64,000 nucleotides of DNA. It comes from Desulfovibrionales bacterium (GTDB lineage Bacteria > Desulfobacterota > QYQD01). Positions 1-64,000 of this stretch are shown here, piece after piece. The position numbers were made by a program, and so were the translations under genes. The stretch's first letter is position 1; each line of letters starts with the position of its first letter. The notes beneath the pieces are model-generated. The model made no database searches. It was not told where the DNA came from and was given only the letters and a program-made list of their open reading frames with translations. The stretch is taken from positions 62,001 to 126,000 of the forward strand of contig JAQURM010000002.1 in the NCBI GenBank assembly GCA_028715605.1, in the 5' to 3' direction.

Positions 1-193
1 GATCTATTTTCTTTTCCAGGCAGTGGCGAAAGTATCTTTCTCTCTGGTAAAAGAGTATGCGATCGCTATCGGAAGCAAAGTTGATATATTCTCTCCCGAT
101 GTCAATATCCGGGATGGGGGAACCTATCTTAGCCGTCCCGAGTGTCTGTATGGCGGTCTCAATTTTTTCTTTGGTGTAATCGCTCTCTTTCAT
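1..193 (-). CDS. Probable ATP-dependent 6-phosphofructokinase, N-terminal part (runs off window)
   Basis: An open frame begins at ATG 193 and continues past base 1, giving 64 visible residues (starting MKESDYTKEKIETAIQTLG). The visible part contains LGTAKIGSP and a later SDSDRILF. Spacing of these resembles the N-terminus of the roughly 430-residue bacterial/plant-type 6-phosphofructokinases, which have LG-x-x-K-I-x-SP followed by D-x-x-RVL before the nucleotide-binding region. That region lies outside the window, so no catalytic motif can be checked. A purine-rich AAAAGGGG lies 9 bases before the start. Family recognition is from pattern memory only; another cytosolic enzyme is possible. Confidence 0.45.
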   Translation of the reverse strand, partial: MKESDYTKEKIETAIQTLGTAKIGSPIPDIDIGREYINFASDSDRILFYQRERYFRHCLEKKID

Positions 194-217
194 GGGGCGG
201 CCCCTTTTCGTTTTAGT

Positions 218-292
218 TGAATATGCATAGCGAGCGTATTCCCCCCTGCTTGCCATCCAGGTCCGACACTGGCGGCCTACGGGGAGCTTCAA
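218..292 (+). repeat. Diverged copy of the TGAACATGCATAGCGAGCG dispersed repeat
   Basis: Begins TGAATATGCATAGCGAGCG and ends GGGGAGCTTCAAT, matching both ends of the family seen at 30646, 47130, 48212 and 58568. The middle is unlike the other copies. It lies between the divergent 5' end of the 1-193 gene and the 3' end of kdsD. Confidence 0.6.
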
Positions 293-375
293 TCTTTGTC
301 CCTGGCCAGCTATATCGGAATTTATGGAGAAGTTCTTAATATTATACCAAAAAATAGACGGGGAGGTTTCTATGC

Positions 376-1347
376 TTACACGAGAAATTTAAACTCGCCT
401 TTCCCCAGCAGATCATGGAGATGGAGTATTCCCTTTATATTTTTTCGGGTGTCAACTATGGGCAACACCGTGATTTCGTGTTGTTGCATTATGCTTAATG
501 CATCGGCGGCCAGCATATCAGCGCCGATGGTTTTAGGGTCAGCGGTCATAATTTCTTCAACCTTCATGCTGTCAAGACGGTCGTACCGTAAGATGACGCG
601 TCTGAGATCACCGTCGGTAATGATACCGGCAAGCTTTTGTCTTTCTCTGGTTATAAGCACCGCCCCTATATTTTTCGTATTCAACTCTTTTATGGCCTCG
701 GGAAGGTGGGCGCCTACGGGCACCACCGGGATCTTCTTACCTTTTAACATGACTTCACCGACCAGGACTTTCAGTCTGTCACCCAGGCTGCCGCCGGGAT
801 GGTAGCGATAAAAATCCCGCTCGTTGAAGTTGCGTTTATGGAGGAGGGTTACGGCCAGGGCATCACCCATAGCCAGTATAGCCGTAGTGCTGGCGGTAGG
901 GGCCAGTCCCAGGGGGCAGGCCTCACGTTTTACACCGACGTCTATGGCTATGTCACTTTGTGCGGACAGTGTGGATTTAAGATTTCCGGTTAAGGCCACG
1001 ACCTTGGCTCCCAGGCGCTTGATCTGCGGGATGAGGGCGGTTAATTCCCTTGTTTCTCCGCTGTTGGAGATGGCAATTACAATATCGTGTTTGCCTACCA
1101 TGCCCAGATCACCGTGCATGGCCTCTACCGGATGCAGGAAAAGGGCGGCTGTGCCTGTACTACTCAAGGTGGCGGCAATTTTCCGGCCCACGATACCGGA
1201 CTTGCCGATACCGGTGACAATGACCCTGCCTTTTATCTCGTAGATCAGCTCCACGGCCCTTACAAACTCGTTATCGAGCTTATCTATGAGTTTTAGAATG
1301 CCTTCGGCCTCGATCCGAAGGACTTCTTTGGCCCGCGCGAGTGTCAT
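376..1347 (-). CDS. kdsD: D-arabinose 5-phosphate isomerase (KpsF/GutQ family)
   Basis: Interconverts D-ribulose 5-phosphate and D-arabinose 5-phosphate, the first step of KDO synthesis for lipopolysaccharide, in the cytoplasm. The 323-residue length is normal. An N-terminal SIS sugar-isomerase domain (about residues 35-170) has VTGIGKSG and ISNSGET phosphosugar-binding loops. Two CBS domains follow (about 205-260 and 270-320; VLITRERQKLAGIITDGDL, then HEITVLPIVD). It is the last gene of the minus-strand block, 7 bases after purF. The KDO transferase waaA opens the same run, so two KDO-pathway genes bracket the carbamoyl-phosphate and purine genes. No strong terminator is visible downstream. 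Confidence 0.92.
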   Translation of the reverse strand: MTLARAKEVLRIEAEGILKLIDKLDNEFVRAVELIYEIKGRVIVTGIGKSGIVGRKIAATLSSTGTAALFLHPVEAMHGDLGMVGKHDIVIAISNSGETRELTALIPQIKRLGAKVVALTGNLKSTLSAQSDIAIDVGVKREACPLGLAPTASTTAILAMGDALAVTLLHKRNFNERDFYRYHPGGSLGDRLKVLVGEVMLKGKKIPVVPVGAHLPEAIKELNTKNIGAVLITRERQKLAGIITDGDLRRVILRYDRLDSMKVEEIMTADPKTIGADMLAADALSIMQQHEITVLPIVDTRKNIKGILHLHDLLGKGEFKFLV

Positions 1348-1354
1348 AATTATT

Positions 1355-2767
1355 TCAAGATTTTCCTTTTTCTAAACAGAACTTAGAGAATTCTTCTTCA
1401 AGCGGCAGGGGATAATTGCCGTCAAAGCAGGCCAGACAAAAACGGTTTTGCTCACCATTGACCGACTTCAGAAGTCCCTCCAGGCTAAGATAATGTAAGC
1501 TATCCAACCCGAGATAACGACGGATTTCTTCTACAGAGAACCTGGAGGCGATTAATTCTCCCAGATTGGAAAAATCTATGCCGTAATAGCAGGGAAAGCG
1601 ATGGGGCGGGCAGCTTACCAGCATGTGCACCTCTCTGGCCCCGGCTCCCCTGATGGTGTGTACGCGGGTACGCGATGTCGTGCCCCTTATGATGGAGTCT
1701 TCAACGATTATCACACGTTTGTTTTTAAGCAGGCAACGGACCGGGTTCAGTTTTACCTTTACTCCAAAATCACGCATGGTTTGTGACGGCTGAATAAATG
1801 TCCGCCCCACATAATGATTGCGTATTACGCCTATCTCAAAGGGTATGCCTGAGGCCTGGGCCGCGCCCACCGCGGCATAATTACCTGAGTCAGGAAAGGG
1901 CATAACGAAATCGCCCTGGACTTGCGCCTCCCGGGCCAATAATTCTCCCATGCGTTTACGGGTCATATAAACGTTGGTGCCGAAAATATTGCTGTCCGGC
2001 CGGGCAAAATAGATCAACTCAAATATACAGAAAGAGGGCCTTACTTCAGGAAAAGGTTTTATAGAGCGGAGCCCGTTTTGATCGATGATTATTATCTCTC
2101 CCGGTTCTACATCGCGTATATATTGCGCTTCAATGAGGTCCAGGGCGCAGGTCTCAGAGGCTAATACGTAGCTCTCATTTAATTTACCCAGACAGAGAGG
2201 ACGAAAGCCGCGGGGGTCGCGGATAGCGATTAACTTATCTTCCGTCAGCAGGACAATAGAGTAAGCCCCCTTTAACAGAGAAAAGGCGTCTATAACAGCT
2301 TCTTCCAGTCCCTTGTGTGCCGACTTGGCAATCAGGTGGAGAACGACCTCGCTGTCCATGGTGGATTGGAATATAGAGCCTTCATTTTCCAGCTTACTGC
2401 GGATGCTTCGGGCATTTATCAGATTGCCGTTGTGGGCGAGGGCCAGGGTCTTTCCCTTATGACAGACAGTAAAGGGCTGGGCATTTTTAAGGAGGGAAGA
2501 GCCGGTGGTAGAGTAACGCACATGCCCTACTGCCATGTGGCCGGGAAGGTTAGAGAGGATGGCCTCATTAAAGACATCGGGAACCAGCCCCATGGCCTTG
2601 TGTTCCCGGACTTTGGATCCATCTGAGGTTACAATACCGGCGCTTTCCTGCCCCCGATGTTGCAGGGCATAGAGACCAAAGTAGGTCAGCTTTGCCGCTT
2701 CCGGATGATTATATATGCCAAATACACCGCATTCTTCACGCGGCCGGTTAGGGATACACAGATTCAT
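1355..2767 (-). CDS. purF: Amidophosphoribosyltransferase (Fe-S, Bacillus-type PurF)
   Basis: Catalyses the first committed step of purine synthesis: PRPP plus glutamine to 5-phosphoribosylamine. The 470-residue protein starts with a short propeptide (MNLCIPNRPREE). Cys13 would become the N-terminal nucleophile after cleavage, followed by GVFGIY of the Ntn-type glutaminase. The C-terminal phosphoribosyltransferase half has the PRPP loop VIIVEDSIIRGTT (about 352-364). Cysteines 247, 393, 444 and 447 sit where the [4Fe-4S] ligands of the Bacillus enzyme are, the last two as a CxxC, so an oxygen-sensitive cluster form is inferred. It lies 3 bases after carB and 7 before kdsD, so co-transcription is likely. 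Confidence 0.95.
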   Translation of the reverse strand: MNLCIPNRPREECGVFGIYNHPEAAKLTYFGLYALQHRGQESAGIVTSDGSKVREHKAMGLVPDVFNEAILSNLPGHMAVGHVRYSTTGSSLLKNAQPFTVCHKGKTLALAHNGNLINARSIRSKLENEGSIFQSTMDSEVVLHLIAKSAHKGLEEAVIDAFSLLKGAYSIVLLTEDKLIAIRDPRGFRPLCLGKLNESYVLASETCALDLIEAQYIRDVEPGEIIIIDQNGLRSIKPFPEVRPSFCIFELIYFARPDSNIFGTNVYMTRKRMGELLAREAQVQGDFVMPFPDSGNYAAVGAAQASGIPFEIGVIRNHYVGRTFIQPSQTMRDFGVKVKLNPVRCLLKNKRVIIVEDSIIRGTTSRTRVHTIRGAGAREVHMLVSCPPHRFPCYYGIDFSNLGELIASRFSVEEIRRYLGLDSLHYLSLEGLLKSVNGEQNRFCLACFDGNYPLPLEEEFSKFCLEKGKS

Positions 2768-2770
2768 TTT

Positions 2771-5700
2771 TTACTCCGGGTTAATTCCTGTGCCGTCCAA
2801 ACTTTGACTTTTTACGAGTTCATCAGTATTTAATCCGGCATTGCTTTGCAGACCATGATACTCCTGAACAGGGCTTACCCGCAACTTTTTTTGCAGCATG
2901 GCCTCAATGGCCGCGGCTATGGCCCTGGCCCCGGCTATGGTAGTAGTATAGGATATGCGGTAATCAAGCGTGGCCCGGCGGATTTTATAGGAATCCCGGG
3001 TAGTGCTGGCTCCCAGAGAGGTGTTGATTACCAACTGAATAGCGCCGTTTTTAATGTGATCCACCACATGGGGACGGCCCTCCGACACCTTATGGACAGT
3101 TTCGCAGGCAATCCCGTTGGAAGCCAGAAACGCGGCTGTGCCCCGGGTGGCCAGGGTTTTGAATCCAATATCGGCCAGTTTTCGGGCGACAGGGAGGACG
3201 GCCATTTTATCTTTGTCACGCACACTGATAAAAACCGTGCCGGATAGGGGGAGATTCTGGCCGGCGGCCAACTGTGATTTGGCAAAGGCCATGCCGAAAC
3301 TCTCGTCAATGCCCATAACCTCCCCGGTGGACCTCATCTCCGGCCCGAGGAGGGTATCTACCCCTGGAAAGCGGTCAAACGGGAATACGGCCTCTTTCAC
3401 CGCTATATGCCTTATTTCTTTTTCGGTGGTAAGCCCCAGCTCGCGGAGCGTTTTCCCGAGCATGACCTTTGTGGCCACCTTGGCCAGTGGAATGCCTGTG
3501 GCCTTGCTCACAAAAGGCACAGTGCGCGAGGCCCGCGGATTGACCTCCAGCACATAAATATCCTTATCCTTTATGGCGTACTGGACGTTCATGAGGCCGA
3601 TGACGTTTAGTTCTCTGGCCATGGCCTTTGTGTCCTTTTTTATTCTATCGATTAAATCAGGGCTCAGGGTGTGAGGGGGAAGGACGCAGGCGCTGTCGCC
3701 GGAATGGATACCGGCCTCTTCAATATGCTCCATTATCCCGCCGATGATGGTCTCCTGACCATCGGAGACGGCATCTACATCGATCTCGATAGCGTCTTCC
3801 AGAAACTTGTCGATAAGCACCGGATGTTCGGAAGAGGCCCTAACCGCGGATTCGATGAAATCCTCCAGTTCCCGGTCATCATAAATAATGCGCATGGCCC
3901 GTCCGCCCAGGACGTAAGAAGGACGCATGACCACCGGGTAGCCGATGGACCGGGCCACGGCCAGGGCATCTTCCCTGGCGGTAGCCGTGCCGTTGGGCGG
4001 CTGCTTCAGGCCCAGCTTTTGCAGCACGGCCTGGAAACGCCTCCGGTCTTCCGCACGGTCGATACTGTCGGGGGATGTCCCCATTATCCTTACCCCGGTT
4101 TGGGACAGAGGTACGGCCAGATTGAGGGGTGTCTGTCCGCCGAATTGTACAATGACGCCCATTGGTTTTTCTTTAGCGATGATATTCAGGATGTCTTCTT
4201 TGGTCAGAGGCTCGAAATAGAGCTTATCTGACGTATCATAATCAGTGCTCACGGTCTCCGGGTTGCTGTTGACCATGATGCTCTCATAGCCTTCTTCGCG
4301 CAGGGCAAAAGAGGCGTGGACACAGCAGTAATCAAATTCTATCCCCTGGCCGATGCGGTTAGGCCCTCCGCCCAGGATCATCACCCTGGGGCGTTCGGAG
4401 AGACGGGATTCGTCCTCGACTTCGTAAGTGGAGTAATAATAAGGGGTATAGGCCTCAAACTCCGCCGCACAGGTGTCCACCAGTTTATAAACCGGTTTTA
4501 TGCCTGCCTTCTCGCGCCGGCTGCGGATTTCATCCTCAGTCCGGCCGGTAAGGTAGCCCAGTTGATAATCGGAGAACCCTGTTTTCTTGGCCTGATGCAG
4601 AAGGTCTTCGGTAAGTTTTTTATCTGCGGACCGGATATTACGTTCCATATCCAGTATCTGCCGCATATTTTCCAGGAACCAGGGGTCTATCCCGGTCAAT
4701 TCGTGGATTTTTTTGGTATCCAGACCGGCCAGCATGGCATAGCGTATATAGAAGATGCGCTGAGAATTGGGGATGCGGAGCTTTTCTTCTATTTCGGCCA
4801 TAGGGGGAAGGCTCCGGCTGCGTTCGTAACCATCCTTCCCATCGGCTCCCCATCCGTAACGTCCGATCTCCAGGGAACGGAGCCCTTTTTGCAGGGCTTC
4901 CTTGAAGGTGCGTCCGATGGCCATAGTTTCACCCACAGACTTCATGGCCGTGGTAAGGTAGTCCTCAGCGCCCGGAAATTTCTCAAAGGTCCAGCGCGGG
5001 ATTTTTACTACACAATAGTCGATGGTGGGTTCAAAGGAGGCCATGGTCTCCCTGGTAATATCATTCGGGATTTCATCCAGGGTATAGCCGACGGCCAGTT
5101 TGGCGGCAATCTTGGCGATGGGGAAGCCCGTAGCCTTGGAGGCCAAAGCGGAACTGCGTGAGACGCGCGGATTCATCTCAATGACCACCATCTCTCCGTT
5201 TTCCGGATTTACGGCGAACTGGATATTGGAACCGCCGGTCTCCACACCTATCTCGCGGATGATAGCGATGGCCGCATCGCGCATTATTTGATATTCCCGG
5301 TCGGTCAGGGTCTGGGCCGGGGCCACGGTTATGCTGTCTCCGGTGTGGACGCCCATGGGGTCGAAGTTCTCGATCGAACAGATAATGACCACATTATCTT
5401 TAACGTCGCGCATGACCTCAAGCTCGTATTCCTTCCAGCCGATGACCGATTCTTCCAGCATAACCTCATTTATCATGCTGAGATCAAGGCCCGAGGTCGC
5501 CATTTTTTCCAGGTCTTCCCGGTTATAGGCCACACCGCCCCCGGTGCCGCCTAGGGTAAAACTGGGCCGGACGATGAGCGGGTAGCCGATCTCAGCGGCA
5601 ATGCGGCGTACGTCGTCCATATTACGGGCGATGCCGCTTTTGGGTATCCGGAGGCCGATATTGCGCATGGCCTCCCGGAAGAGATCCCGGTCTTCGGCCT

Positions 5701-6073
5701 TTCTGATTACTGTGGCAGAGGCCGCGATCATTTCTACGCCGAAGCGGTCCAGGACACCCATATCCGCTACTTTGATGGCCACGTTCAGACCCGTCTGCCC
5801 GCCCAGGGTGGGCAGTAAGGCATCCGGTCTTTCCTTTTCAATGACCATGGCCACCATCTCCGGGGTAATAGGCTCTATATAGGTGCGGTTGGCCGTCTCC
5901 GGGTCGGTCATGATGGTAGCCGGGTTGCTGTTTATCAGAATAACCTCGTAGCCTTCTTCCCTGAGGGCCTTGCAGGCCTGGGTCCCCGAGTAGTCAAACT
6001 CACAGGCCTGGCTGATAATGATAGGGCCGGAGCCTATGATCAGTATCTTTTTTATGTCATTTCTTCTGGGCAA
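2771..6073 (-). CDS. carB: Carbamoyl-phosphate synthase large subunit
   Basis: Makes carbamoyl phosphate from bicarbonate, ammonia delivered by CarA and two ATP, for pyrimidine and arginine synthesis. Two homologous ATP-grasp halves are evident: the first begins [20 protein letters not shown], the second (about residue 560) [20 protein letters not shown]. Both contain the EMNPR or EVNPR motif near their ends. A methylglyoxal-synthase-like allosteric domain occupies about 940-1065. Total length is 1100, slightly above the usual 1070, because of a low-complexity C-terminal tail ending [10 protein letters not shown]. It is separated by 5 bases from carA and 3 from purF. Confidence 0.96.
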
Positions 6074-6078
6074 GGTAT

Positions 6079-7188
6079 TTAGCCTCTTTCTTTCATCAGG
6101 GCCACAAACTGATCGAAGAGATATGCGGCATCATGAGGGCCGGGGGCGTTTTCCGGGTGATATTGTACCGAGAAGACAGGATAATGCCGGTGTCGCATTC
6201 CCTCCAGGGTCTGGTCGTTCAGATTGACGTGGGTGACCTCTACCTCTTTTTCATCTAAAGAGCTTACGTCCACACAGAAGCCGTGATTCTGCGCCGTGAT
6301 CTCTACTCGTCCGGTAAGCAGGTTCTTTACCGGCTGGTTCCCTCCCCGGTGGCCGAACTTGAGTTTATAGGTTTTGCCGCCAAAGGCCAGACCCAATAGC
6401 TGGTGGCCCAGACATATGCCAAAGATAGGCTTTTTGCCTATAAGATCGCGTATGGTCCCGACTACACCGGGTATGCCCGCCGGGTCACCCGGGCCATTGG
6501 AGAGAAAGATTCCGTCCGGTTCCAGGGCCAGCATATCACGGGCGCTCGCTGTGGCCGGGAGGACTATTACCTCACAGCCGCTGTTTTTCAGGCAGCGCAG
6601 GATGTTGAATTTTATGCCGTAATCCAGGGCTACCACCCGAAGGGCGTTTCCTTTTGGCGCGGACGCTCCTTCTACCGGGCAGTCTTCCCAGAGATAGGGG
6701 GCGGAGCAGGTAACTTCCCTGACCATATCCCGGCCCACCAGGCCGGGTGAATCTTTGGCTTTTTTTATCAGGGATGCCGGATCAAGGTCTTCCGTGGAAA
6801 TTACCCCTTTCATGGCCCCGGCCAGCCGTATGTGCCTGGTGAGGGCGCGTGTATCCACGTCTTCGACGCCTAGCACATTATATCTTTCCAGAAAGTCTTT
6901 TAAGGTCTGAGCGGACCGCCAGTTACTGGGGACGCCCTGGTATTCTTTGACAATAAAGGCCTCGGTCTGAACTTGGCGCGACTCCATATCTTCGCTGTTT
7001 ATGCCATAGTTGCCGATCAATGGGTAAGTCATGGTGACTATCTGACCTTTATAGGAGGGGTCGGTCAGGATCTCCTGATAGCCGGTCATGCTGGTATTAA
7101 AGACTATCTCGCCACAGACCTCCCCGCGGCCGGCAAAGGCCCGTCCGCTAAAAATCCTGCCGTCTTCGAGTGCGATCAATGCCTTCAT
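6079..7188 (-). CDS. carA: Carbamoyl-phosphate synthase small (glutaminase) subunit
   Basis: Hydrolyses glutamine and channels ammonia to CarB. The 369 residues comprise an N-terminal CPSase small-chain domain (start [18 protein letters not shown]) and a C-terminal class I glutamine amidotransferase. The nucleophile elbow GICLGHQ and the His-Glu pair in VQYHPE complete the Cys-His-Glu triad. The ATG overlaps the waaA stop in an ATGA arrangement (4-base overlap), suggesting translational coupling. Immediately followed by carB. Confidence 0.96.
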
Positions 7189-8504
7189 GCTGCTTCCTTA
7201 CGGCCAGCGCCTTCCAGTACTTCTTTGATGAGAAGGGCCTGTCTCTTTGCCGTTCCCTGATTGGCCTCCACGGCCTTTTTCCCTTGCATCCCGCGCGCCT
7301 GCAACTCGGCCGGATTTTCTAAAAACCAGACGGCTTTTCCGGCAAGATCGCGGGCATCCTGGACTTCCACGCCGGCCATAACCGATTCGAGAAGGATTTT
7401 AGCATCCAGAAAATCCTGCATGGACGGCCCGTAGAAGACCACTTTCCCCCAGATGGCGGCCTCCAGTATATTATGCCCTCCATACGGTATAAGACTGCCG
7501 CCGCAGAAGATAATCGTGCCTATGCTATAGAGATGGAACAAATCCCCTATCGAATCCACCAAGATGACGGATTGTCTTGTCTCAGAGGCAAGGTTACTCC
7601 ATTTGGTATATCCCCATCCATTCTTCTTGAGCAGGGATTCGACTCCGGAGACCCTTTCTATATGCCGTGGGGCGAGGATCAGCAGCATACCCGGATATTT
7701 CCTTTGCAGGAATTGATAAGCCTGCAGGATGATCTCCTCTTCACCCGTATGGGTGCTTCCGGCTATAAAGACTATATCATCAGGCGTAATCCCCAGCCGT
7801 TTCCGCATAGCATCTTTAACTTCCGGTCCGGCCTGCCGGGATAGAAGGTCATATTTGGCATTGCCCTGGACCACGACCTTATGTCTCTCTGCCCCCAAGG
7901 CCAGGATACGTTTGGCATCGTCTTCCCGGATCATGCTTAAGTAATCAAATCTTTCCAGGATAGGCCGCATAAACGACCTGATTTTTTGATAACGGGCCAA
8001 GGAACGCGTCGATATACGTCCGTTAACCAGTATAATTTTGCTGCCCTGGCGGTGTGCCCGGTAAATAAAACCCGGCCAAAGCTCTGTTTCCAGGCAGATT
8101 ACGGCCTCCGGGGAGACTAACCGCAAGGCCCGGCCTACTACCCAGCCGATGTCTATCGGGAAAAAGGTACAGAGGGCCTGATCCCCTAATTTTTCCCTGG
8201 CTATTTGTTGTCCCTGCTCAGTAACTGTGGAGAGGACAAATAATAAATCAGGAGGCAATATCTCCCTCAGAGAGGCTATTAAGGCAGCCGCTATCCTTAC
8301 TTCACCCACGGAGACGGCGTGAATCCACAATCGACGGGGGCTCGCCTGTAGCTTTTTCTTTAAGGAAGCGGGGTAGAATCCCAGGCGTTGCCAAAGGCCC
8401 CGGCGGTGTTTGCCGGTAACCAGACTATAAACTAAAAAGAGGGGAAAGAAAGGAATGAAAAGTGCGCTGACTAAGACGTCATAAATTTTATATGCCCAGG
8501 GCAT
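7185..8504 (-). CDS. waaA: 3-deoxy-D-manno-octulosonic acid (KDO) transferase
   Basis: Transfers KDO from CMP-KDO to lipid A precursor at the inner face of the cytoplasmic membrane (glycosyltransferase family 30). The 439-residue length is typical. An N-terminal hydrophobic anchor (about 8-28) precedes the family block [12 protein letters not shown]. Other family features are [10 protein letters not shown], the acceptor-domain FETELWP-like [24 protein letters not shown] and the GGHNILE sugar-nucleotide site. It heads the tight waaA-carA-carB-purF-kdsD run. The M48 peptidase lies 56 bases upstream on the same strand. Confidence 0.94.
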
Positions 8505-8560
8505 CTTTCCCCATAATTACATGCCTGAAATTTGTGAGGTAATATAATCAATCTCAGGCG

Positions 8561-9364
8561 TTAGTCAAGTCTTTTGCCGTAGTAGCGCAGGGCTTCAGGG
8601 AGGTGTTCCTTGATGTTTCGAATACGGGTCTCATCAGCAGGATGGGTGGACAGGAAGGCCGGGATCCTGTCTTTTTCCACCCGAGACAGGCGTTGCCAGA
8701 AGGCTATGGCCTCTCCGGGATCATACCCGGCCCGGGCCATCAGGATGAGGCCGATGCGGTCGGCCTCCAGCTCATGCGTGCGGCTGAAGGGCAGGATAAA
8801 CCCAATCTGCGCCCCTACCCCGTAGGCCATGTTGGCGGCCTGTACGGCTACAGCGCTTTTCTCGCTTATGGCGATATTCATGGCCTCCTGTCCTATCTGG
8901 GCGATCAGGGTGGTGGTCATACGTTCGGCCCCGTGGCGGGCAATGGCGTGGGCCACCTCATGGCTTATCACGGTGGCCAGTCCGTTTTCGTCTTTAGTAT
9001 AGGGCAGTATGCCCGTATAGATGGCGACTTTACCGCCGGGGAGACAGAAGGCATTCGCCGTCTTATCGTCCTCGATGACATTAAATTCCCATTCAAATTC
9101 AGGACGGTCTGCGGCCCCGGCAATACGTAGTCCGACACTCCTTACCCGGCTGACTAATTTTTCATCCCGGGATAAGTTAGACTCACTTATTATCTCTCGA
9201 TAGGATTTAAGGCCGAGGGCCGTATCTTCTCCTTCGCCGATCAATATGAGCTGTGAACGTCCGGTAAACGGAGCGGTCGCGCACGCACAAAGCAGCATAC
9301 AGAGACAAACATAGCATACGTTTCTCACTTGCCTGGACAGCCATAACTTTTGCACTGGTTTCAT
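8561..9364 (-). CDS. M48-family metallopeptidase, predicted lipoprotein
   Basis: Zinc-dependent endopeptidase of the LoiP/YcaL or BepA type, likely acting at the outer membrane on misfolded envelope proteins. A hydrophobic signal (about 16-28) ends in a lipobox-like LCAC, so Cys28 may be lipidated. HEVAH (HExxH) supplies two zinc ligands and the catalytic Glu, and ELEADR about 60 residues later supplies the third ligand. The C-terminal LSTHPADETRI is typical of the family. Length 267 indicates a peptidase domain without TPR repeats. The start is supported by GAAGGAGGGTG upstream of ATG 9364. It may be co-transcribed with waaA. Confidence 0.88.
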   Translation of the reverse strand: MKPVQKLWLSRQVRNVCYVCLCMLLCACATAPFTGRSQLILIGEGEDTALGLKSYREIISESNLSRDEKLVSRVRSVGLRIAGAADRPEFEWEFNVIEDDKTANAFCLPGGKVAIYTGILPYTKDENGLATVISHEVAHAIARHGAERMTTTLIAQIGQEAMNIAISEKSAVAVQAANMAYGVGAQIGFILPFSRTHELEADRIGLILMARAGYDPGEAIAFWQRLSRVEKDRIPAFLSTHPADETRIRNIKEHLPEALRYYGKRLD

Positions 9365-9642
9365 AAAAAATCACCCTCCTTCTGAGACCAAGATATGCCA
9401 CGCCTGTAAGGTTTTTATATACCACAAGTTTCCCTCCTTGGACAACTAATTGTGCCGGCTGTTAAGACTCTTCCCTGTTTTTGGAACCCGGGCGACATCA
9501 TGTGGCTCAGTTAAATTTTTCCTGTCGCGCGACCCGCATACGATACCACCCCTTTGCTTCATAATGCAACAAAGGGGTTACGACCGTAACATGTACATAG
9601 GCTTTTGTTATTACAAACAAAATAGGTTGTTTTCAAAAATCG

Positions 9643-9657
9643 GTTGCATTTTGTAAC
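9643..9657. promoter_or_regulatory. Candidate upstream activator dyad
   Basis: GTTGC-ATTTT-GTAAC is an imperfect dyad 68 bases upstream of the -24 element at 9725, a usual distance for an enhancer-binding protein site. Similar GTTAC/GTAAC half-sites occur at 9575-9590. The rest of the 427-base gap 9365-9791 shows only the sigma-54 promoter and the M48 ribosome-binding site. Confidence 0.3.
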
Positions 9658-9724
9658 AAAAGGTCGCGGGTGAACAATTGAATAACATGTAATAATTACA
9701 GCTAGTTATTGCTTAAGCGCGATG

Positions 9725-9740
9725 TGGCACGGACCTTGCA
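9725..9740 (+). promoter_or_regulatory. Sigma-54 (-24/-12) promoter
   Basis: TGGCACG-GACC-TTGCA matches the RpoN consensus TGGCACG-N4-TTGCW at every conserved position with correct spacing. It lies about 50 bases upstream of the small gene at 9792 and in its orientation. The facing locus encodes a sigma-54 activator (10606-11961) and its sensor kinase, making that regulator the natural candidate. Confidence 0.85.
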
Positions 9741-9791
9741 TTATCTTAGTCGATAAAACGGCGAGCGATTTCGCATCAAGCAAGGAGGAAT

Positions 9792-9950
9792 ATGGAAATG
9801 GGATTGAAGGAGACATTAGAAAAGGTGCTCTTAGCGGTAACATTTGCTGAGGCCGGGGAGTTCGATACGGCGAGGCCGCTTATGCGTAAGGAGAAGTATG
9901 TGTGGAATAAATTCCTGCAGAGATGGACGGACCGCGCGTGGAGGCCGTAA
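9792..9950 (+). CDS. Small protein with FAEAGEFDTAR motif, sigma-54 controlled
   Basis: A 52-residue protein (MEMGLKETLEKVLLAVTFAE, then AGEFDTARPLMRKEK) preceded by a strong AAGGAGG seven bases before the ATG and by the -24/-12 promoter at 9725. No membrane segment, cysteines or signal peptide. The block AVTFAEAGEFDTARPLM is echoed in the next plus-strand gene (ASFAEAGEFETAGQPM), so they look like tandem paralogues. The function is unknown to me. Placement suggests it is an output of the adjacent two-component system. A second ATG two codons in is possible. Confidence 0.65.
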   Translation: MEMGLKETLEKVLLAVTFAEAGEFDTARPLMRKEKYVWNKFLQRWTDRAWRP

Positions 9951-10138
9951 GCCCCAAGGAGAACAGTATCGCGCCTGACTATTCTTCAGCGAGGAGATAG
10001 GTATGAGTTCATTCGTCTTGAACGTTTTCTCGTGTGAAACGAGTGAATTTCGTAGTGAAATCTTTCCGGGAAGGGAGTGGTGTCTAAGTCCAGGGGAGAT
10101 TTCATGGGGACAAAGTCGGAGATTACATCACGCTCGAT

Positions 10139-10315
10139 ATGCGCGACTCGATGAGGAAGCTATGGGATGGCATGGCTGCGGCCAGTTTTGCCGAAGCCGG
10201 AGAATTCGAAACAGCCGGGCAACCCATGGACAAGGAGAGGGATCAGTATAAGAAGGCCATTCTCACGGTTGAGGCCTCGCTGGCTTACCGAGGAGGCATT
10301 CACCCGTACAAATAA
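10139..10315 (+). CDS. Second small FAEAGEFET protein; start probably frameshifted
   Basis: A 58-residue frame (MRDSMRKLWDGMAAASFAEA, then GEFETAGQPMDKERDQYKKA) is related to the gene at 9792. No good ribosome-binding site precedes ATG 10139. An AGGGGAG followed by ATG at 10104 is well placed but one base out of frame. The in-frame sequence between reads GDKVGDYITLD, plausible protein that would join the ATG if the G run after it (10106-10109) had five instead of four bases. Either a sequencing or assembly error or a genuine frameshift is likely. The function is unknown to me. Confidence 0.55.
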   Translation: MRDSMRKLWDGMAAASFAEAGEFETAGQPMDKERDQYKKAILTVEASLAYRGGIHPYK

Positions 10316-10316
10316 C

Positions 10317-10619
10317 CTATGTGGCAGATTGAATGCGCTTATCGAGATACGCCACGTCATTGAGCCGGATAGTCCGGTCCTCCAAGGGAAGGCATCTTTC
10401 TTTCATCCCCGGCGGTCTCATAAAACAGAGTGTGGGGCCTCTTTCCTGCGTGTACATCCTTTTCTGCATGGCCTGCCTGACGACCTCGTGGCCCTGCTTC
10501 TCCAGGACATATTGTAAACTGCTCCAGGCAGTGGCTTCCGCGTCCGCCACTATAACGCGGTACTTTGTCCCGGACCTCAATGTTCGTTCGTACCGCCCCC
10601 TTGCATCATTCAAGACCAT
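10317..10619 (-). CDS. Hypothetical protein with receiver-like N-terminal fragment
   Basis: A 100-residue frame starting 14 bases inside the 3' end of the sigma-54 regulator. Residues 19-48 (YRVIVADAEATAW, LQYVLEKQGHEVV) resemble beta1-alpha1-beta2 of a response-regulator receiver. The usual Asp-Asp pair is Asp-Ala, and the rest of a receiver, including any phospho-acceptor, is missing. The remaining 50 residues match nothing I recognise. It may be translationally coupled to the regulator, a decayed receiver, or not expressed. Confidence 0.35.
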   Translation of the reverse strand: MVLNDARGRYERTLRSGTKYRVIVADAEATAWSSLQYVLEKQGHEVVRQAMQKRMYTQERGPTLCFMRPPGMKERCLPLEDRTIRLNDVAYLDKRIQSAT

Positions 10620-11961
10620 ATTTCTTGAGCTTACGCCAGAGGGATACCCGGTCTATGCCGAGCACTTCTGCCGTTCTGCTTTTGTTGCCGTCCATCTGTT
10701 GAAGAATCCATTGAATATATTCTTTTTCCCTCTCTTTTAGAGTCAAGAGTTGGTTTTCACGTCTTCTGAAGGTATGGATTTCCATCTGTTGCAAATCAAA
10801 GGGCAGGTCTTTCAACTCGATCGTTTCCTGGCCGGCGAGGGCTACTGCTCGTTCCATGATATTCTCAAGCTCCCGCACGTTTCCCGGATAACTATAGCTA
10901 GTCAGGATTTCCAAGACATCAAGAGAGATATCCTTCGCTGCTTTATTACCGGCTCTCGCATATTTGTCCAAAAAATAGTACGTTAAGAGGGGAATATCTT
11001 CTTTCCTCTCCATCAAGGTCGGCATCTGCAGGGAGACGACATTCAGACGGTAGTAGAGATCCTGGCGAAAGGCTCCTTCCTCTATCGTTTTTTTGAGGTC
11101 CTTATTCGTAGCCGCAATAAACCTCACATCTATAGGGATGGGGTTTGTACCCCCAAGACGTATTACTTCTTTTTCCTGGATGACGCGCATCAGTTTGACC
11201 TGCATGGACGGGGGCATATCACCCACTTCGTCGAGGAAAACCGTTCCTCCGTTGGCGGTTTCCAGGAGCCCTATCTTGGTAGAGAGGGCTCCCGTAAAAG
11301 CCTCCTTTTCGTGGCCAAAGAGTTCATTGGCCAGGAGCTCTTCAGTGAATGCCCCACAATTGACAGCCACAAATCTCTTTGTGGCCCGCAAACTGTAATG
11401 GTGAATAGACTGGGCGACGAGTTCCTTGCCGGTTCCGCTTTCTCCGGTAATGATTACGTTACAATCGGAGGGGGCTATTTGCTGGATGAGACGTTTAATC
11501 TCCAGGATGCTCTTGCTTTTCCCGATGATCAAGGGCGCGTTGCCCTGGATGGTCAACTGGTGTTTGAGTTCCCTGTTTTCGTCCTGAAGCCGTTTCTTTT
11601 TTACCGCTCTCGCTACAACAAGACGTATCTCATCCAGTTTGAAGGGCTTGGCAACATAGTGGAAGGCTCCCTTTTTCATGGCCTCGATGGCGGAAGAGAC
11701 CGTAGCGTAACCGGTGATCATGATCACCTCGGTATCCGGGTGGCGCTGTTTGACCTTCTCGAGGATCTCCATGCCGTCTACCTTTTTCATCTTGAGGTCT
11801 GTGAGGACCAGATCAAAGGGAGAAGCTTCGAGGTGTTTCAGTGCCTGCACCCCACTGGTCACGGCGGCAACCTCGTATCCCTCCTTTTTGAGGACATGTT
11901 CCAGGTTTTCGAGCGTAATCTCCTCGTCGTCGACGATCAGTATTCGGCTCTTGTCAGACAA
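10606..11961 (-). CDS. Sigma-54-dependent response regulator (NtrC family)
   Basis: A phosphorylation-activated enhancer-binding protein of 451 residues. The receiver (1-120) has acidic pocket VDDEE and phospho-acceptor Asp55 (VLTDLKM). The AAA+ domain (about 145-380) has Walker A GESGTGKE (173-180) and Walker B GTVFLDEVGD. The C-terminal Fis-type helix-turn-helix reads KSRTAEVLGIDRVSLWRKLKK. The sigma-54 contact loop is EAFTGA (220-225) rather than GAFTGA. It overlaps the kinase gene by 8 bases, so the two form one unit. Its likely target is the -24/-12 promoter facing it at 9725. Confidence 0.93.
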   Translation of the reverse strand: MSDKSRILIVDDEEITLENLEHVLKKEGYEVAAVTSGVQALKHLEASPFDLVLTDLKMKKVDGMEILEKVKQRHPDTEVIMITGYATVSSAIEAMKKGAFHYVAKPFKLDEIRLVVARAVKKKRLQDENRELKHQLTIQGNAPLIIGKSKSILEIKRLIQQIAPSDCNVIITGESGTGKELVAQSIHHYSLRATKRFVAVNCGAFTEELLANELFGHEKEAFTGALSTKIGLLETANGGTVFLDEVGDMPPSMQVKLMRVIQEKEVIRLGGTNPIPIDVRFIAATNKDLKKTIEEGAFRQDLYYRLNVVSLQMPTLMERKEDIPLLTYYFLDKYARAGNKAAKDISLDVLEILTSYSYPGNVRELENIMERAVALAGQETIELKDLPFDLQQMEIHTFRRRENQLLTLKEREKEYIQWILQQMDGNKSRTAEVLGIDRVSLWRKLKKYGLE

Positions 11962-13375
11962 CCGCTTTCTCCATTTTTTTCTGTTCCAGGGGCAGTGCGA
12001 TGGTGAAGATCGTGCCCTTGCCCTCTTTACTCTTTACCGTAAGGCGGCCCCCATGTTTTTTTACTATACCATAGCTTACCGAAAGGCCAAGTCCGGTACC
12101 TTGACCGACTTCCTTGGTGGTGAAAAACGGGTCAAATATCTTATTTAGGTTTTCCGGAGGAATGCCGACCCCCGTATCAGAGATATCAATAAACACCGTA
12201 CCATCTTCGGTACGGGCCTTAACAGACAATGTTCCGCCGTCGGGCATGGCATGAATGGCATTCAGAATTATATTGAGAAAAGCCTGTTGCAGGCGGCTCC
12301 TGTCCACCATGGGATCGGGGATATCATCCGCGATCTGGACGCTGGTCTCCACATTACTGGAGAGATCACTCTGGACAAGCTCAAGGCTGTCTTCCACTAG
12401 TTCCCTTAATCGCACGCGATCGACTGCAAATACCTTCTCCCGGGAAAATTCCAGGAGATTCCGGACTAAATCTCTGGCCTTGTCCGCCTGGACACTGATA
12501 TTCCGCAAGAGTTTGCGGAGATAATCCTTATCCGAAGAATCGAGCTCCTCGATAAGGATTTGACAGGACGTGGAGATGTTGTTTAAGGGATTGTTAATCT
12601 CATGGGCCACTCCGGAGGTCAGGGTGCCCAGAGAAGCCAGCTTTTTGGTCTGTACGAGCATGTCCTGGTTTTCCTTAAGCTCTTTGACCATGCGATTAAA
12701 GGTTTCTATGCAAGAGCCTACCTCATCGTGTGACTTGATCTCGGGTACAAAACTGAAATCTCCGTTGGCTATCTTGCGGGTTGTTGCCTCGATCTGGCCG
12801 AGCGGTTTTACGATGTGACGGCGAACCAGAGAGTAGGATACAGCGGCAAAGAATACAATAAATACTATAGCTCCGAGGGAGAGTTTTTGATATCGTTCCA
12901 ATAACGAACTGATTTCCAGCCGTTCGAGGCGTGCCATGCCCTTCGTGAATTCATAAAGTCGCCGGCCTGTTGTCCTCAATTCATTAGCCTGCCCATTATT
13001 ACGGGGATCTTCTCCGAGTAGATTTCCTACAATGTGTTCGTAGCTGTTCAGGTCTTGTTTAAAGGCTATAAACATCTTGTCTCCGGCCAGATCCATAATC
13101 TCTTTGCGCAGGTTATAGCTGAGGTCCTTAATACGATGGACATAATCCAGGGCCTCAACAAGACTTGCCTCGTCATGGTACAAAAAGTAATTTTTTTCAA
13201 CCCTTCGCATCTCAAGTATATTCTTTGTAAGATCATCGGCCATCTCTACAAATTGCAGCCTTTTATCAAACCGCTGGAGGCTCCTGTATGCCGCGATTTC
13301 TATAGCAGAGATCATAAATATAATTACTGCCAGGAAACAGACTATCTTCTGACCCAGCTTGAGATTGATATGCAC
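11954..13375 (-). CDS. Membrane sensor histidine kinase paired with sigma-54 regulator
   Basis: A 473-residue kinase. Transmembrane helices lie at about 10-29 and 166-184, flanking a mainly helical periplasmic sensor resembling four-helix-bundle chemoreceptor sensors. A HAMP domain (185-238) follows, then HisKA with His258 in GVAHEINNPL, and HATPase_c with DISDTGVGIPPE and [15 protein letters not shown]. There is no PAS domain, so the signal is presumably periplasmic or membrane-borne. The ligand cannot be told. The stop overlaps the start of the regulator by 8 bases. Confidence 0.92.
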   Translation of the reverse strand: MHINLKLGQKIVCFLAVIIFMISAIEIAAYRSLQRFDKRLQFVEMADDLTKNILEMRRVEKNYFLYHDEASLVEALDYVHRIKDLSYNLRKEIMDLAGDKMFIAFKQDLNSYEHIVGNLLGEDPRNNGQANELRTTGRRLYEFTKGMARLERLEISSLLERYQKLSLGAIVFIVFFAAVSYSLVRRHIVKPLGQIEATTRKIANGDFSFVPEIKSHDEVGSCIETFNRMVKELKENQDMLVQTKKLASLGTLTSGVAHEINNPLNNISTSCQILIEELDSSDKDYLRKLLRNISVQADKARDLVRNLLEFSREKVFAVDRVRLRELVEDSLELVQSDLSSNVETSVQIADDIPDPMVDRSRLQQAFLNIILNAIHAMPDGGTLSVKARTEDGTVFIDISDTGVGIPPENLNKIFDPFFTTKEVGQGTGLGLSVSYGIVKKHGGRLTVKSKEGKGTIFTIALPLEQKKMEKAVV

Positions 13376-13519
13376 CAGCGGGCTACCTCAGATGGAATAA
13401 TAGCAAAAACCGTTGGTTCATGCAATGGAGAGGGACCGATTTAATTTTAAGCAAACATTGGCGGGGAAGGGATAACGGCGCAGACTCATCCCCATGGACC
13501 CAATCCCATGATATTATAG

Positions 13520-13613
13520 GCAACGTCACTGGTCATTAGTCATCGGTCATTGGTTAACTGTCGAAGATTGCTCTCTTTTACCAGTGACAAATGACAATTG
13601 ACTAATGACTCTC
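13520..13613. repeat. Hyphenated inverted repeat, GTCACTGGTCATTAGTCAT family
   Basis: Left arm GTCACTGGTCATTAGTCATC and right arm ACCAGTGACAAATGACAATT are mutually complementary over most of their length around a loop of about 25 bases. A second copy is at 28208-28290. This occupies most of the 294-base gap between the kinase and the ferredoxin. Confidence 0.7.
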
Positions 13614-13669
13614 ACTATCAGATGCCGGGGATTAAGGGATTACCGCACACTTTAGGGGGAAGGATGCTT

Positions 13670-13864
13670 TTATTCTTTCCAGAAGATACATTGGCCGGGG
13701 CAATTATCCATGGCCTCCTGAACCTTCTCTTCGGGGCAGTCAAAACCGGTTACCTCTGCATGTTCCATAGCCCCTTCCTCAAAACGAAAACAATCAGGAC
13801 ACAGCTCCGCACATGATCCGCAGGCCAAGCAGTCCTCGGCCGCAATGTAAAATTCCTTAGCCAT
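13670..13864 (-). CDS. Small [4Fe-4S] ferredoxin
   Basis: A 64-residue protein starting MAKEFYIAAEDC. CLACGSCAELCP and a later CPGQC supply ligands for one [4Fe-4S] cluster. The second classical binding motif is missing, so this is the single-cluster type related to Desulfovibrio ferredoxin. It is a low-potential electron carrier in the cytoplasm. The start at 13864 is chosen because AAAGGAGGTCAACG lies directly upstream; a longer frame to 13906 lacks a site. It stands alone; its redox partner is not evident, although the korDABC complex at 48323 would need such a carrier. Confidence 0.9.
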   Translation of the reverse strand: MAKEFYIAAEDCLACGSCAELCPDCFRFEEGAMEHAEVTGFDCPEEKVQEAMDNCPGQCIFWKE

Positions 13865-14021
13865 CGTTGACCTCCTTTTGATTTTTGTATGCCATATCAG
13901 AGGCAAATTACACGCAAATTTTTTATGGCTCTATATCGCTTTTGATAGTCTAGGGACTATTTCAATGTAAAGTCAATAATAAATTTGGGGGTGGTGTAGC
14001 TGCTTATCGGCTTCAGTAGTT

Positions 14022-14447
14022 TTATTTGAGATCCAGGCCGGATGTGGTCATGGTTAATTGACTATGTTTAATGCCTTTAAGGGCGTTAATCTTATCCGCC
14101 AGTTGGCGTACCTTCTCCGCCTCACCCCGGACGATGATAACCTCCAGACAGTTATGGTGGTCGAGATGAATATGTTGCGACGAGATGATATGTTCATGGA
14201 AATCGTGCTGCAGGTCCGTCAGTTTATTCAGCAATTCCCGTTTGTGGTGGTCATAGACAGAGGTAATGGTTCCGATTACCTGTTTGCCTTTGATCTTCGC
14301 AGCCCATTCCCGTTGTACCAGTTTTTCACGTATCAGGTCGCGGATGGCCTCGGAACGGTTTGTATAATGGCGTTCCGCTATAAATTGATCGAAGGAGGCA
14401 ATCAGATCGGCCGGGATGGATATTCCAAACCGGATGATATCGCTCAT
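14022..14447 (-). CDS. nikR: Nickel-responsive transcriptional regulator NikR
   Basis: A ribbon-helix-helix DNA-binding domain (residues 1-45, RFGISIPADLIASFDQFI) is joined to an ACT-like metal-sensing domain. Residues at the high-affinity square-planar nickel site of the E. coli protein are conserved: His81, His92, His94 and Cys100 (QHIHLDHHNC). The length of 141 is standard. It represses nickel uptake genes when nickel is replete. No nickel transporter or hydrogenase is in the window, so its targets lie elsewhere. Confidence 0.93.
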   Translation of the reverse strand: MSDIIRFGISIPADLIASFDQFIAERHYTNRSEAIRDLIREKLVQREWAAKIKGKQVIGTITSVYDHHKRELLNKLTDLQHDFHEHIISSQHIHLDHHNCLEVIIVRGEAEKVRQLADKINALKGIKHSQLTMTTSGLDLK

Positions 14448-14570
14448 ATTTGGATCCCTGTATCAGAAATTTTATAAAATAATAGCACGAAGCTATCTGT
14501 TGTCAATTGTTATTGATAGGCTGATAGGTATCGGCAGATGTAAGATAGTGCTCATCCGGCCCTAGGCCGA

Positions 14571-14690
14571 CCGTAGGCCGGAAACTGCCGTTTCCGAATG
14601 AAAGCTCTCAGCAATCAGCAATCAGCCGTCAGCCGTCAGCAAGAGAATACGAGAAACACCCTCTTAAGCTGAATGCTGAGAGCTGACTGC
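14571..14690. repeat. GGAAACTGCCGTTTCC palindrome plus AGCTGACTGCTGA-type repeat
   Basis: A palindrome GGAAAC-TGCC-GTTTCC is followed by GAATGAAAGCTCTCAGC. Then short CAGC/GCTGA units (CAATCAGCAATCAGCCGTCAG) form arms with GCTGAATGCTGAGAGCTGAC. The same composite occurs at 16621-16741 and, diverged, at 61470-61625. It lies directly after the stop of the HDOD gene. Confidence 0.65.
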
Positions 14691-16370
14691 TTAATTAAAC
14701 GATGTTTTTTTGTTGGAATCGTTCAGGGAGGGTTTGGATGCCTCGTTAATATCTACTATCTTGATGCCTCCGGGGAACTCTTTGATGATATATCTGGTAA
14801 TCCTGCTTATTTTTTGTGTCGTTTCAGCCATTTTATGTACTTGTTTGTAGATGGTGTTTATAGTCTGATAGTTTGGATTTTCCGGCGTTATCTTAAGCAT
14901 TAAGAGTTCCGTTATCCCCAGAAGGGCGGTCATGGGCTGAGCCAGTTCATGGGCAGCAGCCCCGGCCATTTCTATTACAGCCTTTAATTTTTCCTGCTGA
15001 ATCCTTATCTCTTCTTCTTTTTTTCTATGAGTTATATCTCGTATAATGGCCTGAAAACCGGTCTGGCTGCCATCTTTACATAGACAGCTTAACTTGACCT
15101 CGATATTCTGCTCGTTACCTTCTTTTGTCACCGCAACCAGGTTGAGAGGCTTTAAAAGGGTGCCCTGTTTTTTTAGAAGACCCAGACTTTTCAAAAAGTT
15201 ATCCACGTCATGCACGGAAAACAGGTTCTGTAGGGATAGGGCGGCTATTTCTTCCCTGCTGTAGCCCGACATTTCAAAAAATTTCTTGTTTACTTCCAGC
15301 AGCTTTCCACCGGGATCCAGAATGGCTATGGCATCAGAGGCATTTTCAAAGAGTTGCCTGTATTTCTCTTCCGACTCCTGAACCCGGGCCGATTCGATAG
15401 CCAGCTTTTCCTGTTCCTGGTGAAGTTTTTTGACTAAGACATCATATTCTATGTTAATCTTTCCGAGCTTAGTATTCGCCTCCTGAAGTATCTGATAATA
15501 GTCCCTGATATCAGATGCATTGATCTCAAAAACATCGGCCAGGCCCTTGACCCTGGTTACAAAGGAATTCAGGAGTGAATTTATCTGATCCTGGGTGAAC
15601 TTAAAGAAGCGGCTTGCTTCCCGGGAGAATTGGGCTGTTCTATGCCCGTTTTCTCCCCTGAATATCTCCAGCATAATATCCGAGAGATAGATGATACGAC
15701 ACAGTTTTTGGGCGTGGATGTGGTCACTGACCATCAGATCCGGATTATGGTGACACCTTATAGTAAGGCTCATGGCAGGAGGGAGGCACCAGTGCTCGGC
15801 GATGATTTCTCCCAACTCTGTATGATCGATGCCCAGAATTTCCTGCTCAATAGCCTTCATGGGCTGTCCGGATGCCTCTTTTTTTGCTAAGACCGTATCA
15901 AAGAGGTCAGGCTGATAGGTAGCCATGACCAGCACTCCGATATCGTGTAAGAGCCCGAGCACAAAGACCTCTTCCGGTTCCTGGCAACCACATTCGCGGG
16001 CAATCATATCTGCGGCTACTGCCGAACAAAAGGCATCGCGACAAAACCTCTTGTGATCAAATCTCCCCTTTTTCTTCAAGGCAAAGGCCTCGACGATGGA
16101 AATGCTCAGCACCAGATTACAGACCATCTTGAACCCCAGGAGGGCAATAGCGTGCTGGATGGTGGAAACCTTTTGTGAGAGGCCATAAAAGGGCGAGTTA
16201 ACAAGGCGCAAGACCTTGGCCGTAAGGGCCGGCGATTCCAGGATGGCCTTGGCTAATTCCTGAGCGGTAGCCCCGTCCACGGCTATTTTCATCACTTTGG
16301 TGGCTGTACATGAGAGAACAGGTATGTCCTTTCCTGATTTAAGCCATTCGGTCAGTTGTTTCTTTACCAT
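14691..16370 (-). CDS. HDOD-PAS protein with HisKA-like C-terminus lacking ATPase domain
   Basis: A 559-residue cytosolic signalling protein. An HDOD domain (about 10-210; VLRLVNSPFYGLS, HAIALLGFK) is followed by a linker, a coiled coil (about 300-335) and a PAS domain (about 335-450, YRQLFENASDAIAILDPGG). The C-terminal segment contains AAAHELAQPMTALLG, a HisKA-like H-box with a histidine in the right place. The protein ends about 80 residues later without an HATPase_c domain. It could be a phospho-acceptor served by another kinase or a degenerate dimerisation module. The stop is next to a repeat, so loss of the ATPase domain by rearrangement is possible. Confidence 0.85.
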   Translation of the reverse strand: MVKKQLTEWLKSGKDIPVLSCTATKVMKIAVDGATAQELAKAILESPALTAKVLRLVNSPFYGLSQKVSTIQHAIALLGFKMVCNLVLSISIVEAFALKKKGRFDHKRFCRDAFCSAVAADMIARECGCQEPEEVFVLGLLHDIGVLVMATYQPDLFDTVLAKKEASGQPMKAIEQEILGIDHTELGEIIAEHWCLPPAMSLTIRCHHNPDLMVSDHIHAQKLCRIIYLSDIMLEIFRGENGHRTAQFSREASRFFKFTQDQINSLLNSFVTRVKGLADVFEINASDIRDYYQILQEANTKLGKINIEYDVLVKKLHQEQEKLAIESARVQESEEKYRQLFENASDAIAILDPGGKLLEVNKKFFEMSGYSREEIAALSLQNLFSVHDVDNFLKSLGLLKKQGTLLKPLNLVAVTKEGNEQNIEVKLSCLCKDGSQTGFQAIIRDITHRKKEEEIRIQQEKLKAVIEMAGAAAHELAQPMTALLGITELLMLKITPENPNYQTINTIYKQVHKMAETTQKISRITRYIIKEFPGGIKIVDINEASKPSLNDSNKKTSFN

Positions 16371-16741
16371 TATCTGGGACTCCTGTGTGCCGGCATTTGT
16401 TATGCTTATCGGCAGGGCGCAGCTTTACTATAGCGAAATTTTTTGCAGCTATCGGTCATCATCGGTCGGCAGTCGATAACCAAAAAAGGTTCGAAACGTT
16501 AGAGCGTTCGACACGTTCGAACGGCTCGAAGGCCGAAACCTGAAGTTGTGATGAGAAATGAGTGATAGGTAATGGGTTGCGAGTTGTGGGTTACGGGTTT
16601 CGGGTTGCAAGTTTTCTGACCCATTTTCATCCGGAAACTGCCGTTTCCGAATGAAAGCTCTCAGCGGTCAGCTTTCAGCCATCAGCAAAAATAAGACAAA
16701 CAACATGTTAAGCTGACTGCTGATAGCTGATTGCTGACAGC
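16371..16741. other. Gene-free 371 bases filled with short repeats
   Basis: Contains an imperfect inverted stretch GTTCGAAACGTT/AACGGCTCGAA (16488-16535). A run of GGGTTGCGAGTTGTGGGTTACGGG-like units follows (16570-16612). Then come the GGAAACTGCCGTTTCC palindrome (16631-16646) and the CAGC/GCTGA arms up to the transketolase stop. No promoter or gene seen. Confidence 0.6.
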
Positions 16742-18694
16742 TTACTTCCTAACCAGGCGCTTAACGGTTCGGGCTATAGAGACCGGATCCAATCCCTGCA
16801 TACGGTATAAATCGTCCGGAACGCCCGATGCCCCATATCCGGTTACACCTAATTTTGCGAAATGCGCTTTTATACCTTCTTCAGCCAGGACATCTCCTGC
16901 GATTTTACCTAAGCCGGTATAGACATTATGGTCTTCTACGGTTACCAGGACCCCGGTTTGTGCAGCCCTGATCACGCTGCGCCGATCAAGGGGCTTGATA
17001 GAAGCCATATTGAGCAAGCTGACAGACAGGCCATATTTTTCCTGCAAGATGTCTGTTGCGGCCAGGGCACGGGGGATCATGGCCCCGTAGCTTATAATAC
17101 AGCCGTCCTTACCCCTGCGCAGCCAGTCGGCCTTTCCCGGTTCAAACTTGTAATCGGGGCCAAAGAACGGTTTGCCCTTTTTATCGGTTATAACCGGTAC
17201 CTTGGACCGCCCCATCCCGACAAAGTGATTCCCGGGATTAGCCGCCACATACCGGATAATCCGGTCGGTCTGGTTCGGGTCTGCGGGGAGAAAGATAGAA
17301 AAGTTAAAGAGATTGTAAAGAAGTCCAATATAATCAATGCACTGGTGGGTAGGCCCGTCTTCACCCACGTCCAGCCCCAGGTGGGTGCATACGAGTTTAA
17401 GGGAGGTCTCGTTTATGTCATTTAAGCGATGCTGGTTATATGTCTCTCCCACGCCAAAGACCCCGAAGGTGCTGAAGAAACTGATAAACCCTTCTCTGCT
17501 TATAGTCCCGGCAATGGATGCCGCATGGTGCTCCTGGATGCCGGCCTCAAAAAAGGCCTCCGGGCATAGGTCGCGGAACTTATCCATCTTGACCGATCCC
17601 TCCAGGTCACAGGAAAAGCCCAGAATTTTTGGGCAGCGGCCGCGGACATTGTTGGTCTTCGCCAGATCCAGTAAGGCGGCTCCATAGGCAGAACGGTTGT
17701 CGGTCATCTTCCCGGCCTCATAAGTTATGGGAGTGCTGCTATCAATCGACGGAAGGGGAGGCGTATAGTGGGTTGAGGGGGACAGGATTCGGTTTTTCTT
17801 TCTTTTTTCCATCCACAGGGAAGGATCGTCGGCAAAGCCCAGCTCGCCCAAGGCCTTTTGCGCCTCTTCTAATCCCAGAGTTTGTCCGTGGTACTTGCTG
17901 CGATTTTCCATAAAGGAGACGCCCTTGCCCATTGTGGTGCGGGCAATAATTGCAGTCGGCAGGTGGGGATTTTCTGTTTCGCTGTTTTTGATCTTCCGTA
18001 GTGCGGCAAAGATATCCTCCACATCATGACCGTCTTCCAGGTAAATGACATTCCATCCATTGGCCTTATATTCGGCACGAAGGTTTTGCGGCATGACCTC
18101 CTGGGTATCGCCGCCGATTTGTAGCCTGTTACGGTCAACAATAGCGATAAGGTTGGATAGTTGATATTTGAAGGCAAACCGTCTGGCCTCGCAGACCTGG
18201 CCCTTTTGTTGCTCACCATCACCCATAAGGCAGAAGACCAGATTGTCCTGCTTTTTGAGTTTAGAGGCCAGGGCCATGGCAGCGGCGGCGGAGAGCCCCT
18301 GTCCCAGATTCCCGGTATTCCACTCTATTCCCGGTACGCCTTGTTCCACATGTCCGGCAAAGGGCGACCCGGCTTTGCGGAATTCGAGTAAAAAGCGCTC
18401 CTCCGAAAAGTAGCCAAACTCACTTAAGACACTGTAGGCAGCGGGTGATATGTGGCCCATACTGATTACTACGCGATCCCGTTTAGGCCAGCGTGGATCA
18501 ACGGGTTTATGTCTGATTACGGAATAAAGCATGATTAATAAATGCAGCGAGGAAAGAGACCCGCCCGGGTGTCCGCTGCCGGCCAAGGTTGTGCTCAGGA
18601 TTATGCGCCGGGCGCAATTTCTCCACATAACTTCTAAAGATTTTTTTTCTTCTACGGTCAAGGCTTCCTTGTTGATATCCAGTTTAAATTTCAC
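16742..18694 (-). CDS. tkt: Transketolase
   Basis: A thiamine-diphosphate enzyme of the pentose phosphate pathway, moving two-carbon units between sugar phosphates. A single chain of 650 residues contains all three domains. The N-terminal TPP domain has GSGHPGGSLSS and the GDGEQQKGQ...N diphosphate/Mg motif. The pyrimidine domain has the cofactor-activating Glu in AGIQEHHAASIAG, and a C-terminal domain completes it. Several segments differ from the enterobacterial TktA pattern. 1-deoxyxylulose-5-phosphate synthase is less likely on motif grounds. Monocistronic between repeat-filled gaps. Confidence 0.88.
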   Translation of the reverse strand: MKFKLDINKEALTVEEKKSLEVMWRNCARRIILSTTLAGSGHPGGSLSSLHLLIMLYSVIRHKPVDPRWPKRDRVVISMGHISPAAYSVLSEFGYFSEERFLLEFRKAGSPFAGHVEQGVPGIEWNTGNLGQGLSAAAAMALASKLKKQDNLVFCLMGDGEQQKGQVCEARRFAFKYQLSNLIAIVDRNRLQIGGDTQEVMPQNLRAEYKANGWNVIYLEDGHDVEDIFAALRKIKNSETENPHLPTAIIARTTMGKGVSFMENRSKYHGQTLGLEEAQKALGELGFADDPSLWMEKRKKNRILSPSTHYTPPLPSIDSSTPITYEAGKMTDNRSAYGAALLDLAKTNNVRGRCPKILGFSCDLEGSVKMDKFRDLCPEAFFEAGIQEHHAASIAGTISREGFISFFSTFGVFGVGETYNQHRLNDINETSLKLVCTHLGLDVGEDGPTHQCIDYIGLLYNLFNFSIFLPADPNQTDRIIRYVAANPGNHFVGMGRSKVPVITDKKGKPFFGPDYKFEPGKADWLRRGKDGCIISYGAMIPRALAATDILQEKYGLSVSLLNMASIKPLDRRSVIRAAQTGVLVTVEDHNVYTGLGKIAGDVLAEEGIKAHFAKLGVTGYGASGVPDDLYRMQGLDPVSIARTVKRLVRK

Positions 18695-18717
18695 GATAAC
18701 TCCCCCGTAATTGGTTA

Positions 18718-18828
18718 GTTTTCATCCGGAAACTGCCAAATCCCCCCACACCCCCCTTTGCTAAGGGGGGGAAACATTGGAATCCCCCTTTGGAAAAGGG
18801 GGATACAGGGGGATTTTCGGATGAAAAC
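18718..18828. repeat. CCCCCTTT...AAAGGGGG hairpin element nested in another palindrome
   Basis: Outer 11-base perfect inverted repeats GTTTTCATCCG (18718-18728) and CGGATGAAAAC (18818-18828) enclose GGAAACTGCC and a G/C-run element with two hairpins (CCCCCCTTTGCTAAGGGGGG and CCCCCTTTGGAAAAGGGGG). The element sits in the centre of the GGAAACTGCC-GTTTCC palindrome known from 14571 and 16631. Related elements are at 49624 and, in coding sequence, at 63610. Confidence 0.75.
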
Positions 18829-18902
18829 TAGTTATAAAAACTTGCAGTCTAATAACCTATTTTCAAATGGATATGCAAGGGAAAAAATGGGGGTATGACT
18901 GG

Positions 18903-20264
18903 TTAGATATTGTATTTTTTCATCTTGTATTGCAACAGGCTTTTGGTAATTCCCAGCATGGCAGCGGCATGGGCCTGCACATTTCCGGCGCGGGCCAGCG
19001 CCCTTTTTATCATCTTGGCCTCCACGTCTTCCAAGGCCTCGTTTAGTTTGACCTGCATGGGGATAAAACGGTCTATGTCCAGGTCGATATTTTCTGCTTC
19101 CTGTGATTCTGAAGCCATATCGGCCGGTGTTATCTCGTGGCCGGAGGCCAGAATAACCGCCCGTTCGATGACATGCTCCAGTTCGCGCACATTGCCCGGC
19201 CAGGATCTGGCGTAGAGTTGACGCATGGCTGCCGGAAGTATTTCCAGATGACTCTTACCGACTGCCTGACCGTATTTATTCAGGAAATGTGCGGCGAGGA
19301 GAGGAATATCACCGGGTCTTTCCCGCAAAGGGGGTAAATGCAGGCGTACCACGTTGAGGCGATAATAGAGATCTTCCCTCAGGTTACCTGTTTCGACCTC
19401 TTTTTTGAGGTCTTTGTTGGAGGCGGCAATAACCCGTACATCTATTTTGAGCGTTTTTGTCCCCCCTACGCGTTCAAACTCCATCTCCTGCAGGGCCCTC
19501 AGCAGTTTGGCCTGTAAGGCTGCCGGCATCTCGGCTATTTCATCCAGAAAAATAGTGCCTCCGTCCGCCAGTTCAAAACGCCCCTTACGCATCGCGATAG
19601 CGCCGGTAAAAGAGCCTTTTTCGTGGCCGAAAAGCTCGCTTTCCAGGAGGGTTTCCGGGATGGCGGCACAGTTTACAGAGACAAAGGCATTATTTTTACG
19701 CGGGCTATTATAATGGACAGCCTTGGCTACCAGTTCCTTACCGGTGCCGGTTTCACCGGTGATGAGCACGGTAGCCTTGGTGTCAGCTACCTTTTCAATC
19801 ATCTCATAGAGTTTAAGCATAGCCGGGCTCTTGCCTATGATATTCCCGAATTGATATTTGCGGCTTACTTCGTGTCTGAGGTTCAGATTCTCGCGTTTCA
19901 GCTTATAGAGGTCGATTGCCTTGCGGACGGTTATCTTCAACTCCTCATTCTGAAAAGGCTTGGTGACGTAATCAAACGCCCCTTTCTTCATGGCCTTGAC
20001 CGCCTTTTCTACCGTGGCATAGGCGGTCATGACAATTACCGGGATTTCGCTGTTAACAGACCGGATGTTTTCCAGGAGTTCTATGCCATCCATGTTGGGC
20101 ATCTTCATGTCCGTCAGCACCAGATCAAAGTCGGATTCCTTAAATATTTCCAACGCCTGTGGGGCATTTTCGGCGGTTACGACCTCATAATTTTCTTCGG
20201 ATAGCAGTTCTTTTAGCACAATTAAATAGTTTTTTTCGTCATCCACGATCAGTATGCTTTCCAT
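18903..20264 (-). CDS. Sigma-54-dependent response regulator (NtrC family)
   Basis: A 453-residue three-domain activator. The receiver has IVDDE and phospho-acceptor Asp52 (VLTDMKMPN). The AAA+ domain has GETGTGKE, the sigma-54 contact loop GSFTGA, and GGTIFLDEIAEMP. The C-terminal Fis-type helix-turn-helix is NVQAHAAAMLGITKSLLQYKM. It starts 6 bases after the stop of the upstream hybrid kinase, so one operon and a cognate pair are likely. Targets are not evident; no -24/-12 element was seen in the neighbouring gaps. Confidence 0.93.
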   Translation of the reverse strand: MESILIVDDEKNYLIVLKELLSEENYEVVTAENAPQALEIFKESDFDLVLTDMKMPNMDGIELLENIRSVNSEIPVIVMTAYATVEKAVKAMKKGAFDYVTKPFQNEELKITVRKAIDLYKLKRENLNLRHEVSRKYQFGNIIGKSPAMLKLYEMIEKVADTKATVLITGETGTGKELVAKAVHYNSPRKNNAFVSVNCAAIPETLLESELFGHEKGSFTGAIAMRKGRFELADGGTIFLDEIAEMPAALQAKLLRALQEMEFERVGGTKTLKIDVRVIAASNKDLKKEVETGNLREDLYYRLNVVRLHLPPLRERPGDIPLLAAHFLNKYGQAVGKSHLEILPAAMRQLYARSWPGNVRELEHVIERAVILASGHEITPADMASESQEAENIDLDIDRFIPMQVKLNEALEDVEAKMIKRALARAGNVQAHAAAMLGITKSLLQYKMKKYNI

Positions 20265-20270
20265 GGTTTC

Positions 20271-23200
20271 TCAACTCTCGTCCAGGGCCTGGCGGACCAT
20301 TTTGGTTAATTCGTCGATCTTGTAAGGCTTCTGGATAAATCCTTTAGCGCCTTTTTGGACTACGGCTTGATAGTGCCCGTCTGAGCTATAACCGCTGGAG
20401 ACGATAACTTTGACTGCCGGGTTGACGGCTTGAAGCCGTTCAAAGGTCTCGATACCACCCATCCTGGGCATGATCATGTCCAGAATAATCAAGTCAATTT
20501 CGTCTTTTTGTTTCTCATAGATACTAACGGCTTCGATGCCGTCAGCCGCCGGTATAACCTTATATCCGTAGCTCTCAAGGACTTCCCTGCCCAGGTCCCT
20601 TACTACCTCCTCATCATCTACCAAGAGGATATTTTCATGCCCGCCCCTTGATTCCTTTACTGATGCGGCTGAGTCTGATGGGGCAGCTATGTTAGTTGAC
20701 GCCGGGATATAGATCTCAAGGGTTGTGCCCTTCATGGGTTCGCTTTTGAGGTTGATGAACCCCCCATGATTTTTGATCACGCCATAGACTACGGATAACC
20801 CCAGGCCCGTTCCCTTCCCCTTGTCCTTGGTGCTAAAAAATGGATCGAATATCTTGTGCTGGATATCCCTGGCTATCCCGGTGCCGGTATCGGAAATGGT
20901 AATCCTGACGTAATTGCCTGTGGCTGTCTCCGGGTAATCGGCCAGGGGTTCGTCGTTAAGCGTTACATTTTCCGTCTTGATCGTTAGGATGCCCCCGGTG
21001 GGCATGGCATCCCGGGCATTTATGCAGATGTTGAGGAGAACCTGTTCCATCTGAGAGGGGTCTGCGTCTATGGCCCATATATCCGGCGAGAATTCCTTAT
21101 GGATCTGGATGCTTCTATCGATAGTTCTTTCCAGGATTTGAAGGGTTTCCTCGGCAATCTTATTTATATTTACAGGTTCTGTACGGGATTTATCCCCACG
21201 ACTGAAGGTCAGTAATTGCCGGGTCAAACGGGCGGCCTTGACCGCTGATTGCTCAATGGTATCGGCATATCTATATAAAGAATCTCCCTCCCGGGTCCTG
21301 GTTTTAAGGAGCGAGGCATAACCCAGTATCCCGGAGAGCAGGTTATTAAAATCATGGGCAATCCCTCCGGCCAGGACCCCTACGGTTTCCATCTTCTGGG
21401 CCTGCAAAAGCTGCTGTTCCAACTGCTTTCTTTCTGTAACATCACGGGAATACTCTACCACCTGTATTATCCGGTCTTCATGGTCGAATATGGGGAAGGT
21501 AAATACGTCGGCGCTGACTACCGTCCCGTTGCTTCTGGTCCGCTCCCGTGTTTTAAAGTATGTTTTGCCAGTTTTAAAGGTCTCCTCAACCACACAACCC
21601 TCGCACGGCTTTTGACGTTTGTAGAAGATTTCGTAACACTTGCGCCCAATCATGTCCTGCACGGGTATGCCACGCTGTCTGGCCATGCCTTCATTGGCCT
21701 TGATAACGTTGTAATCTCTGTCCACGACGTCTATGCCATCGGTGATGCTGTTAAAGAGCACCTGAAGTTCATCCCTGGTGCGGGACACATCCTCTTCCAG
21801 TTTCCTTCGTTCGGTCACATCCCTGGCGATGCCCAGTATCCCGGCGCCGGCCTTGCCTTCCTTCAGTACGGAAATATGCATTTCTATGATTTTTTCGGTA
21901 CGGGTCTTATCTATTAAGCGGAAAGCGATTCCCACTGTTGCGGCCTTACCGGCAATGACTCTTTCGATCTTATTCCTTACCAGATCGCGTTCATCGGGAT
22001 GGACGATGTCCAGGAGATGCATTTTTCCTGTCATATCTTCCCGGGAATATCCGGTTAGATTTTCTCCGTAGCTGTTGATAGAGGTAAAGATATAATTTCT
22101 GTCTATCGTGAAAAAGGCGTCATTGGCTATCTCGAAGAGGTTAGTATAGCGCATCTCTGTAGCCAGAAGCCGTTCGGTCCGTTCTTTAACCAACTCTTCC
22201 AGATTTTTGGAGTAATTATAGAGACTCTTCTGCGCCTCATTCAGGGCCTCAGTCTTGGCCTGGATACTTTCCGTCATACGATTGAAAGAGGAGGCCAGCA
22301 TCCCGACTTCGTCCGGACTTTCTATGATAGCCCGTCTGGTGTAGTCGCCTTCGGCAATTTTCTCTGTAGCAACAGCAAGTTCTTTTATGGGTCGTACTAT
22401 CTTCTTGGAGACAAATATAGAGATCAGCACCCCAAAGGGGGTAATACCTATGACGAAGAGAACGATCTGGGTAAATAGCTCATCCTTTAACCCGACGTAA
22501 GGCGATTCCAGCGTCCCTACGTAGAGTACGCCGATGATCTTTTTATCAAGGTCATAGATAGGCTCATAGGCTGTGATGTACCAATCTTGGACTACAAAGG
22601 CCCGGCCGATCCAGCGCTCACCTTTTTCCAGGCAGGCCTCGCCGACCTCGGCCGATATACAGGTGCCGATGGCCCGCCGGCCATCCCTTGTCTGGACATT
22701 GGTCGAAATCCTCACTTCGCCCTGGAAGATAGTCGAGGTGCCCACCATGCGGCCCTTATAGAGCCGATCCCGGTAAACCGTATCTCTGGTTTTATCAACA
22801 ATGTCAAAATTGTGATTAAGGAGTTGTGCAGTATAGAGCGTTCCTGCTACCTTGCCGTCGGCCATAACCGGTTGAGCCGCCGCCAGCACCATGCCGCTGC
22901 CGAGGCGCTTTGGTCTGGACTTCGGTTTGGCCCGTGGTGTGGGAATTATCTCAATGCAAGCCCGTTCTGCCAGGTCTCCTCTCTCCCGGGCCAGTCTTTC
23001 TAAGGGGAGGAGGTCTGTGGCATAAACACACTGTCCCTTCAGCGCCCTTGATATCAGTTTATCTGTGGAGAGGTCATCACCCTGTACCTCTGAGATTCCA
23101 GCCCGGGCCACTACCCGTCCTTTATTGTCGGTGGCCAGGAGGATATCAACCTTTTCCAGGTCCTTTAACTTATCCAGTTCCTTTTTCAAGGGTCCCGGTT

Positions 23201-23486
23201 TGCCGCTAAATATTTCATTAGTTATGGAAGTCCGCAGGGATTGATAGAGTATTAACCTGGACAGGTGATAAAGCTCGCCGTTATAAATAACGCGGGCAGA
23301 ATTGAGGTCAAACTCCACTTTTTCCTGGGCCTGTTTTAGCGCGGTCTTATCAATAAAGTTCAGGCTCCAGGGGATGAAGATAAGGACAGAAAGGGCCGGG
23401 ACTGTCAATATACCCAGAAGGATCCGGTTACGTATGGACTTTTTGAAAAAGCCTGTTTTCACGTGAAAATACCTCTTATCTGTCAT
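20271..23486 (-). CDS. Hybrid sensor histidine kinase (Cache-like sensor, HAMP, two PAS, receiver)
   Basis: A 1071-residue membrane kinase. Transmembrane helix at about 20-40; large periplasmic Cache-type sensor (about 45-325); second helix at about 330-352; HAMP to about 410. Two PAS domains follow (about 445-560 and 570-690), the second with [15 protein letters not shown], a cysteine pattern common in anaerobe PAS domains. HisKA ([13 protein letters not shown]), HATPase_c ([22 protein letters not shown]) and a C-terminal receiver with [12 protein letters not shown] complete it. It heads the operon with the regulator at 18903. The terminal receiver may be a phosphate sink or relay. Confidence 0.92.
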
Positions 23487-23497
23487 TCCGTGCCTGA

Positions 23498-23516
23498 CCC
23501 CGTATCAAGTACGGGG
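23498..23516. repeat. Perfect hairpin CCCCGTA-TCAAG-TACGGGG
   Basis: A seven-base stem and five-base loop inside TGCCTGA...CAGGCTACGG, just upstream of the hybrid kinase start. The remainder of the gap 23487-23720 holds a GGATGAGCAC remnant and AT-rich sequence where a promoter could lie, but no confident -35/-10 pair. Confidence 0.5.
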
Positions 23517-23720
23517 CAGGCTACGGAATATAGGGTTTCCGGATGAGCACTAAACTACCTCTATTACCTTTCGGCATAACGGTAATTTTTGTTTATAGCA
23601 TAGATCGAGGATGGATTAAAACTTTTTTCACAAGTGAAATTTTTTGTAATTGTGAGGGATTGTTAACTATTGGCCTCCCCTAACCGTGACAAATAGCCAT
23701 TAACAAGTAGCACTTATTTT

Positions 23721-23969
23721 CTACCGGCTTTCCGGGGGCCTGTGCAACCTTGCTCCCAGAATGTGGCCCAGAATAAAAAATACGGTAACGGCCGGCAAGT
23801 AGTAAAGTGAGAGTCCCATCGCCCTCCGTATGAGATAAAGAGCGGGGATGGGGATGTGAATGGAGAGGAACCAGGCCAGAGAATATTTACGGGTTTTATC
23901 CCGCCAATAACCAAATGGTGCGCTGATTAAGAGGGTCAGGGTAATTAGCTGGATGAATTTGATGGTCAA
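23721..23969 (-). CDS. Small hypothetical membrane protein
   Basis: An 82-residue protein (MTIKFIQLITLTLLISAPFG) with three likely membrane-spanning stretches (about 4-20, 30-46 and 55-73), separated by short basic loops such as RDKTRKY and RRAM. No catalytic motif. I do not recognise the family. The hydrophobic pattern and in-frame charge distribution favour a real inner-membrane protein. It follows dnaK after a 77-base gap containing a strong hairpin, so it is probably not part of the heat-shock operon. Confidence 0.55.
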   Translation of the reverse strand: MTIKFIQLITLTLLISAPFGYWRDKTRKYSLAWFLSIHIPIPALYLIRRAMGLSLYYLPAVTVFFILGHILGARLHRPPESR

Positions 23970-23990
23970 TTAGAAACCTACAGGCTGCGG

Positions 23991-24037
23991 GTTACGAGTT
24001 GCGGGTTGCGAGTTAGACAGGACCCGCAACTCGTAAC
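23991..24037. terminator. 16-base perfect-stem hairpin after dnaK
   Basis: GTTACGAGTTGCGGGT (23991-24006) and ACCCGCAACTCGTAAC (24022-24037) are exact reverse complements with a 15-base loop, 10 bases after the dnaK stop. On the minus strand it is not followed by a clean T run, so it may be a repeat acting as an RNA-stabilising or terminating structure. Related GGGTTGCGAGTT units occur at 16570 and 58961. Confidence 0.5.
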
Positions 24038-24046
24038 AAAACACAA

Positions 24047-25960
24047 TTACTTTACCTCTTCGAACTCTGCTTCCACCACCTCTTCTTCACCCTTTTTGGC
24101 CTGCTCTTCGCCGCTCGCAGCCCCCGGGCCGCCGGCGCCGGCCGCTTCAGCCTGAGCTGTTTTGGCATAGAGCGCCTCGGCCAGCTTATGGGAGGCCTTG
24201 GTCAACTCCTCTGAAAGGCGCTTAATCTCTTCTGCGTCGTTCCCTTCCATGGCCTTTTTCAGACGGGTAACGGCATCCTCGACATTGCTCCTGGTGGTTG
24301 CATCAACTTTATCCCCTAAATCGGCCATAGATTTCTCAGTGGCGTATATAAGAGTGTCGGCGTGGTTTCGCGCCTCAGCCAGGGCCTTTTTCTTATGGTC
24401 CTCTTCGGCATGGGCCTCTGCATCCCGGACCATTTTCCTGATCTCTTCCTCGGACAGGCCGCTTGAGGCAGTAATTTTTATGGACTGCTCGCGTCCTGTC
24501 CCTAAATCCTTGGCGGAGACATGAAGGATACCGTTGGCGTCAATGTCAAAGGCAACCTCAACCTGGGGCACTCCGCGCGGGGCCGGGGGGATGCCGACGA
24601 GTTCAAAACGGCCGATGGTCTTATTATCTGCCGCCATATCACGTTCGCCCTGCAGGACGTGGATAGATACGGCCGGCTGACTATCTGCGGCGGTGGAAAA
24701 AATCTGGCTCCGCCGGGTAGGGATGGTAGTATTCTTCTCGATGAGCTTTGTAAGCACCCCCCCGAGCGTCTCAATCCCCAGGGAGAGCGGAGTCACGTCC
24801 AGGAGCAGGACGTCCTTTACCTCGCCTTTAAGGACACCGGCCTGAATGGCGGCTCCCACGGCCACTACCTCGTCCGGATTGACGCCCTTATGCGGCTCTT
24901 TCTCGAAGATCTCCCGTACCTTTTGCTGCACACTGGGCATACGCGTCATGCCGCCGACCAGGATTGCCTCATTTATATCCGAAGGCTTAAGCCCGGCGTC
25001 TTTCAGGGCCATCCGGCATGGTCCTTCCACTTTATTGATAAGGTCTTCCACTAATGATTCCAGCTTGGCGCGGGTAAGTTTCATGCCCAGATGTTTGGGG
25101 CCGCTGGCGTCAGCCGTGATGAAGGGAAGATTTATATCCGTCTCCAGGGAGGTGGAAAGTTCCATCTTGGCCTTTTCTGCGGCCTCTTTCAGCCTCTGTA
25201 AGGCCATCTTGTCCTGCCTGAGATCAATTCCCTGATCCTTTTTAAATTCATCGGCCAGGTAATGAACGACGCGCAGATCGAAATCTTCACCACCCAGAAA
25301 GGTATCCCCGTTGGTGGATTTAACCTCAAAGACGCCTTCGCCTATTTCCAGGATGGAGATATCAAAGGTACCGCCCCCGAGGTCAAAGACGGCGATCTTT
25401 TCTTCCTTTTTCTTGTCCAGGCCGTAGGCCAGCGAGGCCGCTGTCGGCTCGTTTATGATCCGGAGGACATTCAGGCCTGCAATGCGGCCGGCATCCTTGG
25501 TGGCCTGGCGCTGACTGTCATTAAAATATGCCGGGACTGTAACTACAGCGTCGGTGACCTTTTCCCCGAGATATTCTTCCGCAGTCTGCTTCATCTTCTG
25601 CAGGATCATGGCCGATATTTCTGCCGGGCTATAGTCCTTATCCTTGATCTGTACGTAGGCGTCTCCATCTGTTCCTTCCACGATTTTGTATGGGAGGACC
25701 TTAATAGCCTTCTGGACCTCCGCGTCCCTATATTTGCGGCCTATGAGTCGCTTAATGGCAAAAACAGTGTTAGTCGGATTAGTAATAGACTGCCTTTTGG
25801 CAATCTGGCCGGCCAATCGCTCACCGCTTTCCGTAAAAGCCACTATAGATGGAGTGGTTCGACCGCCTTCAACGTTAGCTATTACTTTAGGCTCGTTTCC
25901 CTCCATGATAGCTACACAAGAGTTGGTCGTTCCCAAATCGATACCAATAACTTTACCCAT
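24047..25960 (-). CDS. dnaK: Molecular chaperone DnaK (Hsp70)
   Basis: An ATP-driven chaperone of 637 residues. The nucleotide-binding domain starts [20 protein letters not shown] and contains [20 protein letters not shown] and [10 protein letters not shown]-like [13 protein letters not shown]. The substrate-binding domain (about 390-500) and helical lid end in an Ala/Gly-rich linker and the acidic [12 protein letters not shown] tail typical of bacterial DnaK. The ATG is preceded by AAGGAGGATAAA. It follows grpE by 274 bases occupied by an inverted-repeat element, not the few bases usual in this operon. dnaJ is not next to it. Confidence 0.98.
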
Positions 25961-25998
25961 TTTATCCTCCTTATATAAATAGACGTATTATCGGGATA

Positions 25999-26223
25999 TT
26001 AACCACAGAGGACACAGAGTTTTAAAAATTTAAAATTATTTTTCCCCATGTTCTCTGTGATAAAATTCTTTTGCCTTTTTCTCAAAATCGTCTCAGAAAC
26101 TGCTTTGGAAAACACAGAGATTACAACAGCACCTGTATTGGTTATTGGTTATTCGATTAACGATTAACAAATAACTGCCTTCCTTGAACAATATTTAGTT
26201 TTCTCTGTGTTCTCTGTGGTTAA
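25999..26223. repeat. Long inverted repeat, TTAACCACAGAGGACACAGAG arms
   Basis: Left arm TTAACCACAGAGGACACAGAG (25999-26019) pairs with CTCTGTGTTCTCTGTGGTTAA at the right end (26203-26223); the loop is about 180 bases. It lies between grpE and dnaK. Same family as 26884, 30879, 41761, 50529 and 51299. Confidence 0.75.
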
Positions 26224-26234
26224 TTGTGTCGATG

Positions 26235-26831
26235 TTAAACATTTTCCGGGGTACTAACCGGCCGTCTGGAAACCACCACCATAGCCGGCCTTAAGAGGCG
26301 ATCTTTAAATATATACCCCTTTTGAAGCTCATTAAGTATGGTATTGTCCTCTACGCTATCATTTTCTTCTACCATAACCGCTTCATGATATTGCGGGTCA
26401 AAGACCTGGCCACAAGCATCTACAGCCTTGAGGCCAGACTTTTCCATTACATTAATAAATTCCATCAAGACCATCTCTACGCCGGCCAGAAGGGCCTGCT
26501 TATCCGTATCATCATTTTTAGCGTGCTCCACCGCCCGTTCCAGATTGTCGAGTATGGACAGGAGTTCCTTGGCAAGGGACTCATTTGCATACTTAATATG
26601 CTCTGCTTTTTCCCTCTCCGCCCTTTTTTTGTAATTTTCCAGTTCCGCTGCCATACGCAACATCCGGTCATAATGGGCGATGGCCTCTTGTTCTTTTTCT
26701 TTAATCAGGGCTGCTAATTCTTCAACACTTTTTTCCGTAAGAGGTCTTTTCTGTGTTTCCAAGGCCTCTTTGCTTATTTCAACCTTAACATCTTCCGTTT
26801 TATTTTCAGTCGCTTTATCGTCAATTGACAT
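26235..26831 (-). CDS. grpE: Nucleotide exchange factor GrpE
   Basis: Stimulates ADP release from DnaK. The 198 residues have a charged, disordered N-terminus (1-30) and a long coiled coil (about 35-110, with YDRMLRMAAELENYKKRAE). A C-terminal beta-domain contains GLKAVDACGQVFDPQYHEAV and GYIFKDRLLRPAMVVVS, the family signature. It lies between hrcA and dnaK on the same strand, the classical order, though both gaps are expanded by repeat elements. Confidence 0.96.
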   Translation of the reverse strand: MSIDDKATENKTEDVKVEISKEALETQKRPLTEKSVEELAALIKEKEQEAIAHYDRMLRMAAELENYKKRAEREKAEHIKYANESLAKELLSILDNLERAVEHAKNDDTDKQALLAGVEMVLMEFINVMEKSGLKAVDACGQVFDPQYHEAVMVEENDSVEDNTILNELQKGYIFKDRLLRPAMVVVSRRPVSTPENV

Positions 26832-26883
26832 GACCCGTCCTTTATCGGAGCTTAAGGTTGATGAATTCGCAAAAAAGCTTTTT

Positions 26884-26959
26884 CACCGCTGAGCACGCAG
26901 AGTCCGCAGAGAAAAACTGTAAGCTATTAAATATGTTATCTCAGCGTTCTCTGCGGTAA
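26884..26959. repeat. Inverted repeat, ACCGCTGAGxACGCAGAG arms
   Basis: CACCGCTGAGCACGCAGAGT on the left pairs with ATCTCAGCGTTCTCTGCGGT on the right with a loop of about 30 bases. It occupies the 183-base gap between hrcA and grpE. The copy at 50571-50655 is very similar, including the loop ATATGTTATCTCAGCG. Confidence 0.75.
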
Positions 26960-27014
26960 AAATTTACTTTTTACGAAGCCATCAAGGTTGAGATTCCAGA
27001 TTTCGGCTTTCAGC

Positions 27015-28049
27015 TTATCCGGAACGCTCTTTAATCAATTCACCCAGGAGGTCAGCGGTGTATCTGACTAACGGGATGAGCCTTGCGTAATTCATGCGCA
27101 TCGGACCAATTACCCCCAGGGCTCCCAGTACATTTCCCCCGGTGACGTAAGGTGAGGCCACAATGCTGCATCCTTCCATGGCATTATATTCACTCTCTGA
27201 GCCGATAAAGATTTGCACTCCCTGCGCGGTTATACATTTGTCCAATAGCTTGATGAGGATACCCTTTTCCTCGAAGGTCTCGAAAATAGCCTTCATTTTA
27301 TCAATTTCGCAGAGCTCCGGGTATCTTAAGATGTTGGTCTTGCCTTCGATATATACCGCTTCTTCGCCATCCGGAAGATTTTTTTCACTCATCTCCAGGG
27401 CGCTGGAGAGCAACCGGTTAAACAGGTCCTTTTCCGCCTGCATCTCACGCAAGATTTTTTTCTTTGCCTCTTCTATGGTCATTTCGCTTAGCAATTCAGT
27501 CAGATAGCGGGACAATCTATCCAGCCTGGCCTGGTCAAGGTTTTCTTCCACTTCTATGATCTTGTTTTGAACGATGCCGGCGGGAGAAACACAAATTACA
27601 AGCACAACACCTTTACGCAGCCGGATGAATTCAATATGCTTGAATACCGCTTGTGTGAAACGGGGAGCGGATACAATAGCTGTATGGCCGGAAATGGATG
27701 ATAAGGCCCGTGAAGTATCCTTTAGTACCTCCCCGGCAGGCAACTTTCTTTTGAGGCTGCCGGCGACCAAGGCCTTTTCCGCTTCAGAAAGAGGGGTGAC
27801 CTCCAGTATGCTGTCTATATAAAAGCGCCACCCGCTTTCGGTCGGTATGCGGCCGGCCGAGGCGTGGGGTTGAAACAGAAACCCCATTTCTTCCATATCG
27901 GCCATAATATTGCGGACGGTGGCCGGGCTTACGTCAAAACTGTATTTGTGACAGACGCGACGTGAGCCTACCGGTTCTGCTGTCGCGATATACTCCTGAA
28001 TTACAGCTTGCAGGACTTTGCGCTGCCTTTGTATATCAGATTTTACCAT
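27015..28049 (-). CDS. hrcA: Heat-inducible transcription repressor HrcA
   Basis: Represses class I heat-shock operons by binding CIRCE. The 344 residues have a winged-helix N-terminus (RQRKVLQAVIQEYIATAEPV, then GSRRVCHKYSFDVSPATVRN) and a GAF-like dimerisation region. The C-terminal block is GALGVIGPMRMNYARLIPLV. A CIRCE element and a TTGACA-type promoter lie immediately upstream, so autoregulation is expected. First gene of hrcA-grpE-dnaK. Confidence 0.97.
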   Translation of the reverse strand: MVKSDIQRQRKVLQAVIQEYIATAEPVGSRRVCHKYSFDVSPATVRNIMADMEEMGFLFQPHASAGRIPTESGWRFYIDSILEVTPLSEAEKALVAGSLKRKLPAGEVLKDTSRALSSISGHTAIVSAPRFTQAVFKHIEFIRLRKGVVLVICVSPAGIVQNKIIEVEENLDQARLDRLSRYLTELLSEMTIEEAKKKILREMQAEKDLFNRLLSSALEMSEKNLPDGEEAVYIEGKTNILRYPELCEIDKMKAIFETFEEKGILIKLLDKCITAQGVQIFIGSESEYNAMEGCSIVASPYVTGGNVLGALGVIGPMRMNYARLIPLVRYTADLLGELIKERSG

Positions 28050-28061
28050 TGGCTTAACCTG

Positions 28062-28088
28062 TTAGCACTCTTGGCGTTACATTGCTAA
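28062..28088. promoter_or_regulatory. CIRCE operator (HrcA-binding site)
   Basis: TTAGCACTC-N9-CATTGCTAA matches the CIRCE consensus TTAGCACTC-N9-GAGTGCTAA with the left arm perfect and two mismatches in the right arm. It lies 12 bases upstream of hrcA and abuts the predicted -10 region. Confidence 0.9.
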
Positions 28089-28116
28089 CGATAATAATCG
28101 TGGGGATATTTGTCAA
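28088..28116 (-). promoter_or_regulatory. Sigma-70-type promoter for hrcA operon
   Basis: On the minus strand TTGACA (28111-28116), a 17-base spacer and TATCGT (28088-28093). The -35 is perfect and the -10 weak. The CIRCE starts at the edge of the -10, fitting repression by occlusion. Confidence 0.6.
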
Positions 28117-28207
28117 GAGACAAACCGGGGTTACGGTGGAGATAGCCGAAATGCACTTAACAAGTGCTCAAGGCTCAAGACGCAAGTGAATGTCAAAGCT
28201 CAAAACG

Positions 28208-28290
28208 TCACTCGTCACTGGTCATTGGTTAAGTTGGGGGAAAGATAGACCCCTTTTACCAGTGACAAATGACTATTGACTAATGACTTC
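28208..28290. repeat. Second copy of the GTCACTGGTCATTGGTTAA inverted repeat
   Basis: CGTCACTGGTCATTGGTTAA on the left and ACCAGTGACAAATGACTATT on the right, matching the element at 13520. It accounts for most of the 306-base gap 28050-28355, which otherwise holds only the hrcA promoter and AT-rich sequence. Confidence 0.7.
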
Positions 28291-28355
28291 TACTTTAGTT
28301 ATTTGGATTTCATTTGTACTTTGGATTTTGTAATTTGAACCCTTGCCCCTGGGGT

Positions 28356-28700
28356 CTATTTTACCATTTTCAAGATTTTTGTCTTTTGTTCTTCAAATGA
28401 TTTCTGCCCTTCCTCTATGGCCCCAAGCAATTTTTTCTTCACATCTTCGGTCAGGTCCTTCCCGTGGCCGACGACATCGGACAATAATTCGCCTACGTCA
28501 TAAATCACGTTCTTGACCGTATGGGCCGCATCTTCGGCCACATCTTCCGCCCGACGTTTGGCCTTGGTAGCAATGCGGGCGATATCTTCCCGCGTCCTTT
28601 TGCCTGATTGAGGGGCAAGCAAAAGGGCCAGACCGGCGCCAACAATTCCGCCCAGCAAAAAGGCGCCAATTATTTTTATGTCTTCTTTTTCGTTAGGCAT
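28356..28700 (-). CDS. YtxH-like small membrane protein
   Basis: A 114-residue protein with a glycine-rich transmembrane helix (about 9-28, IIGAFLLGGIVGAGLALLLA), then APQSGKRTREDI, the hallmark of YtxH/gas-vesicle GvpP-like proteins. A long amphipathic helical tail follows (about 40-114). Such proteins are commonly stress-linked, but the precise role is unknown. It precedes the hrcA operon on the same strand, separated by 306 bases, and is probably transcribed alone. Confidence 0.8.
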   Translation of the reverse strand: MPNEKEDIKIIGAFLLGGIVGAGLALLLAPQSGKRTREDIARIATKAKRRAEDVAEDAAHTVKNVIYDVGELLSDVVGHGKDLTEDVKKKLLGAIEEGQKSFEEQKTKILKMVK

Positions 28701-28803
28701 AAGTTTTTAACCTCCCTGCACACTCAGCATCTATTAAATAAAATTGTCATGTTTTAAGGTGGAAAAGTCAATACAAATCTGGTCCAAGCCTCCTATTTTT
28801 TGT

Positions 28804-28831
28804 TTGACTTTTGGGGTTTGTAGTGTATAAA
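28804..28831 (+). promoter_or_regulatory. Sigma-70-type promoter for the outer-membrane protein
   Basis: TTGACT (28804-28809), a 16-base spacer and TATAAA (28826-28831), about 60 bases before the chosen start at 28897. Confidence 0.6.
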
Positions 28832-28896
28832 TTCACAGAATGAATGGCCATTCATTGGCTTGGCGTTTGACGGCAAATCAAATGAAGGAGGTGGTT

Positions 28897-30642
28897 ATGT
28901 CTGGAATACACAAGAAAAAAACTGGAACAAGGAGGTTATGCACAATCCGATTCATGTCGCTGGTGACTTTTTGGGTCATAAGCACCCTTATGTCGAGTGT
29001 CCCGGCCCTGGCTGAGGAACCCAAGCTTTCGGACCTATTACTTGAGGTCAAAAAGCTGCGCGAAGAGGTGCAGGAACTGCGAGGAAAAGTGGCCGAGTTT
29101 GAGAAGAAAGAGGTCACGACCCAGGAAAAGGTAACACAGGTTGAGAAGAAGGCCGAGGCGGCCAAAGAGGTCAGCGACAAGGTGGCCAAAAAAGTCGGTC
29201 GTGACCGGATCAACTGGGGCGGTGAGTTTCGGGTGCGTATGGTATCCGAGCGGGCGGAGACGACGCAGGGTTTTTACGGAGCCGGACAGCCTACCAGCGA
29301 CAAAAAATACAAGAATGAGACCGGGTTTCCGATGCGTCTGCGTCTGAATTTTGATGCCCAGGTGGTACCGGATATGGTGGACCTTTACGGCCGTCTGACT
29401 ATCAACAAAAGGTTCGGCACTTACGCCACGTGGCCGGATCAGGACCCCCTGGACAGCGTCAATTCCTTCCATTCCGGTATCGGCAGCGATGTATCCACGC
29501 GTGTAGAACATATCTACGCGAAGTTTAACGTCCCCAAAATAAACTCCAATTTCTATGCCGGGCGTCTGGCCGGTATGGATGGCCCACCATCACGCCAGAA
29601 TGCCCCGTTCCCCCGTGTTTTTATAGATTCTGAAGTAGATGGGGTCATGTGGGAGTACAAACTTCCCGACACCACCTTGGACAAATGTTACTCGCCTCTG
29701 GCTATACCGTCAGAGGGGACAGAGAAATTTCCGGTGGGCAAGGGACCTCTGGGCTCCTATGGAAAGAAAGTCAAGGAAGGTAACAGCCTGATTTTGTCCT
29801 ATGCGAAGTATCGTGACATGGGTTTTACAAATCCCAAGGGTTCAAGCACCGGGAGAGATCTGCTCGGTTTGGAAGGGCAGGGGCCGGATACGGATGTTTA
29901 TATCGCCCAAGGGCAGTTAAAACTGGCCAGGGATACTGTGGTTGTAGTCAGCGGTCTCTATATGCCTGACTGGTATATGCCGAGGTATTCCTTTGACACC
30001 GCCGGTTCTTATAAATGGAGTGAGACCTATACCAGTTCCGACGGGCTAAAAAGGTTATTTATCCCTTATTTTACTACCTATTATTCCCTGGCCGGCGCTT
30101 ATCTGGATACCCAGATCTGGAAGTTTCAGGTCTATGGGGCGACTTACTTTAATGAATTTAGTTGTCCGCCTCACTCCTGGCGGACACAGACGAAAGATCC
30201 GGCTACGGACGTCTGGACAACTACGGCAACGAATTACTATTCAGGCGAGAAATTTAACGGCTATGCCTGGTGGGTAGGGATGAATACCGGCGATGCCATT
30301 GCCCCCAACCAGCAGTTATGCGTGGAATTTTTCCGGGGTGATGACAACTGGATCAACCCCTTAAACTACAGGGGATTCAGACGTAAGGGGTCCGTTAACA
30401 ACGCGGCCAACAATTACTATTACAATCCATCTTTTATGACAGATACAGTGGTCGTGGGCTTCTACCCTGTAAATGCCCGGATATGGGATATCTATTATGA
30501 TTACTACCTGACCACTAATTGCCGGTTCCGTCTGGGTTATATGGACTTTAAATTCGACACCCCCGACAAGACTTCACCTATCGGAGCCTCGGGCTATGAA
30601 CGCCATTATTGGCCGTACATCGAAGTTAATTTAAGTTTTTAG
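28897..30642 (+). CDS. Outer-membrane beta-barrel protein with N-terminal coiled coil
   Basis: A 581-residue exported protein. The start at 28897 is chosen for AAGGAGGTGGTT directly upstream; the frame is open to 28840. A signal peptide (about 1-39) ends SVPALA before EEPKL. A charged coiled coil follows (about 45-100, heptads such as EVKKLREEVQELRGK). The rest is rich in aromatic, alternating residues (WGGEFRVRM, MRLRLNFDAQ) and ends in PYIEVNLSF with terminal Phe, as in barrel-assembly signals. It resembles the DUF3373/porin-like proteins of Desulfobacterota. Substrate unknown. Monocistronic, with a terminator downstream. Confidence 0.75.
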   Translation: MSGIHKKKTGTRRLCTIRFMSLVTFWVISTLMSSVPALAEEPKLSDLLLEVKKLREEVQELRGKVAEFEKKEVTTQEKVTQVEKKAEAAKEVSDKVAKKVGRDRINWGGEFRVRMVSERAETTQGFYGAGQPTSDKKYKNETGFPMRLRLNFDAQVVPDMVDLYGRLTINKRFGTYATWPDQDPLDSVNSFHSGIGSDVSTRVEHIYAKFNVPKINSNFYAGRLAGMDGPPSRQNAPFPRVFIDSEVDGVMWEYKLPDTTLDKCYSPLAIPSEGTEKFPVGKGPLGSYGKKVKEGNSLILSYAKYRDMGFTNPKGSSTGRDLLGLEGQGPDTDVYIAQGQLKLARDTVVVVSGLYMPDWYMPRYSFDTAGSYKWSETYTSSDGLKRLFIPYFTTYYSLAGAYLDTQIWKFQVYGATYFNEFSCPPHSWRTQTKDPATDVWTTTATNYYSGEKFNGYAWWVGMNTGDAIAPNQQLCVEFFRGDDNWINPLNYRGFRRKGSVNNAANNYYYNPSFMTDTVVVGFYPVNARIWDIYYDYYLTTNCRFRLGYMDFKFDTPDKTSPIGASGYERHYWPYIEVNLSF

Positions 30643-30645
30643 ATC

Positions 30646-30758
30646 TGAACATGCATAGAGCGCATTCCCCGCTGTTGGCAGCGGGGGGTTAGCGAGCGAA
30701 TACGATACATTTTACCTTGCATACGGAGATTCCCCGCAGCAAGCTGCGGGGAGCTTCA
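30646..30758 (+). repeat. Full-length TGAACATGCATAGCGAGCG dispersed repeat
   Basis: Begins TGAACATGCATAGAGCG and ends GGGGAGCTTCA. It contains two hairpins (CCCCGCTGTTGGCAGCGGGG and CCCCGCAGCAAGCTGCGGGG) separated by TTAGCGAGCGAATACGATAC. It follows the stop of the barrel-protein gene by four bases. Confidence 0.8.
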
Positions 30759-30779
30759 CTCACCCATAGTTCTCTTAAC

Positions 30780-30817
30780 GAACCGCTCCGCCTGTCCCGG
30801 CCGGGCGGTTCTTTTTT
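30780..30817 (+). terminator. Rho-independent terminator
   Basis: GAACCGC (30780-30786) pairs with GCGGTTC (30805-30811), with further G/C pairing inside, followed by a run of T (30811-30817). Positioned to end the barrel-protein transcript. Confidence 0.75.
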
Positions 30818-30878
30818 GTGGCGGTCGTTGATAAATTTCCCTTTTGGTGTTATGTAGAAAATCCGACTCGTAACTTTA

Positions 30879-30995
30879 TTCAGCCACTAAGACACAAAGG
30901 CCCTAAGATCACAAAATAGTTTTCTTAATACTGAAACTCTTTTCAGCAATAAATTAACATTCTTCCTTCGTGTCTTGGTGACTTTGTGGCTGAAT
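30879..30995. repeat. Inverted repeat, TTCAGCCACTAAGACACAAAG arms
   Basis: TTCAGCCACTAAGACACAAA pairs with TTCGTGTCTTGGTGACTTTG/GGCTGAA at the right end. Same architecture as 25999 and 41761. With the repeat and terminator upstream it fills the 375-base gap before the aconitase gene; no other feature is seen. Confidence 0.7.
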
Positions 30996-31017
30996 ATCTA
31001 CAAAAAGTGAGGAATTT

Positions 31018-32955
31018 TTGCGTATGCATTTATCTGTAGCCGAGAAGATCGTAAAACGTCACCTGGTAGATGGGGACTTGACGCCAGGGGAGGAGATAAG
31101 CCTGCGTATCGACCAGACACTGACCCAGGACTCCACCGGAACTATGGCCTATCTACAGTTTGAGGCCATTGGCCTCCCCAGGGTCAAAACGGAACTTTCC
31201 GTAAGTTATGTCGATCATAACACCCTGCAGGTCGGTTTTGAGAATGCCGATGATCATCGCTTCCTGCAGAGCATAGCGGCCCGGTATGGTTTGTACTTCT
31301 CGCGGCCCGGCAACGGCATCTGCCATCAAGTCCATCTGGAACGCTTTGGCGTACCCGGAAAGACGCTCCTCGGTTCGGACAGTCACACGCCGACCGGCGG
31401 CGGTCTGGGGATGCTGGCTATCGGCGCGGGCGGCCTGGATGTGGCCCTGGCCATGGCCGGATATCCCTTTCACCTGGTTATGCCCCGGGTTGTACTGGTC
31501 AGACTGACCGGGGAAATGGCTCCGTGGGTCACAGCCAAAGATATTGTCCTGGAATTGCTCCGGCGGGTCACGGTCAAGGGCGGCGTGGGAAGGATATTCG
31601 AATACGGCGGTGACGGCATAGCACAGCTATCCGTACCGGAACGGGCCACGATCACCAATATGGGCGCAGAGACCGGGGCTACTACCTCCGTCTTCCCAAG
31701 TGATGAAGTCACCCGGACGTTTCTGAGGGCGCAGGGGAGGGGCGGTTCCTTTGCTCCGCTGGTAGCTGATGAAGGCGCAGTCTATGATGAGGTCGTAGAG
31801 ATAGACTTAAGCCGGCTGGTTCCTTTAGTGGCCCGGCCGCACATGCCGGATCAGGTGTGCCCGGTTTCAGATTTGCAGGGACTGAAAGTTGACCAGGTGG
31901 CCATCGGCAGTTGCACCAATTCATCTTATAAAGACCTGGCCACGGCGGCAGCAATATTAAAGGGTAAAACCATCCATCCAAACGTAAGTCTGGTCATCTC
32001 GCCGGGCTCCCGGCAGGTCTTGGCCATACTGGCCAGGAAGGGCTATTTGAGTGACCTTATTGCCTCCGGCGCCCGGATTCTGGAGAATACCTGTGGCCCC
32101 TGCATCGGTATGGGACAGGCCCCGCCCACCGGTGGGGTAAGCCTTCGCACCTTTAATCGCAACTTTGAAGGGCGTTGCGGGACAAAGACCGCCTCTGTCT
32201 ATCTGGCCAGTCCGGAGGTGGCCGCGGCTACGGCCTTAACCGGAGTTCTCACTGACCCCCGGACCCTGGGTGAGCCGGTCAGGGTAGCTCTCCCACGACG
32301 CTACATGATAAATGACAGGCTTATTATCCCACCCCTGGAGCCTTCCAGGGCTGAGGGAGTAGAGATTATCCGCGGGCCTAATATCCAGGCCCTGCCCGGA
32401 CGGGAGGCCCTGCCCTCTGAATTGACCGGGCCGGTCTTGATTAAACTGGGCCATGATGTTACCACCGACCACATCCTCCCGGCCGGGGCCAGTATTACCG
32501 CGCTTCGCTCCAATATTCCGGCTATTTCCCGCTATATCTTCAGCCAGGTCGATCCCACCTTTTATGACCGGGCAAGGGAGGCCGGCGGCGGGTTCATTGT
32601 CGGGGGCATGAATTACGGCCAGGGCTCCAGCCGCGAGCATGCCGCCCTGGGGCCCATGTACCTCGGCATAAAGGCCGTGCTGGCCCTGTCCTTCGCCCGC
32701 ATACACCGGAGCAACCTGATTAACTTTGGCATATTGCCCCTGGTGTTCCTGAAAAAGGAGGATTATGATTCCATTCAGGCGGATGATCGTTTGGCTATCC
32801 CGGATATCAGGAAGCAGCTCCTTTCTGAACAACCGGTCCGTATTATTAACGAGACACAGGGGCACCATTTTATGGTCAACCTGACTGTCCAGAAACGGGA
32901 GAGGGATGTCCTTCTGGCCGGGGGGCTGCTCAATTACGTCCGTGAGACACTGTAG
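31018..32955 (+). CDS. Aconitate hydratase, short (about 645-residue) type
   Basis: Interconverts citrate and isocitrate in the TCA cycle. Three [4Fe-4S]-ligand cysteines lie in GSCTNSS and TCGPCIGMG. HTPTGGGLGML and the C-terminal swivel domain with GMNYGQGSSREHAALGP are family signatures. Its size and order match the bacterial and archaeal aconitase group related to 3-isopropylmalate dehydratase large plus small subunits, rather than the 890-residue AcnA or AcnB. GAGG at 31010 would serve TTG 31018; ATG 31024 is the alternative start. Followed by ppiD after 14 bases. Homoaconitase activity cannot be excluded. Confidence 0.88.
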   Translation: MRMHLSVAEKIVKRHLVDGDLTPGEEISLRIDQTLTQDSTGTMAYLQFEAIGLPRVKTELSVSYVDHNTLQVGFENADDHRFLQSIAARYGLYFSRPGNGICHQVHLERFGVPGKTLLGSDSHTPTGGGLGMLAIGAGGLDVALAMAGYPFHLVMPRVVLVRLTGEMAPWVTAKDIVLELLRRVTVKGGVGRIFEYGGDGIAQLSVPERATITNMGAETGATTSVFPSDEVTRTFLRAQGRGGSFAPLVADEGAVYDEVVEIDLSRLVPLVARPHMPDQVCPVSDLQGLKVDQVAIGSCTNSSYKDLATAAAILKGKTIHPNVSLVISPGSRQVLAILARKGYLSDLIASGARILENTCGPCIGMGQAPPTGGVSLRTFNRNFEGRCGTKTASVYLASPEVAAATALTGVLTDPRTLGEPVRVALPRRYMINDRLIIPPLEPSRAEGVEIIRGPNIQALPGREALPSELTGPVLIKLGHDVTTDHILPAGASITALRSNIPAISRYIFSQVDPTFYDRAREAGGGFIVGGMNYGQGSSREHAALGPMYLGIKAVLALSFARIHRSNLINFGILPLVFLKKEDYDSIQADDRLAIPDIRKQLLSEQPVRIINETQGHHFMVNLTVQKRERDVLLAGGLLNYVRETL

Positions 32956-32969
32956 GGAGGAAAGGTTAT

Positions 32970-34871
32970 ATGCTCGACTTTATGCGTAGGCACACCCGTG
33001 CCTGGCTTATCAAGATCATCCTGGTGGCTGTCATCCTGGTCTTTATATTTTGGGGTGTGGGCACCATACGCGCCCGGCGCGCCGACATGGTGGCGGAAGT
33101 AAACGGCCTGATTATAACCAGGGCTGATTACCAGAGGGCCTATAATAACGCCCTGAAAAACTATCAGCAGATCTACGGGGACGCCCTGCCCGGGGACCTG
33201 CTTAAGAAGATGAACCTGGATAAAGTGGTTCTGGACGGTATTATAAAGGATGTCCTGGCGCAGGAAGGCGCGGCAGGTCTGGGTATCCGGGTGAGCGATG
33301 AAGAGATCAACGAGTATATCCACAGCATGCCGGTATTCAATGAAGGGGGCCGGTTTAGCGAGGAAAGGTACCGGGGTATTCTGGAAAATGCACGCCTGAC
33401 CCCGGCTGCCTTTGAAGAGGATTTGCGTAAGGAGCTTCTCTGGGCCAAGGTGGCAGATACGCTGGGCCGGTTGGCCAAGGTATCCGATGACGAGGTCTGG
33501 AATGCTTTTCAGTACGCCAATCGCCGGATAAATCTGGCCTATATCCCGTTTACGGCGGCAGCCTTTAAGAACCAGGTCAAAGTAGAGGAGCCTGCCCTCC
33601 GGCAGTATTTTACCGGCCATCAGGAGGATTATCGTGTGCCGGCCCGGGTGCGGGTGCGGCTGGCCCGTTTTCTTTTCAAGGACTATGCGCCTAAGGTCAA
33701 TGTGTCGCCGGCAGCGGTAGAGAACTACTATAAAAGTAATACAGAGGCATTTAGAGAACCGGAAAGGCGAAGGGTAAGCCATATCTTTTTTTCCCTGAAG
33801 CCTGAAGCGACGGGTGAAGAGGTAACCGGAGCCCAAGCCAGGGCCGAAGAGGCGCTCAGGAAGGCCGGATCCGGCGAGGATTTTGTCGCGCTGGCCAGGC
33901 AGGTTTCCGAAGACAAAAGCGCCCTCAGAGGTGGAGACCTCGGATACTTACGGCAGGGGACTACGGATTCCTCTTTGGAGAAGGTGGTCTTTTCCCTGGA
34001 AAAGGGAGGCATCAGCCCGGTGGTGAGAAGTAAGGCCGGGCTGCATATTATCAAGGTGACCGAGGTCGTCACCTCCGCGGTAAAACCCCTGGCCGCAGTG
34101 GCTGCGGATATCAAAAAGTTCCTGACCGAAAATAAGGTTCGGGAATTCGCAATGGCCGGGGCGGCAAGGACATATGAGCAGATTATACGCGCAGGCGGTC
34201 TCGATAGATACGCAAGGGCGCAAAACCTTCCTCTGACAGAGACCGGTTTTTTTTCTGAACAGGATGAAGTGGATGGAGTAGGCCGCGAGGCGGGCTTTAA
34301 CCGCGCCGCCCTGGCCCTGAAAAAGGGAGAGGTAAGCTCTTTGATTAAACTGCCACAGGGTTATTTTGTCTGTGAGGTTATCGAAAGAAAGGAGTCATTC
34401 ATACCAAAGTTTGAGGAGATTGAAGTAAAGGTAAAGGCGGACTTCACGGAGAATCAGGCCGCAAAACTGGCCGAATCAGAGGCCAATAAATTTATATCCG
34501 GACTTAAGGGCGGGCAACAATTTTCTGATCTGATTCGCAAATACGGATTTTCGGCGCGAGAGACCGGGTATATAGCCTCAACCGCCCTTTCCGGTAACGA
34601 GTTTCCGTTTGCAAGGTCAGCGCAGGAACTGTCCATACTGACACCGGCCCATCCGTATATCCAACAACCGGTTAGAGCAGGGGACGCCTTTTATGTTGTG
34701 AGCCTGGCCGGCACTAAAGAGGCCCCGAAGGAGCTTTACGAGACGCAGAAAGACGCCATAAAGGAAAAACTCCTCCTTATGCAAAGGGACGTCATCTTAA
34801 AAGGGTGGCTGGACGGGTTAAAGAAGAAGGCTGAGATCGGGTATGGCGAGGAATTTGAGAAGTACCGGTAA
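32970..34871 (+). CDS. ppiD: Membrane-anchored periplasmic peptidyl-prolyl isomerase/chaperone (PpiD type)
   Basis: Assists folding of exported proteins at the outer face of the inner membrane. The 633 residues start with a cytoplasmic MLDFMRRHTRAWLIK, one transmembrane helix (about 15-33) and a SurA-N-like chaperone region (about 40-250). A parvulin domain (about 265-365) has VSHIFFSLKPEA, DLGYLRQG and GLHIIKV. A C-terminal SurA-like region follows. RBS GGAGGAAAGG precedes ATG 32970. The last 30 bases of the gene, including the stop, are repeated at 41720-41751 with two changes. Confidence 0.9.
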   Translation: MLDFMRRHTRAWLIKIILVAVILVFIFWGVGTIRARRADMVAEVNGLIITRADYQRAYNNALKNYQQIYGDALPGDLLKKMNLDKVVLDGIIKDVLAQEGAAGLGIRVSDEEINEYIHSMPVFNEGGRFSEERYRGILENARLTPAAFEEDLRKELLWAKVADTLGRLAKVSDDEVWNAFQYANRRINLAYIPFTAAAFKNQVKVEEPALRQYFTGHQEDYRVPARVRVRLARFLFKDYAPKVNVSPAAVENYYKSNTEAFREPERRRVSHIFFSLKPEATGEEVTGAQARAEEALRKAGSGEDFVALARQVSEDKSALRGGDLGYLRQGTTDSSLEKVVFSLEKGGISPVVRSKAGLHIIKVTEVVTSAVKPLAAVAADIKKFLTENKVREFAMAGAARTYEQIIRAGGLDRYARAQNLPLTETGFFSEQDEVDGVGREAGFNRAALALKKGEVSSLIKLPQGYFVCEVIERKESFIPKFEEIEVKVKADFTENQAAKLAESEANKFISGLKGGQQFSDLIRKYGFSARETGYIASTALSGNEFPFARSAQELSILTPAHPYIQQPVRAGDAFYVVSLAGTKEAPKELYETQKDAIKEKLLLMQRDVILKGWLDGLKKKAEIGYGEEFEKYR

Positions 34872-34873
34872 GA
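34842..34873 (+). repeat. Left copy of 32-base direct repeat (ppiD 3' end)
   Basis: TATGGCGAGGAATTTGAG plus AAGTACCGGTAAGA. The right copy at 41720-41751 differs at two positions (30/32 identity). Identity stops abruptly on both sides. The repeats enclose the accessory segment 34874-41719. Confidence 0.85.
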
Positions 34874-34886
34874 CTGCCAGGGGATT

Positions 34887-37121
34887 TTAACCCGGGGCGT
34901 GCCCCTTTCTGACCGTGTCCAATACCCTGCCCAGTTCTTCTATTTTGTAGGGTTTGGCTACGATACCGCTGAACCCGTAGCTTCTGAAGTCAGCCATAAT
35001 CGGGTCGTTGGAATAGCCGCTGGATACAACCGCCTTGACGGAAGGATTTATCTCCCGTAATCTTTTGATAGCTTCCTTGCCACCCATACCTCCCGGTATG
35101 GTCAAATCCATGATGACTACATCAAAAGGCCTGCCTGACGACCTCGCTTTTATATACAGGTCTATCGCCCCGACGCCGTCTTTGGCAAATTCCACCGTGT
35201 ATCCCATGTGTTTCAACATCTCTCCGGCCACATCTCTGACCACCTCTTCGTCGTCCATCAGGAGCACCGTTCCTTCTCCTCCGATTATCTCCTCCTTTGG
35301 CTTTCCTCCAGCCACCATCCTTTCAGCAGAAGCAGGCAGATAGATAGAGAATCTCGTCCCAACCCCCAACTCAGATTCTACATCAATATATCCACCATGT
35401 TGTCTGACAATAGAATAGGTAATGGCGAGCCCCAGGCCGCTGCCTTTTTGTTTGGTAGTGAAATAGGGATCAAATATCTTCTGAAGATGCGCCTTTGATA
35501 TGCCGATCCCCTCATCTTCAATAGATATTTTTACATATTCTCCTTCTTTGAGTGGCAGGCCCTGTCCGGCGCCCACGATTATATTTTCCGCCCCTACTTT
35601 AATTGTCCCGCCTTCCGGCATGGCCTGAAGGGCATTGACAATCAGGTTATTGATAACCTGATTTATCTGCCCTTCATCCACGTCAAGCGGCCGGAGGTCG
35701 GCCGGGATGGAAAATTCACACTGGACATTGGAACCGGTCAGCGCAAACATGACAGAATCCCTCAACAGTTCTGTAATCGAGGCTGCCTTCTTGACCGGCG
35801 CTCCGCCCCTGGAAAAGGTGAGCAGGTGTTGGGTCAGATCCCTAGCCTGGAGGGCCGCTTTTTCCGCTGCGGTTAACCTCTTAAAGGTTATGTCTTCAGA
35901 TTGCATATGTATCATAGCCAGACCGATATTGCCTAGAATTCCGGTCAAGATGTTATTGAAATCATGGGCAATACCACCCGCCAGAATGCCCACTGATTCA
36001 AGCTTCTGGGCCTTCAGGAGATTTTCTTCCATTTTTTTGCGCTCGGTGATATCTCTGGCGGTAGAGACTATATGTATGGTCTTACCCTCCCTGTCCTTTC
36101 TTACCGAGGCGCTGATAAGAACGGGGATCTCTTTGCCGTCTTTGGCCTTATAAAGCGTCTCACAATTCCTTAATTCACCTTTAGCGATGAGTTCATTCAA
36201 TCCTTCTCCCTTGAGGGGTGCGTCTCCCGCGAGAATCTTATCTGCGGGCCACCCAATTATCTCATCTGCGCTGTACCCCAACATATCCAAAGTGGCCCTG
36301 TTTACCGTCTCTATCACTCCTTGCGCATCGATTACGATTAGGGCATCAACGATGGATCTTATAATATTGTCCGTATAGCCCTTGGCCTCTATCAATTCGT
36401 CTCTGGAGTTTTTCAGATTGGTGGACATCTGATTGAAAGCAGAGGCCAGTTCGCCTATCTCGTCCCGGGATATGACCTCTATTCTTGTGTCAAAGCGGCC
36501 GCCGGCGATCTCATGGGCTGCCTCCTTTAATTTAATAATGGGTTTTACCAACTGTCTGCTGTAAAGTATTTTGAAAAGGATCCCGACGATTATGCCGCCC
36601 ATGGTTATCAGGATTATCTGCCTGCTGCCTTTCGCTGTGGAGACCTCTATACTTTTTAAAGAATAACCGACCCGGGCCACTCCAGCCACCTCTGATCCTA
36701 CCCTGACCGGTACGCCTATGTCATATAAACGGCCTTCTGTGCCGGAATCGGTGATCCTGATATACGGTTTGCCTGTGGCAATGACATTATCCAGAACAGG
36801 GTCTGCGTCCTTAATTACCTTGCCGACCCTGTTAAGATCGTTATGGACCCTTACCCGGCCTTCCCTGTCCATGACCATGGCATAGACTACGTAATCCTGC
36901 CTGGAGATGGTATCGATGTAGTCCATAGTGTGAACAAACTTATCTATAATAAAGGCCTCCGTACTTTCCTCGGCCAGGGTATTGGCCAGAATGAGTCCCT
37001 GTTTTTTCAGCTCTTCTTTAAAAGTATCGGACTCGCGCCGGATGGACAGGAAGGCAATGGTCCCGGTGACAGCAATTATTATTACTGTAAAGGCGAGGGC
37101 TAATTTTGTCCTAAGCTTCAT
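34887..37121 (-). CDS. Hybrid sensor histidine kinase (periplasmic sensor, HAMP, PAS, receiver)
   Basis: A 744-residue kinase. Transmembrane helices at about 7-24 and 175-193 flank a periplasmic sensor of about 145 residues. HAMP (about 195-250) and PAS (about 255-370) follow, then HisKA with [13 protein letters not shown] and HATPase_c with DEGIGISKA and KGSGLGLAITYSIV. The C-terminal receiver has VVIMDLTIPGGMGG. It is convergent with ppiD (15 bases apart). The PhnD-like lipoprotein is 126 bases upstream on the same strand, so that protein may feed its sensor. No separate output regulator is nearby. Confidence 0.9.
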   Translation of the reverse strand: MKLRTKLALAFTVIIIAVTGTIAFLSIRRESDTFKEELKKQGLILANTLAEESTEAFIIDKFVHTMDYIDTISRQDYVVYAMVMDREGRVRVHNDLNRVGKVIKDADPVLDNVIATGKPYIRITDSGTEGRLYDIGVPVRVGSEVAGVARVGYSLKSIEVSTAKGSRQIILITMGGIIVGILFKILYSRQLVKPIIKLKEAAHEIAGGRFDTRIEVISRDEIGELASAFNQMSTNLKNSRDELIEAKGYTDNIIRSIVDALIVIDAQGVIETVNRATLDMLGYSADEIIGWPADKILAGDAPLKGEGLNELIAKGELRNCETLYKAKDGKEIPVLISASVRKDREGKTIHIVSTARDITERKKMEENLLKAQKLESVGILAGGIAHDFNNILTGILGNIGLAMIHMQSEDITFKRLTAAEKAALQARDLTQHLLTFSRGGAPVKKAASITELLRDSVMFALTGSNVQCEFSIPADLRPLDVDEGQINQVINNLIVNALQAMPEGGTIKVGAENIIVGAGQGLPLKEGEYVKISIEDEGIGISKAHLQKIFDPYFTTKQKGSGLGLAITYSIVRQHGGYIDVESELGVGTRFSIYLPASAERMVAGGKPKEEIIGGEGTVLLMDDEEVVRDVAGEMLKHMGYTVEFAKDGVGAIDLYIKARSSGRPFDVVIMDLTIPGGMGGKEAIKRLREINPSVKAVVSSGYSNDPIMADFRSYGFSGIVAKPYKIEELGRVLDTVRKGHAPG

Positions 37122-37247
37122 ATCTTGTGCCGGAAGTCGGTCCTGGGTAGCTAATGAGGCACACTATGTTTTTGAACCAACCTTCCGTTTTCTTATTGGC
37201 TTTCATTAATCTCCGGTTTTTCATTACACGGGTCCACCGGGCTGATA

Positions 37248-38216
37248 TCACCGTACGGGTATCGAATACTTACGAACCAGGTTGTCGATGCGTGACAGTT
37301 CCTTGCCGTTAACGGCTATAAATCCGCTCCATTCGCTCTCTTTCAGGACTTCCTCAGCCAGGGGGCTTTGCGGTCCTATTTTTAATAAGGCATTCCTGAC
37401 CTTTTCCACCACCTTCCTGTCCACATCCTTCGAGGCCGCCAGCATCCAGCTCGGTAAGGGTACGGTATCGGCCACAATCCTCAGGTCAGTTTTAAAGTTG
37501 AACTTCTTCTTACCCTCCGGCCCCTCCGCAAAATCTTTACATACTGCGCCGGCATCGTATTCCCCTAAAAATACGGACATGGCGTTATCGTCACAGTCCC
37601 CGCCGAACTCATAGCCTTTCAGGTCACGGTTGGGGTCGATCCCGGCCCCTTTCAGGGTTATATATGCCCCGGCGAACTTTGGCGTATTATGCGGGGCGCC
37701 AAACAAAAATGTCTTGCCTTTTAAATCGCTTAAGCCCTTAATAGAGCTATCCGCTCTGACGATGATTACCCCCCTTTCTTCAGTCTCCCCATCTTCCGAA
37801 ACGGCAATCGCCAAGGGATCAAAAGCAGCGCTCTTTTTGTTGTGCGCGTATATGGAAAAGGCGTCCTGCAGGGTAAATGCCGCTGTATCCAATGCCTCAT
37901 GAAAATCTTCTTCTGTTTCCAGGATAACCAGCTTTATATTCAGTCCGGTCTCCCTTGATAGATAATCTGCCAGCGGCGTAAACATGGTAAATGTATCCGG
38001 GGGACTCCAGCAGGGCTGGACGGCCAGTCTGAATACCGCTCTTTTGTCTCCCGCCGTTTCTGAGGCCGCTTTTTTCCCGATGGCCGTCTCTTCGTTTTTA
38101 GTACACCCGCCGGCCGTTAAGATTCCAATGAAAAAAAATATAAAAAAGCCTGTTATTGCCCTGGCCATCTCCATGCCTTCCCTATACCGTTTTTGTCCGA
38201 TTTTTCTCTCCTGCAT
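37248..38216 (-). CDS. PhnD-like phosphate/phosphonate-type substrate-binding lipoprotein
   Basis: A 322-residue periplasmic binding protein of the PhnD/PtxB/AioX superfamily. A hydrophobic signal with lipobox TAGGC predicts a lipid-anchored Cys. Family features include RLAVQPCWSPP, FTPLADYLSRETG, LSDLKGKTFLFGAP, AGAYITL and GEYDAGAV. The start may be 38174 (MEMARAITGFF) rather than 38216. No ABC permease or ATPase genes accompany it; the downstream neighbour is a membrane kinase. A ligand-sensing role with that kinase, as for AioX or related proteins, is therefore an attractive inference. Ligand unknown. Confidence 0.85.
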   Translation of the reverse strand: MQERKIGQKRYREGMEMARAITGFFIFFFIGILTAGGCTKNEETAIGKKAASETAGDKRAVFRLAVQPCWSPPDTFTMFTPLADYLSRETGLNIKLVILETEEDFHEALDTAAFTLQDAFSIYAHNKKSAAFDPLAIAVSEDGETEERGVIIVRADSSIKGLSDLKGKTFLFGAPHNTPKFAGAYITLKGAGIDPNRDLKGYEFGGDCDDNAMSVFLGEYDAGAVCKDFAEGPEGKKKFNFKTDLRIVADTVPLPSWMLAASKDVDRKVVEKVRNALLKIGPQSPLAEEVLKESEWSGFIAVNGKELSRIDNLVRKYSIPVR

Positions 38217-38835
38217 GAGGTGGGGCCCCTTTGGCCGGCTTATTGTTCCGGTTAGTCAATAACAATTCTACTGTTTAATTATCAGGCATGAGGCTGTAAA
38301 TTGTCAACGAAAATTGACCCCTTCGTGTCCAACGAAATTTGGACATACGACCCTGCAAAAGTTGGACTTTTATTTAATTCAACTTTAAAAGATGCTCTTG
38401 CAAAAGTCTTCACACCGGTGAAAACCGGTGTCCAGGAGTGTCTTAATCTGATTGGAGTCATTGGATTCCGGCGCCTGCCCCGACCCCTAATCCGGGGTTC
38501 GCCGGAATGACCAATCCGATCATAAGAATTTTGCAAGAGGCTCAAAAGGAGTAATACAAGCATGGCTCTATCCGGAAGCCGATTGCCTTCTTCACATGAC
38601 TTTTCAGGGAGTAATAAGCATCCATATATCCGTTCACTGAAGCCGGAAATATCCTTGACCATCCGTTTGATTTCATGATATTTCTTTCTCACTCTTTTTG
38701 CGCTATCAGCTTTCTTTGCTTTTTGGGTTAAAGGACATGGAATGATAAGTCAACGTATCAACAACGTATCCAAGATTCACAAGATTCAAGATTTCCAAGA
38801 TTCTTAGAGAGCCTCAAAATAATGGAGGTGAAATA
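38217..38835. other. 619-base gene-poor gap with nested hairpin repeat
   Basis: 38395-38540 is a nested inverted repeat. The outer arms are CTCTTGCAAAAG (38395-38406) and TTTTGCAAGAG (38529-38539). The inner arms are ATTCCGGCG (38465-38473) and CGCCGGAAT (38500-38508). AT-rich sequence with CAAGATTC iterations (38768-38805) precedes the AAA gene. A minus-strand frame 38282-38692 reads through the hairpin and resembles nothing convincing. Confidence 0.6.
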
Positions 38836-39993
38836 ATGATCATCTCACGAACGATCCTTAAAAACTGGCGGAACTTCCGATCAGTCGACGTCCGTATGGG
38901 GAGGAGGGTATTCCTGGTCGGTCCAAACGCCTCGGGGAAATCCAACTTCCTTGATGTCTTTCGATTTCTCCGGGATATTGCCAAACCCGGAGGTGGATTG
39001 CAGAAGGCAGTGAGTGATCGAGGCGGCATATCCAAAATAAGGTGCCTTGCGGCCCGCAAGGATCCCCAGGTGGAAATAGAAGTGCACCTTGCGGAAGGTA
39101 ATGGCAATGATCCCGTGTGGCGGTATGCGATTGGCATCTTACAGGAAAGCAGGGGCTATCGCCAGCCGTATCTCAAGTATGAGAAGGTTTGGAAAGGCGC
39201 AGAACTGATTCTCAACAGGCCGGATTCTCATGACCGAGAGGATAAGCTGCGCCTGACACAGACCCATATCGAGCAGATCAACGCCAATTTTTTGTTCAGA
39301 GATGTGGCCGAGTTCTTCCAGACCATCGGCTATTCACATCTGGTGCCGCAACTGCTGAGATATCCGGATGCTTTTGCGGGACCGGCGCCGGCTGGTTTTG
39401 AAGACCCGTTCGGCCGCACTTTCCTGGAACAGGTAGTGCAGACGCCGGAAAAGACCCGCAAGGCACGTCTCAGGAAAATTGAGAAGGCATTACGGCTGGC
39501 GGTTCCTCAGCTCAAGCAGCTCACCGATACCAAAGATGAAAGAGGTATTCCCCATTTAGAGGCGGTCTATGAGCATTGGCGTCCCCACGCCGGGAAACAG
39601 ACGGAGGAGCAGTTCTCGGATGGGACATTGCGTCTTATTGGCTTTCTCTGGTCCATGCTGGAAGGAGATTCCCTATTGCTTCTAGAGGAGCCCGAGTTGT
39701 CGCTTCATGCCGCGATAATACGTAAACTTCCTGGGCTTATATGGCGGATGCAGAGTAAGAAAAAGAGACAGATCGTAATAAGCACGCACAGCTATGATCT
39801 CCTGTCCGACAAGGGCATTGGTGGAGAAGAGGTGTTGCTGCTTACGCCCGGTGTAGAAGGGACTAAAGTCGAGCCGGCTGCCGAAATAGCTGAGGTGCAT
39901 CAATTACTGGAAAGCGGTTTCAGCGTGGCCGAAGCCGCCCTGCCAAGGACAGAACCCAAAGACATTGGACAATTAAGCCTATTCAATGACTGA
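38836..39993 (+). CDS. AAA ATPase of the RecF/OLD-like (AAA_15/21) type, putative defence component
   Basis: A 385-residue SMC/ABC-like ATPase. Walker A GPNASGKS (29-36) follows the opening FRSVDVRMGRRVFLV. A helical middle region (about 90-240) follows. A signature-like EQFSDGTLRLIGFLWSML, Walker B SLLLLEEPELSLH and switch VISTHSYDLLS lie in the C-terminal third. It carries no nuclease domain itself. The next gene overlaps its stop by 8 bases and is Toprim-like, the arrangement seen in two-gene defence systems such as PARIS (AriA ATPase with AriB Toprim). RBS GGAGGTGAAATA. It lies in the repeat-bounded segment beside a toxin-antitoxin pair. Confidence 0.85.
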   Translation: MIISRTILKNWRNFRSVDVRMGRRVFLVGPNASGKSNFLDVFRFLRDIAKPGGGLQKAVSDRGGISKIRCLAARKDPQVEIEVHLAEGNGNDPVWRYAIGILQESRGYRQPYLKYEKVWKGAELILNRPDSHDREDKLRLTQTHIEQINANFLFRDVAEFFQTIGYSHLVPQLLRYPDAFAGPAPAGFEDPFGRTFLEQVVQTPEKTRKARLRKIEKALRLAVPQLKQLTDTKDERGIPHLEAVYEHWRPHAGKQTEEQFSDGTLRLIGFLWSMLEGDSLLLLEEPELSLHAAIIRKLPGLIWRMQSKKKRQIVISTHSYDLLSDKGIGGEEVLLLTPGVEGTKVEPAAEIAEVHQLLESGFSVAEAALPRTEPKDIGQLSLFND

Positions 39994-40609
39994 AATCGTT
40001 CCCATACACCTCGCTGTCGAGGACGATCTGAGTGAAGCAGTCATGCGGCGCATTCTCCAGCAATGCGGTCGCTCCTATTACATAGGGAGCTGCTATAGTC
40101 AGCGAGGCTTCGGCTACTTGAAAAGAAATGTCAAAGGTTTCAACAATGCGGCCAAAGGAACGCCTTTCCTTATTTTGACCGACCTCGACAGATCGGAATG
40201 TGCACCGACCCTGATTAGTGAGTGGATTTCGGCTCCTATCCAGAAGAACCTGCTATTCCGGGTAGCGGTAAGGACAGTAGAAGCCTGGCTGCTTGCGGAT
40301 CGAACAACTTTTGCACGTTTCATGGGTCTCTCGGAAAAGAATCTCCCAGAGAACCCAGACGAACTCGAAGCCCCTAAGCAGTTTCTTGTCGAACTGGCCC
40401 AAAAATGCCGGAAACGGCAATTGCGTCAAGCTCTTGCGCCTCCGGCTGGGAGCACTGCAAAGGTAGGTCCGGACTATAACGGCAAGCTGATTGCTTTTGT
40501 TCAAGAGCTATGGAGTCCAAACAAAGCTGCAAAGCATTCACCGAGCTTGTATCGAACTGTAAAGGCAGTGTCATCATTTCAGCCCGTTTATGGGGATTCA
40601 AGGAAGTGA
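39986..40609 (+). CDS. DUF4276-like Toprim-type protein, partner of the AAA ATPase
   Basis: A 207-residue protein. The N-terminal half has a Toprim-like arrangement: Glu12 in HLAVEDDLSEAV and, at the end of a hydrophobic strand, Asp66 and Asp68 in FLILTDLDRS, candidates for metal binding. VRTVEAWLLADRTTFARFMG is typical of DUF4276 proteins. No transmembrane or DNA-binding motif is seen. Start ATG 39986 lies inside the last codons of the ATPase, implying coupled translation and a stoichiometric complex. By analogy with AriB or OLD Toprim nucleases it would be the effector. That activity is inferred only. Confidence 0.75.
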   Translation: MTEIVPIHLAVEDDLSEAVMRRILQQCGRSYYIGSCYSQRGFGYLKRNVKGFNNAAKGTPFLILTDLDRSECAPTLISEWISAPIQKNLLFRVAVRTVEAWLLADRTTFARFMGLSEKNLPENPDELEAPKQFLVELAQKCRKRQLRQALAPPAGSTAKVGPDYNGKLIAFVQELWSPNKAAKHSPSLYRTVKAVSSFQPVYGDSRK

Positions 40610-40667
40610 AAGCGGGATGCCCTTAAGATTCTGAGTTGACAATGTATAAGGTATAAACATAGTATCT

Positions 40668-40685
40668 GCTCGCTATGCATGTTCA
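40668..40685 (-). repeat. Inverted fragment of the TGAACATGCATAGCGAGC repeat
   Basis: GCTCGCTATGCATGTTCA is the exact reverse complement of the first 18 bases of the dispersed family. It overlaps the 20-base direct repeat at 40682. Confidence 0.6.
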
Positions 40686-40701
40686 ATAACTTAACATCGA
40701 C
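40682..40701 (+). repeat. Left 20-base direct repeat flanking mntA-hepT
   Basis: TTCAATAACTTAACATCGAC; the partner at 41430-41449 differs by one base (19/20). The repeats enclose the nucleotidyltransferase/HEPN pair. Confidence 0.7.
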
Positions 40702-40759
40702 AGGCGGGAAGAGGGGAGATGACCATAAAATTCTTCCCGGCCAGGGAGGATAATTCAAA

Positions 40760-41053
40760 ATGAAAACCAAGGAAGAAATTCTCAAAATGTTAGCGGCATT
40801 GAACCCCGAACTTCAATCCCGGTACAAGATCAAAGAAATTGGGGTGTTTGGCTCCTTGGTTCGGGGCGAACAGACGGCGGCAAGTGATGTTGACCTCTTG
40901 GTGGATTTCAGCGAAGATGCCGATCTTTTTGACCTGGTGGGGCTATCGCTTTTCCTCGAAGAAAAACTTCGCTGCAAAGTCGATGTGGTTACCAAAAGAG
41001 CTCTCAGACCGGAGATTCGCGATGCGGTGCTAAGGGAGGTCGCCGCCATATGA
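40760..41053 (+). CDS. mntA: MNT-domain nucleotidyltransferase antitoxin
   Basis: A 97-residue minimal nucleotidyltransferase. The fold signature GSLVRGEQTAASDVDLLVDF contains Gly31-Ser32 and the metal-binding Asp43 and Asp45. A third acidic residue is Asp75 in CKVDVVT. In characterised HepT/MntA pairs the MNT protein neutralises the HEPN ribonuclease by adding AMP to its tyrosine. The gene overlaps hepT by four bases (ATGA). RBS GGGAGGATAATTCAAA. Confidence 0.9.
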   Translation: MKTKEEILKMLAALNPELQSRYKIKEIGVFGSLVRGEQTAASDVDLLVDFSEDADLFDLVGLSLFLEEKLRCKVDVVTKRALRPEIRDAVLREVAAI

Positions 41054-41388
41054 GAGACTATAAGCTCTACCTGAAAGATATCCTGGAAGCAATGACCAGT
41101 ATTGAAACGTTCGTAGAAGGGATGGATTTTGAGTCATTCCGTGCGGATGACAAAACATCAAGTGCCGTGATACGGAAGTTTGAGATTATTGGTGAAGCAG
41201 CGAAGAAAGTTCCTGACGAAATACGGCAGGATTATCCTTCGGTGCCCTGGAAGGAGATGGCAGGTATGCGAGACAAGCTTATTCATTTTTACGCTGGGGT
41301 TGATTATCCTCTGGTCTGGAAAACTATAACAAGGCGCTTGCCCGAAGTAAAGTTGCATATTCAGAAGATTGTAGAGGAAAGGCAATAA
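41050..41388 (+). CDS. hepT: HEPN-domain ribonuclease toxin (DUF86)
   Basis: A 112-residue all-helical HEPN protein. The catalytic Rx4HxY motif is intact: Arg74, His79 and Tyr81 in MRDKLIHFY. IIGEAAKKVP is the usual family block. Characterised relatives cleave RNA or tRNA and are silenced by AMPylation of the motif tyrosine. Coupled to mntA. The pair lies in a repeat-flanked insert abutting a truncated vsr. Confidence 0.9.
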   Translation: MRDYKLYLKDILEAMTSIETFVEGMDFESFRADDKTSSAVIRKFEIIGEAAKKVPDEIRQDYPSVPWKEMAGMRDKLIHFYAGVDYPLVWKTITRRLPEVKLHIQKIVEERQ

Positions 41389-41429
41389 AGACAGGGCACC
41401 AGAAATTAGAGAAGGAGTATGCTCAGTAA

Positions 41430-41449
41430 TTCAATAACTCAACATCGAC
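41430..41449 (+). repeat. Right 20-base direct repeat flanking mntA-hepT
   Basis: TTCAATAACTCAACATCGAC, 19/20 identical to 40682-40701. Recognisable vsr homology begins immediately to its right. Confidence 0.7.
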
Positions 41450-41628
41450 GTCATATACTTGCATCCCTCATGACCATGCCAGAAACAGCCATGGATGAAA
41501 ATAACCGTCTTATATTTTGGGAAAATCAGGTCAGGCTTGCCCGGCACAACGAAAGGAATATCCGAAAGAACGGACGCTACACTTTTCTGTACCTTTTTAA
41601 GCAAATCTTTTTCTGAAACAAAAGTCAA
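41431..41628 (-). pseudogene. vsr: Truncated very-short-patch-repair (Vsr) endonuclease
   Basis: A minus-strand frame of 65 residues includes PGKPDLIFPKYKT and VIFIHGCFWHGHEGCKY, the conserved core of Vsr with its catalytic Asp and zinc-site Cys/His. Complete Vsr proteins are about 140 residues. Here homology stops after HEGCKY, exactly at the 20-base repeat at 41430, and the C-terminal half is missing. The first 20 residues are not typical, suggesting a frameshift as well. An open stretch further upstream (about 41630-41715, LTYYASSPDWLENIKRN) may be the remnant of the next gene. No cytosine methyltransferase is nearby. Confidence 0.75.
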
Positions 41629-41719
41629 GTAGTTTCATATTTCTTTTGATATTCTCCAACCAATCTGGAGAAGAAGCATAATAGGTTAATTCAGGTATTT
41701 TTGTCAAGAATCACTAAAA

Positions 41720-41751
41720 TATGGCGGGGAATTTGAGAGGTACCGGTAAGA
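41720..41751 (+). repeat. Right copy of 32-base direct repeat (ppiD 3' end)
   Basis: TATGGCGGGGAATTTGAG plus AGGTACCGGTAAGA; encodes YGGEFERYR-stop, compared with YGEEFEKYR-stop at the end of ppiD. It is 6878 bases from the left copy. Confidence 0.85.
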
Positions 41752-41760
41752 TTTAATTAT

Positions 41761-41848
41761 TCACCGCAAAGGACGCAGAGAAATATGGGTTTTAAAAGAT
41801 AAGAGATAAAAGGTGCTTTCTTTGCGTACCTGGCGTCTTTGCGGTGGG
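41761..41848. repeat. Inverted repeat, TCACCGCAAAGGACGCAGAG arms
   Basis: Left arm TCACCGCAAAGGACGCAGAG, right arm GCGTACCTGGCGTCTTTGCGGT. Same family as 26884 and 51299. It begins 10 bases after the ppiD-end repeat. Confidence 0.7.
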
Positions 41849-41850
41849 CG

Positions 41851-42039
41851 CTACCTGGATTTACCCAGTACCGTGTCCTTGATGCTGGAATATATCTTCT
41901 GGAAGTTTTCCTCAAAAGAGGTAGGTGAGACACGGCCGGTCTCGATGAATTTTATGACTATCTCTTTGGCGGCCCGGAGGATGATCTCATCGTCTGCCGT
42001 TAATTTTTCATATTTTTTTTCTTTTTGATCCTTACTCAT
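41851..42039 (-). CDS. Small conserved-looking hypothetical protein
   Basis: A 62-residue protein (MSKDQKEKKYEKLTADDEII, then LRAAKEIVIKFIETGRVSPT). Predicted helical, soluble, no cysteines. The composition and the KEIVIKFIETGRVSP block look like genuine protein, and I believe related small proteins occur in Desulfobacterota, but the family has no function I know. It follows tRNA-Ala on the same strand beyond a strong terminator, so it is transcribed separately. Confidence 0.6.
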   Translation of the reverse strand: MSKDQKEKKYEKLTADDEIILRAAKEIVIKFIETGRVSPTSFEENFQKIYSSIKDTVLGKSR

Positions 42040-42060
42040 ATCCGGACCCGGTCAAGTAAT

Positions 42061-42112
42061 AAAGCCTCTGCTGTTTTGGAAGAAGGCGGTTACTTTCAGC
42101 AGAGGCTTTTAT
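42061..42112. terminator. Bidirectional-looking terminator, 13-base perfect stem
   Basis: AAAGCCTCTGCTG (42061-42073) pairs exactly with CAGCAGAGGCTTT (42097-42109), with T-rich flanks in both orientations. It lies 49 bases beyond the 3' end of tRNA-Ala. Confidence 0.85.
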
Positions 42113-42157
42113 CATGGCAGGAAAAACCGTTTGGCAGCCTTCCCTGAACCCAAAATT

Positions 42158-42233
<76 letters not shown>

Positions 42234-42263
42234 ACATCGAGCAATGTGTTTCAAGTAGTTTCT

Positions 42264-42292
42264 AATTAACACTGACAAAACTTTCCTGTCAA
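42264..42292 (-). promoter_or_regulatory. Candidate promoter for tRNA-Ala
   Basis: On the minus strand a perfect TTGACA (42287-42292), 17-base spacer and weak TTAATT (42264-42269), 30 bases before the tRNA 5' end. Confidence 0.45.
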
Positions 42293-42419
42293 GAGGTTTA
42301 TATCAAATCTAGGGACAGTTCAGCCTGGCCTGACACCGGGCGTTTTTCGCTTGACAAGCTACCTTGTTGTGATAGCTTTACAACCCTATCTGATTGTTGT
42401 GTTTTTTGCGGGGGGATAC

Positions 42420-45224
42420 ATGGACTACCGGGAGACGCTTAATCTGCCGCAGACTGATTTTGCCATGAAGGCCAATCTTACCGAACGTGAGCCGGCCGTG
42501 ATTGAGAAATGGGAGGCGACCAGACTTTACGAACGCATACGCATGGCGTCGGGCGGGAGACCCCGGTATATACTCCATGACGGACCGCCTTATGCCAACG
42601 GCCACATCCACATGGGTACGGCCTTTAATAAGATACTGAAAGACATAGTCTTAAAGTCCAGGCAGATGGCCGGGGCTGATTGTCCCTACGTGCCGGGCTG
42701 GGACTGCCACGGACTGCCCATCGAACACCAGGTGGACAGGGAGCTGGGGGCCAGGAAGAAAGGCTTATCCAAACTTGAACTCCGGCGGCATTGCCGGAAG
42801 TACGCCGAAAAATTCATTGATATCCAGCGGGCCGAGTTCAGGCGTTTAGGCGTCCTGGGGGACTGGGATAATCCTTATCTGACCATGAGTTATGAATACG
42901 AGGCAACGATTGCCCGCGAGTTTGGCCGGCTTTTTCTGAACGGCAGCATATATAAGAGCAAAAAGCCGGTTTATTGGTGCACTTCGTGCAGGACGGCACT
43001 GGCCGAGGCCGAGGTTGAGTATTATCCGCACCGTTCGCCGTCCATCTATGTCAAATTCCCGCTGGCTTCGGATTTGACCTCCCGCCTGCCGTCCCTGGCC
43101 GGCAGGAATGTATTCATGCTGATATGGACTACTACTCCCTGGACCCTTCCGGCCAACCTGGCCGTGGCCCTGAACCCCGGATTTGATTATGTGGCCGTAC
43201 AGGTAGAAGATGAGGTATGGATCGTGGCCGAAGGGCTGCTTCTTTCACTGCTGGGAGCCCTGGGTATTGAGGGATATAAGATATTGGAGCGTTTCCCGGC
43301 ACGGCGCCTGGAGGGGCTGAAGTGCCGGCATCCTTTTTATGAGCGCGATTCTGCCGTCATTATGGCCTCCTATGTAACCATGGACACCGGCACCGGGTGT
43401 GTACATACCGCGCCGGGCCATGGCCGTGAGGATTATGAGAGTGGTTCGGCCTACGGGCTGGACATCTATTCGCCGGTGGACGCCGGGGGTAAGTTCACGG
43501 ATGAGGTCGGCTACTTTGCCGGAGAGGATATATTCAAGGCCAATAGGGCCATTATTAATCTTCTCAAGGAGAAGGGGCGTTTGATAGGGAGTGAAGAGAT
43601 CGAGCATAGCTATCCACATTGCTGGCGTTGCAAAAGGCCGGTCATTTTCCGGGCTACCGAACAGTGGTTTGTCTCCATGGAGAAAAACGGCCTCCGGGAA
43701 AAGACGCTGGATTGGGTGGACAAGGTCAAATGGGTGCCTAAGTGGGGCCGGGACCGGATCCACAACATGCTGGCCAGCCGGTCGGATTGGTGTATATCGC
43801 GGCAACGTTCCTGGGGTGTGCCCCTGACCATTTTTTATTGTCGCGGCTGTGGCGAGGCGCTCATGAATGCGGAGATCATGGGAAAAGTGGTTAATAAATT
43901 CCGCGAAGGCGGGGCGGATACGTGGTTTGAGCTTGAATCCGGGGAATTTATCCCGGAAGGAACCACATGCCCCAAATGTAAGGGCACGGAATTTGAGAAA
44001 GAAACGGACATCCTGGATGTCTGGTTTGATTCCGGGGTCAGTTTTGCCGCTGTCTTGGAAGGCCGGAAAGAACTGGGCTTCCCGGCTGACCTGTACCTGG
44101 AGGGGAGCGATCAGCACCGCGGCTGGTTCCACAGCTCGCTGTTGGCGGCGGTGGGTACCCGGGGACAGGCCCCTTATCGCTCGGTGCTTACCCATGGCTT
44201 TGTAGTCGATGGCGAAGGAAAGAAGATGTCCAAATCCCTGGGCAATGTTATTGCCCCGGAGGAGATCATAAAAAAACATGGGGCGGAGATCCTGCGCCTC
44301 TGGGTATCAGCCGAAGATTATCGCGATGATATCAAGATTTCTCCGGAGATCCTGCAGCGGTTGACCGAGGCCTACCGGAAGATCAGAAACACGGCGCGCT
44401 ACATACTGGGCAACCTGTATGACTTTTCACCGGAGAAAGATGTCATTTCTTACAGTGAGATGGTGGAGATAGACCGTTTTGCGCTGCATCAACTTGTGCA
44501 AATAACAGATAAGATACGCTCGGCCTACGAGGAATTTGAACTTCATACCGTTTATCACACCCTCTACCAGTTTTGCGCCGTGGATTTGAGCGCCTTTTAC
44601 CTGGATGTCCTTAAAGACAGACTTTACACCAGCGGCAAGGAATCAAAAGACCGGCGCTCGGCCCAGACCGCCATGTTTTACATCCTGGATACCCTGGTGC
44701 GTCTGATGGCTCCTATTCTTTCATTTACCGCTGATGAGATATGGCAGTATATGCCTGAGACGGCGGGCCGGGAAGAGGGCATTCACCTGGCCGGTTTCGC
44801 ATCCCTCCCGCCGGAGTTTAAGGATGCGGCGCTCGCCGCGAAATGGGAAAAGCTGCTTGCCGTCCGGGCCGGGGCGACCAAGGCCCTGGAACTGGCCCGC
44901 AGGGACAAGGTGATCGGACATACCCTCAGCGCGGCGCTCAAGGTTTATCCTGCCTCTGAAGATTATTCGTTTTTGAGCGAAAATGCAGAGCAATTACGCG
45001 CCATACTGATCGTATCGCAATTCGGGGTTGCCGAAGGGCCAGCGCCGGCCGGCGCCTACGTGGCTGAAGAGATAAGCGGGCTTTCTATTGTGGTATCTCC
45101 GGCTAAAGGGACCAAATGTGAACGCTGCTGGACGGTATCTGAGAGTGTGGGCGCTTTTACCGATCATTCGACTATCTGTGCCCGATGCCGGGAGGTGGTT
45201 ACGGCAAGCGGGAGTAAAGGATAA
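42420..45224 (+). CDS. ileS: Isoleucyl-tRNA synthetase
   Basis: Charges tRNA-Ile in the cytoplasm; class Ia synthetase of 934 residues. The HIGH-equivalent is HIHMG (about 62-66), the editing domain is intact, and KMSKS is present in [12 protein letters not shown]-terminal zinc site has two CxxC pairs (CERCW and CARC), the eubacterial IleRS1 type. Start 42420 ([14 protein letters not shown]) is chosen because upstream residues in the open frame are hydrophobic and not conserved, and GGGGGATAC precedes it. A TTGACA at 42352 may belong to its promoter. It heads ileS-lspA-lgt. Confidence 0.96.
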
Positions 45225-45234
45225 TAAAAGTAGT

Positions 45235-45768
45235 ATGGATACTCTATCAGAAACAGAAAAAAAATCTTTAAAGCCGGCGGACGACCTCTCTCAGAAGAGA
45301 CTGTGGTATTTATTCCTGGGCATGGCTTTTGGTGTTTTCGCCCTGGATCAACTGACCAAGGGACATATACAATACCATTTTGGCCTGTATGAGAGCCGGG
45401 CCGTCGTCCCGGGTTTTTTTAACCTGACATATATAACGAATTCCGGCGTGGCTTTTGGGCTGATGAGCGGAGAGCCGGATACCTGGAAGCGGTTATTTTT
45501 TCTTTCGGTAACACTGTTAGCCGTAGGGTTTATCTTTTATCTCTTCGGACACTTCAGGTCAAAGGGCCGGGGAGCGGTCATCGCTATGGGGATGATACTG
45601 GGCGGCGCCATCGGAAATATGGCAGACCGGGTGCGCATGGGCAAGGTGATCGACTTTCTCGATTTTTATATCGGCGGCTGCCATTGGCCGGCTTTTAATG
45701 TGGCTGATGCCGCCATAAGCTGCGGCGTGCTGTATCTGGCGCTTACGCTTTATAGACAACAGGGGTAA
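45235..45768 (+). CDS. lspA: Lipoprotein signal peptidase (signal peptidase II)
   Basis: Cleaves diacylated prolipoproteins at the inner membrane. The 177-residue protein has four predicted helices and the aspartyl catalytic pair in GNMADRVRMGKVIDFLD and FNVADAAI. An N-terminal cytosolic extension of about 25 charged residues precedes the first helix, slightly longer than usual. Start ATG 45235 is 10 bases after ileS; the frame is open farther upstream but overlaps ileS. The ileS-lspA order is common in bacteria. Confidence 0.95.
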   Translation: MDTLSETEKKSLKPADDLSQKRLWYLFLGMAFGVFALDQLTKGHIQYHFGLYESRAVVPGFFNLTYITNSGVAFGLMSGEPDTWKRLFFLSVTLLAVGFIFYLFGHFRSKGRGAVIAMGMILGGAIGNMADRVRMGKVIDFLDFYIGGCHWPAFNVADAAISCGVLYLALTLYRQQG

Positions 45769-45771
45769 TCT

Positions 45772-46551
45772 ATGCATCCGATACTCTTTCGCATAGGCGG
45801 GCTTACTATCCACACCTATGGTCTGTTTGTGGCCATGGGGTTTATGGCAGGCATGGCCCTTGCCGTCCGGGAGGCCAGGCGCGCGGCTCTGGATACCGAG
45901 AAGATTTCCAACCTTTTTTTCTGGATCATAATTTCGGCGATCATCGGTTCGAGGCTTCTTTATGTCATAGCAGAGGCCCCGGGGCTTATAATGTCTCCCT
46001 TCGAGATCTTTAAGATATGGAAAGGCGGCCTGGTCTTTTACGGCGGGGTTATCCTGGCGATGGCAGTTACGATTTTTTATATAAGGCATAACAAGCTGCC
46101 GCTCTGGACAACCATGGATATCCTGGCCCCGCCCCTGGCCCTTGGCCTGGCCTTTGGCCGCCTCGGATGTTTTTCTGCCGGTTGCTGCTATGGCCGGCCT
46201 GCCGATGTCCCGTGGGCGGTTACGTTTACCAATCCGGATTCGCTGGCGCCGCTTTATATTCCCCTCCATCCTACCCAGCTTTATGAGGCCGGCACGGCGC
46301 TTATTATTTTTGCCATTCTTATGCTTACACGCCGGGCGAAGCGGTTTGAAGGCCAGATGATGTGGACATTCTTTTTTCTATACGCTGTGGCGCGCTTTAT
46401 CATCGAAAATTACCGTGGCGACCCCCGTGGGGCGGTATGGGGCGATCTCCTCTCTACCAGTCAATTTATAAGCTTACTTTCGGCTGTTGCTGCGCTGGCG
46501 GGTTTCTTTTATTTTCTGAGGAAGCAAGGCGCAAGGCAAGGGGGCACGTAA
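45772..46551 (+). CDS. lgt: Prolipoprotein diacylglyceryl transferase
   Basis: Adds diacylglycerol to the lipobox cysteine, the first lipoprotein maturation step. The 259-residue polytopic membrane protein contains HTYGLFVAMGFMAG, GGLVFYGGV, FGRLGCFSAGCCYGRP and LHPTQLYE. The first and last carry conserved residues of the family. It starts 3 bases after lspA, so consecutive enzymes of the pathway are encoded together. An alternative is a YfdC- or LgtA-like variant, unlikely. Confidence 0.94.
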   Translation: MHPILFRIGGLTIHTYGLFVAMGFMAGMALAVREARRAALDTEKISNLFFWIIISAIIGSRLLYVIAEAPGLIMSPFEIFKIWKGGLVFYGGVILAMAVTIFYIRHNKLPLWTTMDILAPPLALGLAFGRLGCFSAGCCYGRPADVPWAVTFTNPDSLAPLYIPLHPTQLYEAGTALIIFAILMLTRRAKRFEGQMMWTFFFLYAVARFIIENYRGDPRGAVWGDLLSTSQFISLLSAVAALAGFFYFLRKQGARQGGT

Positions 46552-46659
46552 TAAAAAATCTTGCAAAAGGGGCAAACTTCATTATTATTAGGCCCGAATT
46601 TTTGGGGCGTAGGATTTAGGCCCGCTGTTATTGATCTTTATGGCTGCTTGGAGGTGCGT

Positions 46660-47103
46660 ATGCTTATTCTGGAAGATCTTAAATATACTGAAGAACATAT
46701 ATGGGCCAGACACGATGGGGGTAAAAAGATTACCATAGGCATTACTGATTATGCGCAGAAGAAATTTGGTGATGTTGTTTATATTGAATTGCCGGAGGAA
46801 GGGGAAGCGGTCATTAGCGATGATCCGTTCGGCAGTATAGAATCTTCTGAATCTGTTTCCGATCTGTACGCTCCTTTGAGCGGAGAGGTAATCGAAATTA
46901 ATGAAGAGCGCATCGATTCCCCGGAGATAGTCAATGATGACCCTTATGAAGAAGGCTGGCTTATACGTATAAAGGTTCCTTCCCTTAAGGAATATAATGA
47001 GCTTATGAGTGCGGACGAGTACAGGGAATACGTGCAGCAGGAGGAGATGGAGGAGGAAGAAGAAGAGGAAGAAGAAGAGGAAGAGGAAGCAGAAGCAGAT
47101 TAG
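46660..47103 (+). CDS. GcvH-like lipoyl-domain protein lacking the lipoylation lysine
   Basis: A 147-residue protein with the glycine-cleavage H fold (KYTEEHIWAR, GITDYAQKKFGDVVYIELPE, SDLYAPLSGEVIEIN, GWLIRIKV). The normal ESVKAVSD lipoylation site reads ESSESVSD, so the acceptor lysine is Glu64 (codon GAA) and lipoylation is not possible by the standard route. Residues 128-147 are almost only Glu. Start 46660 follows GGAGGTGCGT. No gcvT or gcvP neighbours. It could be a non-catalytic structural or regulatory paralogue. GcvH fold is sure, function is not. Confidence 0.85.
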   Translation: MLILEDLKYTEEHIWARHDGGKKITIGITDYAQKKFGDVVYIELPEEGEAVISDDPFGSIESSESVSDLYAPLSGEVIEINEERIDSPEIVNDDPYEEGWLIRIKVPSLKEYNELMSADEYREYVQQEEMEEEEEEEEEEEEEAEAD

Positions 47104-47129
47104 AGAAGGAAAAATTTTATTTGCAGACC

Positions 47130-47243
47130 TGAACATGCATAGCGAGCGCATTCCCCTCTGCTTGCAGCGGGGTTAGCGAGCGAATACGATGCATTTCACC
47201 TTGCATACGGAGATTCCTCGCAGCTTGCTGCGGGGAGCTTCAA
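47130..47243 (+). repeat. Full-length TGAACATGCATAGCGAGCG repeat
   Basis: Same ends and two-hairpin structure as 30646. It lies between the GcvH-like gene and fabD, ending 20 bases before the fabD start. Confidence 0.8.
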
Positions 47244-47263
47244 TTGGAAAGGGATTTGATTTT

Positions 47264-48214
47264 GTGAAAAAAGTAGCTTTTTTATTCCCCGGCCAGGGGT
47301 CTCAGTACGTGGGCATGGGGAAGGATCTTTATCTGAAAAGGTCAGAGGTAAAGAAGATTTTCGACACAGCCTCTGCCATTACCGGCCTTGATCTGGCCTC
47401 TCTCTGTTTTGACGGCCCCTTAGAAAGATTGACGGAAACGGTCAACGTCCAGCCGGCCATTACCGCCGTTAATCTGTCCTGCCTAGCCGTGTTACAGGAA
47501 AATGGACTGGCCCCGGATATGGTGGCCGGACATAGCCTTGGAGAATATTCGGCGCTCTATGCCGCAGGGGTTATAGGTCTGGCGGATGCCTTTCGCCTGG
47601 TAGCGGAGAGGGGCAGACTAATGCAGCAGGAGGCGGAAAAGAATCCCGGGGGCATGATAGCGGCTATTGGCTTGGATATAGATGTCATAAAAGGATTGGT
47701 TGAAGATGTCCGGGGAACAGGCGTGGGCGTGGTTTCTATTGCCAACCACAATACACATGAGCAGATCGTACTTACGGGACAGAAAGAGGCGTTAAATAGA
47801 TTGTCGGCTAAGGTGAGCGCCGCCGGCGGGAAGGCCATCCCCTTAAAGGTCAGCGGGCCCTGGCATAGTTCCCTTTTAAGGGATGCAGTCAACTATTATA
47901 AGGAATTTATGGAAGGGATCACGTTCCATAATCCCTCTGTCCCTGTATTGTTCAATGTCACCGCCGAGTTCGCGGAAGAGCCGGGAGAGATCCGTAAGAT
48001 CATGTCCCGGCAGATATGTTCACCCGTACTCTGGTATGATATAATGCAAAAGATGCTGGCCGGGGGTGTCTCTATTTTTGTTGAGGCCGGCCCTAAAAAG
48101 GTTTTATCCGGTTTATTGAAAAAGACCTTGCCGACTGATGATCGCTTCGAAATCTATCAGGCCGACGATCTGGAAGGCCTTTTGGCCGTTGCTGAAAGGT
48201 TGGCCGGAAATTGA
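47264..48214 (+). CDS. fabD: Malonyl-CoA:acyl carrier protein transacylase
   Basis: Loads malonate onto ACP for fatty acid synthesis. The 316 residues begin MKKVAFLFPGQGSQYVGMGK with a GTG start. Catalytic Ser91 lies in GHSLGEYSALYAAG and His201 in GPWHSS. The start at 47264 is chosen because the frame upstream is translated from the dispersed repeat; AAAGGGA lies 11 bases before it. The stop TGA (48212-48214) is the first triplet of the next repeat copy, so the repeat defines the C-terminus. No other fab genes are adjacent. Confidence 0.95.
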   Translation: MKKVAFLFPGQGSQYVGMGKDLYLKRSEVKKIFDTASAITGLDLASLCFDGPLERLTETVNVQPAITAVNLSCLAVLQENGLAPDMVAGHSLGEYSALYAAGVIGLADAFRLVAERGRLMQQEAEKNPGGMIAAIGLDIDVIKGLVEDVRGTGVGVVSIANHNTHEQIVLTGQKEALNRLSAKVSAAGGKAIPLKVSGPWHSSLLRDAVNYYKEFMEGITFHNPSVPVLFNVTAEFAEEPGEIRKIMSRQICSPVLWYDIMQKMLAGGVSIFVEAGPKKVLSGLLKKTLPTDDRFEIYQADDLEGLLAVAERLAGN

Positions 48215-48290
48215 ACATGCATAGCGAGCGAATACGATGCATTTTACCTTGCATACGGAGATTCCCCGCAGCTTGCTGCGGGGAGCTTCA
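48212..48290 (+). repeat. Shortened TGAACATGCATAGCGAGCG repeat supplying the fabD stop
   Basis: Jumps from the first GCGAGCG directly to GAATACGATGC, lacking the first hairpin, as expected from deletion between the internal GCGAGCG direct repeats. It ends CCCCGCAGCTTGCTGCGGGG and AGCTTCA. Confidence 0.8.
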
Positions 48291-48322
48291 AAGCTTCAAA
48301 GCTCATAGCTGATCGCTTTAAG

Positions 48323-48526
48323 ATGCCAAAACTAGTCCTGTATAAAGACCGGTGTAAAGGATGCGCCCTTTGCACCCTGGCCTGCCCCAAACACCTCCTT
48401 GAGATCAGCACGGAGATCAATAGACAGGGATATTATGTAATTTCTCTGGCCTCGTCCGGGAAATGCGATGGCTGCGGCCTGTGTGCGGAGATGTGTCCGG
48501 ATATGGCGATAGAGGTCTGGCGTTAA
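48323..48526 (+). CDS. korD: 2-oxoacid:ferredoxin oxidoreductase, ferredoxin-like delta subunit
   Basis: A 67-residue polyferredoxin with two CxxCxxCxxxCP motifs (CKGCALCTLACP and CDGCGLCAEMCP), binding two [4Fe-4S] clusters. It passes electrons from the thiamine-diphosphate site of the complex to free ferredoxin. Two bases separate it from korA. First gene of the korDABC cluster. Confidence 0.93.
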   Translation: MPKLVLYKDRCKGCALCTLACPKHLLEISTEINRQGYYVISLASSGKCDGCGLCAEMCPDMAIEVWR

Positions 48527-48528
48527 AA

Positions 48529-49593
48529 ATGCGGAAGACAGAAGCGGTTTCTAACCGGAAGCTGGTTAAAGGGAACGAGGCCATTGCCTTGGGCGCTATT
48601 GCGGCCGGATGTCGTTTTTATGCCGGCTATCCGATTACTCCGCAGAACGAAATCCCGGAATTCATGGCCGGCCGGATGCCTGCCGTGGGCGGGACATTCA
48701 TTCAGGCGGAAAGTGAGATAGCGGCTGTCAGTATGGTGATGGGGGCTGCCGCCACAGGGGCGAGGGCCATGACCTCTTCTTCCAGCCCGGGCATATCTCT
48801 GAAGCAAGAGGCCATCTCCTATATGGCCGGGTCAGAGATCCCGTGTGTAGTGGTCAATGTATGCCGTAGCGGTCCGGGGTTGGGCGGGATAAGCGCCTCC
48901 CAGGGCGACTATTTTCAGGCCACCCGGGGCGGCGGTCACGGTGACTATCGCACCTTTGTCCTGGCGCCCCATTCTGTGCAGGAGAGTTATGACCTGACTA
49001 TGCTGGCCTTTGATATTGCAGACCGGTACCGGACACCGGTTCTGGTTTTGAGCGATGCAGTCCTGGGACAGATGAAAGAGCCTGTTTACCTCCGGGGTTA
49101 TAAGGGGCGGGAGATAAGAAAACCCTGGGCGCTTACCGGCGCAAAGGGACGCAAGGCCCGGTATCTGAAAAGTCTGTATTTGAACGAAGGTGAACTCACG
49201 GCGCGCAACTGGAAACTTTTCAGGAAATACAGACGCATGGAGAAGGAAATTCGTTACGAAATGTACCTTACAGAGGATGCCGAGGCCATAGTCGTGGCCT
49301 TTGGGTGCACAGCCAGAATTCTCAAGACCTCCATACAGATGGCCCGCATGAAAGGGATGCGGGTCGGGATGTTTCGTCCCATAAGCCTTTTCCCGTTTCC
49401 TTCGCAGGCGCTCGCCGCTATCTCGAACCGGGTGAACCGGTTCCTGGTTTGTGAATTGAATACCGGCCAGATGGTCGAAGACGTGCGCTTAGCGGTTAAG
49501 CCGGGCGCCACTGTGGAGTCCTGTCTATGTCCGGGTTATATCCCGACCCCGAATGAGCTTTTTAAACAAATTAAAAGAAGGGTATCACTTTAG
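48529..49593 (+). CDS. korA: 2-oxoacid:ferredoxin oxidoreductase, alpha subunit
   Basis: A 354-residue alpha subunit: pyrimidine-binding and transketolase-C-like domains. GCRFYAGYPITPQNEIPEFM and the Glu-containing FIQAESEIAAVSMVMGAA, then ARAMTSSSSPGISLKQEAIS, are characteristic of the 2-oxoglutarate/2-oxoisovalerate group. ATG 48529 follows the korD stop directly. The complex oxidatively decarboxylates a 2-oxoacid to its acyl-CoA with ferredoxin reduction, or runs in reverse for CO2 fixation. Specificity between 2-oxoglutarate and branched-chain acids cannot be fixed from sequence by eye. Confidence 0.93.
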   Translation: MRKTEAVSNRKLVKGNEAIALGAIAAGCRFYAGYPITPQNEIPEFMAGRMPAVGGTFIQAESEIAAVSMVMGAAATGARAMTSSSSPGISLKQEAISYMAGSEIPCVVVNVCRSGPGLGGISASQGDYFQATRGGGHGDYRTFVLAPHSVQESYDLTMLAFDIADRYRTPVLVLSDAVLGQMKEPVYLRGYKGREIRKPWALTGAKGRKARYLKSLYLNEGELTARNWKLFRKYRRMEKEIRYEMYLTEDAEAIVVAFGCTARILKTSIQMARMKGMRVGMFRPISLFPFPSQALAAISNRVNRFLVCELNTGQMVEDVRLAVKPGATVESCLCPGYIPTPNELFKQIKRRVSL

Positions 49594-49623
49594 TCTTTTG
49601 AAAATGCCACAAAACCCAAGACC

Positions 49624-49700
49624 AAATCCCCCCTCGCCCCCCTTTCCGAAAGGGGGGAAATACGTTTCCCCCTTTGAAAAAGGGGGATTAAGGGGGATTC
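49624..49700. repeat. CCCCCTTT...AAAGGGGG hairpin element between korA and korB
   Basis: AAATCCCCCCTCGCCCCCCT...AAAGGGGGG followed by CCCCCTTTGAAAAAGGGGG and AAGGGGGATT. Same family as 18738 and 63610. It interrupts an otherwise tight operon. Confidence 0.75.
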
Positions 49701-49782
49701 CCGAGACGCTGTTTTCTGGACGACTAGCTCTTTTCAAACAGCTAAGGTGTTACAAAAAAAGTTTTATCCAATAGTCCTTAAG

Positions 49783-50520
49783 ATGAAGCCGGTATTTAAG
49801 AGACCAAAAAGCCTTTATGACGTCCCTTTTCATTATTGCCCCGGGTGCCATCACGGCATAGCCCATCGTCTGATCGCCGAGGCTATAGATGCTTTGGGCA
49901 TTCAGGAACGGGTTGTTGCCGTGGCTTCTATCGGCTGTTCGGTCTTTCTTTATGATTATTTTGCCGTTGATGTGCTGGAGGCCCCCCATGGCCGGGCCCC
50001 GGCAGTGGGTACCGGTATAAAGAGGGCGCGGCCCGAAAGCATAGTCTTTACCTACCAGGGCGATGGGGACCTGGCCGCCATTGGCCTGGCAGAGACTATC
50101 CATGCCGCTAACCGGGGAGAACAGTTGGCGGTATTTTTTATCAATAACACTATCTATGGGATGACCGGGGGACAGATGGCCCCTACCACCTTGCCCGGCC
50201 AGAAGACTACGACGACGCCTTCAGGCCGCCGGGTTATTGGCGAAGGGGCCCCCCTTAAGATGGCCGAGATGATTGCGGCGCTGAAGCCTCCGGCCTTTGT
50301 GGCCAGAGTGGCCGTTAACAATCCCAGAAATATTCTCCAGGCCAAGAAGGCGGTTCAAAAGGCCTTCCGCATACAAGTGGAAGGGAAGGGCTATGCCTTT
50401 GTCGAATTCCTCTCTGCCTGTCCGACCAACTGGAAGATGACCCCGTGCGAGGCCAATCGCTATGTAAGTGAGACGCTGATTCCGGAATTTCCGCTGGGGG
50501 TGTTTAAAGGCGACTTATAA
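49783..50520 (+). CDS. korB: 2-oxoacid:ferredoxin oxidoreductase, beta subunit
   Basis: A 245-residue thiamine-diphosphate-binding subunit. FHYCPGCHHGIAHRLIAEAI at the N-terminus, GCSVFLYDYF, the TPP/Mg motif GDGDLAAIG...NNTIYGMTGGQ and SACPTNWKM near the end are family blocks. ATG 49783 fits the usual start (MKPVFKRPKSLYDVPFHYC); an in-frame GTG at 49747 is an alternative, since neither has a strong ribosome-binding site. It is separated from korA by a repeat. Confidence 0.93.
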   Translation: MKPVFKRPKSLYDVPFHYCPGCHHGIAHRLIAEAIDALGIQERVVAVASIGCSVFLYDYFAVDVLEAPHGRAPAVGTGIKRARPESIVFTYQGDGDLAAIGLAETIHAANRGEQLAVFFINNTIYGMTGGQMAPTTLPGQKTTTTPSGRRVIGEGAPLKMAEMIAALKPPAFVARVAVNNPRNILQAKKAVQKAFRIQVEGKGYAFVEFLSACPTNWKMTPCEANRYVSETLIPEFPLGVFKGDL

Positions 50521-50528
50521 GGATTAAA

Positions 50529-50700
50529 TTAGGACGCAGATTTTCGCCGATATGCGCAGAAAAGTTTTTTTACCGCTGAGGACGCAGAGTCCGCAGAGAA
50601 AGATTGTGAGACAGACAATATGTTATCTCAGCGTTTTCCGCGATCTCTGCGGTAAATATGAAGCTGCTAATATCCTGGTAATCTGCGTTCATCTGCGTCC
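50529..50700. repeat. Nested inverted repeats between korB and korC
   Basis: Inner arms ACCGCTGAGGACGCAGAGTC and ATCTCTGCGGTAAA (50572-50656) match 26884. Outer arms AGGACGCAGATTTTCGCCGA and AATCTGCGTTCATCTGCGTC enclose them. This fills the 195-base gap. Confidence 0.75.
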
Positions 50701-50715
50701 AACATAGAGAAGATA

Positions 50716-51273
50716 ATGTATTTTGACGTGATCATATCCGGATTCGGCGGGCAGGGCATACTGTTTATGGGCAATCTTCTGGCCCATGCCGCTATGCTCG
50801 AAGGGAAAAATGTGACCTATATGCCTGCTTATGGGCCGGAAATGCGGGGAGGGGCGGCTAATTGCACCGTGGTTGTGGCGGATGAGGAAATCGGTTCTCC
50901 GGTCATTTATCACCCGCATACCGCTATCGTCATGAACAGGCCGTCTCTATATAAATTCGGCCCGCGCCTCCTGCGCAGCGGTTTGCTGGTGGTCAACGCT
51001 TCTCTTGTTGATCCTGCGGAGGTTGTCTATAAGGGTATCAACCTGTTGTTTGTCCCGGCTAATGACCTGGCCCGGGAGACCGGGGATGATCGCCTGGGAA
51101 ACATGGCGGCCTTGGGGGCATTGATAACAAAGACCGGGGTTGTGCGTTTACAGAGCCTTGTTGATGCGTTATCAGAGATTATACAGGAAAGATATCGTGA
51201 CCTGCTGCCGGTAAACGTCAGGTGTCTGGAAAAGGGCGCCATCTACGTAAGAAATCTCAAATCTCAAATTTGA
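50716..51273 (+). CDS. korC: 2-oxoacid:ferredoxin oxidoreductase, gamma subunit
   Basis: A 185-residue gamma subunit starting MYFDVIISGFGGQGILFMGN, the family hallmark. MPAYGPEMRGGAANCTVVVA and the GRAPALG-like C-terminal half follow. It completes korDABC. The 195-base gap to korB is occupied by a repeat, but the order and orientation support one complex. Confidence 0.93.
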   Translation: MYFDVIISGFGGQGILFMGNLLAHAAMLEGKNVTYMPAYGPEMRGGAANCTVVVADEEIGSPVIYHPHTAIVMNRPSLYKFGPRLLRSGLLVVNASLVDPAEVVYKGINLLFVPANDLARETGDDRLGNMAALGALITKTGVVRLQSLVDALSEIIQERYRDLLPVNVRCLEKGAIYVRNLKSQI

Positions 51274-51298
51274 TTAACTCGTAAAAAGTTCAAAATAT

Positions 51299-51429
51299 CA
51301 CGCAAAGCCGCTAAGGACGCAAAAATAATAAAATTTGGAACTCAGGAACTCATGAAGAAAAATGCATTCCTGATTTCTTGATTTCCAGATTTTCGTTTTT
51401 TCTTTGCGGTCTTTGCGCCTTTGCGTGAG
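51299..51429. repeat. Inverted repeat, TCACGCAAAGCCGCTAAGGACGC arms
   Basis: TCACGCAAAGCCGCTAAGGA on the left pairs with TCTTTGCGGTCTTTGCGCCT and TTGCGTGA on the right. It lies between the convergent korC and hybrid kinase genes and may act as a shared terminator. Confidence 0.7.
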
Positions 51430-51440
51430 AAATTGCCTTC

Positions 51441-54400
51441 TTAGGCATCGAGGGCTTTTCGCACTGCGGTTAGAAACTCTGCCACCTGAAACGGTTTCCT
51501 GATAAAGCCCTTAAGTTCAGGGCGCATAGCCTCTTTCCCATGGCCATTTAAGCTGTAGCCGCTGGTCAATATTACTTTGACCCCCGGGTTGATCCCCAAT
51601 AACTTATCCAGGCATTCCATCCCGCCCATCTGGGGCATAATCAGGTCGAGGATGACCATATCGATATCCTGCTGTTGTTTCTGATACAGACCCAGGGCCT
51701 CCCGCGGGTTTGATACGGGTATCACCTTGTAGCCAAAGTCTTCCAGGATGTTTTGGGCCACGTTGAGTACCAGAGGTTCGTCATCAATAATAAGGACGGT
51801 TTCATCCCCTGTAGGCAGGTTTTTAATTTTTTCTTCCATTTCCTGCCTCGTTTCTCCACCGGCCGGCAGATATATCTTAAACATGGTGCCGCGGCCGATT
51901 TCACTATAGACGTTTATGAATCCCCGGTGATTTTTGACGATGGCATAAACCACCGACAGCCCCAGGCCCGTACCCTTGCCCAGTCCTTTGGTAGTAAAGA
52001 AGGGCTCAAAGATACGCTCTGTGACCTCCCTGGGCATCCCGATGCCGGTGTCCGAGATCGCTATGCAGACATAGCGTCCGGGGAGAACACCGTGGTGGTT
52101 GTTGCAATAGGTCTCATCCAGGCCGGCGTTGATGGTTTCAATGATCAGCCTGCCGCCGTTGGGCATGGCATCACGGGCATTGATACAGATGTTCATGACC
52201 ACCTGCTGGATCTGCACCGGGTCGGCCTCTGTGATGGAAAGGCCGGGATCAAGATAAGTCTCGATAACTATACTTTTAGGTATAGTGCGTAAAAGCAGGC
52301 TTCGGGTCTCCTCTATCAGCGAGTTTAATTGAAAAGGTTTCGGGTTGGTGGGCACCTTGCGGCCAAAGGTCAGGAGCTGCTGGATAAGTTCAGCCGCCCG
52401 CCCTCCGGCCTGATCAATGTTTGCAACGTAAGTATATTCAGGTCTGTCTTTATCCAGTTTATTCAAGAGGAGAGATGCATATCCGGTTATGCCGGTAAGC
52501 AGGTTATTAAAGTCATGGGCGACGCCGCCGGCCAGAAGCCCGATGGATTCCATCTTCTGGGCCTGGAAGAACTGGGTTTCCAACTTCTTATACTGGGTTA
52601 TGTCGTCCATAATAAGGAGGGCCATCTCTTTTTCTCCCCGCTGCAGAGATAAGACGGTAAAAAGGATAGTTTTTTCTGCCTCCTCGCCATCCGCCTCTTT
52701 TTTTAGGGACATTTCCTTACGTACGGTCTCTTCTCCGCGGGTGAAAAGGGCAATTAATGCCAGCCGGAGCGGACAGTTGCGGCATGCCGGGTGTGTCTGG
52801 CAGCGGAAGCAGTCCGGCCTGTCGCCGCATTCCCGGCCTTTCCGGTAAATGCATCCAAAATGGCAGAGGCCCCATTTACCCAGCATTTCCTCCACCGGCC
52901 GGTTGAAGAATTGCCCGGCGTGGTCGCTGACGAAGGAGAGCCTGAAATCCGGCTCAATGACGCATATAAAAGAAGGAATGGCATGCACCATCCGCGTATT
53001 AAACTCTTCCAGCTCATAGCGTGCCTCTTCGGCCTTTTTGCGTGTGGTGATATCGCTTACGATAGCCTCCGCGCCGATTATTTGGCCGGTTTCGTTTCTT
53101 AGGGCGTGGGCGTTCAGGCTGACCCATATTATAGTCCCATCTTTTTTCTTAAAGATTGTTTCGAAGTTTTTTACAGACCCATCCTTAATCAAGTTTTGCA
53201 AATAACGATCTCTGTCGGATGCCGATGCGTAAATATCTTTTGGGATATTGAGCGCCAACAGTTCCTCCACGGATTCGTAATCCAGCATAGCTACCAGGGC
53301 CGGATTGGCCACAATAAACGTTCCGTCCAGGGTGCTGCGGCAGATGCCTTCAGCCGCATTTTCAAAGATGCCGCGGTATTTTTCCTCTGATGCACAGAGG
53401 GCCTCCCCGGAGAGGGAGACCCGCTTTATCTCCTGATGCAGTTTGCCATAGAGATTTTTCAGAGTTGCGGCCATGGAGTTAAATGCCTCACCCAGGGCCT
53501 GGATCTCATCCCCGGTCTTAAAATCAAAAAATACCTCCCAGTTGCCGTTGGCGAATTCCTGTGTGCCTTCCTTGAGCGTAAGGATAGGCCTGGTTATGCG
53601 GCGGGAGAGATAAAGGGTGGCGGCTATCAGCACGCCGATAGCCGCCAGCAGCCATAATGTGGTCTTGAGAACCGTTCTCTTTATGGGGGCATAGATGCTG
53701 GCCAGAGGCTGTTCGACTATTACACCCCAGCCCATAGGTTGGATTCGGGTATGTACACCTATTACCTTCCTGCCGTTCCAGGCCCGGTATCGGTCTGATT
53801 TGAAGTTGTGAGCATGGTCTATACCGGACATTATATGTTTCACGGAAGCGACTTCAGACCACTTCTCACTTGTTAAGACATGCCTGAAGTCTGAATGGGC
53901 TATAACATAGCCCTTTTTATCCACCAGATAGGCGTAGCCTTCTCCGCCGCCTATCTTTACTGTGGATAGAAGGGTTGAATATTTGGTTATGTCCAGGGTG
54001 GTATAAATCATCCCTACCGGCCCCTTATCATTATTGATAGTGGCTACTATATTAGTCATAGGCCGGTCTTGTTTAACAAAGACCGGACCGATATAGGATT
54101 CGGCGTCCCCGTTTTGCAGGGCATTAGCGAACTGTTTCTTAAACGGGCCTTTTCCCAACGGGTAGGAATGAGGACAGGACCCGGCGCGAAGGATTTCGTG
54201 GCCGTTTTTATCCAGAAGACAAAAGCAGACAAAGTCCGGGAAACGGTGCATGGCACGGGTAAAATAGTTTTTTATGCGCGGTATATTCATCTCCTGGAAG
54301 CAGTCATCCTGAACTGCCATGTAGAGAAGGGACTGACTGTCTCTGACCACTTCCCGGACTACCTCGGCTATGCGCTGGTTAATGGCGGCCATAGATTGGC

Positions 54401-54545
54401 ATTGATTATCATAAAGAGTTTGCGTCTGGAGGTAAATGAGCGAGGAGCCGACCACGAGGGCGATAAATACGGCGGAACCCACGATGTAAAGCGAAAGCCG
54501 GCGGGCCAGGCTGGACTTGAAATGGGATTGTTTGACGTCGGACAA
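51441..54545 (-). CDS. Hybrid sensor histidine kinase with dCache sensor and Cys-rich PAS
   Basis: A 1034-residue membrane kinase. First helix at about 16-35; large periplasmic dCache-type sensor to about 285; second helix (about 292-312); HAMP; PAS (about 380-500). A second PAS-like region (about 510-645) contains seven cysteines within 35 residues (CHFGC, then [10 protein letters not shown], then CRNC), resembling a redox or metal-binding insert. HisKA with [20 protein letters not shown], HATPase_c ([24 protein letters not shown]) and a receiver with [12 protein letters not shown] follow. It is divergent from the secretion-type ATPase. No separate regulator is adjacent. Confidence 0.92.
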
Positions 54546-54768
54546 TGCCTCTCCTTTAATCCCTCACCGAAAAGGGCACAGGATACAGGGAGTTAACAAG
54601 CTTATATAAGAAACAAATATGGAATGCAAATGTATTTTGTTCACTTATGGGCCTTTCATCTCCGTATCGGCTATCGGCAAGATTCCTTGAACCAAAAACA
54701 AACGGATCCGGTTCAGACCGTTCAAGGTAAAACCATACATTTCCGAAGAGTAGATGAGGAGAGGTAAA

Positions 54769-57063
54769 ATGGTTGCGAATCCTGAGGCGGGTAGCGCGGT
54801 TATAACCAGCAATAAGGTTGTGGTTCGATTTTTAGACGGCCGCATGATCAAGGGCCGGTGCCTGTCCTTTAATCAACAGAATCCGGTTGTAAAGGTCGAG
54901 TCCATAGACCGGTCGAGCTCCTGTGACATCAAATGGGATGACATTAAGGCCGTATTTTTCGTGAGGGAATTTGAGGGCCTGGCCCGACCCGCAGATGACT
55001 CAGTTCAGCTTCAGACCTCGCCTGTTTCGTCGGTGGGGCGCCATGTGCAGGTAGAATTTGTGGATGGTGAGGTCATTCAGGGATATGCGGAGGCGCTGAA
55101 AACCGGCCTGAGGGGATTTTTTATTTCGCCACTCAATCGGCGGGACAACAACCTGCGGATCTTCGTCCCTAAAACCGCGGTAAAGAGTGTGCGTGTAGCC
55201 CCTAAGCTGGGCGAGATCATGGTGAAGGAAGGGATGCTGCGCCAGGAGGAACTGGCGAAAGCGCTGGAAAAACAACAAGAAGATCGGGAGATAAAGCTTG
55301 GCGGGGTTCTTGTCCAGGAGGGTGTGACCTCTACAGAGGAGGTGGAACGGGCTCTCAAGGTACAAAAGACGGTAGTCGGACAAAAGATCGGCGAGATACT
55401 CGTCCAGGCCGGAATCCTGACCCGGGAAGACTTGGAGAGGGCCTTGTCGGCTCAAAAGGAAAACCGGAGCAAAAAACTGGGCCAGATTCTATTGGAGATG
55501 GATCTGGCTACACCGGAATCCCTGGCCCTGGCCCTGGCCCTTAAGTACCGGTTACCTTATGTTGACGTTTCGACCTATCCCGTTGATCCCGTGGCTGTGG
55601 CCACGGTTAAGGAGGAGTCAGCCAGGAGATTACAGTTTATCCCCATAAATAAGACCAGTGACACGTTAACCATAGCTATCGCTGATCCCATAAATTTTGC
55701 CGCAAAGGATTATATCCAGTCAACAACCGGTCTTAACATTAAGGAGGTGCTTTCTACACCCAACGACATCGAGGAGGCCATAAAGCAGTACTTTGGGGCG
55801 CCTGCCCTGGACGATGAGATACAGCGTCTTTCCGAGGTAGTAGCCGCGGAAAAGGGAGAGACGGACGACAAGATGGCCGACCTCATTCAACAGGTGGAAG
55901 AGGCCTCCATTGTCAAGCTGGTCAATGGGATAATAAGGATGGCTGTGGCCAAGAGAGCCAGTGATATCCATATCAATCCGGAACGGCGATCGACCGTCAT
56001 CAGCTACCGCATCGACGGCATCCTTCGTCAGGAAAAGGCCATAGACGAGTACATCCATCCCATACTTATCTCCCGTATCAAGATCATGGGCAATATGAAC
56101 ATTGCCGAGAGAAGACTCCCGCAGGATGGCCGGGCCCGATTGCGTGTGGGAGAAAAACTGATCGATCTCCGTATATCTTCCATACCCACCATCTGGGGGG
56201 AGAGTATAGTCATCCGTGTCCTGGAAAAAAGCGCATCGGTTATAGGGCTAGAAGACCTGGGTTTTTTCCCTGATGATCTTGGCTTGGTCCGTTCACTTAT
56301 AAGCCGCCCCTATGGCATGCTCCTTATAACCGGCCCGACCGGCAGTGGAAAATCTACTACGGTTTATAGCCTGCTCCAGGAGCCGGTTTTTAAGGGTAAA
56401 AATATCATCACCATTGAAGACCCCGTGGAATATGAACTGCCCAACGTGAATCAGATCCAGGTCAAGCCCCATATTAATCTCACCTTTGCCAAGGCCTTGC
56501 GGCAGATTTTAAGGCACGACCCGGATGTGATTATGGTGGGCGAGATCCGGGATGCGGAGACGGCGCGCATTGCCATTCAGGCGGCTTTAACCGGTCATCT
56601 CCTCATCAGCACCCTGCATACCAATAACGCCCCGGAGACCCTGAGCCGGCTGATGGACATGGGTATCGAGCCTTACCTGCTTTCTTCGACCGTGCTGGGC
56701 GTAATCAGCCAGAGATTAGCGAGAACGATCTGCAAGTCGCCCGAGTGCCGGCAGGTAGATACAAAGGCGCCGGAATCTTTGGCCGCCGCCGGTCTCGCGC
56801 CTGAAAAATACCAGGGGCATACTTTTTACAAAGGGAAAGGCTGTAAGGACTGCACAGACGGTTATAAGGGGCGGACCATTATTTATGAATTTATGCGTAT
56901 AAATGAGCCTATCAAAAGGGCTATCGTAGAGAAGGTATCAACAGAGGAGATACGCGCCCTGGCCAGGGCAAACGGCATGCGCACCATGGCCGAGACGGCG
57001 CTCCTCAAGGCCAAAGAAGGAATTACCACCGTGGAGGAGGTATTTAACAACCTGATAGGGTAG
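54769..57063 (+). CDS. Type IV pilus/type II secretion-type ATPase (PilB/GspE family) with extended N-terminus
   Basis: A 764-residue hexameric ATPase. Two N-terminal beta-domains (about 12-60 and 80-130; VVVRFLDGRMIKGRCLSF, VQVEFVDGEVIQGYAEAL) are followed by three tandem LGEILVQAGILTREDLERAL-type helical units (about 145-255). A GspE-N-like region follows (about 255-360). The motor has Walker A GPTGSGKST, Walker B DPDVIMVGEIRD and a His-containing HLLISTLHTN. A tetracysteine zinc motif (CKSPEC and CKDCTDGY) follows. Start 54769 has AGGAGAGG upstream; ATG 54754 is the alternative. No pilin or secretin genes adjoin it. Confidence 0.9.
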   Translation: MVANPEAGSAVITSNKVVVRFLDGRMIKGRCLSFNQQNPVVKVESIDRSSSCDIKWDDIKAVFFVREFEGLARPADDSVQLQTSPVSSVGRHVQVEFVDGEVIQGYAEALKTGLRGFFISPLNRRDNNLRIFVPKTAVKSVRVAPKLGEIMVKEGMLRQEELAKALEKQQEDREIKLGGVLVQEGVTSTEEVERALKVQKTVVGQKIGEILVQAGILTREDLERALSAQKENRSKKLGQILLEMDLATPESLALALALKYRLPYVDVSTYPVDPVAVATVKEESARRLQFIPINKTSDTLTIAIADPINFAAKDYIQSTTGLNIKEVLSTPNDIEEAIKQYFGAPALDDEIQRLSEVVAAEKGETDDKMADLIQQVEEASIVKLVNGIIRMAVAKRASDIHINPERRSTVISYRIDGILRQEKAIDEYIHPILISRIKIMGNMNIAERRLPQDGRARLRVGEKLIDLRISSIPTIWGESIVIRVLEKSASVIGLEDLGFFPDDLGLVRSLISRPYGMLLITGPTGSGKSTTVYSLLQEPVFKGKNIITIEDPVEYELPNVNQIQVKPHINLTFAKALRQILRHDPDVIMVGEIRDAETARIAIQAALTGHLLISTLHTNNAPETLSRLMDMGIEPYLLSSTVLGVISQRLARTICKSPECRQVDTKAPESLAAAGLAPEKYQGHTFYKGKGCKDCTDGYKGRTIIYEFMRINEPIKRAIVEKVSTEEIRALARANGMRTMAETALLKAKEGITTVEEVFNNLIG

Positions 57064-57080
57064 GTAGCCGGCAATGTTTG

Positions 57081-58394
57081 TTAAAATGTACGCCTGGTGG
57101 TAGGAGCATAATCACAATCGGTACGAGAGGACCCGTGAAAATGGCAGTTGCTGCATGTCATGGTAGGCGGACATCCGCCACCGGAGCTATGGCAGCCGCC
57201 GCATGACACTTGAGTGTACGCTCTGTCTGTGTCGGAATTATGATGAATGTATTCAAACACAGGCCCCCTGGTTGTGCTGCAAGGACTGGTGTCTTCTTGA
57301 TGGCATCTGGCGCACAGATATTTCCAGTTCGTTGTTGAAAAGGCAGAAATAGTTGCGTCCAGTGTTCCACCGTTCGCCTCTTTTCTTATCAGAAAGGCAT
57401 TAGGCGACCCATGAGGTTCGTGGCAGTCGGTGCAGGAGAGGACATAACCCATTGTGGTCGAATAGGGCGCATCCACTGTGATTGCTACTTCTGCAAGACC
57501 CTTACCATGTTTTTCGTTGTCCCAATCGATGGTTTTTAAATTGCGTCCCAGATTAGTGCTATATATCGTGTTTGTCGCATTGTGGCAATCAATGCAAAAG
57601 TTGTTGTAATCCGTCAGGTTGGATCCATTGGTGGTAGCAGAACCGTCAGGCTCATAGGTTGTAGTAGAACCAAAGCGATAAGGGGCCTGGTAAGAGGCGG
57701 TATAGTCGCTCATCTTTTCTCCCCCCCCATCTCCCCACAATCCCCAGGTTGCAAGCGTCGCATGCTGGCTTGGCCGGGAGACAGGATATCCCCTTGTGCC
57801 GGAACTCTTGGCAGCGCCGCTTGAGTTTGCAGGGTCTCCCTGGACCGCGTGGGGGTTATGACAGGCGCAGCAGGGATTGGAATCGACAGTATAACCCCAC
57901 CTGCCGGTCGTGAAGGTCTTTATGTCTCCCAGGTTGTGTGATGAAATACTGGGCGGGTTGGAGAATGCCTCCAGGATGTCATTCAGGGTATCGGCAGTCC
58001 AGCCGCCGGCACGAAAACTATAACTCCGGTTTATTATTGCGGTTACCGCCACGGTGGTAGTGTTGTCATGGCATTTAAAACAGAAGTTATCGCTCTGGCT
58101 GGTGTGATTGGTATAAAATAAGGTAATTTTTGAGGGTGAACCGCCGGTTGGAGCTGGTTCATTCCCCTCAATACTGGCATGCATTTCATGGCAGTGGCCG
58201 CAATTACCCTTTGTGTACCCGGACGTGCTGCTCCGGCTTACGCCATAAGTGGTATTTCCGTGGGCTGAGTCCAGATAGGCGCCGGCCCCCAACGGGCTTG
58301 CGGACAGGGTAATGAAGAGAAATGTTGCAAGGCGAACAGCACATTTTCTTATCGTATGCCTGGGCCACATATAGTTAATATATCGGCATAACAT
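57081..58394 (-). CDS. Octaheme c-type cytochrome, exported
   Basis: A 437-residue protein with eight CxxCH heme sites: CGHCH (65), CFKCH (105), CACH-type CCACH (175), CIDCH (267), CTDCH (321), CARCH (361), CGGCH (398) and CSNCH (414). An N-terminal signal peptide (helix about 20-35, ending near GAGA) precedes YLDSAHGN, a start seen in Geobacter-type multiheme cytochromes. Probably periplasmic or extracellular electron transfer; no redox partner is encoded alongside. Start could be Met9 (58370). It converges with the PilB/GspE-like gene, 17 bases apart. Confidence 0.92.
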   Translation of the reverse strand: MLCRYINYMWPRHTIRKCAVRLATFLFITLSASPLGAGAYLDSAHGNTTYGVSRSSTSGYTKGNCGHCHEMHASIEGNEPAPTGGSPSKITLFYTNHTSQSDNFCFKCHDNTTTVAVTAIINRSYSFRAGGWTADTLNDILEAFSNPPSISSHNLGDIKTFTTGRWGYTVDSNPCCACHNPHAVQGDPANSSGAAKSSGTRGYPVSRPSQHATLATWGLWGDGGGEKMSDYTASYQAPYRFGSTTTYEPDGSATTNGSNLTDYNNFCIDCHNATNTIYSTNLGRNLKTIDWDNEKHGKGLAEVAITVDAPYSTTMGYVLSCTDCHEPHGSPNAFLIRKEANGGTLDATISAFSTTNWKYLCARCHQEDTSPCSTTRGPVFEYIHHNSDTDRAYTQVSCGGCHSSGGGCPPTMTCSNCHFHGSSRTDCDYAPTTRRTF

Positions 58395-58567
58395 GGCTAT
58401 ATCTTTAATTAAATTACATCCGAAAACTCGGAAAATTCCGGCCCTACTTTAAGCGCTCAACAGTCAACATGAAGCCGGTTCACCGTTCAGTGTTGACTGT
58501 TTACCGAAAAAATGTCGGACAATGATTAACGGTTAACGGATAACGAACATGCCGATCGCTGAAAGCT

Positions 58568-58617
58568 TGAACATGCATAGCGAGCGCATTCCCCGCAGCT
58601 TGCTGCGGAGAGCTTCA
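58568..58617 (+). repeat. Short TGAACATGCATAGCGAGCG repeat
   Basis: TGAACATGCATAGCGAGCGC followed by one hairpin CCCCGCAGCTTGCTGCGGAG and AGCTTCA; the middle of the full-length element is missing. Confidence 0.75.
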
Positions 58618-58688
58618 ATCCGAAAACGGCAGTTTACGGAAGAACACCAATTCTTCATCGGCCGCCGTCGAGGTCGTTTTTTTCTCTC

Positions 58689-58717
58689 TTGACATAATAG
58701 CGGTCACCAATTATAGA
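58689..58717 (+). promoter_or_regulatory. Sigma-70 promoter for tRNA-Leu
   Basis: TTGACA (58689-58694), exactly 17-base spacer, TATAGA (58712-58717), 15 bases before the mature tRNA. Nearly consensus. Confidence 0.85.
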
Positions 58718-58732
58718 TAGACCCAATAAAGT

Positions 58733-58820
58733 GCCGGAGTGGTGAAACAGGTAGACGCAGGGGACTCAAAATCCCCCGACCCTCGCGGTCATGTCGGTTC
58801 GATTCCGACCTCCGGCACCA
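58733..58820 (+). tRNA. tRNA-Leu (anticodon CAA)
   Basis: 88 bases with encoded CCA and the long variable arm of a class II tRNA. The acceptor GCCGGAG pairs with CTCCGGC. The anticodon stem GGGGA/TCCCC has loop CTCAAAA, giving anticodon CAA. The variable arm includes CGACCCTCGCGGTCA; T arm GTCGG-TTCGATT-CCGAC. It reads TTG codons. Confidence 0.97.
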
Positions 58821-59023
58821 TATAATTTCCCGCATATAGCCTGTGCCATCTTTATTACTGCCGATCCGGACATAACCGTGTTTCCGGCTACACGATCACC
58901 GACCAGAAGACAGAATTTAGAAGTCAGGAGTAAGAAATATTCCGGGTTGAAAAAACGCTACTCGTAACCCGTAACCCGCAACTCAAAAAGCTGAATGCTG
59001 ACTGCTGAGCGCTGATGGCTTCC

Positions 59024-60331
59024 TTACGCCTTCACTACATTTCTTGTCTTGTCGTTGATTTTGATCAGGTTTCGTGTGTCAACCACGAGTCGGGCGTGCC
59101 TCCGGATAAAATCCGGGTCATAGTCGGAATGGTTGGTGGCGATGAGGACGCAGTCGTATTTTTTCAGGTTTTTTTCGGTGAGGGGCACCGATCTCATCCT
59201 GAGGTCATAGCGCCTCATCTTGTGGGTCCTGGGGACATGAGGGTCGTTATAATCCACCTTGGCCCCTTTTTCCCTTAATAGCTCGATAAGCTCCAGGGAA
59301 GGAGATTCCCGGACGTCATCAATATCCTTCTTGTAGGCCAGTCCGAGGACCAGCACCTTTGATCCTTTCAGGCTCTTGCCCCGGCTATTCAAGGCGTCAA
59401 TAAGTTTGTTTATTACATAGGCCGGCATCGATGTGTTGATCTCTCCGGCCAGCTCGATAAATCTCGTGGCCATGCCGTATTCGCGCGCCTTCCAGGTGAG
59501 GTAGAACGGATCAATCGGGATGCAGTGGCCGCCCAGACCCGGCCCGGGATAAAAAGGCATGTAGCCGAAGGGTTTTGTGGATGAGGCGGCAATTACCTCC
59601 CAGACGTCAATTCCCATCCGATCAAAGACCATCTTCATCTCATTAACCATGGCGATATTTACGGAGCGGAAGATATTCTCCATGAGCTTGGTGGCCTCTG
59701 CCGCACGGGTGGAGGAGACGGGCACGGTCTTGACCACGATAGTATCATAGAGGGCGCAGGCCGCCTTGAGGCAGTTTTTGGTGTAGCCGCCGACCACCTT
59801 GGGTATGGTTCCGGTAGAAAAATCCTTGTTGTTGGGGTCTTCTCGCTCCGGAGAAAAGGCCAGTAAGAAATCCTTCCCGGCTTTGAGGCCGGTTTCTTCC
59901 AGGATATGACGCATATTTTCATCTGTGGTACCCGGATAGGTGGTGGACTCCAGGACGATGAGTTGCCCCTTACGCAGGTTGTCCCGGATGGCCCGGGTAG
60001 TGTTGAAGACGTAAGAGAGATCCGGTTCCCTATTCCTGTTCAGCGGCGTGGGCACGCAGATGAGGATACAATCCATCCCTTTCAGTCCGGAAAAATTGGC
60101 AGTGCAGCTAAAACGCCCCGTGGATAGGGCCTCCCTGACCTTGTCGGCAGAAATGTGTTTGATATAAGACATCCCCGCTTCAAGGGCCTTGATCTTTTTT
60201 GTGTCTATGTCAAATCCGGTGACCGGAAACCCGGCCCTCACAAATTCCAGTACCAGGGGAAGGCCCACATAGCCAAGGCCGATGATTCCGACTTGGGCCT
60301 GCCGTTTTTTGATGCGATCTAATAGGGTCAT
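59024..60331 (-). CDS. Nucleotide-sugar 6-dehydrogenase (UDP-N-acetylglucosamine type, WbpA-like)
   Basis: An NAD-dependent four-electron dehydrogenase of the UDP-glucose/GDP-mannose family, 435 residues. The Rossmann motif GIIGLGYVGLPL lies at about 15-26. VLESTTYPGTT, AFSPEREDP and the catalytic cysteine in GLGGHCIPIDPFYLTWKA are closest to WbpA-type UDP-GlcNAc dehydrogenases. The C-terminal UDP-binding domain is complete. It provides a uronic-acid sugar nucleotide for surface polysaccharide. It lies 4 bases after the epimerase gene. Substrate (GlcNAc or GalNAc) is not certain because the neighbour is a C4-epimerase. Confidence 0.9.
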   Translation of the reverse strand: MTLLDRIKKRQAQVGIIGLGYVGLPLVLEFVRAGFPVTGFDIDTKKIKALEAGMSYIKHISADKVREALSTGRFSCTANFSGLKGMDCILICVPTPLNRNREPDLSYVFNTTRAIRDNLRKGQLIVLESTTYPGTTDENMRHILEETGLKAGKDFLLAFSPEREDPNNKDFSTGTIPKVVGGYTKNCLKAACALYDTIVVKTVPVSSTRAAEATKLMENIFRSVNIAMVNEMKMVFDRMGIDVWEVIAASSTKPFGYMPFYPGPGLGGHCIPIDPFYLTWKAREYGMATRFIELAGEINTSMPAYVINKLIDALNSRGKSLKGSKVLVLGLAYKKDIDDVRESPSLELIELLREKGAKVDYNDPHVPRTHKMRRYDLRMRSVPLTEKNLKKYDCVLIATNHSDYDPDFIRRHARLVVDTRNLIKINDKTRNVVKA

Positions 60332-60335
60332 GACC

Positions 60336-61388
60336 TCATTTACCTCGTTTTTTTGTTTTCTTTGTCAGTTTATCGACATACCACGCTACGGTCTCTTCCA
60401 TTCCCTGTTTCACATCATGCGTTGGCTTGTAGCCCAGGAGGCCCCGGGCCTTTTCAATGTCCGCTTGGGAATGCCTCACGTCTCCAGGCCGAAACGGCCC
60501 GTATTCGGCCTCAATCTTTGCAATAGCAGGGTAATGCCGGGCCAGAGAGCCGCGTATCATTGTAAAAAGCCCGTTTAATGTTGTCTTCTCGCCAAAGGCG
60601 ACATTAAAAACCTGGTTTAAGGCCGCCGGTTTTTTCGCCAGGGCGGACAAGAGATTGGCTTGGATGACGTTGTCGATATAGCAGAAGTCCCGGCTGGTCT
60701 CACCGTCGCCGTGGATCGTCGGGGCCTTTCCATCCAGCAAGGCGCCGATCCAACAGGGGATTACGGCGGCATAAGCCCCCTTGGGATCCTGCCTTCGGCC
60801 AAAGACATTGAAATATCTCAGCCCGATGCACTCCATTTCGTATGTGCGGGCAAAGACGTCGGCATAGAGTTCGTTTACATATTTGGTGACAGCATAAGGG
60901 GATAAGGGCCGCCCGATCACATCCTCTTTCTTCGGAAGCCCCGGGTGGTCTCCGTAAGTGGAGGAGGAGGCCGCATAGACAAAACGCTTGATTTTGGCGT
61001 CGCGGGCCGCTACCAGCATGTTCACAAAGCCGTCGATATTTGACTGGTTGGTGGTGACAGGGTCATCAATGGAGCGGGGCACGCTGCCGAGGGCGGCCTG
61101 GTGGAGCACATAGTCAACATCGGCGCAGGCCTTCCGGCAGTCGTCCAAATTTCGTATATCCCCTCCGATGAAGGTGAACCGGCTCCAGACCCCGTCGCCC
61201 GCTGTATTTTTTACATCCTCCAGGTTATGGAGATAGCCGGTGGAGAAGTTGTCCAGCCCGATGACGTTCTGCCCCAGATTAAGCAGTTCCTCCAGGAGGC
61301 CCGACCCGATGAATCCGGCCACACCGGTGACCAGCCACCTCCTGGGTGATTTTCTTAGTTGCGCCTTGATGTTAGCAATCTTCGACAT
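60336..61388 (-). CDS. UDP-N-acetylglucosamine 4-epimerase (WbpP/TviC-like SDR)
   Basis: An extended short-chain dehydrogenase of 350 residues. NAD motif [16 protein letters not shown], substrate-region [28 protein letters not shown] and the Ser-Tyr-Lys triad ([28 protein letters not shown]) are strikingly like Wbp[21 protein letters not shown] is also shared. WbpP interconverts UDP-GlcNAc and UDP-GalNAc. With the dehydrogenase just downstream it would feed an O-antigen or capsule pathway making N-acetylhexosaminuronic acid. Upstream gap 61389-61677 holds repeats only. Confidence 0.92.
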
Positions 61389-61469
61389 TTTTTAATACAC
61401 TCTTCGGCCGATTCGGTGTCAGTCTTTATTATTACGTCTCCAAATAAATTGCAAGGACTCTTCTGATTA

Positions 61470-61625
61470 GTGGTCATCCGGAAACTGCCGTTTCGGAATT
61501 CACGCTTTCAGCGATCGGCTTTCAGCCATCAGCATATTTGTTATCCGTTATCCGACATTTTCTTTTGGTAAACGGTCAACAGTAAACGGTGAACCGGCTT
61601 CATGCTGATAGCTGAGTGCTTACCG
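61470..61625. repeat. GGAAACTGCCGTTTCGG and short GCTGA/CAGC composite repeat
   Basis: CATCCGGAAACTGCCGTTTC is followed by CTTTCAGCGATCGGCTTTCAG. Then ACGGTCAACAGTAAACGGTG and GAACCGGCTTCATGCTGATA follow. Composite of the elements at 14571, 16621 and 58470. Confidence 0.6.
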
Positions 61626-61677
61626 CTCCAGCGGGAACCCCTGGGTCTTCGCATGGAGACTGAATAGCGTCCATTTC

Positions 61678-64000
61678 TCAATATGCCACGCATCTAAATC
61701 CGAGTATATTGGAGTGCATTTCAGCCTCCAGTTTAAAGCGGTTGAACAGGCGTATGTCATTGCCGGAAATCCAACTGCCGCCCTTGGCTACATAGTATTT
61801 AACGTCGTGTCTGGCATAGGAAGGCGGGTTACAGGGTTCCATTGTCCACTCCAGTACATTTCCTATGGCGTCAATTATCCCGAAATTATTCCCGGAATCC
61901 ATGTGTCTGTCCACAGGTGTGGTGTCCGCTATGGAGCTGGCCTCAATATTACAGACATCTCTCTGCCAGTCGTTCCCCCAGGGAAGCGCATAGCCGTCAG
62001 CCGTCCGTGTTGCGGCCTCCCATTCATCTTCAGTAGGCAGCCTTTTGCCTGTCCAGGCGGCAAAGGCCATGGCGTCTTCCCGGCTGACCTGAACCACAGG
62101 GTGATTTCTTTTATTGTGTATCGTAGTTCCGGGCCCTGAGGGCTGATGCCAGCAGGTCCCATATACTGTCTCACAGCTAAGGCCGGACTGGCAGATAAGT
62201 CTTATTGAACCGGTTTTTGCATCTACCGTTTTCTTAAAACGTCCGTAATAGACCTTTCCGTATCCAAGCCTTTCAGCGATGGTTTTGTATCCGGTCTTTT
62301 CCACAAAAACTTCGAAGAGCGCGTTTGTAACCGGGAACCTGCCCATATAAAAGGCCTCTAAACGCACTTTTTGTTCAGGACGTTCATCTTTGCCGGGAGA
62401 CTTATTGCCAACGATATAGTCTCCCGCCGGGATCAGAATATACTGATTGTAAAATCTTTCCCTGTCGCCGAGCAAGCGATTAAATTCCTCGGCCAGGAGC
62501 CTGGCCCTCGGTATCTTATCCTCCTCTCCAAAAATGCCGTCCGAATATCCCGCCTCTGAACCGCTGGCGGAGAGGCCTGGCTCTCCAGATTTCTCTGTGA
62601 TTTCCAGCTCCTCAATGCCTTCCTCGGCCTCATCCTCTTCAACTTCTTCGATGTCTCCCATCTCCTCAGGCTCTAGCTCTTCCTCCGGTGCCTTTTCCAT
62701 TATCTCTGCTTCATCCGCCACTTCTGCATCATCCTGAGTAACCTCTTCCCCTTCGGGTTTTGTTTCTGCAATTTCATCTACGACCTCGGCTTCTTCAAGG
62801 TTATCGGTGAGCTCGGCGGGTTCCAGGTCTTCTGTGCTTCCGGTTTCTTCGGCCTCGATCTCTGGTTGGTCGTCTATGACTTCTGCGAGGGTTTCTTGGA
62901 CGTTATCCTCGGCGACCTCTTCGACTTCCTCCATCTCTTCCGGTACGGCATCTTCCGGTTCGGCATCCGGCAGGAGGCCGGCTTCATCGACTATTTCTGT
63001 GTCCCCTTGCGGCTCTGCCTCTTCCTCTGCTTCCACGATTTCCTGGATGGCTTCTTCCACTTCTTCTTCAACGACTTCGTTAGTATCCTGAAGTTCTTCT
63101 GATTCTTCAGGCCCTATTTCTTCGGGTTCCAGGTCTTCGATGAGATCGGCTTCTTCCACTACTGCGGGGACTTCTTCGGCTTCTTCCGGTGCTTTCTCTA
63201 CGAGGTCCTCTACGACTTCAACTTCGTCGAGGTCGTCACCGGTCTCGTCCGATTCAATATCATCTACGATCTCCGTCTCTGCGAGATATTCCCCGGTCTC
63301 CCCGATATTTTCGAGTTTTTCAGATCCCGGTTCTTCCGGTATTATCTCTTCGACAAGCTCGACTGTATCGACTACGTCAACCTCATTCGCAGCGATTTCT
63401 TCCGGACTAGCGGCATCTTCGGTTGATTCTGCTGCCGGAGCCTCTTTCGATGTGGTTCCCTCTCGCCCATCAGCTTCACCAACACCAGGTCCGTAGCCTT
63501 CGACACCGGACTCGATGCCGGTACCTCCCACCTCGTCTTTATTCTGTTCACTGCCCGTTTCTGCGGCATTTCCTGAAATCCGGGGAAGCGTATCAGTCTT
63601 TTCACCTGAAAATCCCCCTGTATCCCCCTTTTCCAAAGGGGGAATTTGGCTTTCTTCCTTTTTCAAGGAAGGAATTGAAAGGCCCCCGTCTCTTCCCAAC
63701 GGGGGGCTTAATATATCTTCCCCTTTAGTAAAGGGGGGTGTAGGGGGATTATCATTGTCCTTTGTGTCGCCATGTGCCATGTGCGTTTCATACGCCCTGA
63801 CTTCAGATGGCGCGGCAGGCCCATCAGTCAAATCGCCATGTGCTACTTTTAAACCAATTTGTTGCGACAACCCCTGGATTATATTTTTTAATTGGCTTAG
63901 CTTGCCTGTTCTGTCCGAATTCCCCGTATTAGCCAAGGCCTCCGGATCCGACAACACTTCGCGGACAATATTTAAGACCTCGTTTATCTGTTCCAGCGTA
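61678..64000 (-). CDS. Acidic protein with C-terminal FGE/SUMF1-like domain (5' end outside window)
   Basis: The frame is open to the window edge, so the N-terminus is missing; an internal GTG at 63957 is not needed. Order: a helical start (TLEQINEVLNIV), a proline/glycine-rich stretch translated from a repeat element (about 63610-63750), and about 300 residues rich in Glu, Asp, Val and Ala. The C-terminal FGE-sulfatase fold (about 61680-62470; YILIPAGDYIVGNKSPGKDE, NHPVVQVSREDAMAFAAWTG, GNVLEWTMEP, GGSWISGN, LGFRCV) ends it. Active FGE has cysteines after GGSW; here the sequence is ISGNDIRLFNR without Cys. Formylglycine synthesis is therefore unlikely; a binding or scaffold role is inferred. 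Confidence 0.75.
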   Translation of the reverse strand, partial: TLEQINEVLNIVREVLSDPEALANTGNSDRTGKLSQLKNIIQGLSQQIGLKVAHGDLTDGPAAPSEVRAYETHMAHGDTKDNDNPPTPPFTKGEDILSPPLGRDGGLSIPSLKKEESQIPPLEKGDTGGFSGEKTDTLPRISGNAAETGSEQNKDEVGGTGIESGVEGYGPGVGEADGREGTTSKEAPAAESTEDAASPEEIAANEVDVVDTVELVEEIIPEEPGSEKLENIGETGEYLAETEIVDDIESDETGDDLDEVEVVEDLVEKAPEEAEEVPAVVEEADLIEDLEPEEIGPEESEELQDTNEVVEEEVEEAIQEIVEAEEEAEPQGDTEIVDEAGLLPDAEPEDAVPEEMEEVEEVAEDNVQETLAEVIDDQPEIEAEETGSTEDLEPAELTDNLEEAEVVDEIAETKPEGEEVTQDDAEVADEAEIMEKAPEEELEPEEMGDIEEVEEDEAEEGIEELEITEKSGEPGLSASGSEAGYSDGIFGEEDKIPRARLLAEEFNRLLGDRERFYNQYILIPAGDYIVGNKSPGKDERPEQKVRLEAFYMGRFPVTNALFEVFVEKTGYKTIAERLGYGKVYYGRFKKTVDAKTGSIRLICQSGLSCETVYGTCWHQPSGPGTTIHNKRNHPVVQVSREDAMAFAAWTGKRLPTEDEWEAATRTADGYALPWGNDWQRDVCNIEASSIADTTPVDRHMDSGNNFGIIDAIGNVLEWTMEPCNPPSYARHDVKYYVAKGGSWISGNDIRLFNRFKLEAEMHSNILGFRCVAY
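63610..63750. repeat. CCCCCTTT...AAAGGGGG element read in frame within the FGE-like gene
   Basis: AATCCCCCTGTATCCCCCTT, TTCCAAAGGGGG, then CCCCTTTAGTAAAGGGGGG and TGTAGGGGGATT. It is the same element as the reverse complement of 18738-18815. On the minus strand it encodes NPPTPPFTKGEDILSPP and SQIPPLEKGDTGGF without a stop. Confidence 0.8.

Follow-up and report, generated by a model that had tools for sequence, protein, structure and literature searches.

What becomes of a glycine-cleavage H-protein once the lysine that should bear its lipoyl group is gone, and for what purpose might a cell keep it? This question is raised by a gene at positions 46660–47103 (forward strand) of the window, that is, of the whole 64,000-nucleotide stretch of contig JAQURM010000002.1 from a Desulfovibrionales bacterium analysed here. 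A preliminary description of the sequence had noted a well-kept H-protein fold with glutamate at the lipoyl-lysine position and a poly-glutamate tail, and had suggested recruitment to a non-catalytic role. We propose the label GcvHx for this gene and its relatives.

An H-protein fold that cannot carry lipoate at site 64

The GcvHx reading frame is intact, starts with ATG behind a ribosome-binding-like GGAGG (46650–46654, forward strand) and encodes 147 amino acids. The protein scored 150.8 bits with the Pfam profile GCV_H (PF01597; cut-off 22.2), and it exceeded the equivalog cut-off of TIGR00527, the NCBIfam model GcvH. NCBIfam names GcvHx proteins GcvH, and no separate model claims them: GcvH_rel_desulf (NF045810) and not_gcvH (TIGR03077) likewise describe H-protein-like families outside the glycine cleavage system (GCS), but GcvHx scored far below their cut-offs (48.9 versus 150 and 58.1 versus 144, respectively). 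AlphaFold reached a pLDDT of 45.7 on the single sequence; we used instead an alignment-based model, built from the window protein and loci found by tblastn, with a pLDDT of 94.3. This model superposed on known H-proteins with TM scores of 0.95–0.96 and an rmsd of 0.8–1.0 Å (1.0 Å for Thermus thermophilus, 0.8 Å for pea), and in it the hairpin strands 56–62 and 66–70 are predicted to be intact, with Glu64 at the turn. The closest matches in both structure and sequence are H-proteins. Canonical GcvH and GcvHx share the whole fold, about 40–50% identity, and the His13-Trp15 and DPY..GW motifs, so the fold is indeed as well kept as first described.

GcvHx differs from canonical GcvH at three places. 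First, the hairpin motif reads E61-S-S-E64-S-V-S-D. Codon 64 (46849–46851) is GAA, and alignment to the pea structures 1dxm and 1htp puts Glu64 on the column of lipoyl-Lys63, as the preliminary description had it. Since residues 36–104 of the translation contain no lysine, a nearby hairpin lysine cannot substitute, and we rejected this kind of rescue. Site 64 of GcvHx cannot carry lipoate. Second, codon 14 (46699–46701) is ATA, encoding a hydrophobic isoleucine in a column that is Glu in 69 of 69 canonical sequences; in the pea structures, Glu14 is part of the cleft wall around the lipoamide-methylamine arm. Third, residues 128–147 (47041–47100) form a long acidic tail encoded by an imperfect GAA/GAG array. 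The last 20 residues comprise 16 Glu, 2 Ala, 1 Met and 1 Asp, close to the nearly all-Glu composition originally reported. Codon 64 is GAA in all five species of the genus (the window's genome and G001–G004), and all have an acidic tail, which measures a similar 15–20 residues in the four sister species.

Glycine cleavage and lipoate machinery in carrier genomes

The window's genome is 97.5% complete, and a profile search of it gave a single GCV_H match, so a hidden second gcvH was rejected. GcvHx had been called a paralogue, with the advice to look for a separate canonical gcvH; none exists in this genome, and the term is wrong here. That no glycine-cleavage genes adjoin held true well beyond the locus: across the five genomes of the genus, neither GcvP (GDC-P) nor GCV_T had a match. 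A lipoyl E2 acyltransferase was not found in the window's genome, and neither LipA nor LplA/LipB, the lipoate enzymes that the search covered, exceeded the cut-offs in G000, G001, G003 and G004; the ligase fold was absent. With LipA, LplA/LipB, GcvP, GcvT and a lipoyl E2 all missing, the window's organism could neither make nor attach lipoate with the known enzymes. Compared with a functional GCS H-protein, the window protein retains the fold and the profile match but lacks the lipoyl lysine, Glu14, the P- and T-proteins and the lipoate enzymes.

Within the genus, only G002 has a separate lipA-lplA module and two further Lys-bearing GcvH-like genes, one of them adjoining a lipA-lplA-dihydrolipoamide dehydrogenase-like set. 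Such Lys-bearing genes (loci L070, L071 and L073 on contigs C200 and C41) occur in this one sister species. One contig carries lipA and lplA together with genes resembling those for lipoamide dehydrogenase and OsmC, and the other, judged by eye, an arsenite-methyltransferase-like gene. These genes may form a mobile lipoate module related to thiols or arsenic.

Across the phylum, GcvP was present in 3 of 53 genomes with a lysine-less H-protein versus 22 of 25 with a Lys-bearing one, LipA in 11 of 53 versus 23 of 25, and LplA/LipB in 13 of 53 versus 24 of 25, counts that are phylogenetically non-independent. All three were without a match in 40 of the 53 lysine-less genomes, the window's own included. 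This scarcity also holds per family (f1, f5, f7, f28, f48, f61, f65, f79 and f93), and assembly gaps in incomplete MAGs could explain some of the missing lipoate enzymes. Because most carriers are without GCS or lipoate machinery, GcvHx should have a role other than glycine cleavage. GcvHx is found in families f10 and f51 even though these retain lipoate genes, and in genome G050 it occurs alongside the canonical operon gcvT-gcvH(K)-gcvP in full. GcvHx is therefore no substitute for GcvH, and lysine loss is more than a by-product of losing lipoate.

A lysine-less clade in Thermodesulfobacteriota

To place GcvHx, we surveyed 395 genomes of the phylum Thermodesulfobacteriota and read 147 unique H-protein sequences. 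The lysine state was scored by alignment columns, as a regular-expression motif read-out had missed several members. In this way, 55 of the 147 sequences, from 14 families, were found to have no lysine at the column. Their motifs vary widely: ESSESV (f1), ESQNEV and EAQRSV (f10), ESTDEIV (f5), ESAQGV (f65), ESTRKV (f93), ETIEEV (f28), EAKNGR (f7), EAQNGR (f51) and ENSMGEV (f79). Residue 14 distinguishes them as well, independently of site 64: Glu14 is missing from 54 of the 55, nearly all of which have a hydrophobic residue instead, and is present in 69 of the 92 Lys-bearing sequences. With Lys64 lost, a hydrophobic residue 14, an acidic tail and a locus outside the GCS, the window protein shows every feature by which we define the GcvHx family.

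About 53 of the 55 lysine-less proteins form one clade that includes a few Lys-bearing members. In an IQ-TREE analysis from which residues 14 and 61–66 had been removed, a split supported at 98/79 set 35 rows, comprising 27 of the 29 lysine-less sequences and 8 Lys-bearing ones, apart from 56 rows, 54 of them Lys-bearing. Two losses outside the main clade (f59 and f34) look independent. The lysine-less H-proteins that branch among canonical sequences, apparently through independent loss, are L165 (G378, ESVTAETEL) and L186 (G037, ESERSVFEV); in the latter, Glu14 is retained and the tail is acidic. Inside the clade, lysine stands at or next to the column in f6 (ESNKTV), f79 (ENMKAEV) and DTYH01 (ESTKSEV), and at residue 63 in f7. 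These members either are ancestral or have regained the lysine by chance where the site is free to vary.

The preliminary description had asked whether lysine loss and the acidic tail co-occur. They do, with a median net acidic tail charge of 11.5 in lysine-less versus 2 in canonical proteins, but largely within one clade. An initial expectation of many independent co-occurrences was dropped, since the tree made with the trait columns removed gives mostly one clade, and an independent-pairs test, limited to 6 pairs and low in power, did not reach significance. Thus, the acidic tail is a property of the clade, and its association with lysine loss has mainly one evolutionary origin.

Site 64 has the highest entropy of the 98 core sites in the lysine-less clade, with 12 residue types among 27 sequences, whereas in canonical sequences its lysine is invariant (n=43); the residues flanking it stay fixed in the clade. 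Site 64 is thus free of constraint in proteins whose fold and remaining sequence are conserved. In the open-access literature searched, a lysine-less GcvH family is not described. GcvHx is best read as a previously unrecognised, clade-wide family derived from the H-protein: a known fold that has lost its defining feature and taken on a new job.

Other unusual H-proteins emerged from the survey. L149, L150, L171 and L193 keep the lysine but not Glu14 (EARKTV, ESAKAI, ESSKTI) and lie in pepQ-accB-accC-gcvH arrangements, some with lplA; this class is a possible intermediate and another possible non-GCS H-protein. Judging by such Lys-bearing, Glu14-less sequences near accB-accC or lplA, the loss of Glu14 may have preceded that of Lys64. 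At L207 (G034:C1:86000-98000; 4236-5585, 5599-6423 and 7839-8717), response-regulator receiver domains appear in tandem, fused to GcvH-like domains without the lysine motif; one protein has a further HdrC-like ferredoxin domain, and Hdr-like genes adjoin. These fusions would put an H fold without the lysine to a second use, distinct from that in GcvHx. Longer GcvH-like proteins of about 200–260 amino acids are encoded at L206 (G010:C10, 5005-7112), L208 (14046-14822) and L213 (4430-5818), in tandem at L206 and L213; this set has rearranged lipoyl hairpins, for example ALLKQGQKASFLAPVDG.

Gene neighbourhood, candidate partners and selection

In the window, the gene order ileS-lspA-lgt-gcvHx-fabD-korABC joins two neighbour sets; the coordinates that follow are all on the forward strand. 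Upstream lie lspA (45088–45768, PF01252) and lgt (45772–46551, PF01790), whose linkage is kept in f1, f5, f10 and f82. The next downstream gene is fabD for malonyl-CoA:ACP transacylase (47264–48214, PF00698), followed by genes for the alpha (korA-type, 48463–49593, PF01855 and PF17147), TPP (korB-type, 49747–50520, PF02775) and gamma (korC-type, 50716–51273, PF01558) subunits of a 2-oxoacid:ferredoxin oxidoreductase. These window genes were Pfam-checked; all other neighbour labels were assigned by eye and clustering. Further upstream (40760–41388, forward strand), adjacent 97-residue nucleotidyltransferase-like and 112-residue HEPN-like frames resemble, by eye, an MNT/HEPN toxin-antitoxin pair.

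The best functional clue is a probable translational coupling of gcvHx and fabD. Besides f1, gcvHx stands directly upstream of fabD in four families (f28, f65, f79 and f93). At all 23 listed loci of these five families, the two genes are adjacent on the same strand, with gaps of -4 to +50 bp (101 bp within the window's genus), and at 13 of the 23 loci the reading frames overlap by 1–4 bp. A MoaA-like gene precedes gcvHx in f65, f79 and f93, and resB-ccsA follows it in f7 and f51. Neither gcvT nor gcvP ever adjoined it in the loci read. As fabD linkage is missing from f5, f7, f10, f51 and f82, where the flanks are lgt, resB-ccsA or SIR2, the partner of GcvHx may be a general or a different one.

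We favour, at a probability of about 0.6, an adaptor or regulator that descends from the H-protein, acts independently of lipoate and is most likely coupled to FabD. An H-protein ancestor would have lost lipoylation at Lys64 and the cleft residue Glu14, and its C-terminus would have acquired a strongly acidic tail. The resulting protein may bind a partner enzyme non-covalently through the retained H-protein surface, with the tail as a putative electrostatic docking element, and may scaffold or regulate this enzyme in acyl metabolism. We infer that such a role would be non-catalytic. The closest parallel in kind is offered by the biotin attachment domain-containing (BADC) proteins of plant heteromeric acetyl-CoA carboxylase, BCCP relatives that lack the modified lysine and act on the enzyme without biotin. 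The role of GcvHx probably concerns the initiation of fatty-acid synthesis; as a partner, FabD is the first, if tentative, candidate, and KorABC would come second. A bolder reading, which is rather doubtful, makes GcvHx a phylum-scale adaptor that gates the use of malonyl units for fatty-acid synthesis via FabD, perhaps also coupling it to the 2-oxoacid:ferredoxin oxidoreductase, as an H-protein counterpart of plant BADC that has outlived its parent pathway.

The proximity of fabD, a consumer of malonyl-CoA, also fits a regulator of acetyl-CoA carboxylase (ACCase) that binds biotin carboxylase or BCCP as a lysine-less carrier lookalike and so tunes malonyl-CoA supply. BADCs offer a precedent, being BCCP relatives without the biotinylation motif that are kept as non-catalytic partners and act as ACCase inhibitors or assembly glue (PMC11926652). 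In addition, Lys-bearing, Glu14-less H-proteins adjoin accB-accC, and one such group branches with the lysine-less clade. However, BADCs derive from BCCP and act beside it, whereas GcvHx is an H-protein and not a BCCP in sequence and fold, its genomes often retain no active carrier paralogue, and no accBC lies near the lysine-less genes. We consider this reading unlikely.

GcvHx could instead be an accessory protein of KorABC, for example a factor for assembly or redox-partner docking. The POR/KOR domains of the window are confirmed, and three families (f1, f28 and f51) have korA/korC within a few genes of gcvHx, arranged in two ways. They are not near it in the other sampled families, though, fabD intervenes in f1 and f28, and such oxidoreductases require no lipoyl-type carrier, which makes this explanation improbable too.

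The H fold also has a signalling rather than a glycine-related role in the GcvH-L proteins of SirTM/macrodomain operons, where SirTM acts on lipoylated GcvH-L beside LplA2 and a macrodomain. SirTM reportedly modifies a GcvH-like protein, and in three f10 genomes the gene immediately downstream of gcvHx belongs to the SIR2 family; one f7 genome has such a gene nearby. GcvHx as a substrate of another modification, such as sirtuin-linked ADP-ribosylation of the tail or of a Ser or Asp, is nonetheless quite improbable: SIR2 does not adjoin in most families, the window included, the loop residues are not conserved, and GcvH-L (PDB 5a35) is only 24% identical to GcvHx and belongs to a lipoyl-dependent system whose operon, with LplA2, macrodomain and lipoylated GcvH-L, is absent here.

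A neutral relic would be an H-protein gene decaying after the loss of the GCS and lipoate synthesis, with Lys64 the first residue to go. The absence of these enzymes from the window's genome and most carriers would suit it, as would a 2026 study of carbon-fixation evolution in Desulfobacterota, which described repeated GCS losses, suggested low constraint on GCSH and left its origin open (PMC12827605). Conservation largely refutes this idea, and we regard it as very improbable. Among the five genus species, dN/dS of the GcvHx core was 0.15–0.30 in 9 of 10 pairs (the exception, at 0.49, was the closest and least informative pair), similar to fabD (0.18–0.25 in most usable pairs, leaving out comparisons with G003, whose implausible values probably reflect a length difference in the ungapped comparison). 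Families about 50–57% identical to the window protein share 25 invariant columns, reading frames are still intact in lipoate-lacking families, and GcvHx persists where lipoate enzymes remain (f10, f51). Purifying selection and retention in more than ten families argue for a real function and, together with the absent machinery, support the recruitment first proposed.

Finally, although GAA and AAA differ by one base, a sequencing or assembly error at codon 64 is refuted, since five independently assembled species of the genus share GAA and lysine is lost in thirteen further families.

The lipoate-independent adaptor that we favour would not be the first H-protein relative recruited out of glycine cleavage. 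LbpA, the lipoate-binding protein of the sHdr sulfur-oxidation pathway, is a GcvH homologue with a strictly conserved lysine in all 95 aligned sequences (PMC6067878); the window protein, in contrast, has no such lysine and lies between lspA-lgt and fabD-kor, not in an shdr cluster. In GcvHx, a swinging-arm carrier protein has been retained under selection after its cofactor, enzymes and attachment residue were gone, and fabD and kor can now be named as its candidate partners. A separate lysine-less family is also a testable explanation for the GCSH origin left open earlier (PMC12827605). In many sampled Thermodesulfobacteriota, the proteins that annotation pipelines call GcvH, and from which glycine cleavage or the reductive glycine pathway is inferred, are unable to serve that function.
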